Assembly: GCF_001179985.1 (NCBI RefSeq)
Contig: NZ_CVSI01000058.1
Location: 1-64,000 of the forward strand
Reading direction: 5' to 3'
Source: Candidatus Pelagibacter communis
GTDB lineage: Bacteria; Pseudomonadota; Alphaproteobacteria; Pelagibacterales; Pelagibacteraceae
Length of the DNA stretch: 64,000 bases
Position numbers and translations under genes: made by a program. Below, piece by piece: positions 1-64,000 of this stretch (position 1 is the stretch's first letter; each line of letters starts with the position of its first letter). The notes below the pieces were generated by a model. The model did no database searches. It saw only the letters and a program-made list of their open reading frames with translations, and had not been told where the DNA came from.

Positions 1-83
1 CAAGTTTAACTGAATGTGTTGAGCATCCAGTCAGAACTAATAGTAATATAAAGGGTATTAAAAGTTTCATGGGCAATAAATAG
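1..83 (+). CDS. C-terminal end of an unidentified protein (partial)
   Basis: An open frame enters from the left edge in the third frame (first full codon at base 3) and stops at TAG 81-83, giving about 26 residues that end in ...GIKSFMGNK. The other two forward frames stop within the first 13 bases, so this is the only frame that could carry a gene tail. The piece is too short to assign to a family, and it may be chance. A hairpin followed by a T-run lies about 50 bases downstream, which fits the end of a transcription unit. Confidence 0.4.
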   Translation, partial: SLTECVEHPVRTNSNIKGIKSFMGNK

Positions 84-131
84 CCTTAAATAATGAATTT
101 CGAATGTCTGAAAAATGTCAAAAGTAAGATT

Positions 132-159
132 TTCAAATTATTTGAATTTTTTTTTTTTT
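132..159 (+). terminator. Hairpin plus T-run, possible intrinsic terminator
   Basis: A perfect 6-bp inverted repeat, TTCAAA (132-137) and TTTGAA (141-146) around a 3-base loop, is followed directly by thirteen T residues (147-159). The stem is A/T-rich and weak, but the layout is that of a Rho-independent terminator for the gene ending at base 83. The right arm also serves as the possible -35 element of the next gene. Confidence 0.45.
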
Positions 160-169
160 AGTCTATAGC
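141..169 (+). promoter_or_regulatory. Candidate promoter of the DUF3047 gene
   Basis: TTTGAA (141-146) and TATAGC (164-169) are 17 bases apart. The -10 element ends 8 bases before the ATG at 178, so transcription would begin at or within a base or two of the start codon. No Shine-Dalgarno sequence is visible. The -35 match is weak. Confidence 0.35.
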
Positions 170-177
170 TTCCAAAA

Positions 178-825
178 ATGAAAAAAATTTTAATATTAAT
201 TATCTCAATTTTCTTTTTTAACAATGTATATGGGGATAATTTAGAAATATTTCAGTTTAATAATGAGGAGTTAGATACTTTAAAAGTAAGAAAAATTAGA
301 GGCGCTAAAAATCTCACCAATTATAGCCTCGGTAATAATGAAAAAGGTAATTATCTGAGGGCTGAAGTTGAAGATGGGGGGTCAGGTTTAGGAAAAGAAG
401 TTTTAGTGGATCTTAATAAAACCCCATTTTTAAATATTACCTGGAAAGTTGAAAAAGACTTAAGCGGCATTAATGAGAAAACAAAAAAAGGGCATGATTT
501 TGCTGCGAGATTCTTCGTAGTTAAAAAAACTGGTCTAACACCACTTTCAAACAAAGCGATAAACTACGTTTTTTCAAGTAATGAAGAAATTGGAGACCAT
601 TGGACTAGCCCTTATACTAAAAGTTCGATTGATTATGTGTTATCATCTACGAAAAATAGCTTGAATGAGTGGGTTACAGTGAAAACTAATGTTAAAGAAG
701 ATTATAAAAAATTGCATAATTTAGATGTCGATATATTAGATGGGGTTGCGATAATGGCCGATACTGATCAGTCAAATAAGCAATCAATTTCTTACTTCCA
801 AAGTATATATTTTTCAGCCGATTAA
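178..825 (+). CDS. DUF3047 family exported protein
   Basis: A 215-residue protein with a clear signal peptide: two N-terminal Lys, a hydrophobic run over residues 4-16, then a likely cleavage site near VYG/DN at 19-21. The mature part matches the DUF3047 pattern as I know it: an early I-T-W-K segment, an F-A-A-R-F-F-V stretch, a Y-V-F-S segment and a late G-V-A-I-M-A-D-T-D motif. It is probably periplasmic or outer-membrane-facing, and its function is unknown. The next gene starts 11 bases downstream, so the two are likely co-transcribed. The start is the first ATG after the candidate promoter. Confidence 0.75.
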   Translation: MKKILILIISIFFFNNVYGDNLEIFQFNNEELDTLKVRKIRGAKNLTNYSLGNNEKGNYLRAEVEDGGSGLGKEVLVDLNKTPFLNITWKVEKDLSGINEKTKKGHDFAARFFVVKKTGLTPLSNKAINYVFSSNEEIGDHWTSPYTKSSIDYVLSSTKNSLNEWVTVKTNVKEDYKKLHNLDVDILDGVAIMADTDQSNKQSISYFQSIYFSAD

Positions 826-836
826 TAACTTTATAG

Positions 837-1232
837 ATGAGTGAATTTAGTTATAAATTAAAAGTTTTTTATGAGGATACTGACTCAGGTGGTGTGGTTT
901 ATTATGCAAATTATTTAAAGTTTTTTGAGAGAGCAAGAACCGAAGCAATTGCAGAAATTGGCTTGAGCAACAAAAAATTATTAGAGGAAAACGGAATTCT
1001 CATTATAGTAAAATCTTGTAATATCGAATACAAAAGACCTGCTAAACTTGAAGACCAACTTGAAATAAAATCTAGCATAATTTCAATATCTAATACATCC
1101 TTTAAGATGAGACAAAAGGCTTTCAGAGATAATGAATTAATAACTGATTGTGAAATACACTTAGTTATAGTTGATAAAAAAGGAAAACCATCCAAAATAC
1201 CAGAAATGCTAAAACAAAAATTGGAGAATTAA
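837..1232 (+). CDS. ybgC: YbgC-type acyl-CoA thioesterase (hotdog fold)
   Basis: A 131-residue single hotdog-domain protein. The N-terminal motif Y-E-D-T-D-S-G-G-V-V-Y-Y-A-N-Y spans residues 12-26 and includes the catalytic aspartate (Asp16 here) of the YbgC/4-hydroxybenzoyl-CoA thioesterase family. Such enzymes hydrolyse short-chain or acyl-carrier thioesters in the cytoplasm and usually sit beside the Tol-Pal genes. Here no tol or pal gene is nearby, so the gene is detached from its usual partners. It follows the DUF3047 gene by 11 bases and overlaps the convergent glycosylase gene by 4 bases at its 3' end. Confidence 0.88.
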   Translation: MSEFSYKLKVFYEDTDSGGVVYYANYLKFFERARTEAIAEIGLSNKKLLEENGILIIVKSCNIEYKRPAKLEDQLEIKSSIISISNTSFKMRQKAFRDNELITDCEIHLVIVDKKGKPSKIPEMLKQKLEN

Positions 1233-1903
1233 TTCAATTCAAGCGCCTTTTTAAAAAGGTGTTTCATTTTTTTTTCATTAATTCTTCCAGTATTAACGTT
1301 TCTTGGACTTGGGTGATAACATGCAACTAAATAAATATTTTCTGGTAGAGTATAAATTTTGCCATGAGAAAAATGTACTTTGTCTTTAAAGTTATAATTT
1401 TCTTTAAAAAACAATACACAACTATCGAAAGCAATTTTTCCTAATGCAATAATTGTTTTAAGATTTTTAAGATTTTTTATTTCATTACGAAAAAAACTAA
1501 AACAATTGTTCAATTCATCTCTATAGGGCTTATCTCCAGGAGGCACGCACTTAAGAGCTGTGGTTATATAAGCATTTTTTAATTCCAATCCATCTTTAAT
1601 GTTATCTGAATATGGATGATTTGAAATTTTAACACCATACAGGCATTTATATAAAAAATCTGATGATCTATCTCCAGTAAAAACTCTGCCAGTTCTTGTT
1701 CCACCATGAGCAGCTGGTGCCAATCCCACAAAAAGTAATTTTCCATCAACATCACCAAATCCTGTTATAGGTTTGCCCCAATAGGTTTCATTTTGGTATT
1801 GTTTCCTTTTCTTATTTGATATTTTATTTCTAAATTTTACCAATCTTGGACATTTACTACATTTAATTATAGATTTATTTAGTTTAACAAAACCTAAATT
1901 CAT
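1229..1903 (-). CDS. Uracil-DNA glycosylase, family 4/5 type (probably family 5, UDGb)
   Basis: This 224-residue protein should remove uracil or other deaminated bases from DNA. Four cysteines (15, 18, 119, 134) are placed to bind the 4Fe-4S cluster of family 4/5 enzymes. Motif G-L-A-P-A-A-H-G-G (60-68) with a following T-G-R-V-F-T-G-D-R-S, and the late motif H-P-S-P-R-N (197-202), favour family 5, which lacks the usual catalytic Asp/Asn in motif 1. The start codon overlaps the start codon of the divergent phosphatase gene by two bases, so its promoter must lie inside that gene. Its 3' end overlaps ybgC by 4 bases. The family assignment is from motifs only. Confidence 0.85.
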   Translation of the reverse strand: MNLGFVKLNKSIIKCSKCPRLVKFRNKISNKKRKQYQNETYWGKPITGFGDVDGKLLFVGLAPAAHGGTRTGRVFTGDRSSDFLYKCLYGVKISNHPYSDNIKDGLELKNAYITTALKCVPPGDKPYRDELNNCFSFFRNEIKNLKNLKTIIALGKIAFDSCVLFFKENYNFKDKVHFSHGKIYTLPENIYLVACYHPSPRNVNTGRINEKKMKHLFKKALELN

Positions 1904-2456
1904 GATGAAACATTTTAAAATAATATTTCTAATTTTTCTATTTCTTTTTAATCATAAAAGTTATGCCGATGAAAATATTGTGGAAATCTTAAAAAAAAAC
2001 AATAATATAATTTTCATAAGGCATTCCATTGCACCAGGCTCAGGAGATCCAGAAAATATAAATTTAAAGGATTGCAAAACACAAAGAAATTTAAATAGCG
2101 AAGGAATTAAACAATCAAAAAAAATTGGTAATTTTTTTAAAAAAAATAATATTGAAGTTGAACATATTTTTTCAAGTGAATGGTGCAGATGTAAAGATAC
2201 TGCTTTTCATGCATTCAATAGTTATAAAACATTTGATGCACTTAACTCATTTTATAGTGAAAAATTTTATAAAAATAAAAATAAACAAATAAAGAATCTT
2301 AAAAAATTTATTATTAATTGGGATAATAATTCGAATTTAGTTTTAGTGACACATTATGTTGTAATATCAGAAATATTAGGAATTGCAGCTGGATCGGGAG
2401 AAATTATAGTTTCTAACAAAAAATATGAAATAATAGATAGAATTGAAATCAATTAA
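1902..2456 (+). CDS. Exported histidine phosphatase (phosphoglycerate mutase-like) family protein
   Basis: 184 residues with a signal peptide at 1-22, cleaved near S-Y-A/D-E. The histidine phosphatase signature is present: R-H at 40-41 (His41 would be the phosphorylated residue), S-S-E-W-C-R-C at 91-97 supplying the second arginine, and V-T-H-Y at 149-152 with the second catalytic His151. It is short, about the size of small SixA-like or periplasmic phosphatases, and probably acts in the periplasm on an unknown substrate. There are two consecutive ATG codons (1902 and 1905), and either may be used. It ends one base before the stop of the convergent glycosyltransferase gene. Confidence 0.78.
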   Translation: MMKHFKIIFLIFLFLFNHKSYADENIVEILKKNNNIIFIRHSIAPGSGDPENINLKDCKTQRNLNSEGIKQSKKIGNFFKKNNIEVEHIFSSEWCRCKDTAFHAFNSYKTFDALNSFYSEKFYKNKNKQIKNLKKFIINWDNNSNLVLVTHYVVISEILGIAAGSGEIIVSNKKYEIIDRIEIN

Positions 2457-3137
2457 CTATTTAAAATAAATATAAAAAAAGCTTTTAATAATTTCGTAAG
2501 AAATCAATAGGCCATCTTTAATTACATTTACTTTTTTCTTACCGTCAAATCTTTTTCTCTCAAACATTTCTAAATCCACATAGGTATGATTATTTTTTTT
2601 TACTTTTACAGGTAGCTCAATACAAAGTTTAAAATCATTATTTTTTAAATTTAGATTGTTAAATTTATCTACATTACAAAGTACATAAGTATATAAAATA
2701 TCTGATAAGTTTATTCTTAATATAAATCTTGTAATAAAAGTAAAAATTTTATTACCAATATAAGTAACGATATCATCATCGTCACTACCACCAGAACCCT
2801 TATATCTGCTTCCAAATATAAAATCGTAATTTTTTGATAATTTAATTAGCTCATCAAAATATTTTGGATCAAAAGAGTGATCTGCGTTATATATGCATCC
2901 AAAGTTATTTTTAGCGTTTTTAAATCCCTCTACAATAGCTGAGCCATATCCTTTACTTTTTTGGATTATCAATTTGCAGTTAAATTTTCGAGTAATAGGT
3001 ATTGAATTATCTTGCTCACCATCAACAACTACAATAATTTCGTCAACAAACTTATTATCGTTAACTTCCTCAAGAACAGCCCCTAATGACTCTACCTCGT
3101 TTTTACAAGGAATTATTAAAGAAATCTTTTCCATCAT
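2457..3137 (-). CDS. Glycosyltransferase family 2 (DPM1/DPG-synthase-like)
   Basis: 226 residues with a GT-A fold. The N-terminal nucleotide-binding strand reads S-L-I-I-P-C-K-N-E (6-14), the V-V-V-D-G segment follows near 36-40, and the metal-binding region reads Y-N-A-D-H-S-F-D-P (83-91, Asp86 in place of the usual D-A-D-G-S). G-S-R-Y-K-G-S-G-G begins at 109. This pattern resembles dolichyl- or polyprenyl-phosphate sugar transferases and similar family 2 enzymes. No C-terminal membrane domain like that of ArnC is seen, only one hydrophobic stretch near 130-145. The acceptor is unknown. It is the last gene of a three-gene minus-strand group that begins at 3586. Confidence 0.8.
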   Translation of the reverse strand: MMEKISLIIPCKNEVESLGAVLEEVNDNKFVDEIIVVVDGEQDNSIPITRKFNCKLIIQKSKGYGSAIVEGFKNAKNNFGCIYNADHSFDPKYFDELIKLSKNYDFIFGSRYKGSGGSDDDDIVTYIGNKIFTFITRFILRINLSDILYTYVLCNVDKFNNLNLKNNDFKLCIELPVKVKKNNHTYVDLEMFERKRFDGKKKVNVIKDGLLISYEIIKSFFYIYFK

Positions 3138-3159
3138 TAAATATTTTTAAAAGAGTTGA

Positions 3160-3336
3160 TTAGTTCTCTTCTTTATTTTTTTCTACAAATATTAAAGCAA
3201 CTAAAAATAATGCAGTCCAAAACATTGCGATTAAACCTTTTTTGATGTTGGTTTCAGCTCCCCATATGTCTAGAAACACGGCACCAAATAATATTCCAAG
3301 AATATATAAGATTACAACATGTTTTATCTTAATCAT
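3160..3336 (-). CDS. Small two-helix membrane protein, 58 residues
   Basis: An open frame from ATG (3336-3334) to TAA (3162-3160) encodes 58 residues, beginning M-I-K-I-K-H-V-V-I-L. Two hydrophobic segments at about 6-24 and 36-52 flank a short polar turn (W-G-A-E-T-N-I-K-K), and the tail is charged (E-K-N-K-E-E-N). The start overlaps the 3' end of the upstream DUF1289 gene by 8 bases, the same overlap used between proven genes elsewhere in this window, which supports translation. I recognise no family. It is probably an inner-membrane protein co-expressed with its neighbours. Confidence 0.65.
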   Translation of the reverse strand: MIKIKHVVILYILGILFGAVFLDIWGAETNIKKGLIAMFWTALFLVALIFVEKNKEEN

Positions 3337-3586
3337 TTAATTCCATTTTTCTTTTTTTTTCTAAAGAAATTCCATGTTTGCATTTATGGTTATATGACTT
3401 TTCAAAACTTTCTAATTGCCAACCCTTCATCCTAGATTTTATCTCTATTAAATTTTTTAATTTCCAATTATTTGAAGTATTTTTATCTTTCCACTGAAGT
3501 TTTTCCTCAGAATTTCTCGCACAACCGTAACAAAAATCTGTTACTGGGTCAGATTTACAAATACTAATACACGGTGAAACTATCAT
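3329..3586 (-). CDS. DUF1289 family small cysteine-rich protein
   Basis: 85 residues. Four cysteines at 6, 10, 19 and 22 lie in the pattern S-P-C-I-x-I-C-K-x-D-P-x-T-x-x-C-Y-G-C, typical of DUF1289 proteins, and suggest a small zinc or Fe-S binding fold. The C-terminal part is basic. Its biochemical role is not known. It is the first gene of a minus-strand group with the 58-residue membrane protein and the glycosyltransferase. An 81-base gap separates it from tRNA-Leu, which is transcribed away from it. Confidence 0.82.
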   Translation of the reverse strand: MIVSPCISICKSDPVTDFCYGCARNSEEKLQWKDKNTSNNWKLKNLIEIKSRMKGWQLESFEKSYNHKCKHGISLEKKRKMELND

Positions 3587-3622
3587 AAATTTAATGGATT
3601 ATTTATTGCACAAATATTCTAA

Positions 3623-3651
3623 TTGGACAATTTTAATCTATCATATATAAG
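3623..3651 (+). promoter_or_regulatory. Promoter of tRNA-Leu (and tig)
   Basis: TTGGAC (3623-3628) and TATAAG (3646-3651) are separated by exactly 17 bases, a good sigma-70 layout. The tRNA begins 16 bases after the -10 element, leaving a short 5' leader for RNase P. Because tig starts 6 bases after the tRNA, this promoter probably drives both. Confidence 0.6.
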
Positions 3652-3667
3652 TCTTTTTAAAATAAAT

Positions 3668-3752
3668 GGGCGAGTGGCGGAATTGGTAGACGCGTTGGTC
3701 TTAGGAACCAATATGGCAACATGTGAAGGTTCGAGTCCTTTCTCGCCTACCA
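3668..3752 (+). tRNA. tRNA-Leu (anticodon UAG)
   Basis: 85 bases including an encoded CCA. The acceptor stem GGGCGAG pairs with CTCGCCT (closing G-U pair), and the D-arm, a long variable arm typical of tRNA-Leu, and the T-arm GGTTCGAGTCC are all present. The anticodon stem TTGGT/ACCAA encloses the loop CTTAGGA, giving anticodon TAG. It lies directly upstream of tig. Confidence 0.97.
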
Positions 3753-3758
3753 TATATT

Positions 3759-5174
3759 ATGAAAGTAACAGTAGAAAATAAAAAAAATTTAGAAAAGAAT
3801 TTAAAAGTTCTAATTGATAAAACAATTATTAATAAAGAGCTTGAGCAAAGATATGAACAACTCAAAAAAGACGTCATTCTTAAAGGCTTTAGACCTGGAA
3901 AAGTGCCAACAGATATTATTAAAAAACAATTTGGAAAAGCAGTATACGGGGAGGTTATTGATAAGATATTAAAAGAGAGTTCGGCAAAAGCTCTTGACGA
4001 AAAAAAAATTAGACCAGCATTACAGCCAAAAATTGATCTTAAAAGCTTTGGAGAAGGAAAAGATTTAGAATACACAATAAGTATTACAGAATTTCCTGAG
4101 GTAAAATTAGATACTTTAGACAAAATTAAGTTTGATGAATATGAAATAAAAATTGAGGACTCAGATGCAAATAAAAGAATTAAGGAAATAGCAAAAAACC
4201 AAAAAAATTTTATTGAGGTTGATGCTGCTAAAGTGGCAAATGATGGAGATCTTATATCATTTGATTATAAGGCTACAGTTGACGGGAATGAATTTGAAGG
4301 TAACGAAGGAAAAAATACACAAATTGAAATTGGCAAAGATTTATTTATTAATGGATTTGATAAACAATTGCTGAAAGCCAAAAAAGGTGATGAGATTAAT
4401 GTTGAAGTAATATTGCCAGAAAATTTTCCTAAGAAAGAACTTGTTGGAAAAAAAAGTATTTTTAAATGTAAAATCAATTATGTGAAAAAACCTAAGGAAG
4501 TAGAAATTAATGATGAATTTGCGAAAACTTTAGGAGCTAAAGATTTAAATGATTTGAAAAAAATTATGTCAAAACAAATTAACGATGAATTCAAAAATTC
4601 TCTGAATATGATTTCAAAAAATCAAATATTAAAAGGATTAGAGCAAATTAAAGTAGAAGATGTACCACAAGCGCTCATAGACGAAGAAATAAAAGTGTTA
4701 GGTCAAGGTCAAACAGAGGAAGATTTAAAAAAAAATAAAATAAGTTTAGAAAAAAATGCTTCTAAAAGAATTAAACTTGGATTAATTTTAAATGAAATAG
4801 GTGAAAAAAATAAAATTAGGGTTGACCCTAATGAAATACAAGCTGAGATTCAAAAACAATTAAGCATGATGCCTGGTCAAGAAAAAATAATTATGGATTA
4901 TTATAAAAAAAATCCATCAGCCTCAGCTAGTTTAAGAGGAACACTTTATGAAGAAAAAATAATTGATTTCATAAAATCAAAAGCAAAATCAAAAAAAATT
5001 GTTTTAAATAAGTTTGAGGCTGAAAAAATCATAAAAGCAGAGAATGAAAAAAATTTAGAAGAACAAAACAAAACCATAAAGGCTTCAAGATTAAATAAAG
5101 ATAAAAATAAAACTAAAAAAAAAGAAAATAAAGCTCCTCTCACAAAAAAAACAAAAAAAGTTAGCAAAAAGTAA
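3759..5174 (+). CDS. tig: Trigger factor, ribosome-associated chaperone
   Basis: 471 residues from ATG 3759. The same frame is open upstream to 3723, but those 12 codons fall inside tRNA-Leu, so the later ATG is the real start. Trigger factor binds the ribosomal tunnel exit and shields new chains. The ribosome-binding signature G-F-R-P-G-K-V-P is at 43-50, the FKBP-type prolyl isomerase domain follows at about 150-235, and then the helical substrate-binding arms. The C-terminal tail is extremely Lys-rich and probably disordered. The start lies 6 bases after the tRNA with no Shine-Dalgarno sequence. clpP and clpX follow, as in many bacteria. Confidence 0.95.
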   Translation: MKVTVENKKNLEKNLKVLIDKTIINKELEQRYEQLKKDVILKGFRPGKVPTDIIKKQFGKAVYGEVIDKILKESSAKALDEKKIRPALQPKIDLKSFGEGKDLEYTISITEFPEVKLDTLDKIKFDEYEIKIEDSDANKRIKEIAKNQKNFIEVDAAKVANDGDLISFDYKATVDGNEFEGNEGKNTQIEIGKDLFINGFDKQLLKAKKGDEINVEVILPENFPKKELVGKKSIFKCKINYVKKPKEVEINDEFAKTLGAKDLNDLKKIMSKQINDEFKNSLNMISKNQILKGLEQIKVEDVPQALIDEEIKVLGQGQTEEDLKKNKISLEKNASKRIKLGLILNEIGEKNKIRVDPNEIQAEIQKQLSMMPGQEKIIMDYYKKNPSASASLRGTLYEEKIIDFIKSKAKSKKIVLNKFEAEKIIKAENEKNLEEQNKTIKASRLNKDKNKTKKKENKAPLTKKTKKVSKK

Positions 5175-5206
5175 TTACAAGTTGTATAAGTAATTGATTC
5201 GCAAAT

Positions 5207-5818
5207 ATGAGCATTAAAATATCAGAGCATATGAACACACTTATTCCAATGGTTGTCGAGCAATCATCTAGAGGAGAACGAGCATATGACATATATTCAA
5301 GACTTTTAAAAGAGAGAATTATTTTTTTAGTAGGCGCTATAAATGACAATGTAGCATCGTTGGTCACAGCCCAATTGCTATTCTTAGAATCAGAGAATCC
5401 AAAAAAAGAAATTTTTTTGTATATTAATAGTCCGGGTGGTCTAGTTACAGCTGGATTAGGTATTTACGATACAATGCAATACATAAAACCAGATGTATCA
5501 ACACTCTGTATTGGTCAAGCAGCTTCAATGGGTTCTTTTTTGTTAGCTGCTGGTAAAAAGGGAAAAAGATTTTCTTTACCCAACTCACGAATAATGGTCC
5601 ATCAACCTTCCGCAGGATTTCAAGGGCAAGTTACAGATATAGAAATTCATGCTAATGAAGTTTTGTCATTAAAGAAAAGATTAAATGAAATATACTCTAA
5701 ACACACAGGTAAAAATGTTGACCAAATAAAGGATGCTTTAGAAAGAGACAATTTCATGACACCTGATAATGCAAAAGATTTTGGTTTGATTGATCAAGTA
5801 GTAGAAAAAAGAATTTAG
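5207..5818 (+). CDS. clpP: ATP-dependent Clp protease proteolytic subunit
   Basis: 203 residues, a serine peptidase forming a tetradecameric barrel with ClpX or ClpA. The catalytic triad can be placed by motif and spacing: Ser107 in G-Q-A-A-S-M-G-S, His132 in V-H-Q-P-S-A-G, Asp181 in D-F-G-L-I-D. The spacings (25 and 49) equal those in E. coli ClpP. Only a short N-terminal extension precedes the conserved core, so little or no propeptide is expected. It lies 32 bases after tig and 92 bases before clpX. Confidence 0.97.
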
Positions 5819-5849
5819 TTTTCTACTATATCTAGTTTTAGCATTATAC

Positions 5850-5879
5850 TTAACTTGAAATGAGTACACTACTTATAAT
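5850..5879 (+). promoter_or_regulatory. Candidate promoter upstream of clpX
   Basis: A perfect TATAAT (5874-5879) lies in the 92-base clpP-clpX gap, with TTAACT (5850-5855) 18 bases upstream. The same stretch holds CTTGAAA (5854-5860), which resembles the -35 element of heat-shock sigma-32 promoters, although no matching sigma-32 -10 is evident. This suggests clpX can be transcribed separately from clpP. The sequence does not settle which sigma factor acts. Confidence 0.35.
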
Positions 5880-5910
5880 AAAGTATTAATATTGATTCGT
5901 TATAAATTCT

Positions 5911-7176
5911 ATGAGTAATAACAAAAACATTTTGTACTGTTCTTTCTGTGGCAAGAGCCAACACGAAGTAAGAAAATTAATTGCAGGACCTACAGTTTTC
6001 ATTTGTGATGAGTGTGTAGAACTCTGCATGGATATTATTAAAGAAGAAAATAAAGATACTTTCGTAAAACATCAGGATGGATTGCCTTCTCCAAAACACA
6101 TTTGTTCAGTGTTAGATGATTATGTTATAGGCCAAGATTTGGCAAAAAAAGTTTTATCTGTTGCTGTTCATAATCACTACAAAAGATTGAATTATGAAAA
6201 CAAAACATCAAAAAATGTTGAACTTGCTAAATCAAATATACTTTTAATAGGTCCAACTGGTTGTGGAAAAACTCTATTAGCGCAAACTTTAGCAAGAATT
6301 TTAGATGTTCCTTTTACAATGGCTGATGCAACCACTCTTACTGAAGCTGGATACGTAGGAGAGGATGTAGAAAACATTATACTAAAGTTATTACAGGCTG
6401 CAGATTATAATGTTGAGAAAGCTCAAAGAGGAATAGTTTATATAGATGAAGTGGACAAAATTAGTAGGAAATCTGAAAATCCCTCAATTACGCGAGATGT
6501 TTCTGGAGAAGGGGTTCAACAGGCATTACTTAAAATTATGGAAGGTACTGTTGCAAGTGTACCTCCACAAGGAGGAAGAAAACATCCTCAACAAGAATTT
6601 TTACAAGTGGATACAACAAACATTTTATTTATTTGTGGAGGAGCCTTCGCTGGATTAGATAAAATAATTTCACAAAGAGACAAAGGATCTTCTATCGGTT
6701 TTGGCGCTAAAGTAAAATCCATGGAAGATAAAAAAACTGGGGAGTGGATTAAAAGTTTAGAACCTGAGGACTTATTAAAATATGGCCTTATACCTGAATT
6801 TATTGGAAGACTTCCAATAACAGCTACATTAGATGATTTAGATGAAAAATCTTTGATTAAAATTTTACAGGAACCTAAAAATTCTTTAATAAAACAATAT
6901 CAAGAATTATTCAAACTTGAAGGTGTAAAACTTAATTTTAAAGATAATGCAATAAAAGAAATTGCTATAAAAGCCATCAAGAAGAAAACTGGGGCGAGGG
7001 GTTTGAGATCAATACTTGAGAATGTTTTATTAAAAAGCATGTTTGAAATACCAAGTTTAGAAAATGTTAGTGAAGTTATTGTAGATGTTAACTCTGTAAG
7101 AGGAGAATCCCAGCCAATTATTGTTCATTCAAAGAATAAACAAGATAAAGACAAATCAAAAACCTCAGCTGCGTAA
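5911..7176 (+). CDS. clpX: ATP-dependent Clp protease ATP-binding subunit ClpX
   Basis: 421 residues. An N-terminal C4 zinc finger (Cys10, 13, 32, 35) recruits substrates and adaptors. The AAA+ module has Walker A G-P-T-G-C-G-K-T at 114-121, pore loop G-Y-V-G at 147-150 that grips the substrate, and Walker B ending in Asp179-Glu180. The I-G-F loop that docks on ClpP is present as S-S-I-G-F-G in the second half, and the C-terminal ClpB-D2-like small domain follows. It unfolds tagged proteins and feeds them to ClpP. Length is normal for the family. Confidence 0.97.
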
Positions 7177-7205
7177 TATTGCACTTAATAAAAGATAAAA
7201 AACTA

Positions 7206-7235
7206 TTGCATTATTTACTTTAATATCCATATAAT
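7206..7235 (+). promoter_or_regulatory. Promoter of lon, near-consensus
   Basis: TTGCAT (7206-7211) and a perfect TATAAT (7230-7235) are 18 bases apart. The -10 ends only 6 bases before the lon ATG at 7242, so the predicted transcription start falls on or next to the start codon. This implies a leaderless mRNA. Confidence 0.6.
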
Positions 7236-7241
7236 TAGAAT

Positions 7242-9629
7242 ATGGAAGTTAAATTTAATTCTGCATTATTGCCCTTAAGAGACATTGTCGTATTTCCGCA
7301 CATGGTTATTCCTTTGTTTGTTGGAAGAGATAAGTCAATCACAGCTCTAAATGAAGTTATGAAAAAAGATAAAAAAATTGTTTTAATAACCCAAAAAAAT
7401 TCGGAAGTTGATGATCCAAAGAAAAATGACATTTTTAATTATGGATGTGAGAGTACTATTTTACAATTACTTAAATTACCTGATGGAACTGTTAAAGTTT
7501 TAGTAGAAGGTCTTACTAGAGTAAAAATTAATGAATTCCATGATAATAATGAATTTTTATCTTGCTCTTATGAAAAACTTTCTGAAATTATCAACAAAGA
7601 TGAAGATTTGTTAGAACTTGCATTAAATTCTATCAAAAAATTAGAAAAACTTACATCAATAAATAAAAAAATTTCTAATGAGACAATTAATAATATTAAA
7701 CTTTTAAAAGATCCATCAAAAATTTCAGATAATATTGCATCGCATTTGAATGCAACAATTTCTGAAAAACAACAAGTATTCGAAACACTAGATTTAAAAA
7801 AAAGACTTAATTTAATTAATAAAATTATGGACAACGAAACTAGTATAATTGGTGTTGAAAAAAGAATACGTGGAAGAGTTAAAACTCAAATGGAAAAAAC
7901 ACAAAGAGAATATTATTTAAATGAACAACTTAAAGCTATCCAAAAAGAGTTAGGTGAAATTGAAGACGGTAAAGATGAAACATCAAGTTTAAATAAAGCC
8001 ATAATAAGATCAAAAATGCCAAAAGAAGTTGAAAAAAAATGTATGTCTGAATTAAAAAAACTAAAAAATATGAGCCCAATGTCTGCCGAAGCGACAGTCG
8101 TGCGAAATTATTTAGATTGGATGGTTGACTTACCATGGTTTAAAAAAGACAAAGTGGACATTGATCTTAATAAAGCGCTCAAAATTTTAGATGAGGATCA
8201 TTTTGGTCTAGAAAAAGTTAAAGAAAGGATCGTTGAATTTCTAGCAGTTCAAAAGAGAATGAATAAAATTAGAGGACCAATTTTATGTTTGGTGGGTCCT
8301 CCTGGCGTAGGAAAAACATCACTTGGAAAATCTATTGCAAAGGCAACTAATAGACAATTTGTAAGAATGTCATTAGGCGGTGTTAGAGACGAAGCAGAAA
8401 TAAGAGGTCATAGGAGAACTTATATAGGATCGCTTCCAGGAAAAATAATTCAAATGATGAAAAAAGCTGGAACAAAAAATCCTTTGTTTTTACTTGATGA
8501 GATCGATAAAGTTGGCAATGATTACAGAGGCGATCCTTCTTCAGCATTGCTAGAGGCTTTAGACCCTGAACAGAACACAACATTTAATGATCATTATCTT
8601 GAGGTTGATTACGATCTTTCAGATGTATTATTTGTAACAACAGCAAATACATTAAACATACTTCCGCCTCTCCTTGATAGAATGGAAGTGATTAGAATAC
8701 CTGGGTATACTGAAGATGAAAAAATTAATATTGCTAATAAATATTTATTACCAAAGCAAATCAAAGATAATGGTATTAAAGAAGGAGAAATGAATTTTGG
8801 AGATGATACAATTAAAGATGTAATTAGATATTATACAAAAGAGTCAGGTGTGAGAAACTTAGAAAGAGAAATATCTAAAATATCAAGAAAAGTTGTCAAA
8901 AAGGTTGTTAATAAAGAGACAGAAAAAGTTAAAGTTGATAATAATAATTTATCTGAATTTTTAGGTGTAAGAAAATATAAATTTGGTGAAATTGAGGATA
9001 AAAACAAAGTTGGCATTGTGACAGGTTTAGCTTGGACTGAGTTTGGAGGTGAGATTTTAAAAATTGAAACAGTCAATATGCCCGGTAAAGGGAGAATGCA
9101 AATTACTGGAAAACTTGGAGATGTAATGCAGGAATCTGTAAAAGCAGCCAAATCTTATGTAAGATCAAAATGTTTAGATTTTGGTATAATTCCACCAACT
9201 TTTGAAAAAAAAGATTTTCATATTCATGTCCCAGAGGGAGCAACACCAAAAGATGGACCATCTGCTGGTATAGCCATGGTAACATCAATAGTTTCTTCAA
9301 TAAGTAAAATCCCAGTTAATAAAGACGTGGCGATGACAGGAGAAGTAACCATTACAGGTCAGGTTTTGCCAATTGGTGGTTTGAAGGAAAAACTCCTTGC
9401 AGCTCATAGAGCGGGCATTAAAGAAGTTTTAATTCCAAAAGATAACAAAAAAGATCTTGTTGATGTTCCTAAAAAAGTTAAAGATGATATAAAGATTACA
9501 ACTGTAGAAACAGCTGATGAAGTTCTTAAAATAGCCTTAACAAAAGTTCTCAAACCTGCTGAGTGGGTTGAGGTTGACAGTATATCTGACAACAAAAAAA
9601 GTGAGAAAACACCTGCGAGCATTCAATAA
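7242..9629 (+). CDS. lon: ATP-dependent serine protease Lon
   Basis: 795 residues, LonA type. The N-terminal substrate-binding domain (about 1-200) begins at L-P-L-R-D-I-V-V-F-P, followed by a coiled region and the AAA+ domain with Walker A G-P-P-G-V-G-K-T. The proteolytic domain carries the Ser-Lys dyad: Ser674 in P-K-D-G-P-S-A-G and Lys717 in G-G-L-K-E-K-L, with the 43-residue spacing of E. coli Lon. It degrades damaged and short-lived regulatory proteins. It follows clpX by 65 bases with its own promoter. hupB, which commonly follows lon in alphaproteobacteria, is absent here. Confidence 0.97.
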   Translation: MEVKFNSALLPLRDIVVFPHMVIPLFVGRDKSITALNEVMKKDKKIVLITQKNSEVDDPKKNDIFNYGCESTILQLLKLPDGTVKVLVEGLTRVKINEFHDNNEFLSCSYEKLSEIINKDEDLLELALNSIKKLEKLTSINKKISNETINNIKLLKDPSKISDNIASHLNATISEKQQVFETLDLKKRLNLINKIMDNETSIIGVEKRIRGRVKTQMEKTQREYYLNEQLKAIQKELGEIEDGKDETSSLNKAIIRSKMPKEVEKKCMSELKKLKNMSPMSAEATVVRNYLDWMVDLPWFKKDKVDIDLNKALKILDEDHFGLEKVKERIVEFLAVQKRMNKIRGPILCLVGPPGVGKTSLGKSIAKATNRQFVRMSLGGVRDEAEIRGHRRTYIGSLPGKIIQMMKKAGTKNPLFLLDEIDKVGNDYRGDPSSALLEALDPEQNTTFNDHYLEVDYDLSDVLFVTTANTLNILPPLLDRMEVIRIPGYTEDEKINIANKYLLPKQIKDNGIKEGEMNFGDDTIKDVIRYYTKESGVRNLEREISKISRKVVKKVVNKETEKVKVDNNNLSEFLGVRKYKFGEIEDKNKVGIVTGLAWTEFGGEILKIETVNMPGKGRMQITGKLGDVMQESVKAAKSYVRSKCLDFGIIPPTFEKKDFHIHVPEGATPKDGPSAGIAMVTSIVSSISKIPVNKDVAMTGEVTITGQVLPIGGLKEKLLAAHRAGIKEVLIPKDNKKDLVDVPKKVKDDIKITTVETADEVLKIALTKVLKPAEWVEVDSISDNKKSEKTPASIQ

Positions 9630-9642
9630 ATTATAATTTACA

Positions 9643-9671
9643 TTGAACCAACACTGATGTAAAAGTACAGC
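9643..9671 (+). promoter_or_regulatory. Candidate promoter of tRNA-Val/tRNA-Asp
   Basis: TTGAAC (9643-9648) and TACAGC (9666-9671) are separated by 17 bases. The -10 element ends 8 bases before the 5' end of tRNA-Val, so the transcript would start almost at the mature tRNA end. The -10 match is poor. Confidence 0.4.
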
Positions 9672-9679
9672 TCTTTGGA

Positions 9680-9755
9680 GGGCGGTTAGCTCAGTTGGTA
9701 GAGCATCTCGTTTACACCGAGGGGGTCAAAGGTTCGAGTCCTTTACTGCCCACCA
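9680..9755 (+). tRNA. tRNA-Val (anticodon UAC)
   Basis: 76 bases with encoded CCA. The acceptor stem GGGCGGT pairs with ACTGCCC (one G-U), the D-stem is GCTC/GAGC, the anticodon loop TTTACAC gives TAC, and the T-loop is TTCGAGT. It is followed 20 bases later by tRNA-Asp, probably on the same transcript. Confidence 0.97.
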
Positions 9756-9774
9756 AAGATATTTTATTTAAAAA

Positions 9775-9851
9775 GGGGGTGTAGCTCAGTTGGTTAGAGC
9801 GATCGCCTGTCACGCGATAGGTCGCGGGTTCGAGTCCCGTCACTCCCGCCA
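9775..9851 (+). tRNA. tRNA-Asp (anticodon GUC)
   Basis: 77 bases with encoded CCA. The acceptor stem GGGGGTG pairs with CACTCCC, the discriminator base is G as usual for tRNA-Asp, the anticodon stem ATCGC/GCGAT encloses the loop CTGTCAC giving GTC, and the T-arm CGGGTTCGAGTCCCG is perfect. It lies 104 bases upstream of nuoA. Confidence 0.97.
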
Positions 9852-9868
9852 TAATGATAACTATTATC
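9850..9868 (+). promoter_or_regulatory. Fur-box-like palindrome between tRNA-Asp and nuoA
   Basis: The 19 bases match the classical enterobacterial Fur box (GATAATGATAATCATTATC) at 16 positions. They contain a perfect inverted repeat, TGATAA and TTATCA around CTA (9855-9869). The left end overlaps the last two bases of tRNA-Asp. The background is A/T-rich, which raises the chance of such a match. An alternative reading is a weak hairpin at the tRNA 3' end, but no T-run follows. Confidence 0.3.
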
Positions 9869-9941
9869 AATTAACGAAATCTTATAGCAAATAAGCCAAT
9901 AAAAACGTGACGTAACTGCACTTTAATTTAGTGTTAAACAT

Positions 9942-9947
9942 TATATA
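9942..9947 (+). promoter_or_regulatory. Candidate -10 element of the nuo operon
   Basis: TATATA ends 8 bases before the nuoA ATG (9956). I see no convincing -35 element 16 to 18 bases upstream. If it is used, the nuo mRNA would be nearly leaderless. Confidence 0.3.
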
Positions 9948-9955
9948 TACACATT

Positions 9956-10324
9956 ATGTCTTTAGAATTTTTAAATAATTATTTAACTATAGTAATTTTT
10001 TTGGCCATAGCCTTACTATTAAGCTTAGGTTTTGTGATATTAAATTTTGCTTTTTCACCAAAAAAGCCTGATCCAGAAAAATTATCTGCTTATGAGTGTG
10101 GTTTTGAACCATTTAATGACTCTAGAATGGAATTTGATATAAGATTTTATTTAGTTGCAATATTATTTATAATTTTTGATTTAGAAATTGCATTTTTATT
10201 CCCCTGGGCAATTACTTTAGGTAACATAGGTATTTTTGGTTTCTTTTCTATGATGTTATTTTTATTTATATTAACTATTGGTTTTATTTATGAATGGAAG
10301 AAGGGTGCTTTAGATTGGGAATAA
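9956..10324 (+). CDS. nuoA: NADH-quinone oxidoreductase subunit A
   Basis: 122 residues with three membrane helices (about 10-32, 64-84, 90-112). The conserved loop Y-E-C-G-F-E-P-F (46-53, Cys48) and the acidic [12 protein letters not shown] segment from 74 are diagnostic. It is a small membrane subunit at the junction of the two arms of complex I, near the quinone site. It is the first gene of the complete 14-gene nuo operon. nuoB starts one base after its stop. Confidence 0.97.
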
Positions 10325-10325
10325 T

Positions 10326-10847
10326 ATGAATTTGACACACAGAGAAAAACAAATACCTGAAGAATTTAAAGATCTTGCAAAAGAATTTGCTGACAAAGGT
10401 TTTATAACTACTTCAATGGATAATTTAATTAACTGGGCTCGTTCAGGTTCTTTACACTGGATGACATTTGGTCTTGCATGTTGCGCTGTAGAAATGATGC
10501 AAACATCTATGCCAAGATACGATCTTGAGAGATTTGGTGCAGCCCCAAGAGCTTCACCTAGACAATCAGACGTTATGATTGTTGCTGGAACGTTAACAAA
10601 CAAAATGGCACCAGCACTAAGAAAGGTTTATGATCAAATGCCAGAGCCGAGATATGTGATTTCAATGGGAAGCTGTGCTAACGGTGGAGGATATTATCAC
10701 TACTCTTATTCAGTTGTTAGAGGTTGCGATAGAATAGTTCCAGTCGATGTTTATGTACCTGGTTGTCCGCCTTCAGCAGAAGCATTGTTGTATGGAATAT
10801 TACAACTGCAAAAAAAAATAAGAAATCGCGGATCTTTACAAAGATAA
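10326..10847 (+). CDS. nuoB: NADH-quinone oxidoreductase subunit B
   Basis: 173 residues. It carries cluster N2, the terminal 4Fe-4S centre that reduces quinone. The ligands are visible as the tandem Cys52-Cys53 in G-L-A-C-C-A-V-E-M, Cys117 in G-S-C-A-N-G-G and Cys147 in P-G-C-P-P. It belongs to the peripheral arm, in contact with NuoD and the membrane. The reading frame is packed between nuoA and nuoC with one-base gaps, so translation is probably coupled. Confidence 0.98.
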
Positions 10848-10848
10848 A

Positions 10849-11442
10849 ATGTCATTATCAAACTTAGAAAAAAAAATTAATTCTGAATTAACAACAAAAA
10901 TTAATTCATCTAGAATTAATCATAATCAACTTGAAATTCAGATAAATAAAGATTCACTGCTTGATGTTGTAATTTTTTTAAAAAAGAACAATTTTACTAA
11001 ATTTAGACAATTAATAGATATTACTGCAGTAGACTATATTAATAGTGAAAATAGATTTAAGATGATTTATTTATTTTTAAGCCATGAATTAAATTCAAGA
11101 TTAAACATAAATTTTAATATTAATGAAAATGAGGTTGTTAATTCCCTCACAAAAATTTTTCCCTCTGCTAACTGGATGGAAAGAGAAGTTTTTGATATGT
11201 ACGGTATTAAGTTTAATGATCATCCAGACCTAAGACGAATACTTACAGACTATGGGTTTTCTGGACACCCTTTAAGAAAAGACTTTCCTATCACAGGTCA
11301 TACAGAAGTTAGATATAGTGAGGAAAAGAAAAAAGTTATATATGAGCCGGTAAAACTTGAGCAAAATTATAGAAATTTCGATTATTCAAGTCCTTGGGAA
11401 GGAACAGAATATATTAAAGAATTGCAAAAAAAAAATGACTAA
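10849..11442 (+). CDS. nuoC: NADH-quinone oxidoreductase subunit C
   Basis: 197 residues, the 30-kDa subunit of the peripheral arm, with no cofactor. The signature is [10 protein letters not shown] followed by [13 protein letters not shown] and H-P-L-R-K-D-F-P. It is separate from nuoD, as in other alphaproteobacteria and unlike the fused NuoCD of E. coli. The 3' end overlaps nuoD by 8 bases (ATGACTAA), a coupling arrangement used repeatedly in this window. Confidence 0.97.
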
Positions 11443-12610
11443 AGAAAAGAAAACACTAAATTTAAATTTTGGTCCTCAGCACCCTGCTGCGCATGGAGTT
11501 TTGAGATTAATATTAGAATTAGATGGTGAAGTAGTTGAAAAAGCTGATCCACATATAGGTTTGTTGCATAGGGGTACTGAAAAATTAATCGAAAATAAAA
11601 CTTACTCACAAGCTATCCCATATTTTGATCGACTAGATTACGTGGCACCAATGAATCAAGAACATGCGTTTGCTTTGGCAATTGAAAAAATAATGGATAT
11701 TGAAGTTCCGATTCGAGGTCAATACATTAGAGTTATATTCTGTGAGATTGGAAGAATTTTAAGTCATATTTTAAATATTACCACGCAAGCTTTAGATGTT
11801 GGTGCTTTAACTCCGTCTCTTTGGGGATTTGAAGAAAGAGAAAAACTGATGGGCTTTTACGAGAGAGTATCTGGTTCAAGACTACACGCAAACTATTTTA
11901 GACCGGGTGGAGTTCATAAAGATTTACCGAGAGGCTTAGAAAAAGACATATTTGATTTTTGCAAAACATTCCCAAAAATTATTGATGATTTAGAAACATT
12001 ATTGACAGATAACAGGATATTTAAACAAAGAAATGTTGATATTGGAATAGTATCTAAGGAGGATGCATTAAATTACTCATTTTCAGGCGTAATGCTCAGG
12101 GGTTCAGGAATTCCGTGGGACTTAAGAAAATCAGAACCATACGATTGTTATGAACAAATTAATTTTAAAATACCAGTTGGAAAAAACGGAGATTGTTACG
12201 ATAGATATTTATGTAGAATTGAAGAAATGAGGGAAAGTGTAAAAATCATTGAGCAATGTTTACAAAATTTACCTAGCGGGCCAGTAAAATCACTTGATAA
12301 CAAGATAACCCCTCCTTCAAAAAAAGATATTAAACAATCTATGGAGGCTCTTATACATCATTTTAAATTGTTTACTGAGGGTTATCGGGTAAAAAAAGAT
12401 GAAATTTATCAAGCTGTTGAGGCACCTAAGGGTGAGTTTGGTGTTTATTTAATTTCAGACGGCACTAATAGACCATATAAATGTAAAATAAGAGCACCTG
12501 GTTTTTCTCATCTTCAAGCTATGGACTATTTAATTAAAGGCCACATGTTAGCAGATGTACCTGCTGTTTTAGGCTCTTTAGATATCGTTTTTGGAGAGAT
12601 AGATCGATGA
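11435..12610 (+). CDS. nuoD: NADH-quinone oxidoreductase subunit D
   Basis: 391 residues from ATG 11435. The open frame extends 26 codons further upstream inside nuoC, but the family begins with the segment leading to [11 protein letters not shown], only ten residues after this ATG. The protein is the 49-kDa subunit, related to the large subunit of NiFe hydrogenases, and forms the quinone-binding cavity with NuoB. Conserved H-R-G-T-E and the C-terminal D-I-V-F-G-E-I-D-R are present. It overlaps nuoE by 4 bases (ATGA). Confidence 0.97.
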
Positions 12611-13215
12611 GTATAAAAAAAGTTTCTAAGGACCAACCAGATAAATTTATATTCAATCAGGAAAATTTAAACATAGCTAATAAAATAGTTTTAAATTATC
12701 CAACAGGAAAAAAAAAAAGCGCTGTTATGGCTTTATTATACATTGCTCAAAAACAAAATGATAATTGGATACCTCTAGCAGCAATGAAGTATATAGCAAA
12801 ATTTTTAGATATTTCTTATATAAATGTATATGAAGTCGCAACCTTCTATTCAATGTATAATCTAAAACCTGTTGGAAAATATTTTGTTCAAATTTGTACC
12901 ACAACACCTTGTATGATAAGAGGCGCATATAAACTTGTCGATGTTTGTAAAAAAAATATTTCCGAAAAAGAAAGTGAACTCTCAAGTAATAAAAATTGCT
13001 CTTGGACCGAAGTGGAATGCCTTGGTGCCTGCATAAATGCTCCAATGGCTCAAATTAATGAGGATTATTATGAGGATTTAAATGTAAAACAGTTTGAAAA
13101 CATAATTAAAGATATATTAAAAGATAAAAAACCTAAACCAGGGTCATATCGTGGTAGAGTAAATTCAGAACCTGAAAAAAATAGACAAACTTTAATAGAG
13201 AACAAAAATGCTTGA
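12607..13215 (+). CDS. nuoE: NADH-quinone oxidoreductase subunit E
   Basis: 202 residues, the 24-kDa thioredoxin-like subunit of the NADH-oxidising module. Cluster N1a (2Fe-2S) ligands are Cys97 and Cys102 (C-T-T-T-P-C) plus Cys138 and Cys142 (C-L-G-A-C), with the expected 5/36/4 spacing. An extra Cys131 lies seven residues before Cys138. A basic, probably flexible C-terminal extension follows from about 175. It overlaps nuoD by 4 bases and nuoF by 8. Confidence 0.97.
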
Positions 13216-14551
13216 GGATAAAGATAGAATTTTTAAAAATTTATATAATGATTTAGGTGCTGACATAGGCTCGGCGAAAAATAGAGGAGATTGGTCTAAT
13301 ACAAAAGAAATCTGTTCTAAAGGACGAGACTGGATAATAGAAGAAGTAAAAAAATCAGAGTTGAGGGGTAGAGGAGGTGCGGGCTTTCCAACTGGTCTAA
13401 AATGGTCTTTTGCGCCAAAAAAAGTGGGAGCCAAACCTCATTACTTAGTAATTAATGCCGATGAGTCTGAACCTGGCACATGTAAAGATAGAGATATTTT
13501 AAGATTTGAACCTCATAAACTTATTGAGGGTTGCTTAATTGCTTCATACGCAGTCAATGCTCATAAATGTTACATTTATTTGAGAGGAGAATATTACAAT
13601 GAGGGTTTAAAACTTCAAAACGCAATTGATGAGGCTTATAAAGCTAATCTTATTGGAAAAAATTCATCAGGCACTGGATGGGAACTTGATATTTATATAC
13701 ACTATGGTGCGGGTGCATATATCTGTGGAGAAGAAACTGCTCTTTTAGAAAGTATTGAAGGCAACAAAGGACAACCAAGGTTAAAACCACCTTTTCCCGC
13801 TTTAGTAGGATTATATGGATGTCCAACAATTATAAATAACGTTGAAACTATAGCTGTTATACCTACAATATTAAGAAAAGGATCAAAATGGTTTGCATCT
13901 TTGGGTAAACCAAAAAACACTGGAACTAAAATATTTTGTATTTCAGGCAATGTTAATAGCCCATGTAACGTTGAGGAAGAAATGGGCATTAAGTTAAAAG
14001 ACTTAATAGAAAAACATGCAGGTGGAGTTGTTGGAGGGTGGGATAATTTACAAGCCGTTATTCCAGGCGGCTCGTCTATGCCAATGTTAAGCAAAGAAAT
14101 AAGTGAAAATATAACTATGGACTTTGACTCATTAGTAGAAAATAACAGTGGATTAGGCACAGCAGGAATAATTGTTATAAATAAGGATCAAGATATTATT
14201 AAATGTATGGCTAGAATAGCTAGATTTTATAAACATGAAAGTTGTGGTCAATGCACACCATGCAGAGAAGGTTCAGGTTGGATGTGGAGAATTTTAGAAA
14301 GGATGGCAAGAGGAGAGGCTTCAAAAGATGAGATTAATATGCTTTCTGACGTTACTAAACAAATCGAAGGTCATACTATTTGTGCGTTTGGGGAAGGTTC
14401 AGCCTGGCCAGTACAAGGTTTATTGAGGCATTTCAAAAAAGAAATTATTGAGAGAAATAATTTTGACCCATTAATTAAAAATAAAAAAAATATTCCTTAT
14501 TTAATTGACCAACATTTATTAGAGGAAGATATTAAAAATGTTAAAAGTTAA
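13208..14551 (+). CDS. nuoF: NADH-quinone oxidoreductase subunit F
   Basis: 447 residues, the 51-kDa subunit that binds NADH and FMN. The glycine-rich [10 protein letters not shown] segment at 54-63 forms the nucleotide site. Cluster N3 ligands are Cys346, Cys349 and Cys352 (C-G-Q-C-T-P-C) with Cys392 in T-I-C-A-F-G. It is the entry point of electrons into complex I. It overlaps nuoE by 8 bases and nuoG by 14. Confidence 0.98.
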
Positions 14552-16559
14552 AGTTAACGATATTGATCTTGAGGTAGAAGAAGGTCTAACAGTTTTGCAA
14601 GCTTGCGAACTAGCGGGTGCTGAAATACCTAGATTTTGTTATCATGAAAAACTATCGATTGCTGGAAACTGCAGAATGTGCCTAGTAGAAATTGAAAAAT
14701 CAAAAAAACCTGTTGCCTCATGTGCAATGCCAGTTGCAGATGGAATGAATATCAAAACAAATACAAAATTAGTTGAAAAGGCTAGAAAAGGAGTAATGGA
14801 ATTTCTTTTGGCAAATCATCCTTTAGATTGTCCCGTTTGTGACCAAGGTGGAGAATGTGATTTGCAAGATCAATCAATGTTTTATGGAATTGATAAATCA
14901 AGATTTAAGGAAAATAAAAGATTTGTGCCAGAAAAATATATGGGCCCATTAATAAAGACTCAGATGACTAGGTGTATACACTGTACAAGGTGTGTAAGAT
15001 TTGCAACTGAGGTAGCTGGTGTTCCAGAAATTGGCGCCATTGGCAGAGGTGAAGATATGCAAATCACAACTTATTTAGAAAAATCAATGGAGTCTGAACT
15101 ATCAGCAAATGTTATTGATTTATGTCCAGTGGGAGCACTTACTTCTAAACCATATGTATTTGAAGCAAGACCTTGGGAGTTAAAAAAAACTGAAACTGTA
15201 GATGTTATGGATGCAGTTGGTTCTAATATACGTGTTGATACTTACGGGTGGGAAGTAAAAAGAATTTTACCAAAAATAAATGAAGATATTAATGAAGAAT
15301 GGATATCAGATAAAACTAGATATGCATGTGATGGTTTAAAGTATCAAAGATTAGATACCCCTTATATTAAAAAAGAAAATAGTTTTAAAAAAATTAATTG
15401 GTCAGATGCATTTCAAATTTTAAAAGATAAAATAAATGTCACAAAACCTGAAAAAATAGCAGGTTTAACTGGTGATCTTACAAATATGGAAACATTATTT
15501 GCATGCAAAGAATTGTTTCAAAAAGTTCTAAAATCTAAAAATTTAGAATCTAGAGAGAAAAATATTTATATAAATTTAAATGATAGAAAAAACTACATTT
15601 TTAATTCTGAAATAAAAGGTATTGAAAAAAGTGATTTCATTTTATTAATTGGCACCAATCCAAGATATGAAGCCACAATGTTGAATGCTAGAATAAGAAA
15701 GTCTTTTTTAAAAAATAATACAGAAATCTTTTCTTTAGAGGATTTGGGTAATCTGACATACGATTATAAAGTACTTTCAAATACGACAGAGGAATTAAAA
15801 AAAATTATCAAAAGTAATAGTGATATCTCAGATAAAATTAAAAATGCAAAATATCCTTTAATAATATTTGGTGAGTCAGCTCTTACATTGAACTCATCTA
15901 AATATTTGTTTGAAGGTTTTAAAAAATTTTTAAATGAAAATAATAAAATTACCGAGGAATGGAATTCATTAAATATACTAAATACCAATGCTTCAGCTGT
16001 TGGTTCTTATGACCTTGATATTGTTTGTAAAACTAACGACACATTAGAAAAAATAAACAAAAACTTTTTTGAAATAATCTTTCTAATTGGCCAAGATAAT
16101 ATCTCAATAAATAAAAAAAATGAATTTATAGTTTATATAGGAAGTCATGGAGACAAAGGTGCTGAAATAGCTGATCTTGTACTTCCAGGTGCTGCATTTA
16201 CAGAACAAAATGGATATTTTACAAATTTAGAAGGAAAGTTGCAGATGGCATTTAAAGCTTCTTACCCCCCTGGAGAAGCAAAAGAAGATTGGGTTATAAT
16301 CAATGAAATATCTAAATTGATCTCCGGAAATAGTTTGTTTAAAGATAAAAATGAACTTTTAAATGCGATGAACAGTTATATTAACTCAAATAAAAAAAAT
16401 GAATTTTCAAATTTGTTCAAAGAAGAATATATAAATGAAAAGATTCTAACTTTGCCCATAGATTATTATCATTCAAATGTTATTGCTAGATCATCAAAAA
16501 CTATGAATGAATGTAGAAATATTAGATTCAAATTAAAAAAAACAGGTACCGAAGGCTAG
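14538..16559 (+). CDS. nuoG: NADH-quinone oxidoreductase subunit G
   Basis: 673 residues, the 75-kDa Fe-S subunit. The N-terminal 2Fe-2S ferredoxin domain (N1b) uses Cys34, 45, 48 and 62. His94 with Cys98, 101 and 107 binds N5, and Cys146, 149, 152 and 196 bind N4. The C-terminal two thirds is molybdopterin-oxidoreductase-like but without a cofactor, and here it is degenerate and Lys/Asn-rich. I do not see the extra N7 cluster cysteines found in E. coli. It passes electrons from NuoF towards NuoI. Confidence 0.97.
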
Positions 16560-16560
16560 T

Positions 16561-17559
16561 ATGGAGTATTTAAATATTTTATTATCAGAGACTTACAAAA
16601 TTTTGTTTCTTTTGTTACCAGTTTTAGTTTCAGTCGCTATGATCGTATGGCTAGATAGACGTATTTGGGCTTTTGTTCAAAAAAGAAAAGGACCAAACGT
16701 TGTTGGACCTTTTGGATTACTCCAATCTTTAGCGGATGCTTTAAAATACATATTTAAGGAAATAATAATTCCTGCAAGCTCAAACAAAATTATTTTTATT
16801 CTTGCTCCCATAGTTACAATGACACTTGCTTTAGTGGCTTGGGCAGTAATTCCATTTAGTGAAGATTTTGTGCTAGCAGACATTAATGTTGGAATATTAT
16901 ATATTTTTGCAATTTCATCGTTAGGTGTTTATGGAATTATAATGGGAGGTTGGGCCTCAAACTCAAAATATCCTTTTTTAGGTTCGATTAGATCTGCTGC
17001 ACAAATGGTTTCTTATGAAGTTTCAATAGGTGTAATAATAATAAATGTTTTGCTATGTGTAGGTTCTTTAAAATTAAGTGACATTGTATTAGCTCAAGAA
17101 AACATATGGTTTGTAGTTCCGCTTTTTCCTATGTTTGTAATTTTTTTTATTTCTGCGTTAGCAGAGACAAATCGACCACCATTTGATTTGCCCGAAGCAG
17201 AGGCAGAGTTAGTATCTGGATACCAAACAGAATATTCAGGAATGATGTATGCAATGTTTTGGTTAGGCGAATATGCAAATATTTTATTAATGTGTGCATT
17301 AGGTTCTATATTGTTTTTAGGTGGTTGGCTCTCTCCTTTAGATATTTTTCCCTTTACAATGGTACCAGATCCACTGTGGCTAGTTATAAAAATACTTTTT
17401 TTATTTATTTTATTTGCTTTAGTTAAAGCTATTGTACCAAGATATAGATATGATCAATTGATGAGACTAGGATGGAAAGTATTTTTACCAATTTCATTAA
17501 TTTGGGTTGTTTTAACTTCTGGCTACTTATTGTATTTTGATCTATTACCAAAAAGCTAA
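16561..17559 (+). CDS. nuoH: NADH-quinone oxidoreductase subunit H
   Basis: 332 residues, about eight membrane helices. It forms the membrane part of the quinone chamber and links quinone chemistry to the proton pumps. The conserved loops [11 protein letters not shown] and [11 protein letters not shown] are intact. The gene starts one base after the nuoG stop. Confidence 0.98.
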
Positions 17560-17561
17560 TA

Positions 17562-18047
17562 ATGAAAATATCTAGATTTATAAAAACTGTTTTTATGTTT
17601 GACTTTTTAAGAGGTTTAATGATCGCGATAAAAGAAATGTTTAAACCAAAAAAAACTATCAACTATCCTTTTGAAAAGGGTAAAATAAGTCCAAGGTTTA
17701 GAGGAGAGCACGCATTAAGAAGATATCCTAATGGAGAAGAAAGATGTATCGCATGTAAGTTATGTGAGGCTGTTTGTCCAGCGCAAGCAATTACAATAGA
17801 ATCTAGCGAAAGAGAAGATGGTAGCAGAAAAACTACTAGATATGATATCGATATGTTAAAGTGTATTTATTGTGGTTTATGCGAAGAGTCTTGTCCTGTA
17901 GATGCGATTGTGCAGGGCCCAAATTTTGAGTTCGCAACAGAAACCAGAGAAGAGCTTTATTATACAAAAGAAAAACTTCTTGAAAATGGAGATAGATGGG
18001 AAAGTGTTTTAGCCGCAAATATTAAGGCAGATAATCCACATAGATAA
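17562..18047 (+). CDS. nuoI: NADH-quinone oxidoreductase subunit I
   Basis: 161 residues, the ferredoxin-like subunit carrying clusters N6a and N6b. Two complete C-x2-C-x2-C-x3-C-P motifs are at Cys62/65/68/72 and Cys101/104/107/111. The N-terminal amphipathic helix (about 1-30) anchors it at the membrane beside NuoH. It starts 2 bases after nuoH. Confidence 0.98.
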
Positions 18048-18055
18048 TTATTTAC

Positions 18056-18688
18056 ATGCCAGCTCACGCATTTTTTTTTTATATATTTTCATTAATTGCA
18101 ATTGTATCAGCAATAATGGTAACAACATCAAAAAACACAGTTCACTCAGTTTTTTTTTTAATCTTAGATTTTATTAGTATTTCTTGCTTATTCATTTTAA
18201 TAGGCGCAGAATTTCTTGGAATGATAATGTTGATTGTATATGTGGGCGCTGTAGCTGTATTGTTTTTATTTGTGGTTATGATGTTGAACGTTGCTCAGCA
18301 AAAAAACCAATGGTTTGGTGCTGCCACAGGAAGCAAACATATTCCAGTAGGAATGATTGTAAGTTTAATAATTTTCTTTGAATTATTAATTGTGATTGGT
18401 GGATGGAAATTAAAACCTGATTTAAGTAATGACTTTATAAATCTTTCGACTACTAATATTACTAATACACATTCTATTGGCAATGTCCTTTATACTGATT
18501 ATATACACTTGTTTCAATTATCAGGAATGATTTTGCTAGTTGCAATGATTGGTGCAATAGTTTTAACGTTTAGACAACGATCTGGCTTAAAAAGACAAAG
18601 TTATATTAGGCAAATCTCAAGAGAAAAAAATGATGGAGTAGAATTAGTAGATGTTAAAAATAAAGAAGGGGTCAAAATAGATGTTTGA
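18056..18688 (+). CDS. nuoJ: NADH-quinone oxidoreductase subunit J
   Basis: 210 residues with five predicted membrane helices and the conserved G-A-E-F-L-G and [16 protein letters not shown] segment, which is the helix with the pi-bulge involved in conformational coupling. The polar C-terminal tail is cytoplasmic. It overlaps nuoK by 8 bases. Confidence 0.97.
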
Positions 18689-18992
18689 TATTGGTATAGG
18701 ACATTATTTAACCCTTGGTGCAGTAATTTTTACAATTGGAGTTGTTGGAATTTTTTTAAATAGAAAAAATGTAATAGTAATTCTAATGAGCATTGAATTG
18801 ATATTACTAGCAGTAAATATAAATTTAGTATCTTTTTCTATTTTTTTGAATGATTTGAGTGGTCAAATTTTTACTCTATTTATATTAACTGTTGCTGCGG
18901 CAGAAGCTGCAATAGGTTTAGCTATAATAGTTGTTTACTATAGAAATTCAGGCACAATTAGGGTTGAGGAAATAGACAACCTTAAAGGATAA
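18681..18992 (+). CDS. nuoK: NADH-quinone oxidoreductase subunit K
   Basis: 103 residues, three membrane helices, MrpC-like. The conserved Glu in [11 protein letters not shown] (helix 2) and the [11 protein letters not shown] segment (helix 3) carry the two buried glutamates of the proton path. The length is exactly typical. nuoL starts one base after its stop. Confidence 0.98.
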
Positions 18993-18993
18993 A

Positions 18994-20907
18994 ATGGAAA
19001 TTTTAATAGTTTTTCTTCCACTGTTAGCAGCAATTATCTCTGGATTTTTTGGAAATAAATTAGGTAACAGATTTTCGGAAATTTTGACAAGTTTATTTGT
19101 TTCAATTTCTGCAATTTTTTCAATCTATATTTTTTACAATGTGATGATCAATGATTATAATTCAAATATAATTATTTCGTCGTGGATTAGCTCTGGAACA
19201 CTAGAAGTAAACTGGTCAATTAAAATTGATCCATTATCATCTGTAATGTTAGTAGTTGTTACTTTTATATCCTCGCTTGTTCACATCTATTCAATTGGAT
19301 ATATGCATCACGACCCTCATAAACCAAGATTTATGTCATATTTGTCTTTGTTTACTTTCTCAATGTTGATGTTGGTAACGTCAGACAATTTTTTACAACT
19401 CTTTTTTGGTTGGGAGGGAGTTGGTGTATGCTCTTATTTTTTGATTGGTTTTTGGTTTAAAAAACAAAGCGCAAATAATGCAGCAATAAAGGCTTTTCTT
19501 GTTAACAGAGTAGGAGACTTTGGGTTAGCATTAGGTATTTTTTTGATATTTTATTATTTTGGTACCATCAATTACAACGAGGTATTCAATTTAATTCCAA
19601 CTCTAATATCAGAAAAAATTAATTTTCTTGGGTTTAATTTCGTTGTTATAGATTTAATTTGTATTCTATTGTTCATTGGAGCAATGGGTAAATCTGCTCA
19701 AATTTTCCTCCACACATGGTTACCAGATGCTATGGAAGGTCCAACTCCAGTTTCTGCATTAATTCATGCAGCAACTATGGTAACAGCTGGAGTTTTTTTA
19801 GTTGTGAGGTGTTCACCAATTTATGAGTTATCTCCATTAGGTTTAGAAATTGTTACATTAATAGGAATGTCAACTGCATTCTTTGCAGCTACTGTAGCCT
19901 TAGTACAAAATGATATTAAAAAAATAATTGCCTATTCAACATGTAGTCAACTAGGATATATGTTTTTTGCAGCTGGAGTTGGTGCGTACAATGTAGCAAT
20001 GTTTCATTTATTTACTCACGCATTTTTTAAGGCTTTATTATTTCTAGGAGCCGGTTCTGTGATCCACTCATTTCAAAATGAACAAGATATTAAAAATATG
20101 GGTGGTGTTTGGAGAAAATTACCTTTTACATATTTAATGATGATTATAGGCACACTAGCATTAACTGGCTTTCCCTTTTTGTCAGGCTTTTATTCAAAGG
20201 ATGCAATTATCGAATTTGCTTATCTTGAGAAAGGAAGTTTAAGTAATTATGCAGCAGTAATAGGTGTAATCACTGCAATTTTTACCTCAATTTATTCTTG
20301 GAGATTAATATTTTTAACTTTCCACGGTAGTTTTAATAATAAGAAACTAGATATAAAAGATCTGCATGAGTCACCTTTAGTTATGTTGATACCACTGGTT
20401 TTATTATCTGTTGGGGCTTTATTTTCTGGAATGTTTTTTAAAGAAATATTTATCGGTACTGAAAGTAGTCAATTATTTTGGAAAGACTCAATAATGTTTT
20501 TAGAACCATTGAGCAAAGACCATCCACCTTTATGGTTTTTATTACTAACGCCATCATTTGTGGTTATTTCTATTCCCTTTTCTTATTATTTATTTCTAAA
20601 GAAAAATTTAATTATTGAGCAAATTGTAAAAATTAACTACCCATTATATGTTTTCTTGAAAAAAAAATGGTACTTCGATGAACTTTATGATTTTATATTT
20701 GTTAAATCATTTAAAAGTTTAGGTAATTTTTTTTGGAGAAAAATTGATAATTTAATTATTGATAGATTTGGTCCTGATGGTATCTCTAATATCATAAAAA
20801 AATTTTCCTTATATGCGGTAAAATTCCAAAGTGGATTTATTTATCAATATGCCTTCATAATGTTGTTGGGTTTTTCAATTTTACTAACATTTTTAATTAT
20901 TAAATAA
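18994..20907 (+). CDS. nuoL: NADH-quinone oxidoreductase subunit L
   Basis: 637 residues, the distal antiporter-like proton-pumping subunit. W-L-P-D-A-M-E-G-P-T-P-V-S-A-L-I-H-A is intact, including the helix-breaking proline and proton-path residues. The C-terminal part, from about 500, includes the long lateral helix that lies along NuoM and NuoN and ends in a final membrane anchor. The length matches family members. Confidence 0.97.
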   Translation: MEILIVFLPLLAAIISGFFGNKLGNRFSEILTSLFVSISAIFSIYIFYNVMINDYNSNIIISSWISSGTLEVNWSIKIDPLSSVMLVVVTFISSLVHIYSIGYMHHDPHKPRFMSYLSLFTFSMLMLVTSDNFLQLFFGWEGVGVCSYFLIGFWFKKQSANNAAIKAFLVNRVGDFGLALGIFLIFYYFGTINYNEVFNLIPTLISEKINFLGFNFVVIDLICILLFIGAMGKSAQIFLHTWLPDAMEGPTPVSALIHAATMVTAGVFLVVRCSPIYELSPLGLEIVTLIGMSTAFFAATVALVQNDIKKIIAYSTCSQLGYMFFAAGVGAYNVAMFHLFTHAFFKALLFLGAGSVIHSFQNEQDIKNMGGVWRKLPFTYLMMIIGTLALTGFPFLSGFYSKDAIIEFAYLEKGSLSNYAAVIGVITAIFTSIYSWRLIFLTFHGSFNNKKLDIKDLHESPLVMLIPLVLLSVGALFSGMFFKEIFIGTESSQLFWKDSIMFLEPLSKDHPPLWFLLLTPSFVVISIPFSYYLFLKKNLIIEQIVKINYPLYVFLKKKWYFDELYDFIFVKSFKSLGNFFWRKIDNLIIDRFGPDGISNIIKKFSLYAVKFQSGFIYQYAFIMLLGFSILLTFLIIK

Positions 20908-20909
20908 AC

Positions 20910-22406
20910 ATGTTTCCGATTCTTTCATCTTTAATAATTTTACCACTTATTGGTTCTTTATTTTTAATATTTATTAGATCTTCCGAAAAAAATACTAGCC
21001 TTAAATACGTTGCATTATTTATTACTTTTACAAATTTTTTTTTATCACTTTATCTTTGGAAAATTTTTGATCCATCAATATCGACATTTCAGTTTGTAGA
21101 AAATAGAATTTGGATTGAAGGTTTTATAAATTATAAAGTTGGTATAGATGGCATATCAATTTTATTTGTAATTCTTACAACCTTTATAACACCACTTTGT
21201 ATAATTTCAGTTAATTCAACAATAACTTACCGATTAAAGGAGTTTTTAATAGCAATTTTAATCATGGAAACTTTAATGATTGGAGTATTTTGTTCATTAG
21301 ACTTAGTAATTTTTTATTTATTCTTTGAAGGCGGGCTTATTCCAATGTTTTTAATTATTGGAATATGGGGCGGAAATAGAAGAGTTTACTCTGCATTTAA
21401 ATTTTTCCTTTTTACATTAGTTGGATCTGTTTTAATGCTAGTTGCAATTATTGCAATTTATTGGATAAGTGGAACAACGGATATCGAAAAATTATATGAA
21501 TTAGGGATTCAAGAAGAATATCAAAAATTATTATGGCTAGCATTTTTTTCATCTTTTGCAGTGAAAACTCCAATGTGGCCTGTGCACACATGGCTACCTG
21601 ATGCACACGTAGAGGCACCTACCGCTGGTTCAGTTTTACTTGCTGCTATCCTACTTAAAATGGCTGGTTATGGTTTTATAAGGTTTTCAGTGGGTTTATT
21701 TCCTTTAGCATCAATTTATTTTGTACCATTGGTCTACTCATTAAGTTTAATAGCAATAATTTACACCTCTTTAGTTGCCTTAATGCAGGAAGATATGAAA
21801 AAGCTTATTGCATATTCATCTGTTGCACATATGGGTTTTGTAACGCTTGGTATTTTTACATTTACGCAACAAGGGATTGAAGGAAGTATTTTTCAGATGA
21901 TTAGTCATGGTTTAATTTCAGCTGCTTTATTTTTATCTGTTGGAGTTGTTTACGACAGATTAAAAACTAGACAAATTAAAGATTTCTCTGGGCTTGTAAA
22001 TATAATGCCTAAATACGCAATAGTGATGATGATATTTACTCTTGGAGCTTTAGGATTACCTGGAACAAGCGGATTTATTGGTGAATTTTTAGTTTTAATG
22101 GGAACGTTTAAAAAAAGTATTATAACGGCTGCTATTGCAAGTATCGGAGTAATACTTGGTGCTGCTTATATGTTATGGCTATACAAAAGAGTTGTTTTCG
22201 GAAATTTATTAAAAACAATTGATATAAAAAAAATGGTAGATCTAAATAAATATGAAACATTAATTTTATCTTCGCTAGCAATTTTAATAATAGTTTTTGG
22301 TTTTTATCCAGAGCCTTTAATTAAAACATATGCTACATCAATAGATAATTTTATAAATACTATTAATGTAACCACAGAATTAAGTTTAATAGAAAAAATC
22401 AAATGA
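20910..22406 (+). CDS. nuoM: NADH-quinone oxidoreductase subunit M
   Basis: 498 residues, the second antiporter-like subunit with about 14 helices. The signature H-T-W-L-P-D-A-H-V-E-A-P-T-A-G-S-V is present, and an upstream F-F-E-G-G-L-I-P-M supplies the conserved Glu of helix 5. It starts 2 bases after nuoL and overlaps nuoN by 4 bases (ATGA). Confidence 0.97.
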   Translation: MFPILSSLIILPLIGSLFLIFIRSSEKNTSLKYVALFITFTNFFLSLYLWKIFDPSISTFQFVENRIWIEGFINYKVGIDGISILFVILTTFITPLCIISVNSTITYRLKEFLIAILIMETLMIGVFCSLDLVIFYLFFEGGLIPMFLIIGIWGGNRRVYSAFKFFLFTLVGSVLMLVAIIAIYWISGTTDIEKLYELGIQEEYQKLLWLAFFSSFAVKTPMWPVHTWLPDAHVEAPTAGSVLLAAILLKMAGYGFIRFSVGLFPLASIYFVPLVYSLSLIAIIYTSLVALMQEDMKKLIAYSSVAHMGFVTLGIFTFTQQGIEGSIFQMISHGLISAALFLSVGVVYDRLKTRQIKDFSGLVNIMPKYAIVMMIFTLGALGLPGTSGFIGEFLVLMGTFKKSIITAAIASIGVILGAAYMLWLYKRVVFGNLLKTIDIKKMVDLNKYETLILSSLAILIIVFGFYPEPLIKTYATSIDNFINTINVTTELSLIEKIK

Positions 22407-23815
22407 GTAACTTATATTTTATAATCCCTGAACTATTTATTTCATTAAGCGTGATGGCTCTTTTAGTTTTAGGAGTTTTCAAAAACAATAGTTCTAAAAT
22501 TATTTTTTACTTGTCTTGCTTAATTATATTGGTATCTCTTGCGATTAATTTAAACATAAACATAACGCAAACAATCTTTCTTTTTAATAATAGTTATTTA
22601 GTAGATCAGCTATCATTATTTATAAAATCAATAATTATGATTTCAGCTTTCTTTGTAATGTTTTGTTCATATAACTATGTCAGAGTTAACAATATACTTA
22701 AAATTGAATACCCAATATTAATTCTATGTTCATTACTTGGAATGTTAGTAATGATAAGCTCAAATGATCTCATTGTATTTTATATAGGTTTAGAATTACA
22801 ATCTCTTGCATTATATGTGTTAGCATCTTTTAATAGGGATAATATTTTGTCCTCAGAGTCCGGATTAAAATATTTTGTTTTAAGTGCTTTATCATCAGGT
22901 TTGCTTTTATATGGTTGCTCATTAATTTATGGTTTTTCTAATTCAACTAATTTTAATGAAATTTCTCAGAATTTTAATTTTGAATACGGAGTTATTTTCG
23001 GCATGGTTTTTGTAATTGTTGGATTAGCATTTAAAATTTCTGCTGTCCCTTTTCATATGTGGGCTCCAGATGTTTATCAAGGTTCACCAACTTCTGTGAC
23101 TGTATTATTTGCAATTTTACCAAAAATAGCAGCTCTTACAGTTTTTATAAAATTTTTATACGGTCCATTTATAAATCTCTTCGAAGAGTGGCAGGCCATA
23201 ATTATATTTTTATCAGTTGCTTCAATGATTTTAGGCGCAGTTGCTGCTATTGGTCAGAAAAATCTTAAAAGACTTATAGCTTACAGCTCAATCAGTCATA
23301 TGGGTTATGCGTTAGCAGGATTAACTACAGGTACTAACCAGGGTATTCAAAGTTCAATAATTTATTTAATTATTTATTTAATTATGAATCTTGCATTCTT
23401 TAGCTGCCTTTTTATGTTGAAAAGAAAAGACAAATTTTACGAAAACATAGAGGATTTATCAGGTCTTTCAAAAAAACATCCTATTCTAGCATTAAGTTTT
23501 TTAATAATATTATTTTCACTTGCCGGAATACCGCCACTTGCAGGATTCTTTGCAAAATTTTATATTTTTATGGCAGTAATACAAAAAGAAATGTATTTTT
23601 TAGCTATTGTAGGATTACTGGCAACTGTAATAGCTGCTTTTTATTATTTAAGAGTTATAAAAATAATTTACTTTGACCCAGAACAAGAAAAATTTGACAC
23701 TGCAATGAGCTTAGGATTAAAGCTTACATTAATTTTGTCAACATCCGCAATATTAATGTATTTTTTAAATCCAAATTTCTTAAACAAATATATAACAAAT
23801 ATTTTAGTTATTTGA
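22403..23815 (+). CDS. nuoN: NADH-quinone oxidoreductase subunit N
   Basis: 470 residues, the third antiporter-like subunit, next to NuoK and NuoJ. F-H-M-W-A-P-D-V-Y-Q-G-S-P-T-S-V is intact, and Y-I-G-L-E-L-Q-S-L-A-L-Y carries the helix-5 Glu. It closes the nuo operon, but birA follows with a one-base overlap (TGATG), so cofactor genes are probably read from the same transcript. Confidence 0.97.
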   Translation: MSNLYFIIPELFISLSVMALLVLGVFKNNSSKIIFYLSCLIILVSLAINLNINITQTIFLFNNSYLVDQLSLFIKSIIMISAFFVMFCSYNYVRVNNILKIEYPILILCSLLGMLVMISSNDLIVFYIGLELQSLALYVLASFNRDNILSSESGLKYFVLSALSSGLLLYGCSLIYGFSNSTNFNEISQNFNFEYGVIFGMVFVIVGLAFKISAVPFHMWAPDVYQGSPTSVTVLFAILPKIAALTVFIKFLYGPFINLFEEWQAIIIFLSVASMILGAVAAIGQKNLKRLIAYSSISHMGYALAGLTTGTNQGIQSSIIYLIIYLIMNLAFFSCLFMLKRKDKFYENIEDLSGLSKKHPILALSFLIILFSLAGIPPLAGFFAKFYIFMAVIQKEMYFLAIVGLLATVIAAFYYLRVIKIIYFDPEQEKFDTAMSLGLKLTLILSTSAILMYFLNPNFLNKYITNILVI

Positions 23816-24327
23816 TGGTTTTAAAAAAATTTAAATATAAAAAAGTTTCAAGTACAAATGAAATTGCGATGCAAAAAATTAGACAAGGTTATAAGTCAGG
23901 TGTTATTATTTCTGATAAACAAACACGTGGTAGGGGTCAACATGGTAAAAAATGGATTTCTAACAAGGGAAATTTATTTTTTAGTATATTTTTTATTATT
24001 AACAAAAAAATACAAATCTCTAGATTAGTTATAAGCAATTTAAGAATAATAAAAAAAATATTGTCCAATTATATTAAATCAAAAATAAAAATTAAAAGGC
24101 CTAATGATATTACAGTAAATAAAAAAAAGATTTGTGGGATTTTAAATGAAACTCTATTTTATAATGATTTAAAATTTTTAGTTATCGGAATTGGAATAAA
24201 TATAGTTAGTTCACCTAATATAAGAGGTTATCCAACTACAAATTTGAATGAGGTAACTAATAGAAGAGTTAGTAAAACTAAATTATTAAATAAAATTATC
24301 AAAGCTTTTGATATAAAAATAAAATGA
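23815..24327 (+). CDS. birA: Minimal biotin--[acetyl-CoA-carboxylase] ligase
   Basis: 170 residues. It attaches biotin to the carboxylase carrier protein via biotinyl-AMP. The adenylate-binding loop G-R-G-Q-H-G-K (corresponding to G-R-G-R-R-G-R), the K-R-P-N-D segment (K-W-P-N-D in most enzymes) and the G-I-L-N-E strand are present. There is no N-terminal helix-turn-helix, so it is not a repressor, and the usual C-terminal SH3-like domain is also missing. The ATG at 23815 shares one base with the nuoN stop. An in-frame TTG lies one codon earlier and is less likely. Its place after nuo and before coaX is the normal alphaproteobacterial order. Confidence 0.88.
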   Translation: MVLKKFKYKKVSSTNEIAMQKIRQGYKSGVIISDKQTRGRGQHGKKWISNKGNLFFSIFFIINKKIQISRLVISNLRIIKKILSNYIKSKIKIKRPNDITVNKKKICGILNETLFYNDLKFLVIGIGINIVSSPNIRGYPTTNLNEVTNRRVSKTKLLNKIIKAFDIKIK

Positions 24328-25064
24328 TTATTGTAGGTGATATAGGAAATACAGAAATAAAAATATGTTTTTTTTATAATGGTTTAAAAAAAAAATATTT
24401 ATTCAAAACAGATTCACTTAACAAAAAAATTATAAGAAATAAGTTTAATTTTTTACGCAAAAAAATTTATCTTAAGAATGCGATTATAAGCAGTGTAGTG
24501 CCAAAAACTTTTAGTCAAATTAAAAAGATTTTTTTTAATCTATATAAAGTTAATTGTATCGAATTAAAGAAATTAAATTTAACAAGACTAATAAACATTA
24601 AAGTCAACAAGAAAGAAATTGGATCTGATCGTTTAGCAAACGCAATAAGTGTAATGAGTAAAAAAAAAAATTTTATTGTTGTTGATTTTGGAACTGCTAC
24701 AACTTTTGATGTAATTAAGAAAAATAATTACTTAGGGGGAGTGATCGCTCCGGGTGTAAATTTGTCACTAGATAACTTGATTAAAAAAGCAAGTTTAATA
24801 CCAAATGTTAAATTAAATAAATCAAAATCTATAATTGGAAAAAATACAGAACAAGCAGTCCTGTCTGGTTTTTTTTGGGGATATAATGGTTTAATTAATG
24901 GCATAATTTCAAAAATTAAAAAAAAAACCAATCAAAAATATAAAATAGTTTTTACAGGTGGTCTTGCGCACTTATTTAATAAAGATATAAAAGATAAAGT
25001 TACTATAGATAAAAATCTAACAATTAATGGTTTAATTAAAGTTTCAAAACATTTTAATTTATGA
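24324..25064 (+). CDS. coaX: Type III pantothenate kinase
   Basis: 246 residues. It phosphorylates pantothenate in coenzyme A synthesis. The ASKHA-fold motifs are visible: the phosphate-1 loop D-I-G-N-T at 6-10, G-S-D-R-L-A-N at 100-106, and D-F-G-T-A-T-T-F-D at 121-129 containing the catalytic aspartate, followed by G-G-V-I-A-P-G. It overlaps birA and RNase J by 4 bases each (ATGA). No CoaA is seen in the window. Confidence 0.94.
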   Translation: MIIVGDIGNTEIKICFFYNGLKKKYLFKTDSLNKKIIRNKFNFLRKKIYLKNAIISSVVPKTFSQIKKIFFNLYKVNCIELKKLNLTRLINIKVNKKEIGSDRLANAISVMSKKKNFIVVDFGTATTFDVIKKNNYLGGVIAPGVNLSLDNLIKKASLIPNVKLNKSKSIIGKNTEQAVLSGFFWGYNGLINGIISKIKKKTNQKYKIVFTGGLAHLFNKDIKDKVTIDKNLTINGLIKVSKHFNL

Positions 25065-26719
25065 AAGATGAATTAATTTTTTGTCCTCTTGGTGGATCAG
25101 GTGAAATAGGCATGAATATGAATTTGTTTGGCTTCGGTAAACCTGGTGAGCACAAATGGATTATAGTTGACATTGGTGTTACTTTTGCAGATGAGAGTAT
25201 TCCAGGTATAGATTTAATATATCCAGATCCTGGATTTATCATTGATAAAAAAGAGTCCTTACTAGCTATAGTTCTAACACATGCTCACGAAGATCATATA
25301 GGTGCCATTACTCAAATATGGCCAAAATTAAATTGTAAAATTTTTGCAACTCCCTTTACTGCAGCTCTTGTAGTAGAAAAATTCAGAGAAAAAAATATTG
25401 ATATAACAACTTATCTTAACATTGTTCAACTTAATGGAAAAATTAATTTAGAGAATTTTGAAATCGATTTTATAACATTAACACACTCAATTCTTGAACC
25501 AAATGGATTAAGAATAAAAACACCTTTAGGAAATGTTCTACACACTGGCGATTGGAAGTGTGATCCAGATCCTTTGATAGGAAAAAAAATAGACTCAGAT
25601 AAGTTAAAATTAATTGGAAAAGAAGGTGTGTTAACAATGATTTGTGACTCTACAAACGTCTTTAGCATTGGTAGATCAGGATCCGAGTTAAGTGTAAGAA
25701 AAAGTTTATTTAAAATAATTGGAAGACTTAAAAAAAGAGTCATTGTAACCTCTTTTGCATCTAACGTAGCAAGGATGGAAACAATATTTTATTGTGCAGA
25801 AAAAACTGGTAGACAAATTTCATTAGTTGGGAGATCAATGCACCGTATTTATAAAGCAGCAAGACAATGTGGATATTTAAAAAATGTGATTGATCCAATT
25901 GATCCAAGAGATGCAAAAAAAATATCAAGAGACAAAATAATTTATCTTTGCACAGGTAGCCAAGGTGAGCCAATGGGAGCTATGAATAGAATATCAAATT
26001 ATACTCATCCAGATGTATTTATTGAAAAAGATGATACTGTAATATTTTCTTCAAAAATAATACCTGGTAATGAAAAAAAACTTTCAAAATTACACAATAC
26101 TTTAGTTTTAGAAGGCGTAGAAGTTATTAATGAAGAAAATGAGTTTGTACATGTATCAGGCCATCCAAATAGAGAAGATCTTAAAGATATGTATAATTGG
26201 ATTAAACCGAGATCTGTAATACCGGTTCACGGAGAACATAGACATATTCTTGAACATCTTTCGTTTGCTAAAGAAATGAATGTTCCATACCCGATAAAAG
26301 TAAAAAACGGAGATATAATTAAAATTGCGCCATGTGAAAAACCTGAAGTATTTGATAAAGCACCATCAGGCAAACTTTATGTAGACGGTGATATAAGTGT
26401 TTTTGAGGACTCCAGATCAATAAAAGAAAGAAAAAATTTATCTATTAATGGTAGTCTTGAGGTAACAATTTTAGTGAATAACGAAGGGAATATATACGAC
26501 TCACCTGTTATATCTGCAAAGGGACTACCAATAGAAAATTTAGAAGAATTTAAATTCGGACTGGAAAAAGAGATAAATAAAACAGCAAGATCATTCGCAT
26601 TGAATAATACAAAACAAGAGGAAAATGCGATTAATGCATTAAAAACAGTTTGCCGAAAGTTTACGAAAGAGCAATTGGGAAAAAGACCATTTACTAATAT
26701 AAATTTAGTTAATATTTAA
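25061..26719 (+). CDS. rnj: Ribonuclease J
   Basis: 552 residues, a metallo-beta-lactamase/beta-CASP ribonuclease with 5' exonuclease and endonuclease activity on RNA. The zinc motif H-A-H-E-D-H is at 74-79, later ligands are H-T-G-D and H-G-E-H, and the beta-CASP region begins near 230. The C-terminal domain is the one used for dimerisation. The N-terminal G-G-S-G-E-I-G-M-N-M is diagnostic. In alphaproteobacteria RNase J coexists with RNase E and removes mRNA and rRNA precursor ends. It is coupled to coaX by a 4-base overlap. Confidence 0.95.
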   Translation: MKDELIFCPLGGSGEIGMNMNLFGFGKPGEHKWIIVDIGVTFADESIPGIDLIYPDPGFIIDKKESLLAIVLTHAHEDHIGAITQIWPKLNCKIFATPFTAALVVEKFREKNIDITTYLNIVQLNGKINLENFEIDFITLTHSILEPNGLRIKTPLGNVLHTGDWKCDPDPLIGKKIDSDKLKLIGKEGVLTMICDSTNVFSIGRSGSELSVRKSLFKIIGRLKKRVIVTSFASNVARMETIFYCAEKTGRQISLVGRSMHRIYKAARQCGYLKNVIDPIDPRDAKKISRDKIIYLCTGSQGEPMGAMNRISNYTHPDVFIEKDDTVIFSSKIIPGNEKKLSKLHNTLVLEGVEVINEENEFVHVSGHPNREDLKDMYNWIKPRSVIPVHGEHRHILEHLSFAKEMNVPYPIKVKNGDIIKIAPCEKPEVFDKAPSGKLYVDGDISVFEDSRSIKERKNLSINGSLEVTILVNNEGNIYDSPVISAKGLPIENLEEFKFGLEKEINKTARSFALNNTKQEENAINALKTVCRKFTKEQLGKRPFTNINLVNI

Positions 26720-26720
26720 T

Positions 26721-26966
26721 ATGAGTATTACTGGTTCGCTCATAATTTTTGTTTTAATTTGGTGGATCATTTTTTTTTCATTATTACCAATAGATGTTGA
26801 TAGAAAACACAAGGAATTGGTTGAAGGTGTAGATAAAGGATCGCCTGAAAATCCTAGAATTATAAAAAAATTAATTTATACAACCATAATAACCTTAATT
26901 ATTTTTATAGGTATATTTATGTTAGTGAAGTATGATTACCTTAATTTAAGAAGGTTTATTTCATAA
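26721..26966 (+). CDS. DUF1467 family small membrane protein
   Basis: 81 residues. One helix lies near 4-24, then a cytoplasmic loop with the recognisable E-G-V-D-K-G-S-P-E-N-P segment, then a second helix near 51-70. This matches DUF1467 proteins, found between RNase J and proS in many alphaproteobacteria. The function is unknown. It overlaps proS by one base (TAATG). Confidence 0.85.
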   Translation: MSITGSLIIFVLIWWIIFFSLLPIDVDRKHKELVEGVDKGSPENPRIIKKLIYTTIITLIIFIGIFMLVKYDYLNLRRFIS

Positions 26967-28294
26967 TGTTTTTTTCTACTTTATTAATTCCTATTTTAAA
27001 AAATTATCCCTCTGAGGCAAAAATTAAATCACACAAATTAATGTTAAGAACAGGAATGATAAAACAATCTTCTGCAGGCATATACTCTTGGTTACCTTTG
27101 GGTTTCAAAGTGATGAAAAAAATAGAAAATATTGTAAGGGAGGAGCAAAATAAAATTTTTGCACAAGAAATATTAATGCCAACTATACAATCCAGTGAAA
27201 TTTGGAAAGAGAGTGGTAGATATGAAGATTATGGTGAGGAAATGTTAAGAATTACAGATAGACAAAAAAGAGAAATGTTATATGGCCCAACTAACGAAGA
27301 ATTAATAACCGAAATTTTTAGAACTAGTATAAAGTCATATAAATCTTTACCACAACTTTTGTATCATATTCAATGGAAGTTCAGAGATGAATTGCGACCA
27401 AGATTTGGGATAATGCGTTGTAGAGAGTTTTATATGAAGGATGCATATTCTTTTGATCTTAATGACGATTTAGGCGAACATTCTTATAATAAATTTTTTT
27501 TATCATATCTTAAAACTTTCAAAAGGCTAGATTTAAAGGCAATCCCAATGTCAGCAGACACAGGTCCTATAGGGGGGAATTTATCACATGAATTTATTAT
27601 TTTAGCTGAAACAGGTGAAAGTAAAATTTATACTGATAAAAATATATTTGAAGTTGATCATTCAGATTGTACTTTAGAAAAAAAATCATTAACAAATTTA
27701 AGAAAAAAATTTGAAAATTTTTATGCAGTTACGGACGAAAAATTTAATAAAGCTGAATTTGACAAATTAGTTACAAAAGAAAATCAATTAGAGACAAAAG
27801 GTATAGAAGTTGGCCATATATTTTATTTTGGTGATAAATATTCCAAACCAATGAATGCATCTGTAGACCACAATGGTAAAAAAGTCTTCGTAAAAATGGG
27901 ATCTTACGGTGTTGGAGTTTCAAGATTAGTTGGTGCCATAATAGAGGCTAAATTTGATGAGAAAAATGAAAACATGAATTGGCCAATAAATGTAGCACCA
28001 TATGAATGTGCAATTTTACCATTAGTTTCTAAGAATGATAAAACAAATTTGGAAAAATCCATTAATATATTTAAAAAACTCAAAGATAGCAATATAGATG
28101 CAATCATTGATGATACAGACGAAAACTTTTCATCAAAAATGAAAAAGTTTAATCTTATTGGTGTTCCCTTTCAAATACTTTTAGGGAATAAATCTGATAA
28201 TGAAATGCTTGAATTTAAAAAAGTTGGTGAATCTTCATCAAAATTAAAAATAGACGATATAATAAAGACTATAAATTCAAAAAAAGAAAATTGA
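26966..28294 (+). CDS. proS: Prolyl-tRNA synthetase, short alphaproteobacterial type
   Basis: 442 residues, a class II synthetase. Motif 2 is F-R-D-E-L-R-P-R-F-G-I-M-R-C-R-E-F and motif 3 is G-S-Y-G-V-G-V-S-R-L-V-G. The roughly 180-residue INS editing domain found between motifs 2 and 3 in E. coli ProRS is absent, as is usual in alphaproteobacteria, so Ala-tRNA-Pro would have to be cleared by a separate editing factor if at all. It overlaps the next gene by 4 bases (TTGA). Confidence 0.95.
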   Translation: MFFSTLLIPILKNYPSEAKIKSHKLMLRTGMIKQSSAGIYSWLPLGFKVMKKIENIVREEQNKIFAQEILMPTIQSSEIWKESGRYEDYGEEMLRITDRQKREMLYGPTNEELITEIFRTSIKSYKSLPQLLYHIQWKFRDELRPRFGIMRCREFYMKDAYSFDLNDDLGEHSYNKFFLSYLKTFKRLDLKAIPMSADTGPIGGNLSHEFIILAETGESKIYTDKNIFEVDHSDCTLEKKSLTNLRKKFENFYAVTDEKFNKAEFDKLVTKENQLETKGIEVGHIFYFGDKYSKPMNASVDHNGKKVFVKMGSYGVGVSRLVGAIIEAKFDEKNENMNWPINVAPYECAILPLVSKNDKTNLEKSINIFKKLKDSNIDAIIDDTDENFSSKMKKFNLIGVPFQILLGNKSDNEMLEFKKVGESSSKLKIDDIIKTINSKKEN

Positions 28295-29520
28295 TCTCTA
28301 AACTAGAAAAAGAAATAACATTTAGATATTTAAAAACCAGAAAAAAGGACGGTTTTTTAAATATTATTACAATATTCTCATTTATTGGTATTAGTCTGGG
28401 TGTAGCAGTTTTAATTATTGTAATGTCCGTAATGAACGGTTTTAGGTCTGATCTAATAAAAAAAATAAATGGATTTAATTCTCATGCTACGATTCAAAAT
28501 TATGATGGTCTATTTGATCTAAAAAAAATTAATAGTTCTAATTTAAAAAGTCAGATTGATGGGTTCTTGATTAGTAACAATGGTGAAGGTATTATAATTA
28601 ATGAAAAAATTACAAAAGGAGTTTTATTAAGGGGATATAAAAAAGAAGAATTTCAAACCCTAAATATAGTAAAAAACCAAGATTTTTCAGGTTCTAAAGT
28701 TTTAGGTAATAGTGAAATTTCAATCAGTCGAGAACTTGGTTATGACTTAGATTTAAAGATAGGTGATAAACTAAGTTTAGTTTTTTCCTCTTTTGAAGAA
28801 ACACTTATCGGATCATTACCAAAACAAAAAACTTTTAAAATTAGCTCTTTTTATAATAGCGGTTTTAATGATTTTGATAAAAATATTGCTTTCGTAAATA
28901 TTGAGGATTTAGAAAACCAATTAAATTTGACACCAGACACCAGGTTTCTAGAAATTTATTTTAAAGATCCAACAGATATAAGTAAAATAAAAAAGGATTT
29001 AATTAAATTTTTTCCTAATGATTTAATTTATACTTGGTCAGATTTAAATAAACCACTGTTTTCAGCATTAAAAGTAGAGAGAAATGTAATGTTTATTATT
29101 TTGTCCCTTATAATAATTGTTGCCGCATTTAATATAATCTCAGGATTGACAATTTTAGTAAAAAATAAAACTAGAGAAATTGCAATTATGAAGTCTATTG
29201 GAGTTAAAAACGGATCTATTAGAAAAATTTTTTTTATGGTTGGATTTATCATTGGTTGTAGCGCTACAATTTTTGGTGTTATTTTAGGAATAATTTTTTC
29301 AGTATATATAGAAAATATTAGACAATTTATAAGTAATTTATTTAATATAACTTTATTCCCAGAGGAAATTTATTTTCTTAGTACAATGCCTTATGAATTA
29401 GATTATAAATCAATTATTTTAATTTCGATTTGTTCAATTATTTCAACTTGTTTAGTATCTTTGTTTCCAGCGATTAAAGCATCTAATTTAGACACCATTA
29501 AATCTCTTAAATATGAATAA
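28291..29520 (+). CDS. lolC: LolC/LolE-type lipoprotein-releasing ABC permease
   Basis: 409 residues. It extracts mature lipoproteins from the inner membrane for transfer to the outer membrane. The fold is typical: an N-terminal helix (about 22-46), a large periplasmic MacB-type domain, then three C-terminal helices with an FtsX domain (about 265-400). The start is TTG at 28291, overlapping the proS stop. No in-frame ATG occurs before the first helix, so TTG is the likely start. Only one permease gene is present, implying a homodimer with two LolD rather than a LolC/LolE pair. Confidence 0.88.
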   Translation: MISKLEKEITFRYLKTRKKDGFLNIITIFSFIGISLGVAVLIIVMSVMNGFRSDLIKKINGFNSHATIQNYDGLFDLKKINSSNLKSQIDGFLISNNGEGIIINEKITKGVLLRGYKKEEFQTLNIVKNQDFSGSKVLGNSEISISRELGYDLDLKIGDKLSLVFSSFEETLIGSLPKQKTFKISSFYNSGFNDFDKNIAFVNIEDLENQLNLTPDTRFLEIYFKDPTDISKIKKDLIKFFPNDLIYTWSDLNKPLFSALKVERNVMFIILSLIIIVAAFNIISGLTILVKNKTREIAIMKSIGVKNGSIRKIFFMVGFIIGCSATIFGVILGIIFSVYIENIRQFISNLFNITLFPEEIYFLSTMPYELDYKSIILISICSIISTCLVSLFPAIKASNLDTIKSLKYE

Positions 29521-30196
29521 TTTAATTCAATTAAAAAATGTATCGAAAAATTATATTTCCTCAAAAAAAATTGAAGTTTTAAAAAATATTAATTATACAT
29601 TTAAATCAGGTAAAATATATTCTTTAACTGGCCCCTCAGGCTCTGGAAAGTCTACATTGCTTAATTTAATATCCTTAATAGACAAACCATCTAGTGGTTT
29701 TATAAAACTTAATGATCTAAAAATTAACGATAATGATAATGATCAAAGAGATATGATAAGGTCAAGAAAAATAGGAATTATTTACCAAGATAAAAATTTA
29801 TTAGCTGATTTTAGTACTTTAGAGAATGTCTATTTGGCAAGATTATCTTTAAGTAATAATAAAAAAAAAGCTATCACAGATGCTAAAAACTTATTGAAAA
29901 AAGTTGGGTTAGATAAAAGACTAGACCATTACCCTAGTGAATTATCTGGGGGTGAGTCGCAGAGAGTTGCAATATCGAGAGCTTTAATAAATTCACCCGA
30001 TATAATTTTAGCAGATGAACCAACAGGAAATTTAGATGTCAAAAATGCAAGAGATATATTCAAGCTATTATTTAGCCTAAGAAATAAAAATAGAATAATA
30101 ATATTTGCAACTCATAATAGATATTTTGCAGATATGTCCGACTGTAAATTGAGTTTAATTGATGGTAAAGTATTTACCGTCAATGCAAGAAACTAA
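29513..30196 (+). CDS. lolD: Lipoprotein-releasing system ATP-binding protein LolD
   Basis: 227 residues, the ATPase of the lipoprotein exporter. Walker A G-P-S-G-S-G-K-S-T is at 40-48, the Q-loop Gln at 92, the signature L-S-G-G-E-S-Q at 144-150, and Walker B ends in Asp168-Glu169 followed by P-T-G-N-L-D. It overlaps its permease by 8 bases and dnaE by 14. Confidence 0.95.
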   Translation: MNNLIQLKNVSKNYISSKKIEVLKNINYTFKSGKIYSLTGPSGSGKSTLLNLISLIDKPSSGFIKLNDLKINDNDNDQRDMIRSRKIGIIYQDKNLLADFSTLENVYLARLSLSNNKKKAITDAKNLLKKVGLDKRLDHYPSELSGGESQRVAISRALINSPDIILADEPTGNLDVKNARDIFKLLFSLRNKNRIIIFATHNRYFADMSDCKLSLIDGKVFTVNARN

Positions 30197-33100
30197 AAAG
30201 TCTTTTAATCATTACAAATTGCATACGCAATATTCTATCTGTGAAGGCGCTATAAAGATAGAGGATCTTGAAAAATTTTGCAAAAATAATAAAATCAACT
30301 CAATAGGTATTTCTGACACATCTAACCTATGCGGTGCTTTACAGTTCTCTGAGACTGTCTCAAAATCAAAAACTCAACCAATCATTGGTTCTCAAATAAA
30401 ATTTAAACATAAAGATTTAATAGGACTAATACCAATAATTGTTAAAAACGATATTGGATACAAGAATATTGTAAAACTATCATCAAATTCATATTTAAAT
30501 CATGAAAACTTTAATGAACCATTTTGTGATTTTAGGGATTTATCTCAACGTAGCGATGGTTTAATAGTTACTCTTGGAGGCTTAAATAGTCTGGCCGGAA
30601 TTTTATTTAAAAAAGATAGATTAATTGAACTCAAGGAAATTTATATCTTTTTAAAAAAACTATTCAAAGAAAATTTCTACATTGAAATACAAAGACATGG
30701 TGACATAAATGAAAAAAATTTAGAGGCTTATAACTTAAAAATATCTAAAGAATTGAATATACCAATAATAGCCTCACATGAAGTTTATTATCTAGATAAA
30801 AATATTTATGATGCTCATGATGCTTTAATGTGCATTGGATCAAAAAATTATATTAATGACAAAAACCGTCCAAAGCTCTCAAGTAATCACTATTTTAAGA
30901 GTAATAATGAAATGATTGAATTATTTTCTGATTTACCTGAGGCTTTAGAAAACAACTTTAATTTACATCTAAGGTGTAGTTATAGACTCTCAAGTTCAAA
31001 ACCACTACTTCCTAATATAAGTTCAAAAAAAGATCTTTCTCCTGATGATATACTTAAAAAAGAAGCAGAAGATGGTCTGAAATTAAGACTTGAGGCAGAT
31101 TTAGAAAAAAAAAACAATATTAAAATTGACGAATATGAGAAAAGGCTTAGTCATGAAATAAATATAATATGCAAAATGAATTATGCTAGCTATTTTTTAA
31201 TTGTTTCAGATTACATAAAATGGGCAAAAAAAAACGATATACCTGTTGGACCAGGCAGAGGTTCGGGTGCTGGTTCATTAGTTGCGTGGTGTTTATCTAT
31301 TACTGATGTAGACCCTTTGAAGTTCGATTTGATTTTCGAAAGATTTCTTAATCCTGATAGAATATCCATGCCTGATTTTGATATTGATTTTTGTGAGGAA
31401 AAAAGAGATTTGGTTTTTGAATATTTAAAAAAAAAATACCCAGACTCTGTAGCACATATAATAACATTTGGAAAACTTAAGGCTCGAATGGTCATTAGAG
31501 ATGTTGGAAGAGTTATGGGTTTACCTTATGGTTTTGTTGATAGTATCTGCAAAATGATACCATTTGATCCTTCCAGACCAATGAATTTAAATCAATGTAT
31601 CAACTCTGAACCTAAACTTCAAAAATTGATAAAAGAAGATAAAAGAGTAGAAAGATTAATAAACTTATCTTTAAAACTTGAGGGTTTAAATAGAAATTTT
31701 GCTACTCATGCAGCTGGGGTTGTTATTGCAGATAAGAAACTCTCAGAAACAGTGCCACTTTACAAAGACCCATCCTCAGATCTTTTATTACCATCCACTC
31801 AATTTGATATGTATTCTGCTGAAAATGCTGGTCTAATAAAATTTGATTTTTTAGGTTTAAAAACTTTAACTGTTATAAATAAAACACAAAATTTAGTTAA
31901 AAATAAATTAAAAAATTTTAAAATCAGGAACATAAAATATAATGACCAAAAGGTTTATGACCTTTTGTCTACAGGTAAGACAGTAGGGTTATTTCAATTA
32001 GAGAGCTCTGGAATGCGTGAAGCATTAATTCAAATGAAACCAAATCAGTTAGAAGATATAATAGCATTAGTTGCACTATATAGACCGGGTCCTATGAGCA
32101 ATATTTCAATTTATAATGACTGCAAACATGGAAGACGAGAACCTGATTATTTGCATCCAAAATTAGAAAAAATATTGAAACCAACATATGGAGTAATAAT
32201 TTATCAGGAACAAGTAATGCAAATTGCACAAATTTTATCTGGTTTTTCACCTGGAGAAGCAGATTTACTAAGAAGAGCCATGGGTAAAAAAAAAAGAGCA
32301 GAATTAGAAAGACAAAAAACTAGATTTATAGAAGGAGCTTTTAAAAACGGTATAAGCAAAGATGTAGCTGCAGGTATATTTTTAAAAATAGAACCTTTCG
32401 CCGAGTATGGTTTCAATAAAAGTCATGCAGCAGCTTATGCAATTATTGCTTATCAAACTGCATTTCTGAAAACTTATTATCCCGAAGAATTTTTTGCTGC
32501 ATCAATGTCTATGGAATTATCCAATCAAAAAAAACTTAGTGAGTTTTGTGAAGAAATAAAAAGGTTAAAAATAAATATTATAAGTCCAGACATAAACACA
32601 TGTTTTACTGATTTTAGTTCTAAAAATAATGACTTCTATTATGCATTAGGAGCTATAAAAAATGTAGGTTATGAGGCTATATCAAATATAATAAATGAGA
32701 GAAATAAAAATGGTAAATTCAAATCAGTTTTAGATTTTTTAAACAGAGTAAACCCTAAAGATATAAATAAATTACAATTAGAAGGTCTTACCAAAGCAGG
32801 TGCTTTTGATAGTATTATAAACAATAGAAGGTCATTCTTTGACTCAATTCCAAATTTAATTCAAAAATCTAAAAATATATTCGAAAATAAAACTCAAAAT
32901 CAAATAGATCTATTCTCTAAAAATGATAATAGTGAAAAAATCATAGTAGAAAAACCTGAGTGGAACTTTCAAGAAAAAATGTTAAAAGAGTTTGAAACAA
33001 TAGGCTTTTACCTATCCGATCATCCACTAAATCAATATAAAAATATTTACGATGAATACAATATAACCAAATACTCTGAATTTATAACTAACAAAAACCA

Positions 33101-33575
33101 ATCAGAAAGTATGGTGGCATCAACAATTTTAAAAATTCAAGAAAAAAAAACCCAAAAAGGAACATCATATGCAATTATAAAATTTTCTGATTTAGGAGGT
33201 GTATTTGAGCTTTTTGTTTTTTCTGATCTATTTGAATTAAATAGAGATAACATAAAAGAAGGCAAATCTGTAATAGTAACTCTTTATAAAAATTTCAATG
33301 ACAGCGAACAAAGAATGAGAATTAATGTAAAAAAGATTGTACCTTTAGATGAAATTATTAATAAACCAATTAATGGTTTAAAAATTAAAATATCAAACAC
33401 AAAGGAATTTGAATTATTATCAAAAATTTTAATAAACCAGGGTAATGTAGAGGTTGAATTTGAAATATTAGATAGTGATAAGAAATATACACTTAAATTA
33501 AAAAAAAAACGATTAGTTGACAAAAACATTTTAAATTCTATTAAAAATCAAGGTATTTCAGCTTCAATTTTTTAA
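30183..33575 (+). CDS. dnaE: DNA polymerase III alpha subunit
   Basis: 1130 residues from ATG 30183. An in-frame ATG lies 8 codons upstream inside lolD but is not needed. This is the replicative polymerase. The order is a PHP domain (about 1-270) with a degenerate metal motif beginning H-T-Q-Y-S, the palm with catalytic Asp398/Asp400/Asp402 in P-D-F-D-I-D and Asp555 in D-F-L-G-L-K, thumb and fingers, tandem HhH, and an OB domain near 960-1060. The C-terminal tau-binding part is short. No exonuclease motif is seen, so a separate DnaQ is expected. Confidence 0.97.
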   Translation: MQETKKSFNHYKLHTQYSICEGAIKIEDLEKFCKNNKINSIGISDTSNLCGALQFSETVSKSKTQPIIGSQIKFKHKDLIGLIPIIVKNDIGYKNIVKLSSNSYLNHENFNEPFCDFRDLSQRSDGLIVTLGGLNSLAGILFKKDRLIELKEIYIFLKKLFKENFYIEIQRHGDINEKNLEAYNLKISKELNIPIIASHEVYYLDKNIYDAHDALMCIGSKNYINDKNRPKLSSNHYFKSNNEMIELFSDLPEALENNFNLHLRCSYRLSSSKPLLPNISSKKDLSPDDILKKEAEDGLKLRLEADLEKKNNIKIDEYEKRLSHEINIICKMNYASYFLIVSDYIKWAKKNDIPVGPGRGSGAGSLVAWCLSITDVDPLKFDLIFERFLNPDRISMPDFDIDFCEEKRDLVFEYLKKKYPDSVAHIITFGKLKARMVIRDVGRVMGLPYGFVDSICKMIPFDPSRPMNLNQCINSEPKLQKLIKEDKRVERLINLSLKLEGLNRNFATHAAGVVIADKKLSETVPLYKDPSSDLLLPSTQFDMYSAENAGLIKFDFLGLKTLTVINKTQNLVKNKLKNFKIRNIKYNDQKVYDLLSTGKTVGLFQLESSGMREALIQMKPNQLEDIIALVALYRPGPMSNISIYNDCKHGRREPDYLHPKLEKILKPTYGVIIYQEQVMQIAQILSGFSPGEADLLRRAMGKKKRAELERQKTRFIEGAFKNGISKDVAAGIFLKIEPFAEYGFNKSHAAAYAIIAYQTAFLKTYYPEEFFAASMSMELSNQKKLSEFCEEIKRLKINIISPDINTCFTDFSSKNNDFYYALGAIKNVGYEAISNIINERNKNGKFKSVLDFLNRVNPKDINKLQLEGLTKAGAFDSIINNRRSFFDSIPNLIQKSKNIFENKTQNQIDLFSKNDNSEKIIVEKPEWNFQEKMLKEFETIGFYLSDHPLNQYKNIYDEYNITKYSEFITNKNQSESMVASTILKIQEKKTQKGTSYAIIKFSDLGGVFELFVFSDLFELNRDNIKEGKSVIVTLYKNFNDSEQRMRINVKKIVPLDEIINKPINGLKIKISNTKEFELLSKILINQGNVEVEFEILDSDKKYTLKLKKKRLVDKNILNSIKNQGISASIF

Positions 33576-33630
33576 AAAATTACTTGCGTTTAATTAATAA
33601 AATTATTAAAAGCCAAAATAATAAAACTCA

Positions 33631-33699
33631 CACAGTTAATGGTTTAAAACCTCCGGTGCTTTAATGCTAATAACTGTGGCGGAATAACCGGGAAAATTT
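33631..33699 (+). ncRNA. rpsB leader RNA with H-type pseudoknot
   Basis: Stem P1 is a perfect 8-bp pairing of CACAGTTA (33631-33638) with TAACTGTG (33671-33678). Inside its loop a small hairpin GGTT/AACC (33641-33644 with 33648-33651) is followed by TCCGGT (33652-33657). This pairs with ACCGGG (33687-33692) outside P1, forming a pseudoknot that ends 7 bases before the rpsB ATG. The pairings are strictly complementary apart from one T-G pair. The position suggests autoregulation by ribosomal protein S2, as known for rpsB leaders in gammaproteobacteria. Whether it is the same RNA family cannot be told from one sequence. Confidence 0.6.
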
Positions 33700-34464
33700 A
33701 TGAAGATACCAAATTTAACTATAGAACAATTACTAGAAGCTGGCGTTCACTTAGGTCACAAAACTTTAAGATGGAATCCAAAAATGAAAAAATATATTTT
33801 TGGCAAAAGAGACTCCGTTCATATAATTGATCTTACACAAACATTAGAATTAACAAATAAAGCTTTAGAAAAAATTTATGAGACAATATCTAATAACGGT
33901 AAAATTTTATTTATATCGACAAAAAAACAAGCATCCGAGTCAATTGCTGAATTAGCAAAATCTACAGATCAATATTTTGTAAATTACAGATGGCTTGGTG
34001 GAATGTTAACAAATTGGGGCACAATTTCGAACTCAATTAAAAAACTTAACAAGATTGAGATAGATCTAAAATCTGAAAATAGAGGTTTCACAAAAAAAGA
34101 ACTTTTAAAAATGGGTATTCAAAGAGATAAACTACAAAGATCTCTTGGTGGAATTTCAGAAATGAAAAAAATACCAGACTTAGTTTTTATTATTGATACA
34201 AATTACGAATCATTAGCTATAAAAGAATCTATTAAGTTAAATATACCAATTATCGCAATTTTAGACACAAATTCAAATCCTGAAGGTATTGATTTCCCAA
34301 TACCTGGAAATGACGACGCTAGAAGATCTATTGATTTGTATTGTAATTTAATAAAAGAGACAATAGAAAATGCCAAAAAGGAAGCCCCAAAAGTTGAAGA
34401 AAAAAAAATAATAGAAAATCCTAATAAACAAGAAAATTCTTCTCCAAAAAAAAAATTAAATTAA
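33700..34464 (+). CDS. rpsB: 30S ribosomal protein S2
   Basis: 254 residues. The family signature [19 protein letters not shown] is near the N-terminus, [12 protein letters not shown] is the conserved core, and [19 protein letters not shown] follows. It ends in a Lys/Glu-rich disordered tail. It sits on the platform side of the small subunit. It is preceded by a structured leader and followed by tsf after 10 bases. Confidence 0.98.
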
Positions 34465-34474
34465 TTTTTTAAAA

Positions 34475-35326
34475 ATGGCTGATATCGAAAAAGTTAAGAA
34501 ATTAAGATTTTTAAGTGGCGCTGGCTTTAAAGATTGTAGTTCTGCTTTAGATGAGTCTAACGGTGATATAGATAAAGCTATAGAAATACTCAGAGTTAAA
34601 GGTATATCAAAAGCCTCAAAAAAAATGTCAAGATCAGCAAATGAGGGCTTAATAGCTATAACAGAAGACAATCAAACGTCATCTATTCTAGAAATAAATT
34701 GTGAAACAGATTTTGTAGCAAAAAATGAGGATTTTGTTGTTTTTGTTAAAGAATTAAGCGAGATTAATAATAAGATTGGGTCAAACAGGGAAAGTTTACT
34801 ATTATCAAAAATGAAAAATGGTAAGACTGTAGATGAAAATTTATTAACTTTAATTTCTAAAATCGGTGAAAAAATTACAATTGGAAGATCGAGAAGTTTT
34901 AATTGCAAAGAATTTAAAGTCTTTAAATATCATCATACAACAGTTAAAGATAATCTTTCTAAACTTGGTGTTCTAGTATCATTAAAAACATCTGATAACT
35001 CCGAAAAATTAAAAACTTTTGGCAAACAACTAAGTATGCATATTGCTGCTTTAAACCCATTAGCAATTAACATAGATGACATAGATCCTGAAATTTTAAA
35101 AAAAGAAGAGGAATTAATTTCAGAAGAATTAAAAAATTTGGGAAAACCAGAGGATATTGTTAAAAAAATTAGCATAGGCAAGATCAATAAATTTAAAGAG
35201 GAAAACTCGTTGTTAAATCAACAGTGGGTGATGGAGCCTAAAAAAAAAGTGAAGGATATTTTAAAAGAATTGAATTTAGGCAGTATTGAAATAAAAGAAT
35301 TTTACAGGGTTAAGATTGGAGAATAA
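34475..35326 (+). CDS. tsf: Elongation factor Ts
   Basis: 283 residues. It exchanges GDP for GTP on EF-Tu. The N-terminal UBA-like domain reads [12 protein letters not shown], with Phe in place of the usual Met at G-A-G-M, and the core motif E-T-D-F-V-A-K-N is intact. It lies 10 bases after rpsB and directly abuts frr with no intervening base. The pyrH gene that normally separates tsf from frr is missing here. Confidence 0.96.
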
Positions 35327-35878
35327 ATGTTTAATACGCAAAGTTATAATCAAAAAATGAATAAAACTATTGAAATTTTTGACAAAGAGTTAGGTTCATT
35401 AAGAACAGGTAGAGCAAATGCAAGCATGTTAGATTTAGTTAAGGTTGACGTGTACGGTCAAAAAATGCCAATTAATCAATTGGGCACGATTACAACACCA
35501 GAGCCTAGAATGATAAATATTCAAGTATGGGATTTAAATAACGTTAATTTAATAGACTCTTCTATTAAAAAATCAGAGCTGGGTTTAAATCCTCAAATTG
35601 ACGGACAACTAATTAGACTGCCAATACCTGATTTAAGTGAGGAAAGAAGAAATGAAATGAAAAAAATCGTTAAAACTATGGGTGAAAAATGCAAGGTTTC
35701 AATTAGAAATATAAGGAGAGAAGGAAAAGACAGTTTGAAAAACTTACTAAAAAAAAAAGAAATTTCTGAAGACGAGGAAAAAAAAAATGAAAAAGAAATT
35801 CAAGTTATAACAGACAAGTTCATAAAATTAATTGATGACAAAGTATCATCTAAAGAAAAAGAAATAATGACTATATGA
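35327..35878 (+). CDS. frr: Ribosome recycling factor
   Basis: 183 residues, a three-helix-bundle protein that splits post-termination ribosomes with EF-G. Conserved L-R-T-G-R-A-N-A-S-M-L and the central P-E-P-R-M-I-N-I-Q-V-W-D segment are visible, and the last third is highly charged, with a Lys/Glu-rich helix. A GGAG Shine-Dalgarno-like sequence overlapping the end of tsf (35317-35320) precedes the start, one of the few clear ones in the window. It overlaps uppS by 4 bases. Confidence 0.97.
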   Translation: MFNTQSYNQKMNKTIEIFDKELGSLRTGRANASMLDLVKVDVYGQKMPINQLGTITTPEPRMINIQVWDLNNVNLIDSSIKKSELGLNPQIDGQLIRLPIPDLSEERRNEMKKIVKTMGEKCKVSIRNIRREGKDSLKNLLKKKEISEDEEKKNEKEIQVITDKFIKLIDDKVSSKEKEIMTI

Positions 35879-36549
35879 ACCCGATTAAACATGTTGCCAT
35901 TATCATGGATGGTAATGGTCGTTGGGGTATAAAAAAAAGAAAATCTAGAAATTTTGGACACAAACAGGGTTTAAAGTCTGTAGAAAAAATTATTAAAGAA
36001 ACACTAAAAAAAAAAATTAGATTCTTAACATTATATGCTTTTTCCACAGAGAATTGGAAAAGGCCTAAAAATGAAGTTAATTATTTATTTTCTTTATTAG
36101 ACAACTTTCTATCAAATAAAATAAAAGAATTACATAGCCAAAAAATTAAGTTTGTAGTACTTGGAAAAAAAAAATTTAATAAGAAATTAAACAATCTTCT
36201 AAATTATTCAGAAAAACTGACCTCAAATAACAAAAAATTGCAAATCAATTTAGCTTTAAATTATGGATCTAAAAGTGAAATAATTAATGCTATCAATAAT
36301 TTAAAAAAAAAGAAATTACAAATAAATGAAAGCAATATTACAAGAAATCTTTACACAAAAAATACACCTGATCCAGATATTTTAATTAGAACAGGGGATA
36401 GAAAACGTTTAAGTAATTTTTTATTATGGCAATTAGCTTATTCAGAAATTTTTTTTGAAAAAAAACTTTGGCCAGATTTTAATGAAAAAGATTATAATAA
36501 TATTTTAAATAAATTCAAAAAAACAAAAAGAAATTTTGGAAAAATATGA
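35875..36549 (+). CDS. uppS: Undecaprenyl (polyprenyl) diphosphate synthase
   Basis: 224 residues, a cis-prenyltransferase making the lipid carrier for peptidoglycan and polysaccharides. I-I-M-D-G-N-G-R-W-G at 9-18 contains the catalytic Asp12. F-S-T-E-N-W-K-R-P appears in the first third, and the R-T-G-D-R-x-R-L-S-N-F-L-L-W-Q segment near 175-190 binds isopentenyl diphosphate. Its 4-base overlaps with frr and cdsA place it in the same operon. Confidence 0.96.
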   Translation: MNPIKHVAIIMDGNGRWGIKKRKSRNFGHKQGLKSVEKIIKETLKKKIRFLTLYAFSTENWKRPKNEVNYLFSLLDNFLSNKIKELHSQKIKFVVLGKKKFNKKLNNLLNYSEKLTSNNKKLQINLALNYGSKSEIINAINNLKKKKLQINESNITRNLYTKNTPDPDILIRTGDRKRLSNFLLWQLAYSEIFFEKKLWPDFNEKDYNNILNKFKKTKRNFGKI

Positions 36550-37190
36550 TCTATAATGAATTATTAAAAAGAATAATCAGTTCATTAATTATAATACCCA
36601 TAGCTCTTTTTTTTATAATTAAGGGAAGTTTTTTATTCATCTTTTTCATCTTAATTTGTTTTTTAATCACATCATATGAATGGCATAAGATGAGCAATAA
36701 AAAACCATATTATTTACCCGGATTTCTTTTTCTAATGTTGTCTTTTTACTCTGCATACATAATTAGAGCCAATGACAGCAATAGTTTAAAATTTTTTTTG
36801 TATATTTTAATTGTTTGTGTTTCTACTGATATAGGAGGATATATTTTTGGAAAAATTTTTAAAGGACCTAAGTTAATTAAAATTAGTCCAAAAAAAACTT
36901 ATTCAGGAGTAATAGGTGGATATTTAATGTCAATTATACTTTATTATTTGTTTATAAATTTGAATTATGGAGATGAAATAAATTCTAAGGACTTTATATT
37001 TATATTATTAATTTCAACTATTAGTCAATTAGGAGATATCACTATCTCTTACTTTAAAAGATTGTCCAAAATAAAAGATACTGGAAAAATCCTTCCTGGT
37101 CACGGTGGTCTTTTAGATAGAATAGATGGAATGATTTTCGCATTCCCGGCTGCATACATAATTTTTAAAATAATAAACATAAATTTTTAA
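36546..37190 (+). CDS. cdsA: Phosphatidate cytidylyltransferase (CDP-diglyceride synthase)
   Basis: 214 residues with about six membrane helices. It makes CDP-diacylglycerol, the precursor of all bacterial phospholipids. The family signature in the last third reads S-Q-L-G-D-I-x-I-S-Y-F-K-R, then K-D-T-G-K-I-L-P-G-H-G-G-L-L-D-R-I-D, including the metal-binding aspartates. It is shorter than the E. coli enzyme (about 285) by N-terminal helices. The uppS-cdsA-dxr order is the standard proteobacterial one. Confidence 0.95.
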   Translation: MIYNELLKRIISSLIIIPIALFFIIKGSFLFIFFILICFLITSYEWHKMSNKKPYYLPGFLFLMLSFYSAYIIRANDSNSLKFFLYILIVCVSTDIGGYIFGKIFKGPKLIKISPKKTYSGVIGGYLMSIILYYLFINLNYGDEINSKDFIFILLISTISQLGDITISYFKRLSKIKDTGKILPGHGGLLDRIDGMIFAFPAAYIIFKIININF

Positions 37191-38363
37191 ATGAAAAAAA
37201 AAATTGCTATTTTAGGTTCTACAGGCTCAATAGGTAGACAAACTTTAGATATTATAAGAAAAAATAAAAAAAATTTTAAAATAATGCTACTTACAGCGAA
37301 TAAAAATCATAATTTACTTTCAAAACAAATAGTTGAATTCAAGGTTAAAAATATAATTGTCACAAATAATAAAAGTTATTTGGTTCTTAAAAAAAAATTC
37401 AAAAAAATTAATGTTTTTAATAATTTAGAAAAAATCGATAATATTATCAAATCAAAACTAGATTATACAATGAGTTCAATATCTGGCTTTGATGGATTAA
37501 AGCCTACAATAAAAATAATAAAAAAAACTAAAACAATTGCAATAGCAAATAAAGAATCCATCATTTGTGGGTGGAGGTTAATTAAAAAACAGCTAGATAA
37601 ACATAAAACGAAATTTATACCAGTCGACTCGGAACATTTCTCTATTTGGTCAGTCATTAAAGATGTTGATACTAAAATAATTGATAAAATTATTATAACA
37701 GCATCTGGTGGACCATTTCTAAATTTAAAAAGTCAAAATATTAAAAAAACACCCAAACTCGCAACAAATCATCCCAATTGGAAGATGGGTAAAAAAATTT
37801 CTACTGACTCAGCAACATTAATGAATAAAGTTTTTGAAGTTATAGAAGCAAAAAAAATATTTAATATTGATTTAAATAAATTTGAAATATTGATCCATCC
37901 TAAATCTTATATTCATGCTATTATAAAATTTAAAAACGGTTTGATTAAACTAGTAGCGCATGACACAGATATGAAAATACCTATTTTTAATTCAATATAT
38001 TGCAATGATTATAATTATTTTAAATCAAAAAAAATTAATATTAACTTATTAAATAATTTGAATTTAAATAAAGTTGATCCAAAAAAATATCCATTGTTTA
38101 ACATTTTGAAAATAGTTCCAAAAAAAGATACTTTATTTGAAACTTTATTAGTATCAATCAATGACGAACTAGTGAGTTTATTTCTTCATAATAAAATAAA
38201 TTTTGAAGATATTTCAAATAATCTTAAACAAATTATTACCCATAAAATATTCGTTAAATACAGGCATAAAAAGCTTCAAAATTTAACCCAAATTGAAAAA
38301 TTAAATCAGTTTGTAAGATTGAAAACAAAATCTTTAAGTGTAATATCCAAATCAAATGAATAG
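37191..38363 (+). CDS. dxr: 1-deoxy-D-xylulose 5-phosphate reductoisomerase
   Basis: 390 residues. It converts DXP to MEP, the committed step of the non-mevalonate isoprenoid pathway. IspD and IspF of the same pathway are encoded at 60121-61236. The NADPH-binding loop is G-S-T-G-S-I-G-R-Q near the N-terminus. The metal- and substrate-binding stretch reads P-V-D-S-E-H-F-S-I-W, and the substrate-closing region S-A-T-L-M-N-K-V-F-E-V-I-E-A is intact. It abuts cdsA and overlaps bamA by 8 bases. rseP, which usually lies between dxr and bamA, is absent. Confidence 0.96.
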   Translation: MKKKIAILGSTGSIGRQTLDIIRKNKKNFKIMLLTANKNHNLLSKQIVEFKVKNIIVTNNKSYLVLKKKFKKINVFNNLEKIDNIIKSKLDYTMSSISGFDGLKPTIKIIKKTKTIAIANKESIICGWRLIKKQLDKHKTKFIPVDSEHFSIWSVIKDVDTKIIDKIIITASGGPFLNLKSQNIKKTPKLATNHPNWKMGKKISTDSATLMNKVFEVIEAKKIFNIDLNKFEILIHPKSYIHAIIKFKNGLIKLVAHDTDMKIPIFNSIYCNDYNYFKSKKININLLNNLNLNKVDPKKYPLFNILKIVPKKDTLFETLLVSINDELVSLFLHNKINFEDISNNLKQIITHKIFVKYRHKKLQNLTQIEKLNQFVRLKTKSLSVISKSNE

Positions 38364-40587
38364 AATTCTTTTATCATTACTATTTTTTGCATTTTTTATT
38401 TCAGTTAGAGCCGAGATAATTAATGATATAAAATTAGAAAATAATATTAGAGTAAGCAAGGAAAGTATTATTTCATTTGGTAATATAAAACTTGGAACAG
38501 ATTACTCGGAATCTGATGTAAATCAAATTTTGTTAGATCTATATGAAACAAATTTTTTTTCAGATATAAAATTGAAAATTGAAAATAATATTCTAATAAT
38601 AAGTGTAAAAGAAAAAAAAATTATTCAAACTGTATCAATAGAGGGGGTTAAGTCCAAAGAAAATACAGAAAAGATTCTAAAAAATTTAAGATTAAAAGAT
38701 AAAAGTCCATTTGATAAATTCACCGCAGAACAAGATTTAAACAGAATAAAAGATTCTTTAAGTAGATCTGGATACTATTTTGCTAAAGTTGATGTCACAA
38801 TTAAAGAAAATAGTAATGACACTGTAGATCTTATTTATAATATCGATACTGGAGAAAAAGCTTTAATCAAAAATATTAAATTTACAGGAGATAAATTTTA
38901 TAAAGACAAAAAACTAAGAAGTGTCATTGTAAGTGAAGAAAATAAATTTTGGAAATTTATAAGTAATAAAAAATATTTAGATGTTGATAGAATTGAATTA
39001 GATAAGAGATTATTAAAAAATTTTTATTTAAATAAGGGTTATTATAATGTCGAGATAGAAAGTTCGTCTGCTATATTTAATAATAATTTTTTTGAATTGA
39101 TTTATAATATTAATTCTGGCAATAAATATTTCATAAAAAATGCAAAACTAAATATTCCACTTGACTATAAACCAAAAGATTTTTCAGAGATTAAGAAAAC
39201 AATTGATAAACTTAAAGGTCGAAAATATTCCTTAAATGAAATAAATAAAGTTATAAAAGAAATTGATAAAATTTCTGTATCTAGGCTTTACGATTTTATA
39301 GATGCAACAATTGAGGTTGATGAAATAGACGAAAATAAATTAGATTTAGTATTCACAATTATAGAAAGCGATAAATTTTTTGTAAATAGGATTAATATTT
39401 TCGGCAATAACATAACTGAGGAAAAAGTTATTAGAAACCAACTTGAGGTTGATGAAGGTGATCCTTTTAATAAATTGTTACACGCGAAATCTATCAATAA
39501 TCTAAAGGCTTTAAGAATATTTGCTGATGTTAAGGATGAAGTTGTCTCAATTGAAAACTCACAACAAAAAAATATCAAAATTACAGTAGAGGAAAAACCA
39601 ACAGGAGAGATTTTAGCCTCTGCCGGAGTTGGAAATGATGGAGGAACAGTTGGATTTTCAGTATCAGAAAAAAATTTTATGGGAAGAGGTATTGGTTTAG
39701 TATCATCTTTGTCTTTGAGTGAAGAACGTATAAAAGGTGAATTTACAGTTAATAATCCCAATTTTAATTATACTGATAAATCATTATCAACTAGTATTTT
39801 TGCTATAGATACTGATAAAATGACAGAGAGTGGCTATCAGTCAGGAGAAGTTGGTTTTAGTTTTGGAACATCTTTTGAACAATATGATAATTTATTTTTT
39901 AGTCCTTCATTCAAAACTGTTGCAGAAAAACTAGAGACAAACTCATTAGCCAGCACGTCAATTAAAAAACAAGAGGGTAATTATTTTACATCAACAATTG
40001 GATATGCATTTGATTATGATTTAAGAAACCAAAAATATCAAACATCAGACGGTTTTAGAAGCAAATTTTTTCAAACTTTACCAGTAATATCGGATAGCAA
40101 CACAATAACATCGGGATATTTTTTTGACAAATATTTAACTATTTCAGAAACAACAGCTAGTGTAGGATTTTTCTTAAAAAATGCCGTTGGATTATCTGAC
40201 GATGTAAGGGTTTCCGAAAGAGTAGGTTTACCAAGAAAAAGATTAAGAGGTTTTAAATCAGGAAGAATTGGGCCAGTAGATGCTGGAGATGACCACGTAG
40301 GCGGGAATTATGCTGCAGCATTAAGTATAACAACCAATTTACCTTACATCGCTCCAACTTTACAAAATTTCGAATTTAATTATTTTTTAGATTTTGGAAA
40401 TGTTTGGGGAACAGATTATAGAGCCTCCAATTTTGATGACTCGAATTTTTTGAGGATTTCAACTGGCGCAGGTATTGAATGGTTCACACCTGTAGGACCG
40501 TTAAATTTGACTTTCTCTCATGCACTTCAAAAAAAAGATACAGATGAATTTGAAGGTTTCCAATTTAATATTGGAACAACTTTTTAA
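38356..40587 (+). CDS. bamA: Outer membrane protein assembly factor BamA
   Basis: 743 residues with a signal peptide (about 1-19, cut after V-R-A). Five POTRA repeats follow to about residue 410, then the 16-strand Omp85 barrel. The loop-6 signature is seen as K-R-L-R-G-F, and the chain ends in an outer-membrane type terminal Phe (G-T-T-F). It inserts beta-barrel proteins into the outer membrane. The neighbouring skp-like chaperone gene overlaps by one base. Confidence 0.96.
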   Translation: MNRILLSLLFFAFFISVRAEIINDIKLENNIRVSKESIISFGNIKLGTDYSESDVNQILLDLYETNFFSDIKLKIENNILIISVKEKKIIQTVSIEGVKSKENTEKILKNLRLKDKSPFDKFTAEQDLNRIKDSLSRSGYYFAKVDVTIKENSNDTVDLIYNIDTGEKALIKNIKFTGDKFYKDKKLRSVIVSEENKFWKFISNKKYLDVDRIELDKRLLKNFYLNKGYYNVEIESSSAIFNNNFFELIYNINSGNKYFIKNAKLNIPLDYKPKDFSEIKKTIDKLKGRKYSLNEINKVIKEIDKISVSRLYDFIDATIEVDEIDENKLDLVFTIIESDKFFVNRINIFGNNITEEKVIRNQLEVDEGDPFNKLLHAKSINNLKALRIFADVKDEVVSIENSQQKNIKITVEEKPTGEILASAGVGNDGGTVGFSVSEKNFMGRGIGLVSSLSLSEERIKGEFTVNNPNFNYTDKSLSTSIFAIDTDKMTESGYQSGEVGFSFGTSFEQYDNLFFSPSFKTVAEKLETNSLASTSIKKQEGNYFTSTIGYAFDYDLRNQKYQTSDGFRSKFFQTLPVISDSNTITSGYFFDKYLTISETTASVGFFLKNAVGLSDDVRVSERVGLPRKRLRGFKSGRIGPVDAGDDHVGGNYAAALSITTNLPYIAPTLQNFEFNYFLDFGNVWGTDYRASNFDDSNFLRISTGAGIEWFTPVGPLNLTFSHALQKKDTDEFEGFQFNIGTTF

Positions 40588-41108
40588 TGTTTAAAAAATT
40601 ATTTATTATAAATTTTTTTTTTTTAATTTTTACTTTATGCTATGCAGAGGAGCAAAAGATAGTCTACTTAAATATTGAAAAAATTATGCAAAATTCTATC
40701 GCCGGAAAATCTATAAAAAAACAGCTTGAAAATTTATATAATAAAGATTTAGAAAAATTTAAAAAAAATGACGAAATACTTAAAAATAAAGAAAAAAAAC
40801 TTATTACTCAAAAAAATATATTAAGTCAGGAAGATTTTCAAAAAGAATTAACTAATCTAAGATCAGAAATAATAAATTTTCAAAAAGAGCAAATGAGGGC
40901 TAGAGAAAATATTAATAAATTAAGAATAGAGGCTACTAGCAAGCTTATTTCTAAATTGTCACCGATATTACAAGAATATGCAAAAAAGAATTCAATAAGT
41001 TTAATATTACAAAAAAAGAATATCATTATGGGAAAAAAAGAAATTGAAATTACTGAAGAAATACTTTCAATTACAAATAATGAAATAAAAGATATTAAGA
41101 TAAATTAA
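40587..41108 (+). CDS. skp: OmpH/Skp-family periplasmic chaperone
   Basis: 173 residues with a signal peptide (about 1-20, cut after C-Y-A). The body is a long charged coiled coil with K-I-M-Q-N-S near its start, as in OmpH/Skp proteins, which carry unfolded outer membrane proteins to BamA as trimers. Its location between bamA and the lipid A genes is standard. The sequence is diverged, and the assignment rests on size, signal peptide, coiled coil and place. Confidence 0.88.
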   Translation: MFKKLFIINFFFLIFTLCYAEEQKIVYLNIEKIMQNSIAGKSIKKQLENLYNKDLEKFKKNDEILKNKEKKLITQKNILSQEDFQKELTNLRSEIINFQKEQMRARENINKLRIEATSKLISKLSPILQEYAKKNSISLILQKKNIIMGKKEIEITEEILSITNNEIKDIKIN

Positions 41109-41111
41109 TTA

Positions 41112-41558
41112 ATGGACACTCTAAATAAAAAAGATATTGAAAACTTATTACCGCATAGAGAACCAATGCTTTTAATCGATAAGTTAATTAATATAAAAAA
41201 ACTGTTTTCAGCAACCGCAATTGTTAATGTTAAAAAGGATAGTTTTTTTGTTCAGGGACATTTTCCAGGACAGCCAGTTATGCCCGGTGTTCTGATTGTT
41301 GAAGCTTTTGGTCAAGCTGCCGCTGCTTTGACAGCTCATGGATTAGATAAAGAAACATACGAGAATAAACTCGTTTATTTAATGAATGTTGAAAAAGCAA
41401 GATTTAGAAATCCTGTATTGCCTGATTGTAAACTTGAACTTTATATTGAAGCAGTGAGATCACATGGACGTGTTTGGAAATATAAAGGGGAGGCTTCAGT
41501 TAACAATAAAAAAATGGCTGATGCTGTATGGTCTGCAACAATTGTTGATAGGAAATAA
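41112..41558 (+). CDS. fabZ: 3-hydroxyacyl-[acyl-carrier-protein] dehydratase FabZ
   Basis: 148 residues, a hotdog-fold enzyme of fatty acid elongation. The N-terminal L-P-H-R-E-P-M-L-L-I-D, catalytic His50 in G-H-F-P-G-Q-P-V-M-P-G and Glu64 in V-E-A-F-G-Q-A are all present. Here fabZ precedes lpxD, whereas in E. coli and many others it follows lpxD. Its product competes with LpxA for hydroxyacyl-ACP, which explains the clustering. Confidence 0.97.
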   Translation: MDTLNKKDIENLLPHREPMLLIDKLINIKKLFSATAIVNVKKDSFFVQGHFPGQPVMPGVLIVEAFGQAAAALTAHGLDKETYENKLVYLMNVEKARFRNPVLPDCKLELYIEAVRSHGRVWKYKGEASVNNKKMADAVWSATIVDRK

Positions 41559-41586
41559 TTAGCAATAAATCTTGATAAGTATTTAA

Positions 41587-41611
41587 AGTAAGTTTTGATA
41601 TTAAACTTACT
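41587..41611 (+). promoter_or_regulatory. 9-bp perfect inverted repeat directly before lpxD
   Basis: AGTAAGTTT (41587-41595) and AAACTTACT (41603-41611) are exact reverse complements around a 7-base loop. The repeat ends one base before the lpxD ATG (41613), in the only sizeable gap (54 bases) of the bamA-lpxB cluster. It could be an RNA hairpin that controls access to the lpxD start or a processing site, or a protein-binding operator. It is not a standard terminator, because the T-run (from about 41624) lies inside lpxD. Confidence 0.5.
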
Positions 41612-41612
41612 A

Positions 41613-42590
41613 ATGACAAATCCTTTTTTTAAAAATACTGGACCTTATGAAATTAATGATTTGCTAAAATTAACATCTATAAAAAACCAGTCTATTTTAA
41701 ACGAAAAGATAAATGATATAAAAGATTTAGGCTCGTCAAAAAAAGGTGACATAACTTTTTTACATTCAAAAAAGTATGGTGAACACGCCAAATCTACAAA
41801 TGCATCATTTTGTATAACTAGTGAAAGTTTAAAATTATTTTTACCTACTACTTGTAAAACAATAATTTCAGATAAAATTTTATTAGATGTTGCTAAAATA
41901 ACTAAAAAATTTTACCCAAATTCTGTTACAGATGATTTCGATAATAATGCTGAAAAAATCGAAGGTACACAATTTAAAGATACAGTAAAATTTGGAACAA
42001 ATGTCTTAGTTGGTAAAAATGTTAAAATTGGATCTAATTGCTTGATTGGACATAACTCTATTATTGAAAGCAATGTATCAATTGGTGATAACTGTACAAT
42101 CGGTTCAAATGTTATAATTAGAAACTCATTAATTAAAAATAACGTTCATATCTTAGATGGGTGCATAATAGGAAAAAAGGGTTTTGGTTTTTTCCCTGAC
42201 AAAAAAGCTAATTTTAGATACCCGCAAATTGGTGTTGTTATTATTGAGGATAATGTTGAAATAGGTTGTAGTTCAACAATTGACCGAGGATCACTCTCTA
42301 ATACAGTGATTGGAAAAAATACTTTTTTAGACAACCAAATCCATATAGCTCACAATGTAAAAATAGGTGAAAACTGTATAATAGCTGGTCAAGTAGGATT
42401 TGCTGGAAGTTCAGTTATAGGGAATAATGTTATGATAGGCGGCCAAGCTGGAATTTCAGGTCATCTTAAAATAGGTAACAATGTTCAAATCGGTGGAGGT
42501 AGTGGAGTGATAAAAGATATTCCTGACAATACTAAAGTAATGGGGTATCCAGCAAAAAACTTAAAAAATTTTTTAAGAGAAAATAGATGA
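41613..42590 (+). CDS. lpxD: UDP-3-O-(3-hydroxyacyl)glucosamine N-acyltransferase
   Basis: 325 residues from ATG 41613. An in-frame TTG six codons upstream is rejected because it falls inside the inverted repeat. It adds the N-linked hydroxyacyl chain, the third step of lipid A synthesis. The N-terminal uridine-binding domain (about 1-95) is followed by many hexapeptide repeats (I-G-x-N-x-x) forming the left-handed beta helix. The catalytic His is in I-H-I-A-H-N-V-K-I-G. It overlaps lpxA by 4 bases. Confidence 0.95.
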   Translation: MTNPFFKNTGPYEINDLLKLTSIKNQSILNEKINDIKDLGSSKKGDITFLHSKKYGEHAKSTNASFCITSESLKLFLPTTCKTIISDKILLDVAKITKKFYPNSVTDDFDNNAEKIEGTQFKDTVKFGTNVLVGKNVKIGSNCLIGHNSIIESNVSIGDNCTIGSNVIIRNSLIKNNVHILDGCIIGKKGFGFFPDKKANFRYPQIGVVIIEDNVEIGCSSTIDRGSLSNTVIGKNTFLDNQIHIAHNVKIGENCIIAGQVGFAGSSVIGNNVMIGGQAGISGHLKIGNNVQIGGGSGVIKDIPDNTKVMGYPAKNLKNFLRENR

Positions 42591-43366
42591 TACATGAAAC
42601 TGCAATAGTAGATAAAAATGCTAAAGTTCATTCGAGTGTTAGCATTGGTCCTTTTAGTGTGATTGGTCCAAATGTTGAAATAGGTGAAAACGTTGTTGTT
42701 CACTCTCATGTAAAAATTACTGGAAATACAATAATTGGAAGTGGAAATAAATTCTATCCTTTTGCATCTATAGGTAATGATCCACAAGATTTAAAATATA
42801 ATGGTGAAGATACCAAATTAATTATTGGAAATAATAATAAATTTAGAGAATATGTAACCGTAAATCCAGGTACAATTGGTGGAGGAGGATTAACAAAAAT
42901 TGGAGATAATTGTCTTTTTATGATTTCTTCTCATGTTGCTCACGACTGTATGGTAGGTAATAATGTTATCATAGCAAACAATGTACCATTAGGAGGACAT
43001 GTTATTATTGATGATAATGTCGTTATAGGAGGAAATTCCGCAGTCCAACAATTCACAAGAATTGGTAAAATGGCAATGATAGGAGGTATGACAGGAGTTC
43101 TAAATGATGTTATTCCTTATGGACTTTCAACTGGAAATAGGAATATTTTACAAGGATTAAACTTAATTGGTTTAAGAAGAGCAAAATTTGAAAATAAAAC
43201 AATAATGGAACTGTCGGAGGCTTATAAAAAAATATTTGCATCAAAAAACATTAATGAAAATATCGATAAATTAAATGGCGTCTTTAAAGAAAATCCTTTG
43301 GTAAAAGATGTGATTGAATTTATTACTAAAGACAAAAGAAGATCTATTTGTACACCTTTTTCATAA
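42587..43366 (+). CDS. lpxA: UDP-N-acetylglucosamine O-acyltransferase
   Basis: 259 residues, the first enzyme of lipid A synthesis. Hexapeptide repeats start at once (I-V-D-K-N-A-K-V). The catalytic His119 is in H-V-A-H-D-C-M-V-G-N, and the G-G-M-T-G-V-L-N-D-V-I-P-Y-G segment precedes the C-terminal helical domain. The 4-base overlap with lpxD indicates coupled translation. Confidence 0.97.
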   Translation: MIHETAIVDKNAKVHSSVSIGPFSVIGPNVEIGENVVVHSHVKITGNTIIGSGNKFYPFASIGNDPQDLKYNGEDTKLIIGNNNKFREYVTVNPGTIGGGGLTKIGDNCLFMISSHVAHDCMVGNNVIIANNVPLGGHVIIDDNVVIGGNSAVQQFTRIGKMAMIGGMTGVLNDVIPYGLSTGNRNILQGLNLIGLRRAKFENKTIMELSEAYKKIFASKNINENIDKLNGVFKENPLVKDVIEFITKDKRRSICTPFS

Positions 43367-43367
43367 A

Positions 43368-44162
43368 ATGATAGGATTAATTTTTGGTGATACTGATTTT
43401 CCAAAGGAAATTCTTAAAACTGTAAAAAAAAGAAAAATAAAATATTTGATAATTGATCTATCAAAATCAAAGAAATTTAGACAAGATAGAAAATCTTATT
43501 CAGTTTCCATAGGTCAATTTGGTAAAATTATTAATATTCTTAAAGAAAATAGCTGTAAAAATGTCTTATTCGCAGGAAAAGTAAATAAACCCAACTTTTC
43601 TAAGTTAAGATTAGATTTTAAGGGTATTTATTATATTCCTAGAATTATCAAAGCATCAAAACTTGGAGATGCTGCAATTCTTAAGGAAATTATAAAAATG
43701 TTAGCACAAAATAAAATTAAAACTGAAAATTCACTTAAATTTAATCCGGAGTTAACACTTAAAAGAGGCAATTATTCAAAAATTAAACCAGGTGAACAAG
43801 ATAAATTGGATATCAAAAAGGCAATTAAAACATTAAATAGTTTAAAACAATATAATTTTAGTCAGGGTGTTGTAGTTAGAAACAATAAAGTTGTTTCAAT
43901 AGAAAGCAAAGGTGGCACTAAAAAAATGTTAGAAAAAAGCAGAAACAAAAAATTCAAAAATCATGGAGTTATGGTTAAATTTCCAAAGAAAAAACAAGAC
44001 CTTAGAATTGATCTACCTACAGTTGGTTTAAAAACAATGAAACAAAGCAAAGCTGCTGGGTTAAAAGGAATTGTTGTAAAAAACAAGCAACACATTTTTT
44101 TAGATAAAAACAAATGTATTAGCTTTGCCAATAAAAATAGGATGTTTATCTCTGTAAAATGA
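43368..44162 (+). CDS. lpxI: UDP-2,3-diacylglucosamine pyrophosphatase LpxI
   Basis: 264 residues from ATG 43368. The open frame runs 18 codons further upstream, but those overlap lpxA. LpxI (former DUF1009) replaces LpxH in alphaproteobacteria and hydrolyses UDP-diacylglucosamine to lipid X. The family features seen are the N-terminal L-I-F-G-D-T-D-F-P, a G-D-A-A-I-L-K-E segment, the central Q-G-V-V-V-R and the C-terminal D-L-P-T-V-G-L-K-T-M. Its position between lpxA and lpxB completes the first five lipid A steps apart from LpxC, which is not in the window. Confidence 0.93.
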   Translation: MIGLIFGDTDFPKEILKTVKKRKIKYLIIDLSKSKKFRQDRKSYSVSIGQFGKIINILKENSCKNVLFAGKVNKPNFSKLRLDFKGIYYIPRIIKASKLGDAAILKEIIKMLAQNKIKTENSLKFNPELTLKRGNYSKIKPGEQDKLDIKKAIKTLNSLKQYNFSQGVVVRNNKVVSIESKGGTKKMLEKSRNKKFKNHGVMVKFPKKKQDLRIDLPTVGLKTMKQSKAAGLKGIVVKNKQHIFLDKNKCISFANKNRMFISVK

Positions 44163-45295
44163 AAAAAATTTTTATCTTAACTGGCGAACCTTCGGGAGAT
44201 AAATTAGCATCAACGGTAGTTGCTAAACTTAAACTAAATCATTCCGATATAGAATATTTAAGTGTTGGTGGTTTTCATTTAAATTCACAAGGTGTCAAAT
44301 CTATATATGATCTTAAAGAAATAACTTATATTGGTTTTACTAGTGTTATTTTAAATATATTAAAAATCAGAAACAAGATTAATACAACCGTTAAAAAAAT
44401 AATTGAATTTAATCCTGACATATTACTAAGTGTGGATAGTCCTGATTTTACTTTAAGAGTTGCTGAAAAAGTTAAAAAAAATAATCCTAAGATAAAAACC
44501 ATTCACTATGTTGCTCCTCAAGTATGGGTTTGGAGAGAGGGAAGGGTTAAAAAATTTAAAAAATTTTTAGACCATATTCTTTTACTATTCAATTTTGAAA
44601 AAAAATACTTTGACAAAGAAAATATAAAAAACACTTTTGTGGGCCATCCTTTACTCGAAAATAAAGAAAATATTAAGACTGATTTATCAAATTTATTAAA
44701 AAATGATAAAAAAATAATATCCTTATTTGCAGGAAGCCGAACTTCTGAAACAAATATATTATTACCAATACTATTAAATTTTATCAAATTAATGAATGAA
44801 AAATTTAATCAATATTGTTTTATTTTTCATGCAACCGATCAAAATAAAGATTTAATAAAAGATGAATTAAAAAAAAAAAATTTAATTAATGTTGATGTTA
44901 TATCGGATGAAGGTATTAAATCTCAAATATTATCAAAATCTGTATTTGCAGTCGCAAAATCTGGTACTGTTTCTTTAGAGATTTGTAATTTAAAGGTACC
45001 ATCAATTATTATCTATAAAATGAATTTAATAAATTTTTTTATTGTAAAATTTTTAATCAAAGTAAAATTTGCTAACATAATTAATATTATTAACCAAAAA
45101 GAAATAATACCTGAATTAATTCAAAATGAATGTAATTCAAAAGAAATCTTTAGATCTGTCGTTTATTTTTTAAAAAACCCAGAACTTATGAAAAAACAAA
45201 TTCATGATGTTAGTAATACATTAGATGAAATCAAATCTAAAACCTCTTCCTCTGCTGAAGCTGCTGCCGTAGTTTCAAGCTATCTTGGTGTCTAA
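44159..45295 (+). CDS. lpxB: Lipid-A-disaccharide synthase
   Basis: 378 residues, a GT-B glycosyltransferase joining lipid X to UDP-diacylglucosamine. L-T-G-E-P-S-G-D at 7-14 is the family N-terminal motif, the central H-Y-V-A-P-Q-V-W-V-W-R-E-G-R motif is intact, and the donor site reads A-V-A-K-S-G-T-V-S-L-E. It starts within the lpxI stop (4-base overlap). Its last 21 bases overlap the convergent gltX gene, with no visible terminator between them. Confidence 0.96.
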   Translation: MKKIFILTGEPSGDKLASTVVAKLKLNHSDIEYLSVGGFHLNSQGVKSIYDLKEITYIGFTSVILNILKIRNKINTTVKKIIEFNPDILLSVDSPDFTLRVAEKVKKNNPKIKTIHYVAPQVWVWREGRVKKFKKFLDHILLLFNFEKKYFDKENIKNTFVGHPLLENKENIKTDLSNLLKNDKKIISLFAGSRTSETNILLPILLNFIKLMNEKFNQYCFIFHATDQNKDLIKDELKKKNLINVDVISDEGIKSQILSKSVFAVAKSGTVSLEICNLKVPSIIIYKMNLINFFIVKFLIKVKFANIINIINQKEIIPELIQNECNSKEIFRSVVYFLKNPELMKKQIHDVSNTLDEIKSKTSSSAEAAAVVSSYLGV

Positions 45296-46672
45296 TCTTT
45301 TTTGAACCTCTTTTTTTCCTAAAGACAATATAATATCATATATTCCGGGTCCAAATTTTGAACCAGTTAATACTATTCTTAAAGGTTGGCCAACACCCTT
45401 AAAATTTGTGTTATTAGATTTTATAAGACCATTAATAACTGGTTCTAAAATTTCTCTGCTAGGTTGATCTATCTTTTCAAATTGTACTTTAAAGTCATTA
45501 ATTACCTTTTTTGCCCTTTCATCAATTAATTTAATATCATCTTGATTAAAAATTACTTCGTCAGCAATTATATACTGACCATTGATAAATATATCTTCCA
45601 AAGTTTTAGCTTTATTTTTTAAAAACGATAGAGATTTTCTTATTTTATCTTCTTTATCAGTTTTTATTTCTTTCTTAAATTTATTACAATATTCAATCAG
45701 CTGATCGAATAAGTCATTTTCATTCATGTTCTTAATGTAGTGTTCGTTCATAGACAAAATTCTACTCATATCTAGCTTAGACGGAGATTTACCTATACCT
45801 TCAAGGTTAAAATATTTAATACTCTCTTCTATTGTAAATATTTCCTTATCTTTGTAAGACCATCCTAATCTTAAGAGATAATTTCTAAGAGCATCAGGCA
45901 TAATACCAATCTTAGAATAATCGTCTAAAGTTGAGGCCTTGTCTCGTTTAGATAGTTTTTTTCCATCAATTGTATGTATTAAGGGTATATGAGCAAAAGA
46001 AGGTATTTCCCATTCCATGGCTTGGTAAATTTGAATTTGTTTAAAAGTATTTATCTTATGATCATCCCCCCTAATTATGTGTGACATATTCATTTGATGG
46101 TCATCCACTGCTGCTGATAAATTATATGTTGGAGTACCATCATTTCTTAAGATTACAAAATCTTCTATTGTATTATTTTCAATTTCAACGTCACCTTGGA
46201 CCAAATCTTTTAATATAGATGTTCCATCTATTTTACTTTTAAATCTTATTACGGGTTTTATATCTTTAGGAGCATCAGTTTCTTTTTTTTCTCTCCACTT
46301 TCTATCGTAAATATATGGAATTTTTTTTTGTTTAGCTCTCTTTTTTTGTTCCTCAATTTCCTCAGATGAACAATAACATTTATAAGCGTTACCTTTTTTT
46401 AATAATTCATGGGCAACTTTAATATGATCATCTATTTTTTTTGATTGTACATATTCCTCCCCATCAAAGTTTATACCTATCCATTCTAATGAATTAATAA
46501 TTTGTTTTCTATATTCCTCTTTGGATCTTTCTTTATCAGTATCTTCAATTCTTAAAAAAAAATTACCATTTTGATTTTTTGAATATAGCCAGTTAAATAA
46601 AGCTGTTCGAACTCCACCTATATGTAATGGCCCAGTTGGCGATGGAGCAAATCTAGTTGCTACTTTTGACAT
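45275..46672 (-). CDS. gltX: Glutamyl-tRNA synthetase
   Basis: 465 residues, class I synthetase. F-A-P-S-P-T-G-P-L-H-I-G-G (8-20) carries the HIGH motif and K-K-L-S-K-R-D near residue 240 is the KMSKS motif. The Cys-rich segment near 97-102 (K-C-Y-C-S) resembles the zinc-binding region. It charges tRNA-Glu. Some alphaproteobacteria use it also for tRNA-Gln with GatCAB, and the window cannot settle this. It lies 22 bases downstream of lexA on the same strand, so LexA may influence it. Confidence 0.95.
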   Translation of the reverse strand: MSKVATRFAPSPTGPLHIGGVRTALFNWLYSKNQNGNFFLRIEDTDKERSKEEYRKQIINSLEWIGINFDGEEYVQSKKIDDHIKVAHELLKKGNAYKCYCSSEEIEEQKKRAKQKKIPYIYDRKWREKKETDAPKDIKPVIRFKSKIDGTSILKDLVQGDVEIENNTIEDFVILRNDGTPTYNLSAAVDDHQMNMSHIIRGDDHKINTFKQIQIYQAMEWEIPSFAHIPLIHTIDGKKLSKRDKASTLDDYSKIGIMPDALRNYLLRLGWSYKDKEIFTIEESIKYFNLEGIGKSPSKLDMSRILSMNEHYIKNMNENDLFDQLIEYCNKFKKEIKTDKEDKIRKSLSFLKNKAKTLEDIFINGQYIIADEVIFNQDDIKLIDERAKKVINDFKVQFEKIDQPSREILEPVINGLIKSNNTNFKGVGQPLRIVLTGSKFGPGIYDIILSLGKKEVQKRLDTKIA

Positions 46673-46694
46673 TTAATATTAGTAAACTATTTTT

Positions 46695-47366
46695 TTAGAA
46701 GTTTCTATACAAAGATACTAGAACACCCTGGACTTTTACTCTATCTGGACCAAAGATTTTGGTCTCGTAATTTTTGTTTGCACTCTCAAGTGCTATTGTT
46801 TTTCCTTTTCTTCTTATTCTTTTAAGCATAGCTTCATGGTCATCAATTAAAGCAACAACAATTTTTCCATTTTCTGCTGTATCTGTTTTTTTAACAATTA
46901 CCGTGTCACCCTCGCTAATACCCGCTTCAATCATTGAGTCGCCTTGAACTTTTAAACCAAAGTACTCTCCATTTTTTTCAATATTATTAGGTAAAGGAAC
47001 TCTCGATACTTCATTTTGTATTGCTTCAACTGGCGTTCCTGCAGCTATTTTACCGAGGACAGGAACTTCATTTTTTTCTATACCTTCTTCATCTAAACCA
47101 CCTTTTATTACACTAGGTGAAAAAGAGTTATAAATATCATTTGCAGAAGCGGTTTCAGGTAGCTTAACAACCTCTAATGCTCTAGCTTTATGTGCCAATC
47201 TTTTTATAAAACCTCTTTCTTCTAATGCGCTTATTAAACGATGAATTCCAGATTTTGACTTCAAATTTAACGATTCTTTCATCTCCTCATAAGAAGGAGA
47301 TACACCAGAACTTCTCAACTTCTTGTTGATAAACATTAATAAATTTTTTTGTTTTTTTGTTAGCAT
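46695..47366 (-). CDS. lexA: LexA repressor / SOS autoprotease
   Basis: 223 residues. It represses DNA-damage genes and cleaves itself when RecA is activated. The N-terminal winged helix-turn-helix (about 1-65) is of LexA type. The cleavage site is Ala109-Gly110 in K-I-A-A-G-T-P, and the Ser-Lys dyad is Ser144 (G-D-S-M) and Lys182 (L-K-R-I). The spacing follows E. coli LexA with a longer linker between domains, as usual in alphaproteobacteria. An exact alphaproteobacterial LexA box lies 25 bases upstream, so autoregulation is expected. Confidence 0.97.
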
Positions 47367-47390
47367 AAGAACAAATATCGTACAAATAAT

Positions 47391-47405
47391 GTTCTATAAA
47401 AGTTC
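47391..47405 (-). promoter_or_regulatory. LexA (SOS) box GTTC-N7-GTTC
   Basis: On the plus strand GTTC (47391-47394) and GTTC (47402-47405) are separated by exactly seven bases, the direct-repeat operator recognised by alphaproteobacterial LexA. It lies immediately downstream of the -10 hexamer and 24 bases before the lexA start, where bound LexA would block its own transcription. Confidence 0.85.
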
Positions 47406-47434
47406 TCTACAATTAACAATAGTAAAAAAGTCAA
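47406..47434 (-). promoter_or_regulatory. Promoter of lexA
   Basis: On the minus strand TTGACT (47434-47429) is followed after 17 bases by TGTAGA (47411-47406). The -35 matches the consensus at five of six positions and the -10 at three. The LexA box directly adjoins the -10, which supports the assignment. Confidence 0.6.
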
Positions 47435-47454
47435 GAAATTTAGGGATTATTTAC

Positions 47455-48246
47455 CTAGAGAACTGAGAAAATAGAATTATTATCTAAATTTTTTAAAAGT
47501 GATTCACCAATTAAAAAAGTTTTAATCGATGTTTTGTTAGATAGTTCTAACAGCTCTTCTTTTGTTTTTATACCACTCTCAGATATTAGTGGCCCAGTAT
47601 GATTTTTCAAAACATCATGAATATCAAAAGTTGTATTTATGTCAGTTTTCAAAGTTTTTAGGTTTCTATTGTTAATTCCTATGAGAGCACTTTTAAACTT
47701 AAGTGCTTTTTTAGCTTCCTCAACAGTATGAACCTCAACAATTACAGTCATATTTAATTTTATTGCTTCTTCATATAACTCATTTGCTAAAGTTTCACTA
47801 ACACCAGCCATTATAATTAGTATTGCATCAGCTCCATAACTTTTAGCTAAAGGAACTTGAAATTTATCAACGAAGAAATCTTTACAGAGAATTGGTAATT
47901 TAATTTTTTCTTTAATTTTACTAATATGTATTAGATTTCCTAAAAAAAATTCTTCTTCAGTTAAAACAGACAAACACGTTACTTTATTTTGATTGTAAGT
48001 ATTAGCTATTTCTACTGGATTATAATCTTTAATAATTATACCAGCAGATGGGCTTGCTTTCTTTATTTCAGCAATAATAGATAATTTTCTATTATTTATA
48101 TTTTTTTGAATTTTATCTTTAAAGTCTATAAAAGATTTATTTTTATCTATAAGTTCGTTTAAAGTATCTAATTTTGTAGTTTTTTTTAGATTTTCAATTT
48201 TTTCGACTTTCTTTTTAATTATTTTTTCAAGAATATTTTCAGCCAT
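47455..48246 (-). CDS. trpC: Indole-3-glycerol phosphate synthase
   Basis: 263 residues, a TIM-barrel enzyme closing the indole ring in tryptophan synthesis. Conserved I-I-A-E-I-K-K-A-S-P-S near 60-70 holds the catalytic Lys. L-C-K-D-F-F-V-D follows, and late I-G-I-N-N-R-N-L-K-T and S-E-S-G-I-K-T are present. It is not fused to TrpF. It is the last gene of the ppiD-trpEGDC group and overlaps trpD by 8 bases. Confidence 0.96.
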   Translation of the reverse strand: MAENILEKIIKKKVEKIENLKKTTKLDTLNELIDKNKSFIDFKDKIQKNINNRKLSIIAEIKKASPSAGIIIKDYNPVEIANTYNQNKVTCLSVLTEEEFFLGNLIHISKIKEKIKLPILCKDFFVDKFQVPLAKSYGADAILIIMAGVSETLANELYEEAIKLNMTVIVEVHTVEEAKKALKFKSALIGINNRNLKTLKTDINTTFDIHDVLKNHTGPLISESGIKTKEELLELSNKTSIKTFLIGESLLKNLDNNSIFSVL

Positions 48247-49231
48247 TTTGAATTTTCATTAAATGTTTATAAGACTTTCCTGACCTTATAAAATCTCTGG
48301 CGTAGTTATAGGCCAATTTAAAATCATCATATTTTTCTGATACAATTAAACCTGCGGCCGCATTTAGACACACAGCCTTAGAAAAATCATTGTCTTCGCC
48401 TTTAAATATATTAATTAGCTTATCTGCATTAAATTTTGCATCATCTCCAACAAGGTTTTCAAACTTATCTCCTTTTATATTTAATTCTCTTGGATCAATA
48501 GTAATTTCAGAAATTTCGTTATCTTTTAATTGAACAACATTTGTTTTTGTGTATGGTGAAATCTCATCCAAACCGTCTTCACTATTTACAATCCATGCAA
48601 ATTTAATATCTAAATTATTTAAAGCATTCGCAAAAATTTTTAGAAGCTTTTTTTCAAAAACTCCAATTACTTGTCTTTTTACTAAAGCAGGGCTGCTTAA
48701 AGGACCAATCATATTAAATATAGTTCTTTTGCCTATTTTTTTCCTAGTAGGACCTACAAACTTCATTGCACTATGATAATTAGGCGCGAACATGAAACCA
48801 AAATTGTTTTCATTTATTTGACGTTCAATATCTTTTGGTTCAAAATTAATGTTTATATTTAATGCCTCTAAAACATCTCCTGAACCACATTTAGAGGACA
48901 CAGCTTTATTACCATGTTTTGCAACTTTAATTCCCATACTTGCAAGTAATAATGCAGATGCTGTTGATATATTTAGCGTATTCATACCATCACCACCAGT
49001 TCCGCAAGTATCAACACAATTACTAATATTAACTCTTTTGGACTTATCTCTAAGAACGTAAACGCCACCAGCAATCTCATCTGAAGACTCACCTTTTACT
49101 GATAAAAATGTTAAAAAATCAAAAATATCTTGTTCATTGACTTTACCTTCCATTAATAGATTAAATGCTGCTTTGCTTTCTTCAAAAGATAAATTTTCGT
49201 TATTCTTTATTTTTTCTATAAAATGTTTCAT
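48239..49231 (-). CDS. trpD: Anthranilate phosphoribosyltransferase
   Basis: 330 residues. It transfers phosphoribose to anthranilate. The PRPP-binding motif D-T-C-G-T-G-G-D-G near 79-87, the following N-I-S-T-A-S-A and the K-H-G-N-K-A-V-S-S-K-C-G-S-G-D segment are typical. An N-terminal helical domain of about 70 residues is present. It is separate from the TrpG glutaminase, which lies upstream with a 4-base overlap. Confidence 0.96.
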   Translation of the reverse strand: MKHFIEKIKNNENLSFEESKAAFNLLMEGKVNEQDIFDFLTFLSVKGESSDEIAGGVYVLRDKSKRVNISNCVDTCGTGGDGMNTLNISTASALLLASMGIKVAKHGNKAVSSKCGSGDVLEALNININFEPKDIERQINENNFGFMFAPNYHSAMKFVGPTRKKIGKRTIFNMIGPLSSPALVKRQVIGVFEKKLLKIFANALNNLDIKFAWIVNSEDGLDEISPYTKTNVVQLKDNEISEITIDPRELNIKGDKFENLVGDDAKFNADKLINIFKGEDNDFSKAVCLNAAAGLIVSEKYDDFKLAYNYARDFIRSGKSYKHLMKIQNG

Positions 49232-49803
49232 AAATTTTTTAAATTAATAAAATTTTTCAATATTTTAATACCTAATTTTGTTTTAATACTTTCAGGATGA
49301 AATTGTACACCATGTATATTAAATTTTTTATGTTGAATACCCATTATTAAACCATCTTTTGTTTCCGCTGTGATTTCAAGCTCGTTTGACAAGGTCTTTT
49401 TATCTACAATTAAACTATGATATCTTGTGGCTTCAAAATTCTTGGGTAAATTTTTCAAAATTCCTTTTTGTTTTGAAACTATAAGACTTGTCTTACCATG
49501 CATAAGTTTTCTTGCCTGTACTATTTTTGAACCGAAAACCTGACCAATTATCTGGTGACCTAAACAAACACCTAATATGGGTATTTTTTTATAAATTGAT
49601 TTAACTATCTTTAGACAGTTACCTGATTGACTTGGATTACCAGGTCCAGGTGATATAACAATTTTTTCAAATTTTTTTCTTAAAATTGTTTTTGCATCAA
49701 TTTTATCGTTTCTGTAAACCTCAACTTTACAATTTAATTGAGAAATATAATGGTAAAGATTATAAGTAAAGCTATCGTAATTATCTATTAATACAATCTT
49801 CAT
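49228..49803 (-). CDS. trpG: Anthranilate synthase component II (glutamine amidotransferase)
   Basis: 191 residues, class I glutaminase supplying ammonia to TrpE. The catalytic triad is visible as Cys80 in G-V-C-L-G-H-Q, His169 and Glu171 in F-H-P-E-S. The oxyanion motif S-P-G-P-G-N-P is at 51-57. The protein could also serve PabB if no separate PabA exists, which is common in small genomes. It directly abuts trpE. Confidence 0.96.
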   Translation of the reverse strand: MKIVLIDNYDSFTYNLYHYISQLNCKVEVYRNDKIDAKTILRKKFEKIVISPGPGNPSQSGNCLKIVKSIYKKIPILGVCLGHQIIGQVFGSKIVQARKLMHGKTSLIVSKQKGILKNLPKNFEATRYHSLIVDKKTLSNELEITAETKDGLIMGIQHKKFNIHGVQFHPESIKTKLGIKILKNFINLKNL

Positions 49804-51255
49804 TTAATCGAGAGCCTTAATTAAAGCTTTAGATTTATTCACTGTTTCCTGAAATTCTTTTTCTGGAATACTGTCAGCAACAATACCTGCACCAGCTTGT
49901 ACATAATATTTTCCATTTTTAGCTAGAGCTGTTCTTAAGGCAATACAAGTATCAAAGTCACCATTAGCAGAAAAATAACCAATTCCTCCTGCATAAATTT
50001 TTCTTTTATTTTTTTCTAATTCATCAATAATTTCCATAGCCCTTATTTTTGGCGCACCTGATACAGTGCCTGCTGGAAACCCTGCCATCAGTGTGTCATA
50101 TTTAGATTTTTTTTTATCAAATTCACCTGTTACATTTGAAACAATATGCATTACATGAGAATATTTCTCAATTTTAAACTGCTCAGTTACTTTTACAGTA
50201 TTTATTTTAGAAATTTTTCCAATATCATTTCTCCCTAAATCTAACAGCATAAGGTGTTCAGAAATTTCTTTTTTGTCTGATAAAAGGTCCTTTTTATAAA
50301 AATTATCTTCACTAAGATTTTTTCCACGAGGCCTTGTTCCCGCTATTGGCCTAATTGTAACTTTATTATCTCTTAGTCTAACCAAGATCTCAGGACTCGC
50401 ACCAATAATTTGAAAATCGTTAAAGTTAAAGTAAAACATAAAAGGGGACGGATTTGTCAATCTTAGCCTTTTATAAATGCTAAGAGGTTTTTTTGTCAAC
50501 TTTGTTTCAAAACGTTGACTTAAAACAACTTGAAATATGTCACCAATTTGAATGTATTTTTTTGCTTTTTTAACATTATCCAAAAACTGTTTTTTTGAAA
50601 TATTTGACTTAATTTTTTTTTTTACCAATTTTTTATCGCTGTAACTTGTAGAAATTTTAGATTGAATAATTATATTATTAAGCTCATCCTGTATATCTGT
50701 ATATTTTTTTTCGTAGTTTGAAATTTTTTTATCTGAAAAACAATTTTTAATAAAAAAAATTTTTTTTTGGAGGTTATCGTGTATTACTAGAGTAGTTGGT
50801 CTTATAATTCTAATATCAGGTATTTTAAGATCATCGATACAATTATCTTTGATTTTTTCAAAATATCTTATTGTATCATAGGAAAAATAACCTGCTAATA
50901 AACTACATAAAGGCGGCAATTTTTTCGGAGTTTTGAAGTTAAAATTTTTAATAATATTATTAATGACTTTAACAGGATCACCATTAATTTTTTTTTTTTT
51001 ATTTTTGTTTAAGTAATAAATATTTTCATTGTTAAATTCCCATATTTTATCCGGATTTTTTCCAAATATTGTATATCTGCCTTTTATTACCCCTTTTTCT
51101 ACTGACTCAAAGACAAAGCTATTTTTATCTTGTAAAAAATTATTTATTAAGTTTTCAACCTCCTTGGAATTGTTTGACTTTAACTCATAATATAAAACCT
51201 GGTTAATTTTTTTTTTATGAGTTTTTTTAAACTTTTCAAAACTAATATTAAGCAT
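49804..51255 (-). CDS. trpE: Anthranilate synthase component I
   Basis: 483 residues. It makes anthranilate from chorismate. The C-terminal chorismate-binding domain shows G-A-S-P-E-I-L, R-P-I-A-G-T-R-P-R-G, L-D-L-G-R-N-D-I-G, F-P-A-G-T-V-S-G-A-P-K and the final Q-A-G-A-G-I-V-A-D-S. The N-terminal feedback region is diverged (F-V-F-E-S in place of L-L-E-S). It starts in the stop of the ppiD-like gene, so there is no room for a trp leader peptide or attenuator. Confidence 0.95.
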   Translation of the reverse strand: MLNISFEKFKKTHKKKINQVLYYELKSNNSKEVENLINNFLQDKNSFVFESVEKGVIKGRYTIFGKNPDKIWEFNNENIYYLNKNKKKKINGDPVKVINNIIKNFNFKTPKKLPPLCSLLAGYFSYDTIRYFEKIKDNCIDDLKIPDIRIIRPTTLVIHDNLQKKIFFIKNCFSDKKISNYEKKYTDIQDELNNIIIQSKISTSYSDKKLVKKKIKSNISKKQFLDNVKKAKKYIQIGDIFQVVLSQRFETKLTKKPLSIYKRLRLTNPSPFMFYFNFNDFQIIGASPEILVRLRDNKVTIRPIAGTRPRGKNLSEDNFYKKDLLSDKKEISEHLMLLDLGRNDIGKISKINTVKVTEQFKIEKYSHVMHIVSNVTGEFDKKKSKYDTLMAGFPAGTVSGAPKIRAMEIIDELEKNKRKIYAGGIGYFSANGDFDTCIALRTALAKNGKYYVQAGAGIVADSIPEKEFQETVNKSKALIKALD

Positions 51256-52670
51256 TATTTAAAATAATTTTCTGTTCGTTCTAGAGTATTATAATTTATT
51301 TCAACTTTATAATTTTGATTTAAAAATTGGTCATATGATGAGTATATCTCGTTCTTAATTTTATCCTCAGTTTTTAAAAATATTTCTTTGTCACCACTTT
51401 TAAAATCATTATTCTTTATTCCTAAAATTTTTAGAAGATATACTTTTTCCTTATCATCAGTTACAAGCATAAAACTATTGACTGGCATTGAATAAATTAA
51501 TTCTACTGAATTTATTTCAAAGGTGTTGTTATCTCTTATAGATTTAATTTGAACTTTTTTAAACTCATTTTTATCTTTAACTGAATTATTAAAATCATCA
51601 TCACTAAATTTATTAGTGCTAATTTTTGAAAATATTTTCTGATTGTAATTGTATCTATTTTCCTCGTATAAAATTTCTTTTATTTCAGATGAAAAATCTT
51701 TGTCTAATTTAGGTATTTCTTTTCTATAATTTTCATTTTTAAAAATTAAGAAATAATCCTCTTTATCTAAAATTTGTATTTGGTTACTTTCTTTATAATT
51801 AAAAACGTCCTGTAAATCTGTGCTTACTTTTTTTTGACTTAGTTCTTTTATTTCATTTATTTTAATTCCTTCATATTCACTAAGAAGTTCTTCCAAACTG
51901 TTTTTATTAAATATTTCATTCTCTATTTGATCTATTATTTCATAATAAGCTTCATTATAATCAGAGGAGCCTGTTAAATCTTCAGGCTTTAATTTTACGT
52001 ATTTAACATCAATAAAATCTATTTTTAAATTATCTTTATTCGTTTCAATATAATTTTTAATATCTGTTTCATTGAATTCTTCTTTTTTTTTGTAATTACT
52101 TTCTAAAGATACATATGTAACATCAATGCTTCTGTTTTTGCTAAAATTAAAATAATTCACCAGATATTCAGGTATATGTAAGCCTGAGCTATAATAACTA
52201 AAAAGTATTTTTTCTAATTCTCTTTTTCTTAATTTTTTTTCAAATTCTGAAGCGGTAATATTATTCTCCAAAAGAAATTTTTCGTACTTAAGTCTACTAA
52301 ATCTTTTATTTTCATCTAAAAAGTTTTTGTTATTTTTGATAATCAAAAGTAAATTTTCATCATTTATATTAATACCGAGTTTTTTAATTTCTAATTCAAT
52401 AAATTTTTTTGCTAAAAGATCATTTAAAATTTCTGTGAGAATACCATTTTCAATATTTTTACTAATGATTTCCTCATTAATTCCAAGAGATCTTATGTGA
52501 TCAAAAAAATCTTCAGTTGAAATATTTACGTTTTTAATCTTTGCTATATTGTTCGTATTGCCACCTTGGAAAACTCCACCCATACCCCAAAAGACAAAAG
52601 GAATTATTATTATACCTATTAATACTGTAGCCAGTTTAGTTTTAGTGAAATTTCTAAGTTTATTTAACAT
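51255..52670 (-). CDS. ppiD: PpiD/SurA-N-like membrane-anchored periplasmic foldase, apparently without parvulin domain
   Basis: 471 residues. A short basic N-terminus, one helix at about 13-32 (with I-P-F-V-F-W-G-M-G-G-V-F, typical of PpiD), then a SurA_N-like helical chaperone region to about 180. In PpiD proteins a parvulin prolyl isomerase domain follows. Here I cannot find the G-G-D-L-G-W type segment or the flanking conserved strands, and the chain is about 150 residues shorter than E. coli PpiD. It may act only as a chaperone at the Sec exit. The ppiD-trpE order is conserved in alphaproteobacteria. Confidence 0.8.
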   Translation of the reverse strand: MLNKLRNFTKTKLATVLIGIIIIPFVFWGMGGVFQGGNTNNIAKIKNVNISTEDFFDHIRSLGINEEIISKNIENGILTEILNDLLAKKFIELEIKKLGININDENLLLIIKNNKNFLDENKRFSRLKYEKFLLENNITASEFEKKLRKRELEKILFSYYSSGLHIPEYLVNYFNFSKNRSIDVTYVSLESNYKKKEEFNETDIKNYIETNKDNLKIDFIDVKYVKLKPEDLTGSSDYNEAYYEIIDQIENEIFNKNSLEELLSEYEGIKINEIKELSQKKVSTDLQDVFNYKESNQIQILDKEDYFLIFKNENYRKEIPKLDKDFSSEIKEILYEENRYNYNQKIFSKISTNKFSDDDFNNSVKDKNEFKKVQIKSIRDNNTFEINSVELIYSMPVNSFMLVTDDKEKVYLLKILGIKNNDFKSGDKEIFLKTEDKIKNEIYSSYDQFLNQNYKVEINYNTLERTENYFK

Positions 52671-52713
52671 AACATATGATAAAATATTGAACTATAAAAA
52701 CAAATCTATAAAT

Positions 52714-52719
52714 TATAAT
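52714..52719 (+). promoter_or_regulatory. -10 element of tpiA
   Basis: A perfect TATAAT ends 7 bases before the tpiA ATG (52727). The only TTGA-type -35 candidate (TTGAAC, 52687-52692) is 21 bases upstream, which is too far for a strong promoter. The 56-base gap also has to hold the divergent ppiD promoter (possible -10 TATCAT on the minus strand, 52681-52676). Confidence 0.4.
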
Positions 52720-52726
52720 TAATATT

Positions 52727-53476
52727 ATGACAAACAAAATATTATTCATAGCAAACTGGAAAATGTTTGGAGATTTAAATTCAGTAAAATCTATACAAAG
52801 TGTCATAAATTTAAGCAAAAAAAAGAATTATAAAAACGCAAAAATTATTTATTGTCCTCCTTATACACTTTTAAACAACTTTGTAATTAAAACCAGAAAA
52901 ACCAATTTAGATGTTGGTGCTCAAAATTGTCATTACGAGATAAATAATGGACCTTTCACAGGATCAATCAGCTCTACCATGATAAAAAAATTAGGTGCTA
53001 AGTATGTTATAATTGGTCATTCTGAAAATAGATCTAATGGTGAAACTAATAATTTAATCAATAAAAAAATTCATAGTGCAATTTTGAATAACTTAAATGT
53101 AATTTTTTGTATTGGAGAAAATTTATTTGAAAAAAAAAATAAGAAAACTAATAAAATTTTAAAAAAACAAATTGGCATGGGATTAAAAAAAATCAAAAAA
53201 ATCGATAAAATTATCTTTGCATATGAGCCTGTTTGGTCTATTGGCACTGGAAAAGTTTTAAAAAATAAAGAATTAATAAAACAAGTAATTATTATTAAAA
53301 ATATTATTGAAAATAAATTTAAAAACCAGAAAGCAAAAATTATTTATGGAGGATCAGTAAACAACCAAAACATAAATAATTTAAAACAAATTAATGAAAT
53401 AAATGGTTTTTTGATAGGTGGAGCATCTCAAAATTCGAAAAAATTTATTGATATAATTAAAAAAACAATTAATTAA
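52727..53476 (+). CDS. tpiA: Triosephosphate isomerase
   Basis: 249 residues, interconverting dihydroxyacetone phosphate and glyceraldehyde 3-phosphate. Lys12 in A-N-W-K-M, His98 in I-G-H-S-E and Glu167 in Y-E-P-V-W-S-I-G-T-G form the active site. The phosphate loop Y-G-G-S-V and the G-G-A-S end are also intact. It lies 5 bases before secG and belongs to the tpiA-secG-pyrG-kdsA-eno series. Confidence 0.97.
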   Translation: MTNKILFIANWKMFGDLNSVKSIQSVINLSKKKNYKNAKIIYCPPYTLLNNFVIKTRKTNLDVGAQNCHYEINNGPFTGSISSTMIKKLGAKYVIIGHSENRSNGETNNLINKKIHSAILNNLNVIFCIGENLFEKKNKKTNKILKKQIGMGLKKIKKIDKIIFAYEPVWSIGTGKVLKNKELIKQVIIIKNIIENKFKNQKAKIIYGGSVNNQNINNLKQINEINGFLIGGASQNSKKFIDIIKKTIN

Positions 53477-53481
53477 ACTTC

Positions 53482-53784
53482 ATGGAAAATATTTTACTCA
53501 CAATAAATATAATACTTGCTTTAATATTAGTTATACTTGTCCTATTCCAACAATCAGAGGGAGGAGCATTAGGTATTGGAGTTAATCAAGAAAACTACAT
53601 GTTTTCAAGAGCAAGTGGTAATTTTTTCACTAAAGCAACTGCCATAGTAGCCACTTTATTTATAATTTGTAGTTTGTGTTTAACTATTCTCTCAAATAAA
53701 GAATTAGAGCCTGAGAAATCTTTATTAGATAAAATTGAGCAAAATACTGATAGTGACGCTCCTAGGATTCCCCAAAATAATTAA
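53482..53784 (+). CDS. secG: Preprotein translocase subunit SecG
   Basis: 100 residues with two membrane helices (about 3-22 and 50-70). The conserved V-L-F-Q-Q-S-E-G-G-A-L-G lies between them and is diagnostic. The C-terminal tail is polar and short. SecG assists the SecYE channel. Its placement after tpiA is standard. Confidence 0.94.
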   Translation: MENILLTINIILALILVILVLFQQSEGGALGIGVNQENYMFSRASGNFFTKATAIVATLFIICSLCLTILSNKELEPEKSLLDKIEQNTDSDAPRIPQNN

Positions 53785-53791
53785 TTAATAC

Positions 53792-53820
53792 TTTCAATTT
53801 TTAATAATAAAAGCTATAAC
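53792..53820 (+). promoter_or_regulatory. Candidate promoter of pyrG
   Basis: TTTCAA (53792-53797) and TATAAC (53815-53820) are 17 bases apart in the 44-base secG-pyrG gap. The -10 ends 8 bases before the ATG (53829), again predicting a transcript that starts at the start codon. Confidence 0.35.
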
Positions 53821-53828
53821 ATAATTCC

Positions 53829-55463
53829 ATGGCGCGATTCATTTTTGTCACTGGCGGCGTGGTTTCTTCACTTGGAAAAGGATTATCGTCTGCTTCACTA
53901 GGATATTTACTTAAATCTCAAGGTTACAAAGTAAGAATTAGAAAAATGGATCCTTATTTAAATGTTGATCCTGGTACAATGAGCCCATTCCAGCATGGTG
54001 AAGTATTCGTCACTGACGATGGGGCTGAAACCGACTTAGATCTTGGGCATTATGAAAGGTTTACAAATATATCTGCAAAAAAAAGTGATAATATTACGAC
54101 TGGAAAAATTTATAGTGATATAATTTCTAAAGAGCGTAGGGGAGATTATTTAGGAAAAACTGTTCAGGTTATACCGCATGTTACAGAAAGAATTAAACAG
54201 TTTATTAAAAAAGATATTAAGAATGAGGATTTTGTTATTTGTGAAATAGGTGGGACTGTAGGTGACATAGAGAGTTTGCCTTTTTTAGAAGCTATTAGAC
54301 AATTTTCTAACGATATAGGAAAAGAGAAAACTTTATTTGTTCATTTAACACTAGTGCCATTTTTGAAATCTTCAGATGAAATTAAAACAAAACCAACTCA
54401 ACATTCAGTAAAAGAATTAAGAAGCATAGGTATACAACCAGATATTATCATTTGTAGATCGCAACAATCAATACCATTAGATCAAAGAAAAAAAATATCT
54501 TTATTTTGTAATATTCCAATAGAAAGAGTTATAGAAACAGTTGATGTAAAAACTATTTATGAAGCACCAATAAGTTTTTTTAATGAGGGTTTGGATAAAC
54601 AAGTTTTAAAATTCTTTAAAATAAAACCAAAAAAAAAAATTAATCTCTCTCCATGGAAAAATGTAACAAAAATTGTAACTGATAAAAATTTAAAAGTAAT
54701 AAATATTGCAATTGTTGGTAAATACGTGGACTTAAAAGATGCATATAAATCCCTAGATGAAGCCTTAGTTCATGGTGGAATTAAAAATAACGTAAAAATA
54801 AAAATAATAAGAATAGAGTCTGATAAACTTAGAATATCGGAAATTAGAAAGAAATTAATTGATGCTTCTGGAATTTTGATACCCGGTGGCTTTGGTAAAA
54901 GAGGCACTGAAGGTAAAATAGCGTGTATTAATTATGCAAGAAAAAATAATATACCTTTTCTTGGTATCTGTTTTGGGATGCAAATGGCCGTAATAGAATT
55001 TGCTAGAAATGTTTTAAAAATAAAAAAAGCAGGATCTAGTGAATTAGATAATAAATGTTTTTCAGTTGTTGGCTTAATTGAAGAATGGAGCAAAAATGGT
55101 AAAATTGTTAAAGGCACTTCTACTAAATTAGGTGGGACTATGCGTCTAGGTTTATATAAAGCAAAATTACAACACAATTCAAAAATAAAAGATATTTATA
55201 AATCTAAAATTATTCATGAGAGACATAGACACAGATATGAGGTAAATATTAAGATGAAAAAGAAATTTGAAAAAAAAGGCATGTTATTTTCAGGCTTGTC
55301 TCCAGATAATAATTTACCGGAAATAATTGAATTAAGAAATCATCCTTGGTTTATTGGAGTTCAATTTCATCCTGAATTTAAATCTAGACCTTTAGATCCA
55401 CATCCATTATTCTCATCTTTTATCGGTGCAGCAAAAAAAAATAATGAAAAACCTAACAATTAA
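53829..55463 (+). CDS. pyrG: CTP synthase
   Basis: 544 residues. The amidoligase domain (about 1-265) starts with [15 protein letters not shown], the ATP-binding loop, and contains [13 protein letters not shown]. The C-terminal class I glutaminase has Cys381 in G-I-C-F-G-M-Q and a late F-H-P-E-F. It converts UTP to CTP. The 3' end overlaps kdsA by 20 bases. Confidence 0.98.
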
Positions 55464-56268
55464 TTGTAACAATATTCAAATATCAAACGACAAACAGATT
55501 TGTCTTATTGCAGGTCCTTGCCAACTGGAAACTGAGCAGCATGCGATAGATATGGCTGGCAAAATAGGGGAGATTGCAAAAAAATACAATTTAGGATTTG
55601 TTTATAAAACCTCTTTTGATAAGGCTAATAGGACCAGTTTAAAAGGGAAAAGAGGCGCAGGTCTAGAAAACTCATTACCAGTTTTTGATAAAATTAAAAA
55701 AGAATTAGGAGTGCCAATTTTAACAGATGTTCATAGTGCTGAACAATGTTCAGCTGTAGCTAACCATGTTGATATAATTCAAATTCCTGCTTTTCTATGC
55801 AGACAAACTGATTTGTTAGTATCTGCAGCTAAAACAAATAAAATTATAAATGTTAAAAAAGGACAATTTTTAGCTCCATGGGATATGATTAATGTTACGA
55901 AAAAAATTTCTGACTCTGGAAATAGTAATATTTTAATAACAGAAAGAGGTGCAAGCTTTGGTTATAACACTTTAGTATCAGACATGAGATCTTTGCCTAT
56001 AATGTCAAAACTAGGTTATCCTATAGTTTTTGACGCAACTCATTCAGTACAACAACCTGGTGGTTTAGGAAATAAAAGCGGTGGTGAAAGAGAGTTTGTT
56101 TCACATTTATCAAGAGCTGCAGTTGCAGTTGGAGTTGCTGCTGTGTTTATAGAGACGCACCAAGATCCAGATAATGCTCCATCAGATGGACCAAATATGA
56201 TTCCCTTAAATGAATTAGATACTTTATTAGATAAATTAGTTCAAATAGATAAACTAATAAAAAATTAA
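55444..56268 (+). CDS. kdsA: 3-deoxy-8-phosphooctulonate synthase (KDO-8-P synthase)
   Basis: 274 residues from ATG 55444. The frame is open 6 codons further upstream inside pyrG, but the family starts near here. It condenses arabinose 5-phosphate and phosphoenolpyruvate to make KDO for lipopolysaccharide, matching the lpx genes at 41613-45295. I-A-G-P-C-Q-L-E contains the Cys of metal-dependent or related enzymes, and F-D-A-T-H-S-V-Q-Q-P and E-T-H-Q-D-P-D-N-A are intact. Confidence 0.96.
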   Translation: MKNLTINCNNIQISNDKQICLIAGPCQLETEQHAIDMAGKIGEIAKKYNLGFVYKTSFDKANRTSLKGKRGAGLENSLPVFDKIKKELGVPILTDVHSAEQCSAVANHVDIIQIPAFLCRQTDLLVSAAKTNKIINVKKGQFLAPWDMINVTKKISDSGNSNILITERGASFGYNTLVSDMRSLPIMSKLGYPIVFDATHSVQQPGGLGNKSGGEREFVSHLSRAAVAVGVAAVFIETHQDPDNAPSDGPNMIPLNELDTLLDKLVQIDKLIKN

Positions 56269-56277
56269 AAAAGAATT

Positions 56278-57534
56278 ATGGCTAAAATCACGAAAGTTGT
56301 AGCAAGACAAGTTTTCGATAGCCGTGGATTTCCGACAATCGAAACTGAAGTTTTTTGTAGAAATATTTCTTCCAAAGCAATATGTCCATCTGGTGCATCA
56401 ACTGGAACTTATGAAGCTTATGAAAAAAGGGACAAAAACAATAAAAAATATTTAGGAAAAAGTGTTTTTAAAGCTGTTTATTTTGTTAATAAAATAATAT
56501 CAAAAAAAATTTTGAAAAAAAATGTACATAATCAAGAATTAATAGACTCAATATTAATCAAATTAGATGGCACAAAACAAAAAACCAAACTAGGTGCAAA
56601 CTCTATACTTTCAGTATCTATGGCTGTTAAAAAATTATCAGCAAAAATCAAAAATATTCCCTTATATAAAAATTTTTTTATAAAAAAAAATTTTAAACTA
56701 CCATTTCCACTAATGAACATAATTAATGGTGGCGCTCATGCTAATAATGGGCTTAGAATTCAAGAATTTATGATTAGACCAGATAAGGCAAAAACTTTTT
56801 CCGAAGCAATGAATATCTGTTTTTTGGTAATTCAAAATCTCAAAAAATTGATTAAATATAAAAATTTTTCTACAGCGGTCGGTGATGAAGGTGGATTTGC
56901 GCCAATGATTAATAAAAATGAAGATGCTTTAAATTTAATAATAAAGTCAATTAAAAAGTCAGGTTATGTCAATGGGAGGGATGTTTCTATATGTTTAGAC
57001 GTTGCTGCTAATGAACTATATAAAAATGGTAATTATTCAATACATTCTAATAAATATACCTCTGTAAGAAAGTCTATAGAAAATTATGTAAAAATTATTA
57101 GGAAATTTAAATTAAAATCAATTGAGGATCCATTTGCTGAAAATGATTGGAAAGCATGGTCCGAGTTAACAAAAAGAGAAAATTCTATTCAGATAGTTGG
57201 TGATGACTTATATGTTACAAACTTACAAAGGTTGAAAAAAGGTTTTTTAAGTCAATCCTCCAATTCAATTTTAATAAAACTTAATCAAATAGGCACTGTA
57301 ACAGAAACATTAGAAGTAATTAAATTTGCTCAAAAAATTGGATATCAAACAATTATTTCTCACAGATCAGGGGATTCTGAAGATACTTTTATATCAGATT
57401 TAGCAGTCGGAACAAATTCCTCTCAAATTAAAACAGGTTCTTTATGCAGATCAGAAAGAGTTGCAAAATACAATCAATTGTTAAGAATAGAACAAGAGTT
57501 ATCTAATAAAAATAATATGGCGAGATTAAAATGA
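56278..57534 (+). CDS. eno: Enolase
   Basis: 418 residues. It makes phosphoenolpyruvate in glycolysis, the co-substrate of the upstream KdsA. Q-V-F-D-S-R-G-F-P-T-I-E-T-E is near the N-terminus (the usual N-P replaced by F-P). V-G-D-E-G-G-F-A-P, the metal site I-E-D-P-F-A-E-N-D-W and the late S-H-R-S-G-D-S-E-D-T are all present. It overlaps ftsB by 4 bases. Confidence 0.97.
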   Translation: MAKITKVVARQVFDSRGFPTIETEVFCRNISSKAICPSGASTGTYEAYEKRDKNNKKYLGKSVFKAVYFVNKIISKKILKKNVHNQELIDSILIKLDGTKQKTKLGANSILSVSMAVKKLSAKIKNIPLYKNFFIKKNFKLPFPLMNIINGGAHANNGLRIQEFMIRPDKAKTFSEAMNICFLVIQNLKKLIKYKNFSTAVGDEGGFAPMINKNEDALNLIIKSIKKSGYVNGRDVSICLDVAANELYKNGNYSIHSNKYTSVRKSIENYVKIIRKFKLKSIEDPFAENDWKAWSELTKRENSIQIVGDDLYVTNLQRLKKGFLSQSSNSILIKLNQIGTVTETLEVIKFAQKIGYQTIISHRSGDSEDTFISDLAVGTNSSQIKTGSLCRSERVAKYNQLLRIEQELSNKNNMARLK

Positions 57535-57827
57535 TAAAAAAAATTAAAAACAAACTTATATTTATTCTTCCCATTTTATTAATCTTATACTTCATTTTGA
57601 ATCTTTTTGGTGGAAATAGAGGTTTATTTTCATATTTTGAAAAAAGAAATTATTTAAATAACCTTAAAAATGAAGTGAAAATAATTAGACAAGAAATTGA
57701 AGATTTAGAAAAATCTAATATTCTTTTGAGTGATAATATAGATGCTGATTATATTGAGATTTTGTTACGTGACAAATTTTTATTAGGTAAAAAAGGTGAA
57801 ACAGTTTATATAATTAAAAATGAGTAA
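57531..57827 (+). CDS. ftsB: FtsB/DivIC-type septum formation protein
   Basis: 98 residues: a short cytoplasmic Lys-rich start, one membrane helix (about 9-27), then a periplasmic coiled coil (about 38-66) and a small C-terminal segment with [13 protein letters not shown]. This is the FtsB/DivIC plan, a protein that joins FtsQ and FtsL in the divisome. The eno-ftsB link is conserved. It overlaps lipA by 8 bases. The pdhA-pdhB-pdhC block that follows in many alphaproteobacteria is missing. Confidence 0.88.
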
Positions 57828-58770
57828 ATTTAGACATCCTGAAAAGCAAAAAAACCCTATCAATCCAATAAAAAAAAAACCAGAATGGATTAGATCAAAA
57901 CTTACTAACAGTCGTGAATTTTTTTTAACTAAAAGTGTAGTAAATCAGAATAACCTAGTAACGGTTTGCCAAGAAGCCAATTGCCCAAACATTACTGAAT
58001 GTTGGAGCAAAAGACATGCCACATTTATGATTATGGGCGACACTTGCACAAGAGCATGTGCATTTTGTGATGTAAAAACAGGCAGACCAAATAAATTAGA
58101 CCCCCTAGAACCAAAAAAAATATCCTTAGCTGTAAAAAAACTAAATTTGAGACATGTAGTTATAACCTCAGTCGATCGAGATGATTTAGAAGACGGGGGA
58201 TCAAATCATTTTTATGAGACTATAACGGAAACAAGAAATGAAAATCCAAATACAACAATAGAAGTTTTAACACCTGACTTTTTGAGAAAAGGAGATGCAT
58301 ACAAAAAAGTTTTGGATGCAAAGCCAGATGTTTTTAATCATAATATTGAAACCGTTCCAAGTTTATATTTAAAAGTTAGACCTGGATCGAGATATTTTTC
58401 ATCTTTAGAGTTACTCAAAAATGCAAAAACATTTGATGAAAATATATTTACAAAATCTGGAATAATGGTTGGTATGGGTGAGAGTAAAGATGAAATCATT
58501 CAAGTGATGGACGATTTAAGATCTGCTAAAGTTGACTTTTTAACAATTGGTCAATATTTGCAACCATCAGTAAAACATTTTCCTTTAAATAGATATTATG
58601 ATCCAAATGAATTTAAAGAATTAGAGGTCATTGCTAAGGCTAAAGGATTTTTGTTAGTTTCTTCATCACCACTAACCAGATCTTCATATCATGCTGATGA
58701 AGATTTTGCTCTTTTAAAGAAAAATAGAAAACTAATTAATGCCAAAAGCATCAGTAAAGAGAACCATTAA
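57820..58770 (+). CDS. lipA: Lipoyl synthase
   Basis: 316 residues, radical-SAM enzyme inserting two sulfurs into octanoyl groups of 2-oxoacid dehydrogenases. The auxiliary cluster motif C-x4-C-x5-C is at Cys50, 55 and 61, and the radical-SAM motif C-x3-C-x2-C is at Cys76, 80 and 83. The conserved R-S-S-Y-H-A-D-E near the C-terminus donates the serine ligand. No lipB is seen nearby. It overlaps the next gene by 32 bases. Confidence 0.98.
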
Positions 58771-59188
58771 TTGTTCAAAAGAAGATCTAATTAATCTTGT
58801 TTTAAATATTGAGGATTATCCAAACTTTATTCCTTATTGTTTGAATGCAAAAATTTATGAAAAAAAATTAGATAATGATGATCAATTAATCATAGCAGAT
58901 TTAACAATTGGCAAAGGACCATTTAAAGATACTTATAAAAGTGATGTAAAATATATTAAAAAAGATGATATTATACTCGTTAAAAATATAGATGGCCCCC
59001 TAAAATATCTTGACAATAAATGGCAATTTATAAAAATAGGTAAATTAACTGAAGTTTCATTTGATGTTGATTTTGAGTTGAAAAATAAATTTCTCAATAT
59101 TTTAATGACGAAATCTTTTAAATATGGCCTAGACAAAATAGCTGATGCTTTTCAAAAAAGAGCAGAGGAATTATTTCACAATAGATAA
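58739..59188 (+). CDS. Coq10/RatA-type START-domain protein
   Basis: 149 residues. A polyketide-cyclase/START fold with the family N-terminal pattern V[13 protein letters not shown] and the mid F-K-D-T-Y-K-S-D-V segment. Members bind ubiquinone (Coq10) or act as the RatA toxin homologue. Next to lipA in alphaproteobacteria the quinone-chaperone role seems more likely, but this is inference. The ATG at 58739 overlaps lipA by 32 bases, and the 3' end overlaps the convergent cinA-like gene by 18 bases. Confidence 0.85.
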
Positions 59189-59641
59189 AACTGTTTTTAT
59201 AACTTTATTTACAGCTATTTTTTGAAAATTTATTCTCGATTTATTCTTAAACAAATATTTATTTATTAATATTTTTCTTTTAAATTTTAATCCAATAAAT
59301 ACTAAGCCAACAGGCTTTTTTCTTGTACCGCCTTTTGGTCCTGCAATCCCTGTAACGGAAATGTTTATGTGACTTTTACTTATTTTACCTAAATTATTAA
59401 CCATAGACAAACAACATTGAACACTAACAGCACCATATTTTTTGATGATTTTATTTGGAACTTTAAGTATTTTTTGTTTCGCTTGATTTGAATATGTTAC
59501 TAGTCCTAGGTCGAAAACCTTTGATGAACCAGCGTTAGAAGTAATAATACTTGACAAAAGTCCACCTGTGCAAGATTCAGCAAAACTAATTTTAAGTTTT
59601 TTTCTTTTCAATAAATTTATTAATTTTTTAGAATTTGTCAT
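59171..59641 (-). CDS. pncC: CinA C-terminal family protein, nicotinamide-nucleotide amidase (PncC-like)
   Basis: 156 residues from the ATG at 59641. Nine more codons are open upstream inside pgpA but the family begins at this Met. A-E-S-C-T-G-G-L-L-S (about 21-30) with the active-site Ser, V-T-Y-S-N-Q-A-K, and G-I-A-G-P-K-G-G-T-x-x-K-P-V-G-L-V identify the CinA C-terminal domain, which deamidates nicotinamide mononucleotide. The N-terminal competence domain is absent. It overlaps pgpA by 14 bases. Confidence 0.9.
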   Translation of the reverse strand: MTNSKKLINLLKRKKLKISFAESCTGGLLSSIITSNAGSSKVFDLGLVTYSNQAKQKILKVPNKIIKKYGAVSVQCCLSMVNNLGKISKSHINISVTGIAGPKGGTRKKPVGLVFIGLKFKRKILINKYLFKNKSRINFQKIAVNKVIKTVLSIVK

Positions 59642-60128
59642 AAATAATAATAAATATATACAATACAATAGTCGTAAAAATTCCTGCTACAATGTCATCA
59701 AAAACAACACCAAAACCATTTTTATAATTATTGTCTACATAATTTATAGGATAGGGTTTTAGAATATCAAAAAATCTAAAACCAATGAATGAAATTAATA
59801 CTATTATCATAAAAAAATTTATTGATACTGATGCTTCAAATAAAATTACATAAAAAAATAATATTGGTATAGATTGACCTAAGTATTCATCAATTACAAT
59901 TTCTTTTGAGTCTATTTCTTCAAATTCATTTTTTAAAAGATTTATAAGATAAACTGATACAAACAATAGAAGTAAAAAAATTAAAAATAAAGTCAAATAA
60001 TGAACTTTTAAATAAAAAAAAAATATATAAAGAAAAGAAGTAATGGCTGAGGCAATGGTTCCTGGAAATTTTCCTAACTTACCGACATTAAACATAGTCA
60101 AAATTAATTTACCGTATTTTTTAATCAT
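59628..60128 (-). CDS. pgpA: Phosphatidylglycerophosphatase A
   Basis: 166 residues with several hydrophobic segments. It dephosphorylates phosphatidylglycerol phosphate. G-K-L-G-K-F-P-G-T-I-A-S near the N-terminus, I-D-E-Y-L-G-Q in the middle, and F-R-F-F-D-I-L-K-P-Y-P-I are PgpA signatures (acidic residues for metal binding, K-P-x-P-I for the active site). It overlaps ispDF by 8 bases and pncC by 14. Confidence 0.93.
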   Translation of the reverse strand: MIKKYGKLILTMFNVGKLGKFPGTIASAITSFLYIFFFYLKVHYLTLFLIFLLLLFVSVYLINLLKNEFEEIDSKEIVIDEYLGQSIPILFFYVILFEASVSINFFMIIVLISFIGFRFFDILKPYPINYVDNNYKNGFGVVFDDIVAGIFTTIVLYIFIIIYDKF

Positions 60129-61236
60129 AATTTTTTTTTATTGATACTATTACCTCACAGGCAATTGCTTTTTCTTTACCTATAACACCAAGTTTTTCAG
60201 CAGTTTTTCCTTTTAAATTTATCTTATCTTTATTAATCCTACATAATTTTGAGATTGATAAAATAATTTTTTTTTTAATTTTTGTTAATTTTGGTGTTTC
60301 AGTAATAACATTTATATCGATATTAATTATATCGAAATTTTTTGACTTAATATCTTTTATAACTTTATTTAATAATATAGTGGATCTTATATCTTTATAT
60401 TTTTTACTTTTATCTGAGAATTTTTCACCAATATCTCCCATTCTGCATGCGCCTAGAATTGCATCTGTTATAGCATGAAGAATAGGATCGCCATCTGAGT
60501 GACCTAATGTGCCTAATTTTGATTTAATTTTAATTCCGCCAAGATACATTTTTCTTCCGGGAACTAATCTGTGCACATCAAAACCAATCCCGTAAAATAC
60601 TTTATTTTCTACTGTGTCTTTCAAAGTAGTTATTTTATAATTTTTTTCTTCACCTTTAATTAATTTAATTCTTTTATTTGCGGTGATCAAAAGACTCGAG
60701 TCATCTGTAGTTTCTTCGTTAACATTATTTTGTAACTCCATAATAACTTTGTATTTAAATGCCTGGGGTGTTTGAGAAAAAAAAATTTTTTTTCTGTCTA
60801 GGTTGTGTATCTTTTTGTTTTTTTTTAGCTTTGGAGTGTCAATACTTTGAACAACAGGAATTGCGCCATCATTAAATTTTAAAGCTTTTAATAATTTATT
60901 TATCAAATTTAAAGAAAAATTTGGCCTTGCTGCATCATGGATAAATATATTTTTTGGTTTATGTTTTTTTAAATAATTTAAACAATTTCTTGCAGAATCA
61001 GCTCTAGTTCTGCCGCCGTTAACAAATAACACTTGTTTAAGTTTGAGATTTTTAAGGTATTTTTTGTGTTTTTTATTAACAGCAACTACTATTTTTGAGA
61101 ATTTTTTCGATAAAATTGCCTTATTTATAGAATGTTTAATTAGTATATCACCATTATATTGAACAAATGGTTTTGGAGTTTTAGATTTAAATCTATTACT
61201 TTTTCCAGCAGCTAATATTATAAAACAGTTGTTCAT
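60121..61236 (-). CDS. ispDF: Bifunctional IspD/IspF isoprenoid synthesis enzyme
   Basis: 371 residues, a natural fusion common in alphaproteobacteria. The N-terminal half (about 1-215) is MEP cytidylyltransferase, starting I-I-L-A-A-G-K-S-N-R-F with K-P-F-V-Q-Y and a central H-D-A-A-R-P. The C-terminal half is MECDP synthase, starting G-I-G-F-D-V-H-R-L with zinc ligands Asp and His and then H-S-D-G-D-P-I-L-H-A. IspE, the enzyme between the two steps, is not in the window. It is divergent from ntrY, with only 31 bases between start codons. Confidence 0.96.
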   Translation of the reverse strand: MNNCFIILAAGKSNRFKSKTPKPFVQYNGDILIKHSINKAILSKKFSKIVVAVNKKHKKYLKNLKLKQVLFVNGGRTRADSARNCLNYLKKHKPKNIFIHDAARPNFSLNLINKLLKALKFNDGAIPVVQSIDTPKLKKNKKIHNLDRKKIFFSQTPQAFKYKVIMELQNNVNEETTDDSSLLITANKRIKLIKGEEKNYKITTLKDTVENKVFYGIGFDVHRLVPGRKMYLGGIKIKSKLGTLGHSDGDPILHAITDAILGACRMGDIGEKFSDKSKKYKDIRSTILLNKVIKDIKSKNFDIINIDINVITETPKLTKIKKKIILSISKLCRINKDKINLKGKTAEKLGVIGKEKAIACEVIVSIKKNYD

Positions 61237-61267
61237 TTAATTTTATGAATTTTTATTTTTAAACATA

Positions 61268-63052
61268 ATGCTAAATTTCATTAAAAAAAACCTATTTATA
61301 GTTATAATTTTCTTTATCACATTATTATTAGGTTTTATAACCTTTTTAACTTTTTTAGATAAAAGCTTCATTAAACTTAATGACCAAAATTTACAATATC
61401 TTTTATTATCAAATATTTTTTTATTAATAATATTTTTTCTATTTATTTTCTTAGAAGTTAAAAATTCAATAAAAAGTGAAATAGTTGTAGAAGGATCTAG
61501 AGCTAATAGAAAGTATATTGCATTTTTTTCATTATTTACCCTTATACCGTCTATACTTATATCGGCTTTCTCTCTTTTCCTTTTTTCATTTGCGGTAGAA
61601 AAATATTTTGACAAAAAAATTACTACAGCTGTGGACAATTCTTATAGAATTGCTCAAAATTATGTTATTGACGTAAGAAATAAAATTGAGTCAGATATAG
61701 TATTAGTAGCTTTTGATCTAAATAAAAATATTAAAATTTTCCAAAACAATAAAAAGCAATTTGCAAGTTTTTTAAATACGCAAAAAATCGTTAGAGATGT
61801 AGATGGGATATTCCTAGTTGATAGCGAAGGTAAATTAATCTTATCAAATTTTACAAAAAAAAATTTATATCAACCTCCATCAAAAGAAGCTCTTAAAATG
61901 GTTCAGAATGATGATAGACCTTTAAAAATACTTAATGCTTATGAAAATACTTCTGCAGCACTAATGAGGTTGGCAAATTACAATGATACATTCGTTTATG
62001 TTGTAAAATTCTTAGATCCAAAAATATCAAAATATCTTACTGAGTCAAAAGATGCTATTAGTTTCTATTACACAGTCCAGGAAAAAAGAACAGGAATTAA
62101 AATTTCATTCGCAATAATCTATATGATCGTTGTTACATTGCTGTTATTTTTATCAATTTCTATAGCAATACGTTTCTCATCAAGATTTTTTGTATCTATT
62201 AATAATCTTATTTCAGCATCAAATAATATTGGTAATGGTAATTTAAATTCGAAAGTTCCTGAGATTAAAACTGATAAAGAATTAGAAAAGTTAAATAAAA
62301 ACTTTAATTTAATGATTGATAGACTAAAAACTCAGCAAAATAAATTATTGGCTAATGAAAGACATGATGCATGGGAAAATGTAGCAAGAAAAATTGCACA
62401 TGAAATAAAGAATCCCTTAACACCAATTCAATTAATAATAGATAGTTTAAAGAACAAATATACAGATCTATTAGATGAAAATAACAAAATATCTTTTAAT
62501 GAAAAAGTTAAGACCATTAATAAACAAGTAAAATTGATTGAGAAATTAGTAAATGAATTTTCAGATTTTGCAAGAATGCCTAAACCAATTTTTAAAAAAA
62601 TTAATTTAAAAAAAATTGTTAATGATTGCTTGAAACTTATGAAAGTAAATGATGATACTATTATAATAGACTTTAAATGTGATGATGGTATTTTTATCAA
62701 TGCAGATAGCGAGCAAATCAGTCGAGTTTTTATTAATTTAATTAAGAATTCTATAGAAAGTTTGAATGAAAAATATCAAAATAACAATGAATTTATTAAA
62801 AAAATCATTATAGAAATTTATCAAATTAATGATTATATAGAAATTCTAATTATTGATAATGGTACTGGTTTTAATACTACAAATTTATCTGAAATATCTA
62901 AACCATATTTTACCACAAAAAAAAATGGTAGTGGTTTAGGCTTATCAATAGTAGGAAAAATAATAAATGATCATAATGGTACTATTGAATTTTTAAATTA
63001 TAAACAGGGTGCAAAAATTAAAATAACTTTTCCAAAAATAAATGTCAGCTGA
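61268..63052 (+). CDS. ntrY: NtrY-type sensor histidine kinase, shortened
   Basis: 594 residues. Three N-terminal membrane helices lie within about 1-115. An extracytoplasmic segment follows, then a fourth helix near 280-303, a HAMP segment, the phosphorylated His378 in K-I-A-H-E-I-K-N-P-L-T-P, and the ATPase with N-x4-N-S-I-E-S, D-N-G-T-G-F and G-S-G-L-G-L-S. NtrY proteins are usually near 750 residues with a PAS domain between HAMP and the His-containing helix. Here the two are joined directly. It overlaps ntrX by 11 bases. ntrB and ntrC, usual neighbours, are absent. Confidence 0.93.
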   Translation: MLNFIKKNLFIVIIFFITLLLGFITFLTFLDKSFIKLNDQNLQYLLLSNIFLLIIFFLFIFLEVKNSIKSEIVVEGSRANRKYIAFFSLFTLIPSILISAFSLFLFSFAVEKYFDKKITTAVDNSYRIAQNYVIDVRNKIESDIVLVAFDLNKNIKIFQNNKKQFASFLNTQKIVRDVDGIFLVDSEGKLILSNFTKKNLYQPPSKEALKMVQNDDRPLKILNAYENTSAALMRLANYNDTFVYVVKFLDPKISKYLTESKDAISFYYTVQEKRTGIKISFAIIYMIVVTLLLFLSISIAIRFSSRFFVSINNLISASNNIGNGNLNSKVPEIKTDKELEKLNKNFNLMIDRLKTQQNKLLANERHDAWENVARKIAHEIKNPLTPIQLIIDSLKNKYTDLLDENNKISFNEKVKTINKQVKLIEKLVNEFSDFARMPKPIFKKINLKKIVNDCLKLMKVNDDTIIIDFKCDDGIFINADSEQISRVFINLIKNSIESLNEKYQNNNEFIKKIIIEIYQINDYIEILIIDNGTGFNTTNLSEISKPYFTTKKNGSGLGLSIVGKIINDHNGTIEFLNYKQGAKIKITFPKINVS

Positions 63053-64000
63053 AATATTAATTATTGATGACAATCCTGATATTAGAAATATTATTAGAGA
63101 TTTAATAAGTGAGACTGGTTATAAAACTAGAGTTGCAGCAAATTACAATCAAGCCCTTAAAGAAATTGATAAAAAATTACCAGATGTCGCTATAATTGAT
63201 GTAAAATTAGATAAAGGTGATAATGATGGTATTGAACTCCTTTCACATATTAAAAAAAAAAATAAAGATATTCCTGTAATAATAATTTCGGGTCATGCAA
63301 ATATTGAAATGGCTATTAAATCTTTAAAAAACGGTGCATTCGAATTCATAGAGAAACCATTTGATCAAGATAGGCTTATGAACTTTGTGAACAGAGCGGT
63401 CGAAAACTTTAACTTAAAAAATCAAAATAAAGAGCTTGAAACTAAGTTGTTTCACTCATTCGAATTAATCGGAAATAGTTCAAATATTCTAAAAATAAAA
63501 GAACAAATTGAAAAGTTATCAAACTCTGACAGCAGAGTCTTTATTTTGGGACCAACCGGATCTGGAAAAGAATTAGTAGCAAGAAAAATTCACAAATTAT
63601 CTAAGAGAAACAAATTTCCTTTTGTTATTTTAAATGGAGCGTTACTTGATGCAAAAAAATACGAATCTGAATTATTTGGTGAAGAAAAAAATAATGGATC
63701 AATTTCTTATGGTGCACTAGAAAAAGCAACGGGAGGAACATTATTAATAGATGAAATTTCTCAAATACCTCTAGAAACTCAGTCGAAAATTCTTAGAGTT
63801 TTGACAGATCAAAAATTTAAAAGGATCAATGGTAATCATGATGTGAAAGTTGATGTCCGAATAATTTGCACGTCAAGTAAAAATATTGTTAATGAAATAA
63901 AATTTGGAAATTTTCACGAGGATTTATTTTATAGACTCAATGTATTTCAAATAATAATTGAGCCTTTAACTAAAAGAGTGGAGGATATTCCATTATTGGT
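63042..64000 (+). CDS. ntrX: NtrX-type response regulator lacking the GAFTGA loop (partial, cut by window end)
   Basis: The first 319 codons are visible. The receiver domain (1-120) has the acidic pair D-D at 9-10, phosphorylated Asp53 and a Lys in E-K-P-F. The AAA+ domain has Walker A G-P-T-G-S-G-K-E at 170-177 and Walker B ending Asp237-Glu238. Between E-L-F-G (210-213) and G-G-T-L-L (231-235), where sigma-54 activators carry GAFTGA, there are only 17 residues (E-E-K-N-N-G-S-I-S...) and no GAFTGA. It should therefore not activate sigma-54 polymerase. The ATG at 63042 overlaps the ntrY stop. Confidence 0.93.
   Translation, partial: MSAEILIIDDNPDIRNIIRDLISETGYKTRVAANYNQALKEIDKKLPDVAIIDVKLDKGDNDGIELLSHIKKKNKDIPVIIISGHANIEMAIKSLKNGAFEFIEKPFDQDRLMNFVNRAVENFNLKNQNKELETKLFHSFELIGNSSNILKIKEQIEKLSNSDSRVFILGPTGSGKELVARKIHKLSKRNKFPFVILNGALLDAKKYESELFGEEKNNGSISYGALEKATGGTLLIDEISQIPLETQSKILRVLTDQKFKRINGNHDVKVDVRIICTSSKNIVNEIKFGNFHEDLFYRLNVFQIIIEPLTKRVEDIPLL

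Follow-up and report, generated by a model that had tools for sequence, protein, structure and literature searches.

The leader upstream of rpsB in a Candidatus Pelagibacter communis contig is the known rpsB motif, with a conserved pseudoknot close to the start codon

According to a 2024 review (PMC10931766), the rpsB leader of Escherichia coli is a demonstrated S2 operator, through which excess ribosomal protein S2, together with S1, represses translation of rpsB-tsf from the 5′ untranslated region. The same text reports that the ribosome binding site (RBS) lies outside this operator, for which reason it calls the mechanism unclear, and that deletion of a conserved bulge located far upstream may abolish control (PMC10931766). 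The rpsB motif was described in Candidatus Pelagibacter ubique HTCC1062, pseudoknot included, by Meyer et al. (2009, BMC Genomics 10:268). In that article (PMC2704228), it is placed in the gap 873155–873283 between dnaE and rpsB, with a P2 of 3 bp, a P3 of 2 bp, and a pseudoknot involving J2/3 in Cand. P. ubique, and the pseudoknot is given as 5 bp in groups other than Firmicutes. The conserved structure in gammaproteobacteria is credited there to an earlier study of E. coli, and the pseudoknot is presented as previously unidentified (PMC2704228). The element, its pseudoknot, and a suspected link to S2 are already published for Cand. P. ubique in the same article (PMC2704228).

The window, that is, the whole stretch of 64,000 nucleotides of Candidatus Pelagibacter communis DNA analyzed here, carries dnaE (30159–33575), rpsB, and tsf in this order, with 10 nt between the last two genes. 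The element in front of rpsB is the known rpsB motif RF01815, real, ordinary, and already described. When the leader was compared with the Rfam rpsB-leader models, as the first-pass annotation had suggested, a permissive scan of 33570–33760 matched the full RF01815 model at 33627–33709 with 34.8 bits and an E-value of 1.2e-5. This score does not reach the gathering score of 40 bits, which is why a default Rfam scan misses the leader; at the gathering score, the scan of the whole window returned three tRNAs only. In a search with stricter filters, RF01815 matched 39 of 101 genomes (the window's own and 100 relatives), none of them above the cut-off, so that the gathering score was reached in 0 of the 101. 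Six further leaders of the order scored 28.3–36.1 bits, every one under the cut-off. A leader of the window's genus (L108, from genome G106) scores 33.3 bits at L108:88-169. A protein search places the rpsB start of this genome at 873284, immediately past the published gap 873155–873283, and from this fit we infer that G106 is HTCC1062. Since a leader from a genome fitting the strain of the original description scores just 33.3 bits, we read the sub-threshold score of the window as a limit of the cut-off rather than as non-membership. The 40-bit gathering score of RF01815 in Rfam 15 excludes the window and L108 alike; the current threshold misses the element even in the genome that fits the strain in which it was first described.

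The window shares with RF01815, which sits directly 5′ of rpsB or tsf, the location at the dnaE-rpsB junction, P1 (with an unpaired A in the Rfam model), short P2 and P3, and the J2/3 pseudoknot, and it resembles the published HTCC1062 motif in apparently coming from the same genus. It differs in that P3 is GC/GC instead of the common CC/GG and in that the middle outer pair of P1 is a U/C mismatch. We also compared the leader with t44 RNA (RF00127), which we take to be the rpsB leader of enterobacteria. The P1 strands, to which this comparison was limited, are similar in the alignment, and the t44 model gave the window leader 19.6 bits (E 0.064), short of its cut-off of 44.

The first-pass annotation had described this site as an 8-bp perfect stem and an interleaved helix that together form an H-type pseudoknot. 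The stem is exact, CACAGTTA (33631–33638) being fully complementary to TAACTGTG (33671–33678). The interleaved helix, TCCGGT (33652–33657) with ACCGGG (33687–33692), is also present, with five Watson-Crick pairs and one U-G, although the sixth pair, T33652-G33692, is not kept: just 106 of the 140 leaders introduced below have a standard pair there. The pseudoknot itself, between J2/3 and the 3′ strand, stands, whereas the plain H-type topology gives way to a three-stem junction whose outer P1 segment, P2, and P3 had been missed. In the RF01815 alignment, P1 extends below the bulged A33630 as C33629-G33679 and C33627-G33681. P2 is 4 bp and P3 is 2 bp in the window, where the GC/GC of P3, against CC/GG in most relatives, is itself a change on both sides. 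The features are listed in Table 1.

Table 1. Structural elements of the rpsB leader and the two genes downstream, in window coordinates
Feature	Position	Strand	Basis and remarks
P1, outer 5′ strand	33627..33629	+	RF01815 alignment; pairs C33627-G33681 and C33629-G33679, mismatch U33628/C33680
Bulged A in P1	33630..33630	+	Invariant, with C33629, in 74/74 rows of the MAFFT alignment
P1, inner 5′ strand (the stem of the first-pass annotation)	33631..33638	+	Sequence, leader parse, covariation
P2 hairpin, GGTT 33641-33644 / AACC 33648-33651	33641..33651	+	Anchor-based parse of leaders
J2/3, pseudoknot 5′ strand CCGGU	33653..33657	+	CCGGT in 140/140 leaders of the order
P3, GC 33658-33659 / GC 33666-33667	33658..33667	+	Anchor-based parse of leaders
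P1, 3′ strand (inner 33671-33678, outer 33679-33681)	33671..33681	+	RF01815 alignment, parse, covariation
Pseudoknot 3′ strand ACCGG, 8 nt 5′ of ATG	33687..33691	+	ACCGG in 139/140 leaders of the order
rpsB, 30S ribosomal protein S2	33700..34464	+	TIGR01011, 312.5 bits vs cut-off 76.3; start ATG
tsf, elongation factor Ts	34475..35326	+	TIGR00116, 243.9 bits vs cut-off 104.05

Two interleaved helices of this kind had been called unlikely by chance, and this judgment was borne out. With an 8-bp perfect stem and an interleaved helix of at least six pairs, at least four of them G-C, as the criterion, dinucleotide shuffling of the 124-nt leader produced a comparable pair of helices in 18 of 5000 sequences, and among 4122 overlapping 124-nt segments taken from both strands of the window, 2 had such a pair, both of which contain the rpsB-leader site. 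The fold energy of the leader is modestly low (z −2.16, with 7 of 200 shuffles folding equally well), and the real support for a leader structure is therefore comparative. Because a pseudoknot is beyond the energy-fold model, energy folding was not counted as structural evidence, and folding of the single leader sequence did not recover P2 and P3 in the form seen in relatives. The pseudoknot-free energy fold contains a local hairpin, CGG(AATAA)CCG at 33680–33690, that competes with the pseudoknot for its 3′ strand. We considered this hairpin as a conserved switch and rejected it, as the CGG is missing in most relatives of the MAFFT alignment.

For the comparison within the order, 323 of 397 genomes yielded rpsB in a protein search, and a repeat search outside the window's genus matched all 66 chosen genomes. 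From these we assembled 140 leaders including that of the window (74 from its genus g1, 34 from other genera of family f1, and 32 from its sister family f2), chosen by protein score and by hand and hence a non-random sample. The two pseudoknot strands are nearly invariant: CCGGT is found in 140/140 leaders and ACCGG in 139/140, at 4–12 nt 5′ of the start codon. The sole exception, L063, has ACCGA and an uncompensated C-A at one pseudoknot pair. An anchor-based parse, which avoids the misalignment of the MAFFT alignment but seeks the best helices and is to that extent biased towards structure, found the six inner pairs of P1 in 139 of 140 leaders and five in the remaining one. At the third inner pair, C-G (113 leaders) alternates with A-U (10), U-A (6), U-G (5), G-C (4), G-U (1), and U-U (1), and at the sixth, U-A (80) alternates with C-G (52) and A-U (8). 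The outer segment varies in a similar manner, with C-G in 107, A-U in 28, and other combinations in 5 leaders at the outermost pair, and G-U in 90, U-A in 26, U-G in 3, and non-standard combinations in 21 at the middle one, the C-G and G-U of most leaders being replaced by A-U and U-A mainly in family f2. The parser, looking for the best helix at each place, assigned a P2 of 3–5 bp and a P3 of 2–5 bp to all 140 leaders, and the bulged A, which it had required, can pair with the next 3′ base in none of them. The claim of a structured, conserved rpsB leader is thus upheld, with the helices in place and kept across relatives.

These leaders also bear on a trans-acting small RNA in place of a leader, a reading to which the Rfam type label of RF01815, "sRNA", might lead. 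The element lies directly 5′ of rpsB in 140/140 leaders (which were extracted by that position), its pseudoknot strand abuts the ATG, and the region 33400–34000 is free of any terminator-like site; we regard such an RNA as very improbable.

Covariation was measured on a MAFFT alignment of 74 distinct leaders of the order, with 500 shuffles and slid registers as controls. Cells pair in 85.0% of cases, versus 77.0% in shuffles and at most 47.9% in slid registers, and the covariation score of 0.258, compared with 0.139 in shuffles, is reached by 0/500 of them and contrasts with a maximum of 0.113 in slid registers. For two of the five measures the excess over the shuffles is only modest, in a control that ignores relatedness: 14 pairs show changes on both sides, compared with 11.1 in shuffles (7/500 as high), and 35 further pair types occur, compared with 30.8 (6/500 as high). 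P1 covaries within the order, with changes on both sides in 9 of its 11 pairs. Its two innermost pairs form in part of the rows only, with non-standard combinations in 20 of the 74 rows at 33637-33672 and in 36 at 33638-33671, one row having a gap, and the same holds for P2 and P3, whose pairing is alignment-dependent. None of the six pseudoknot pairs shows a change on both sides among the 74 distinct leaders. Because the MAFFT alignment misplaces P2 and P3 between families and, in a few rows, sets the 3′ pseudoknot strand one base out of register, these figures understate the pairing of P2, P3, and the pseudoknot. The first-pass annotation had pointed to helices broken without compensation as the observation that would speak against the structure. 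P1 survives this test with many compensations, and among the five conserved pseudoknot pairs a single one is broken, in 1 leader of 140 (L063).

The pseudoknot was also examined in leaders outside the order. Of the genomes searched with RF01815, 172 of 289 in the class and 32 of 299 in the phylum have a match, 31 of the latter 32 belonging to the same class. We inspected 95 matched leaders, 70 from the class search and 25 from the phylum search (repeats L230, L231, and L233 excluded), and found CCGGT/ACCGG in 90 of them. Of 37 listed genomes without an RF01815 match, 35 had an rpsB match; 30 of these gave loci and 29 a readable leader, of which a string test found CCGGT and ACCGG in 22 and not in 7. 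Twelve leaders with a non-canonical pseudoknot were aligned by eye from their context, and 10 of them carry at least one change on both sides that preserves pairing. The strands are CUGGU/ACCAG in L184, L191, and L250, UCGGU/ACCGA in L236 and L262, CCAGU/ACUGG in L254, GGGGU/ACCCC in L240, which belongs to another class of the phylum, CUGGU/ACUAG with one further G-U in L264, and CCGA/UCGG, with the fifth pair lost, in L247 and L269. These ten compensated leaders represent eight families (f8, f12, f23, f28, f65, f111, f162, and f174). In L268 a one-sided change leads to U-G, and in L266 the region is rearranged and was left unscored. In a slide control covering 11 of 12 entries, the SAR11 exception L063 among them, 52 of 55 pseudoknot cells pair in register, whereas slid registers never exceed 26 of 55. 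As strands picked by eye favor pairing, we take the changes outside the order as support and not as a formal test. Nearly invariant within the order and compensated outside it, the pseudoknot appears to be a real conserved helix.

The position of this helix relative to the start codon differs between the order and other groups. With the first ATG counted as the start, which makes the distances approximate, the median gap from pseudoknot to ATG is 8 nt in the window's genus, 8 nt in the other genera of f1, and 9 nt in f2, with a range of 4–12 nt in the order, compared with a median of 16 nt in the 90 leaders outside the order, where 9 of 90 have a gap of at most 10 nt. A Shine-Dalgarno (SD)-like tetramer lies within this gap in 79 of those 90 leaders. 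Before rpsB, such a tetramer is found in 0 of 74 leaders of the window's genus, in 7 of 34 of the other f1 genera (pseudoknot strand counted), and, as GGAG, in 32 of 32 leaders of f2, where it overlaps the pseudoknot 3′ strand and is partly formed by it. The window's loop contains CCTCC (33650–33654), a sequence shared by many leaders of the genus that might in principle pair with an SD and so act as an anti-SD mimic; this candidate was rejected, as the motif results from the P2 3′ end plus the pseudoknot strand and family f2 lacks it (GCTGTCCGGT).

By homology with the E. coli operator, S2 autoregulation is the most likely reading of this leader. We propose, with a probability of about 0.8, that this RF01815 leader acts through an S2-stabilized pseudoknot that would block the AUG and lower the output of S2 and EF-Ts, the ligand being assigned by analogy and the blocking from the geometry. 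According to this model, the leader of the rpsB-tsf mRNA would be a cis-acting element composed of P1 with its bulged A, the P2/P3 junction, and the 5-bp pseudoknot. Free S2 would bind the folded leader, probably with the help of S1 as in E. coli, and stabilize the pseudoknot. With 8 nt between the pseudoknot 3′ strand and the AUG, the folded form would keep the 30S subunit from the start codon, and the output of S2 and EF-Ts would drop together. Joint control of EF-Ts, as the first-pass annotation had it, is what the 10-nt rpsB-tsf gap and the operon layout would imply. Masking of the initiation region is plausible in view of this geometry and is favored by the layout in this order.

S2 could also act on this operator without masking the start site, in that a complex of S2, S1, and the leader traps or detaches the 30S subunit upstream of the RBS. 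The reported E. coli data described above, namely an RBS outside the operator, an unclear mechanism, and the possible loss of control on a small deletion of a bulge far upstream, would fit such trapping (PMC10931766). So would the layout outside the order, with its longer gap and frequent SD-like tetramers, and the bulged A33630, which is invariant in the 74 aligned leaders and is perhaps the equivalent of the E. coli bulge, though that the two are the same is a guess. Within the order, however, a bound 30S subunit would meet the pseudoknot strand. A distance of 4–12 nt from the start codon is inside the ribosome footprint. We therefore consider trapping unlikely here, if still a serious competitor, and the short gap between pseudoknot and ATG, together with the distribution of SD-like tetramers, favors the view that in these bacteria the pseudoknot directly occludes the site where the 30S subunit lands. 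Because the E. coli RBS reportedly falls outside the operator (PMC10931766), blocking by the pseudoknot is perhaps not the ancestral mechanism.

A structure without any sensing, which affects mRNA stability or serves as a standby platform for S1 and the 30S subunit to promote initiation, might instead be constitutive. SD-like tetramers precede 7 of 59 ORFs in the window (at least 120 aa, a crude set), versus 10% at random places, and an unusual aid to initiation is conceivable on that count. The structure is kept, though, across lineages that differ in RBS layout, and the E. coli leader mediates S2-dependent repression (PMC10931766), so that we hold a constitutive role to be improbable. The lack of a clear SD excess among the window ORFs suggests, as an observation in its own right, that there is little SD-dependent initiation in this genome.

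Returning to regulation by S2, we tentatively suggest, at somewhat less than even odds, that SAR11 has a contracted form of the rpsB motif, with the pseudoknot 3′ strand in place of the SD tract and with direct occlusion of initiation on S2 binding. In this respect it would differ from the operator of E. coli, where the RBS reportedly lies outside the structure (PMC10931766). In the literature searched on the rpsB leader and RF01815 we found no report of this contracted layout, which does not prove that none exists. If the contracted layout does occlude directly, SAR11 leaders would offer a compact model for the mechanism of S2 autoregulation. Independently of that, the whole-genome data confirm a published leader RNA of abundant ocean bacteria.

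Two further features of the locus were recorded. A generic promoter scan gave 3 sites versus 3.7 expected by chance, with no clear promoter among them, and neither the 74 leaders of the genus nor 55 from outside the order showed a TATAAT-like hexamer at a constant spacing from P1; minor peaks of such hexamers in 12 of 34 leaders of the other f1 genera and 10 of 32 of f2 are hard to judge in A+T-rich sequence. Downstream, the UMP kinase gene pyrH is absent between tsf and frr, which follows tsf directly (34475–35878 for the two genes). A search with the pyrH model TIGR02075 gave scores over the cut-off in 4 of 4 f2 genomes and in 0 of 22 f1 genomes, of which 11 consist of a single contig, and loss or replacement of this essential enzyme in f1 is possible. 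In the four f2 genomes searched, pyrH lies about 0.9 kb past rpsB.
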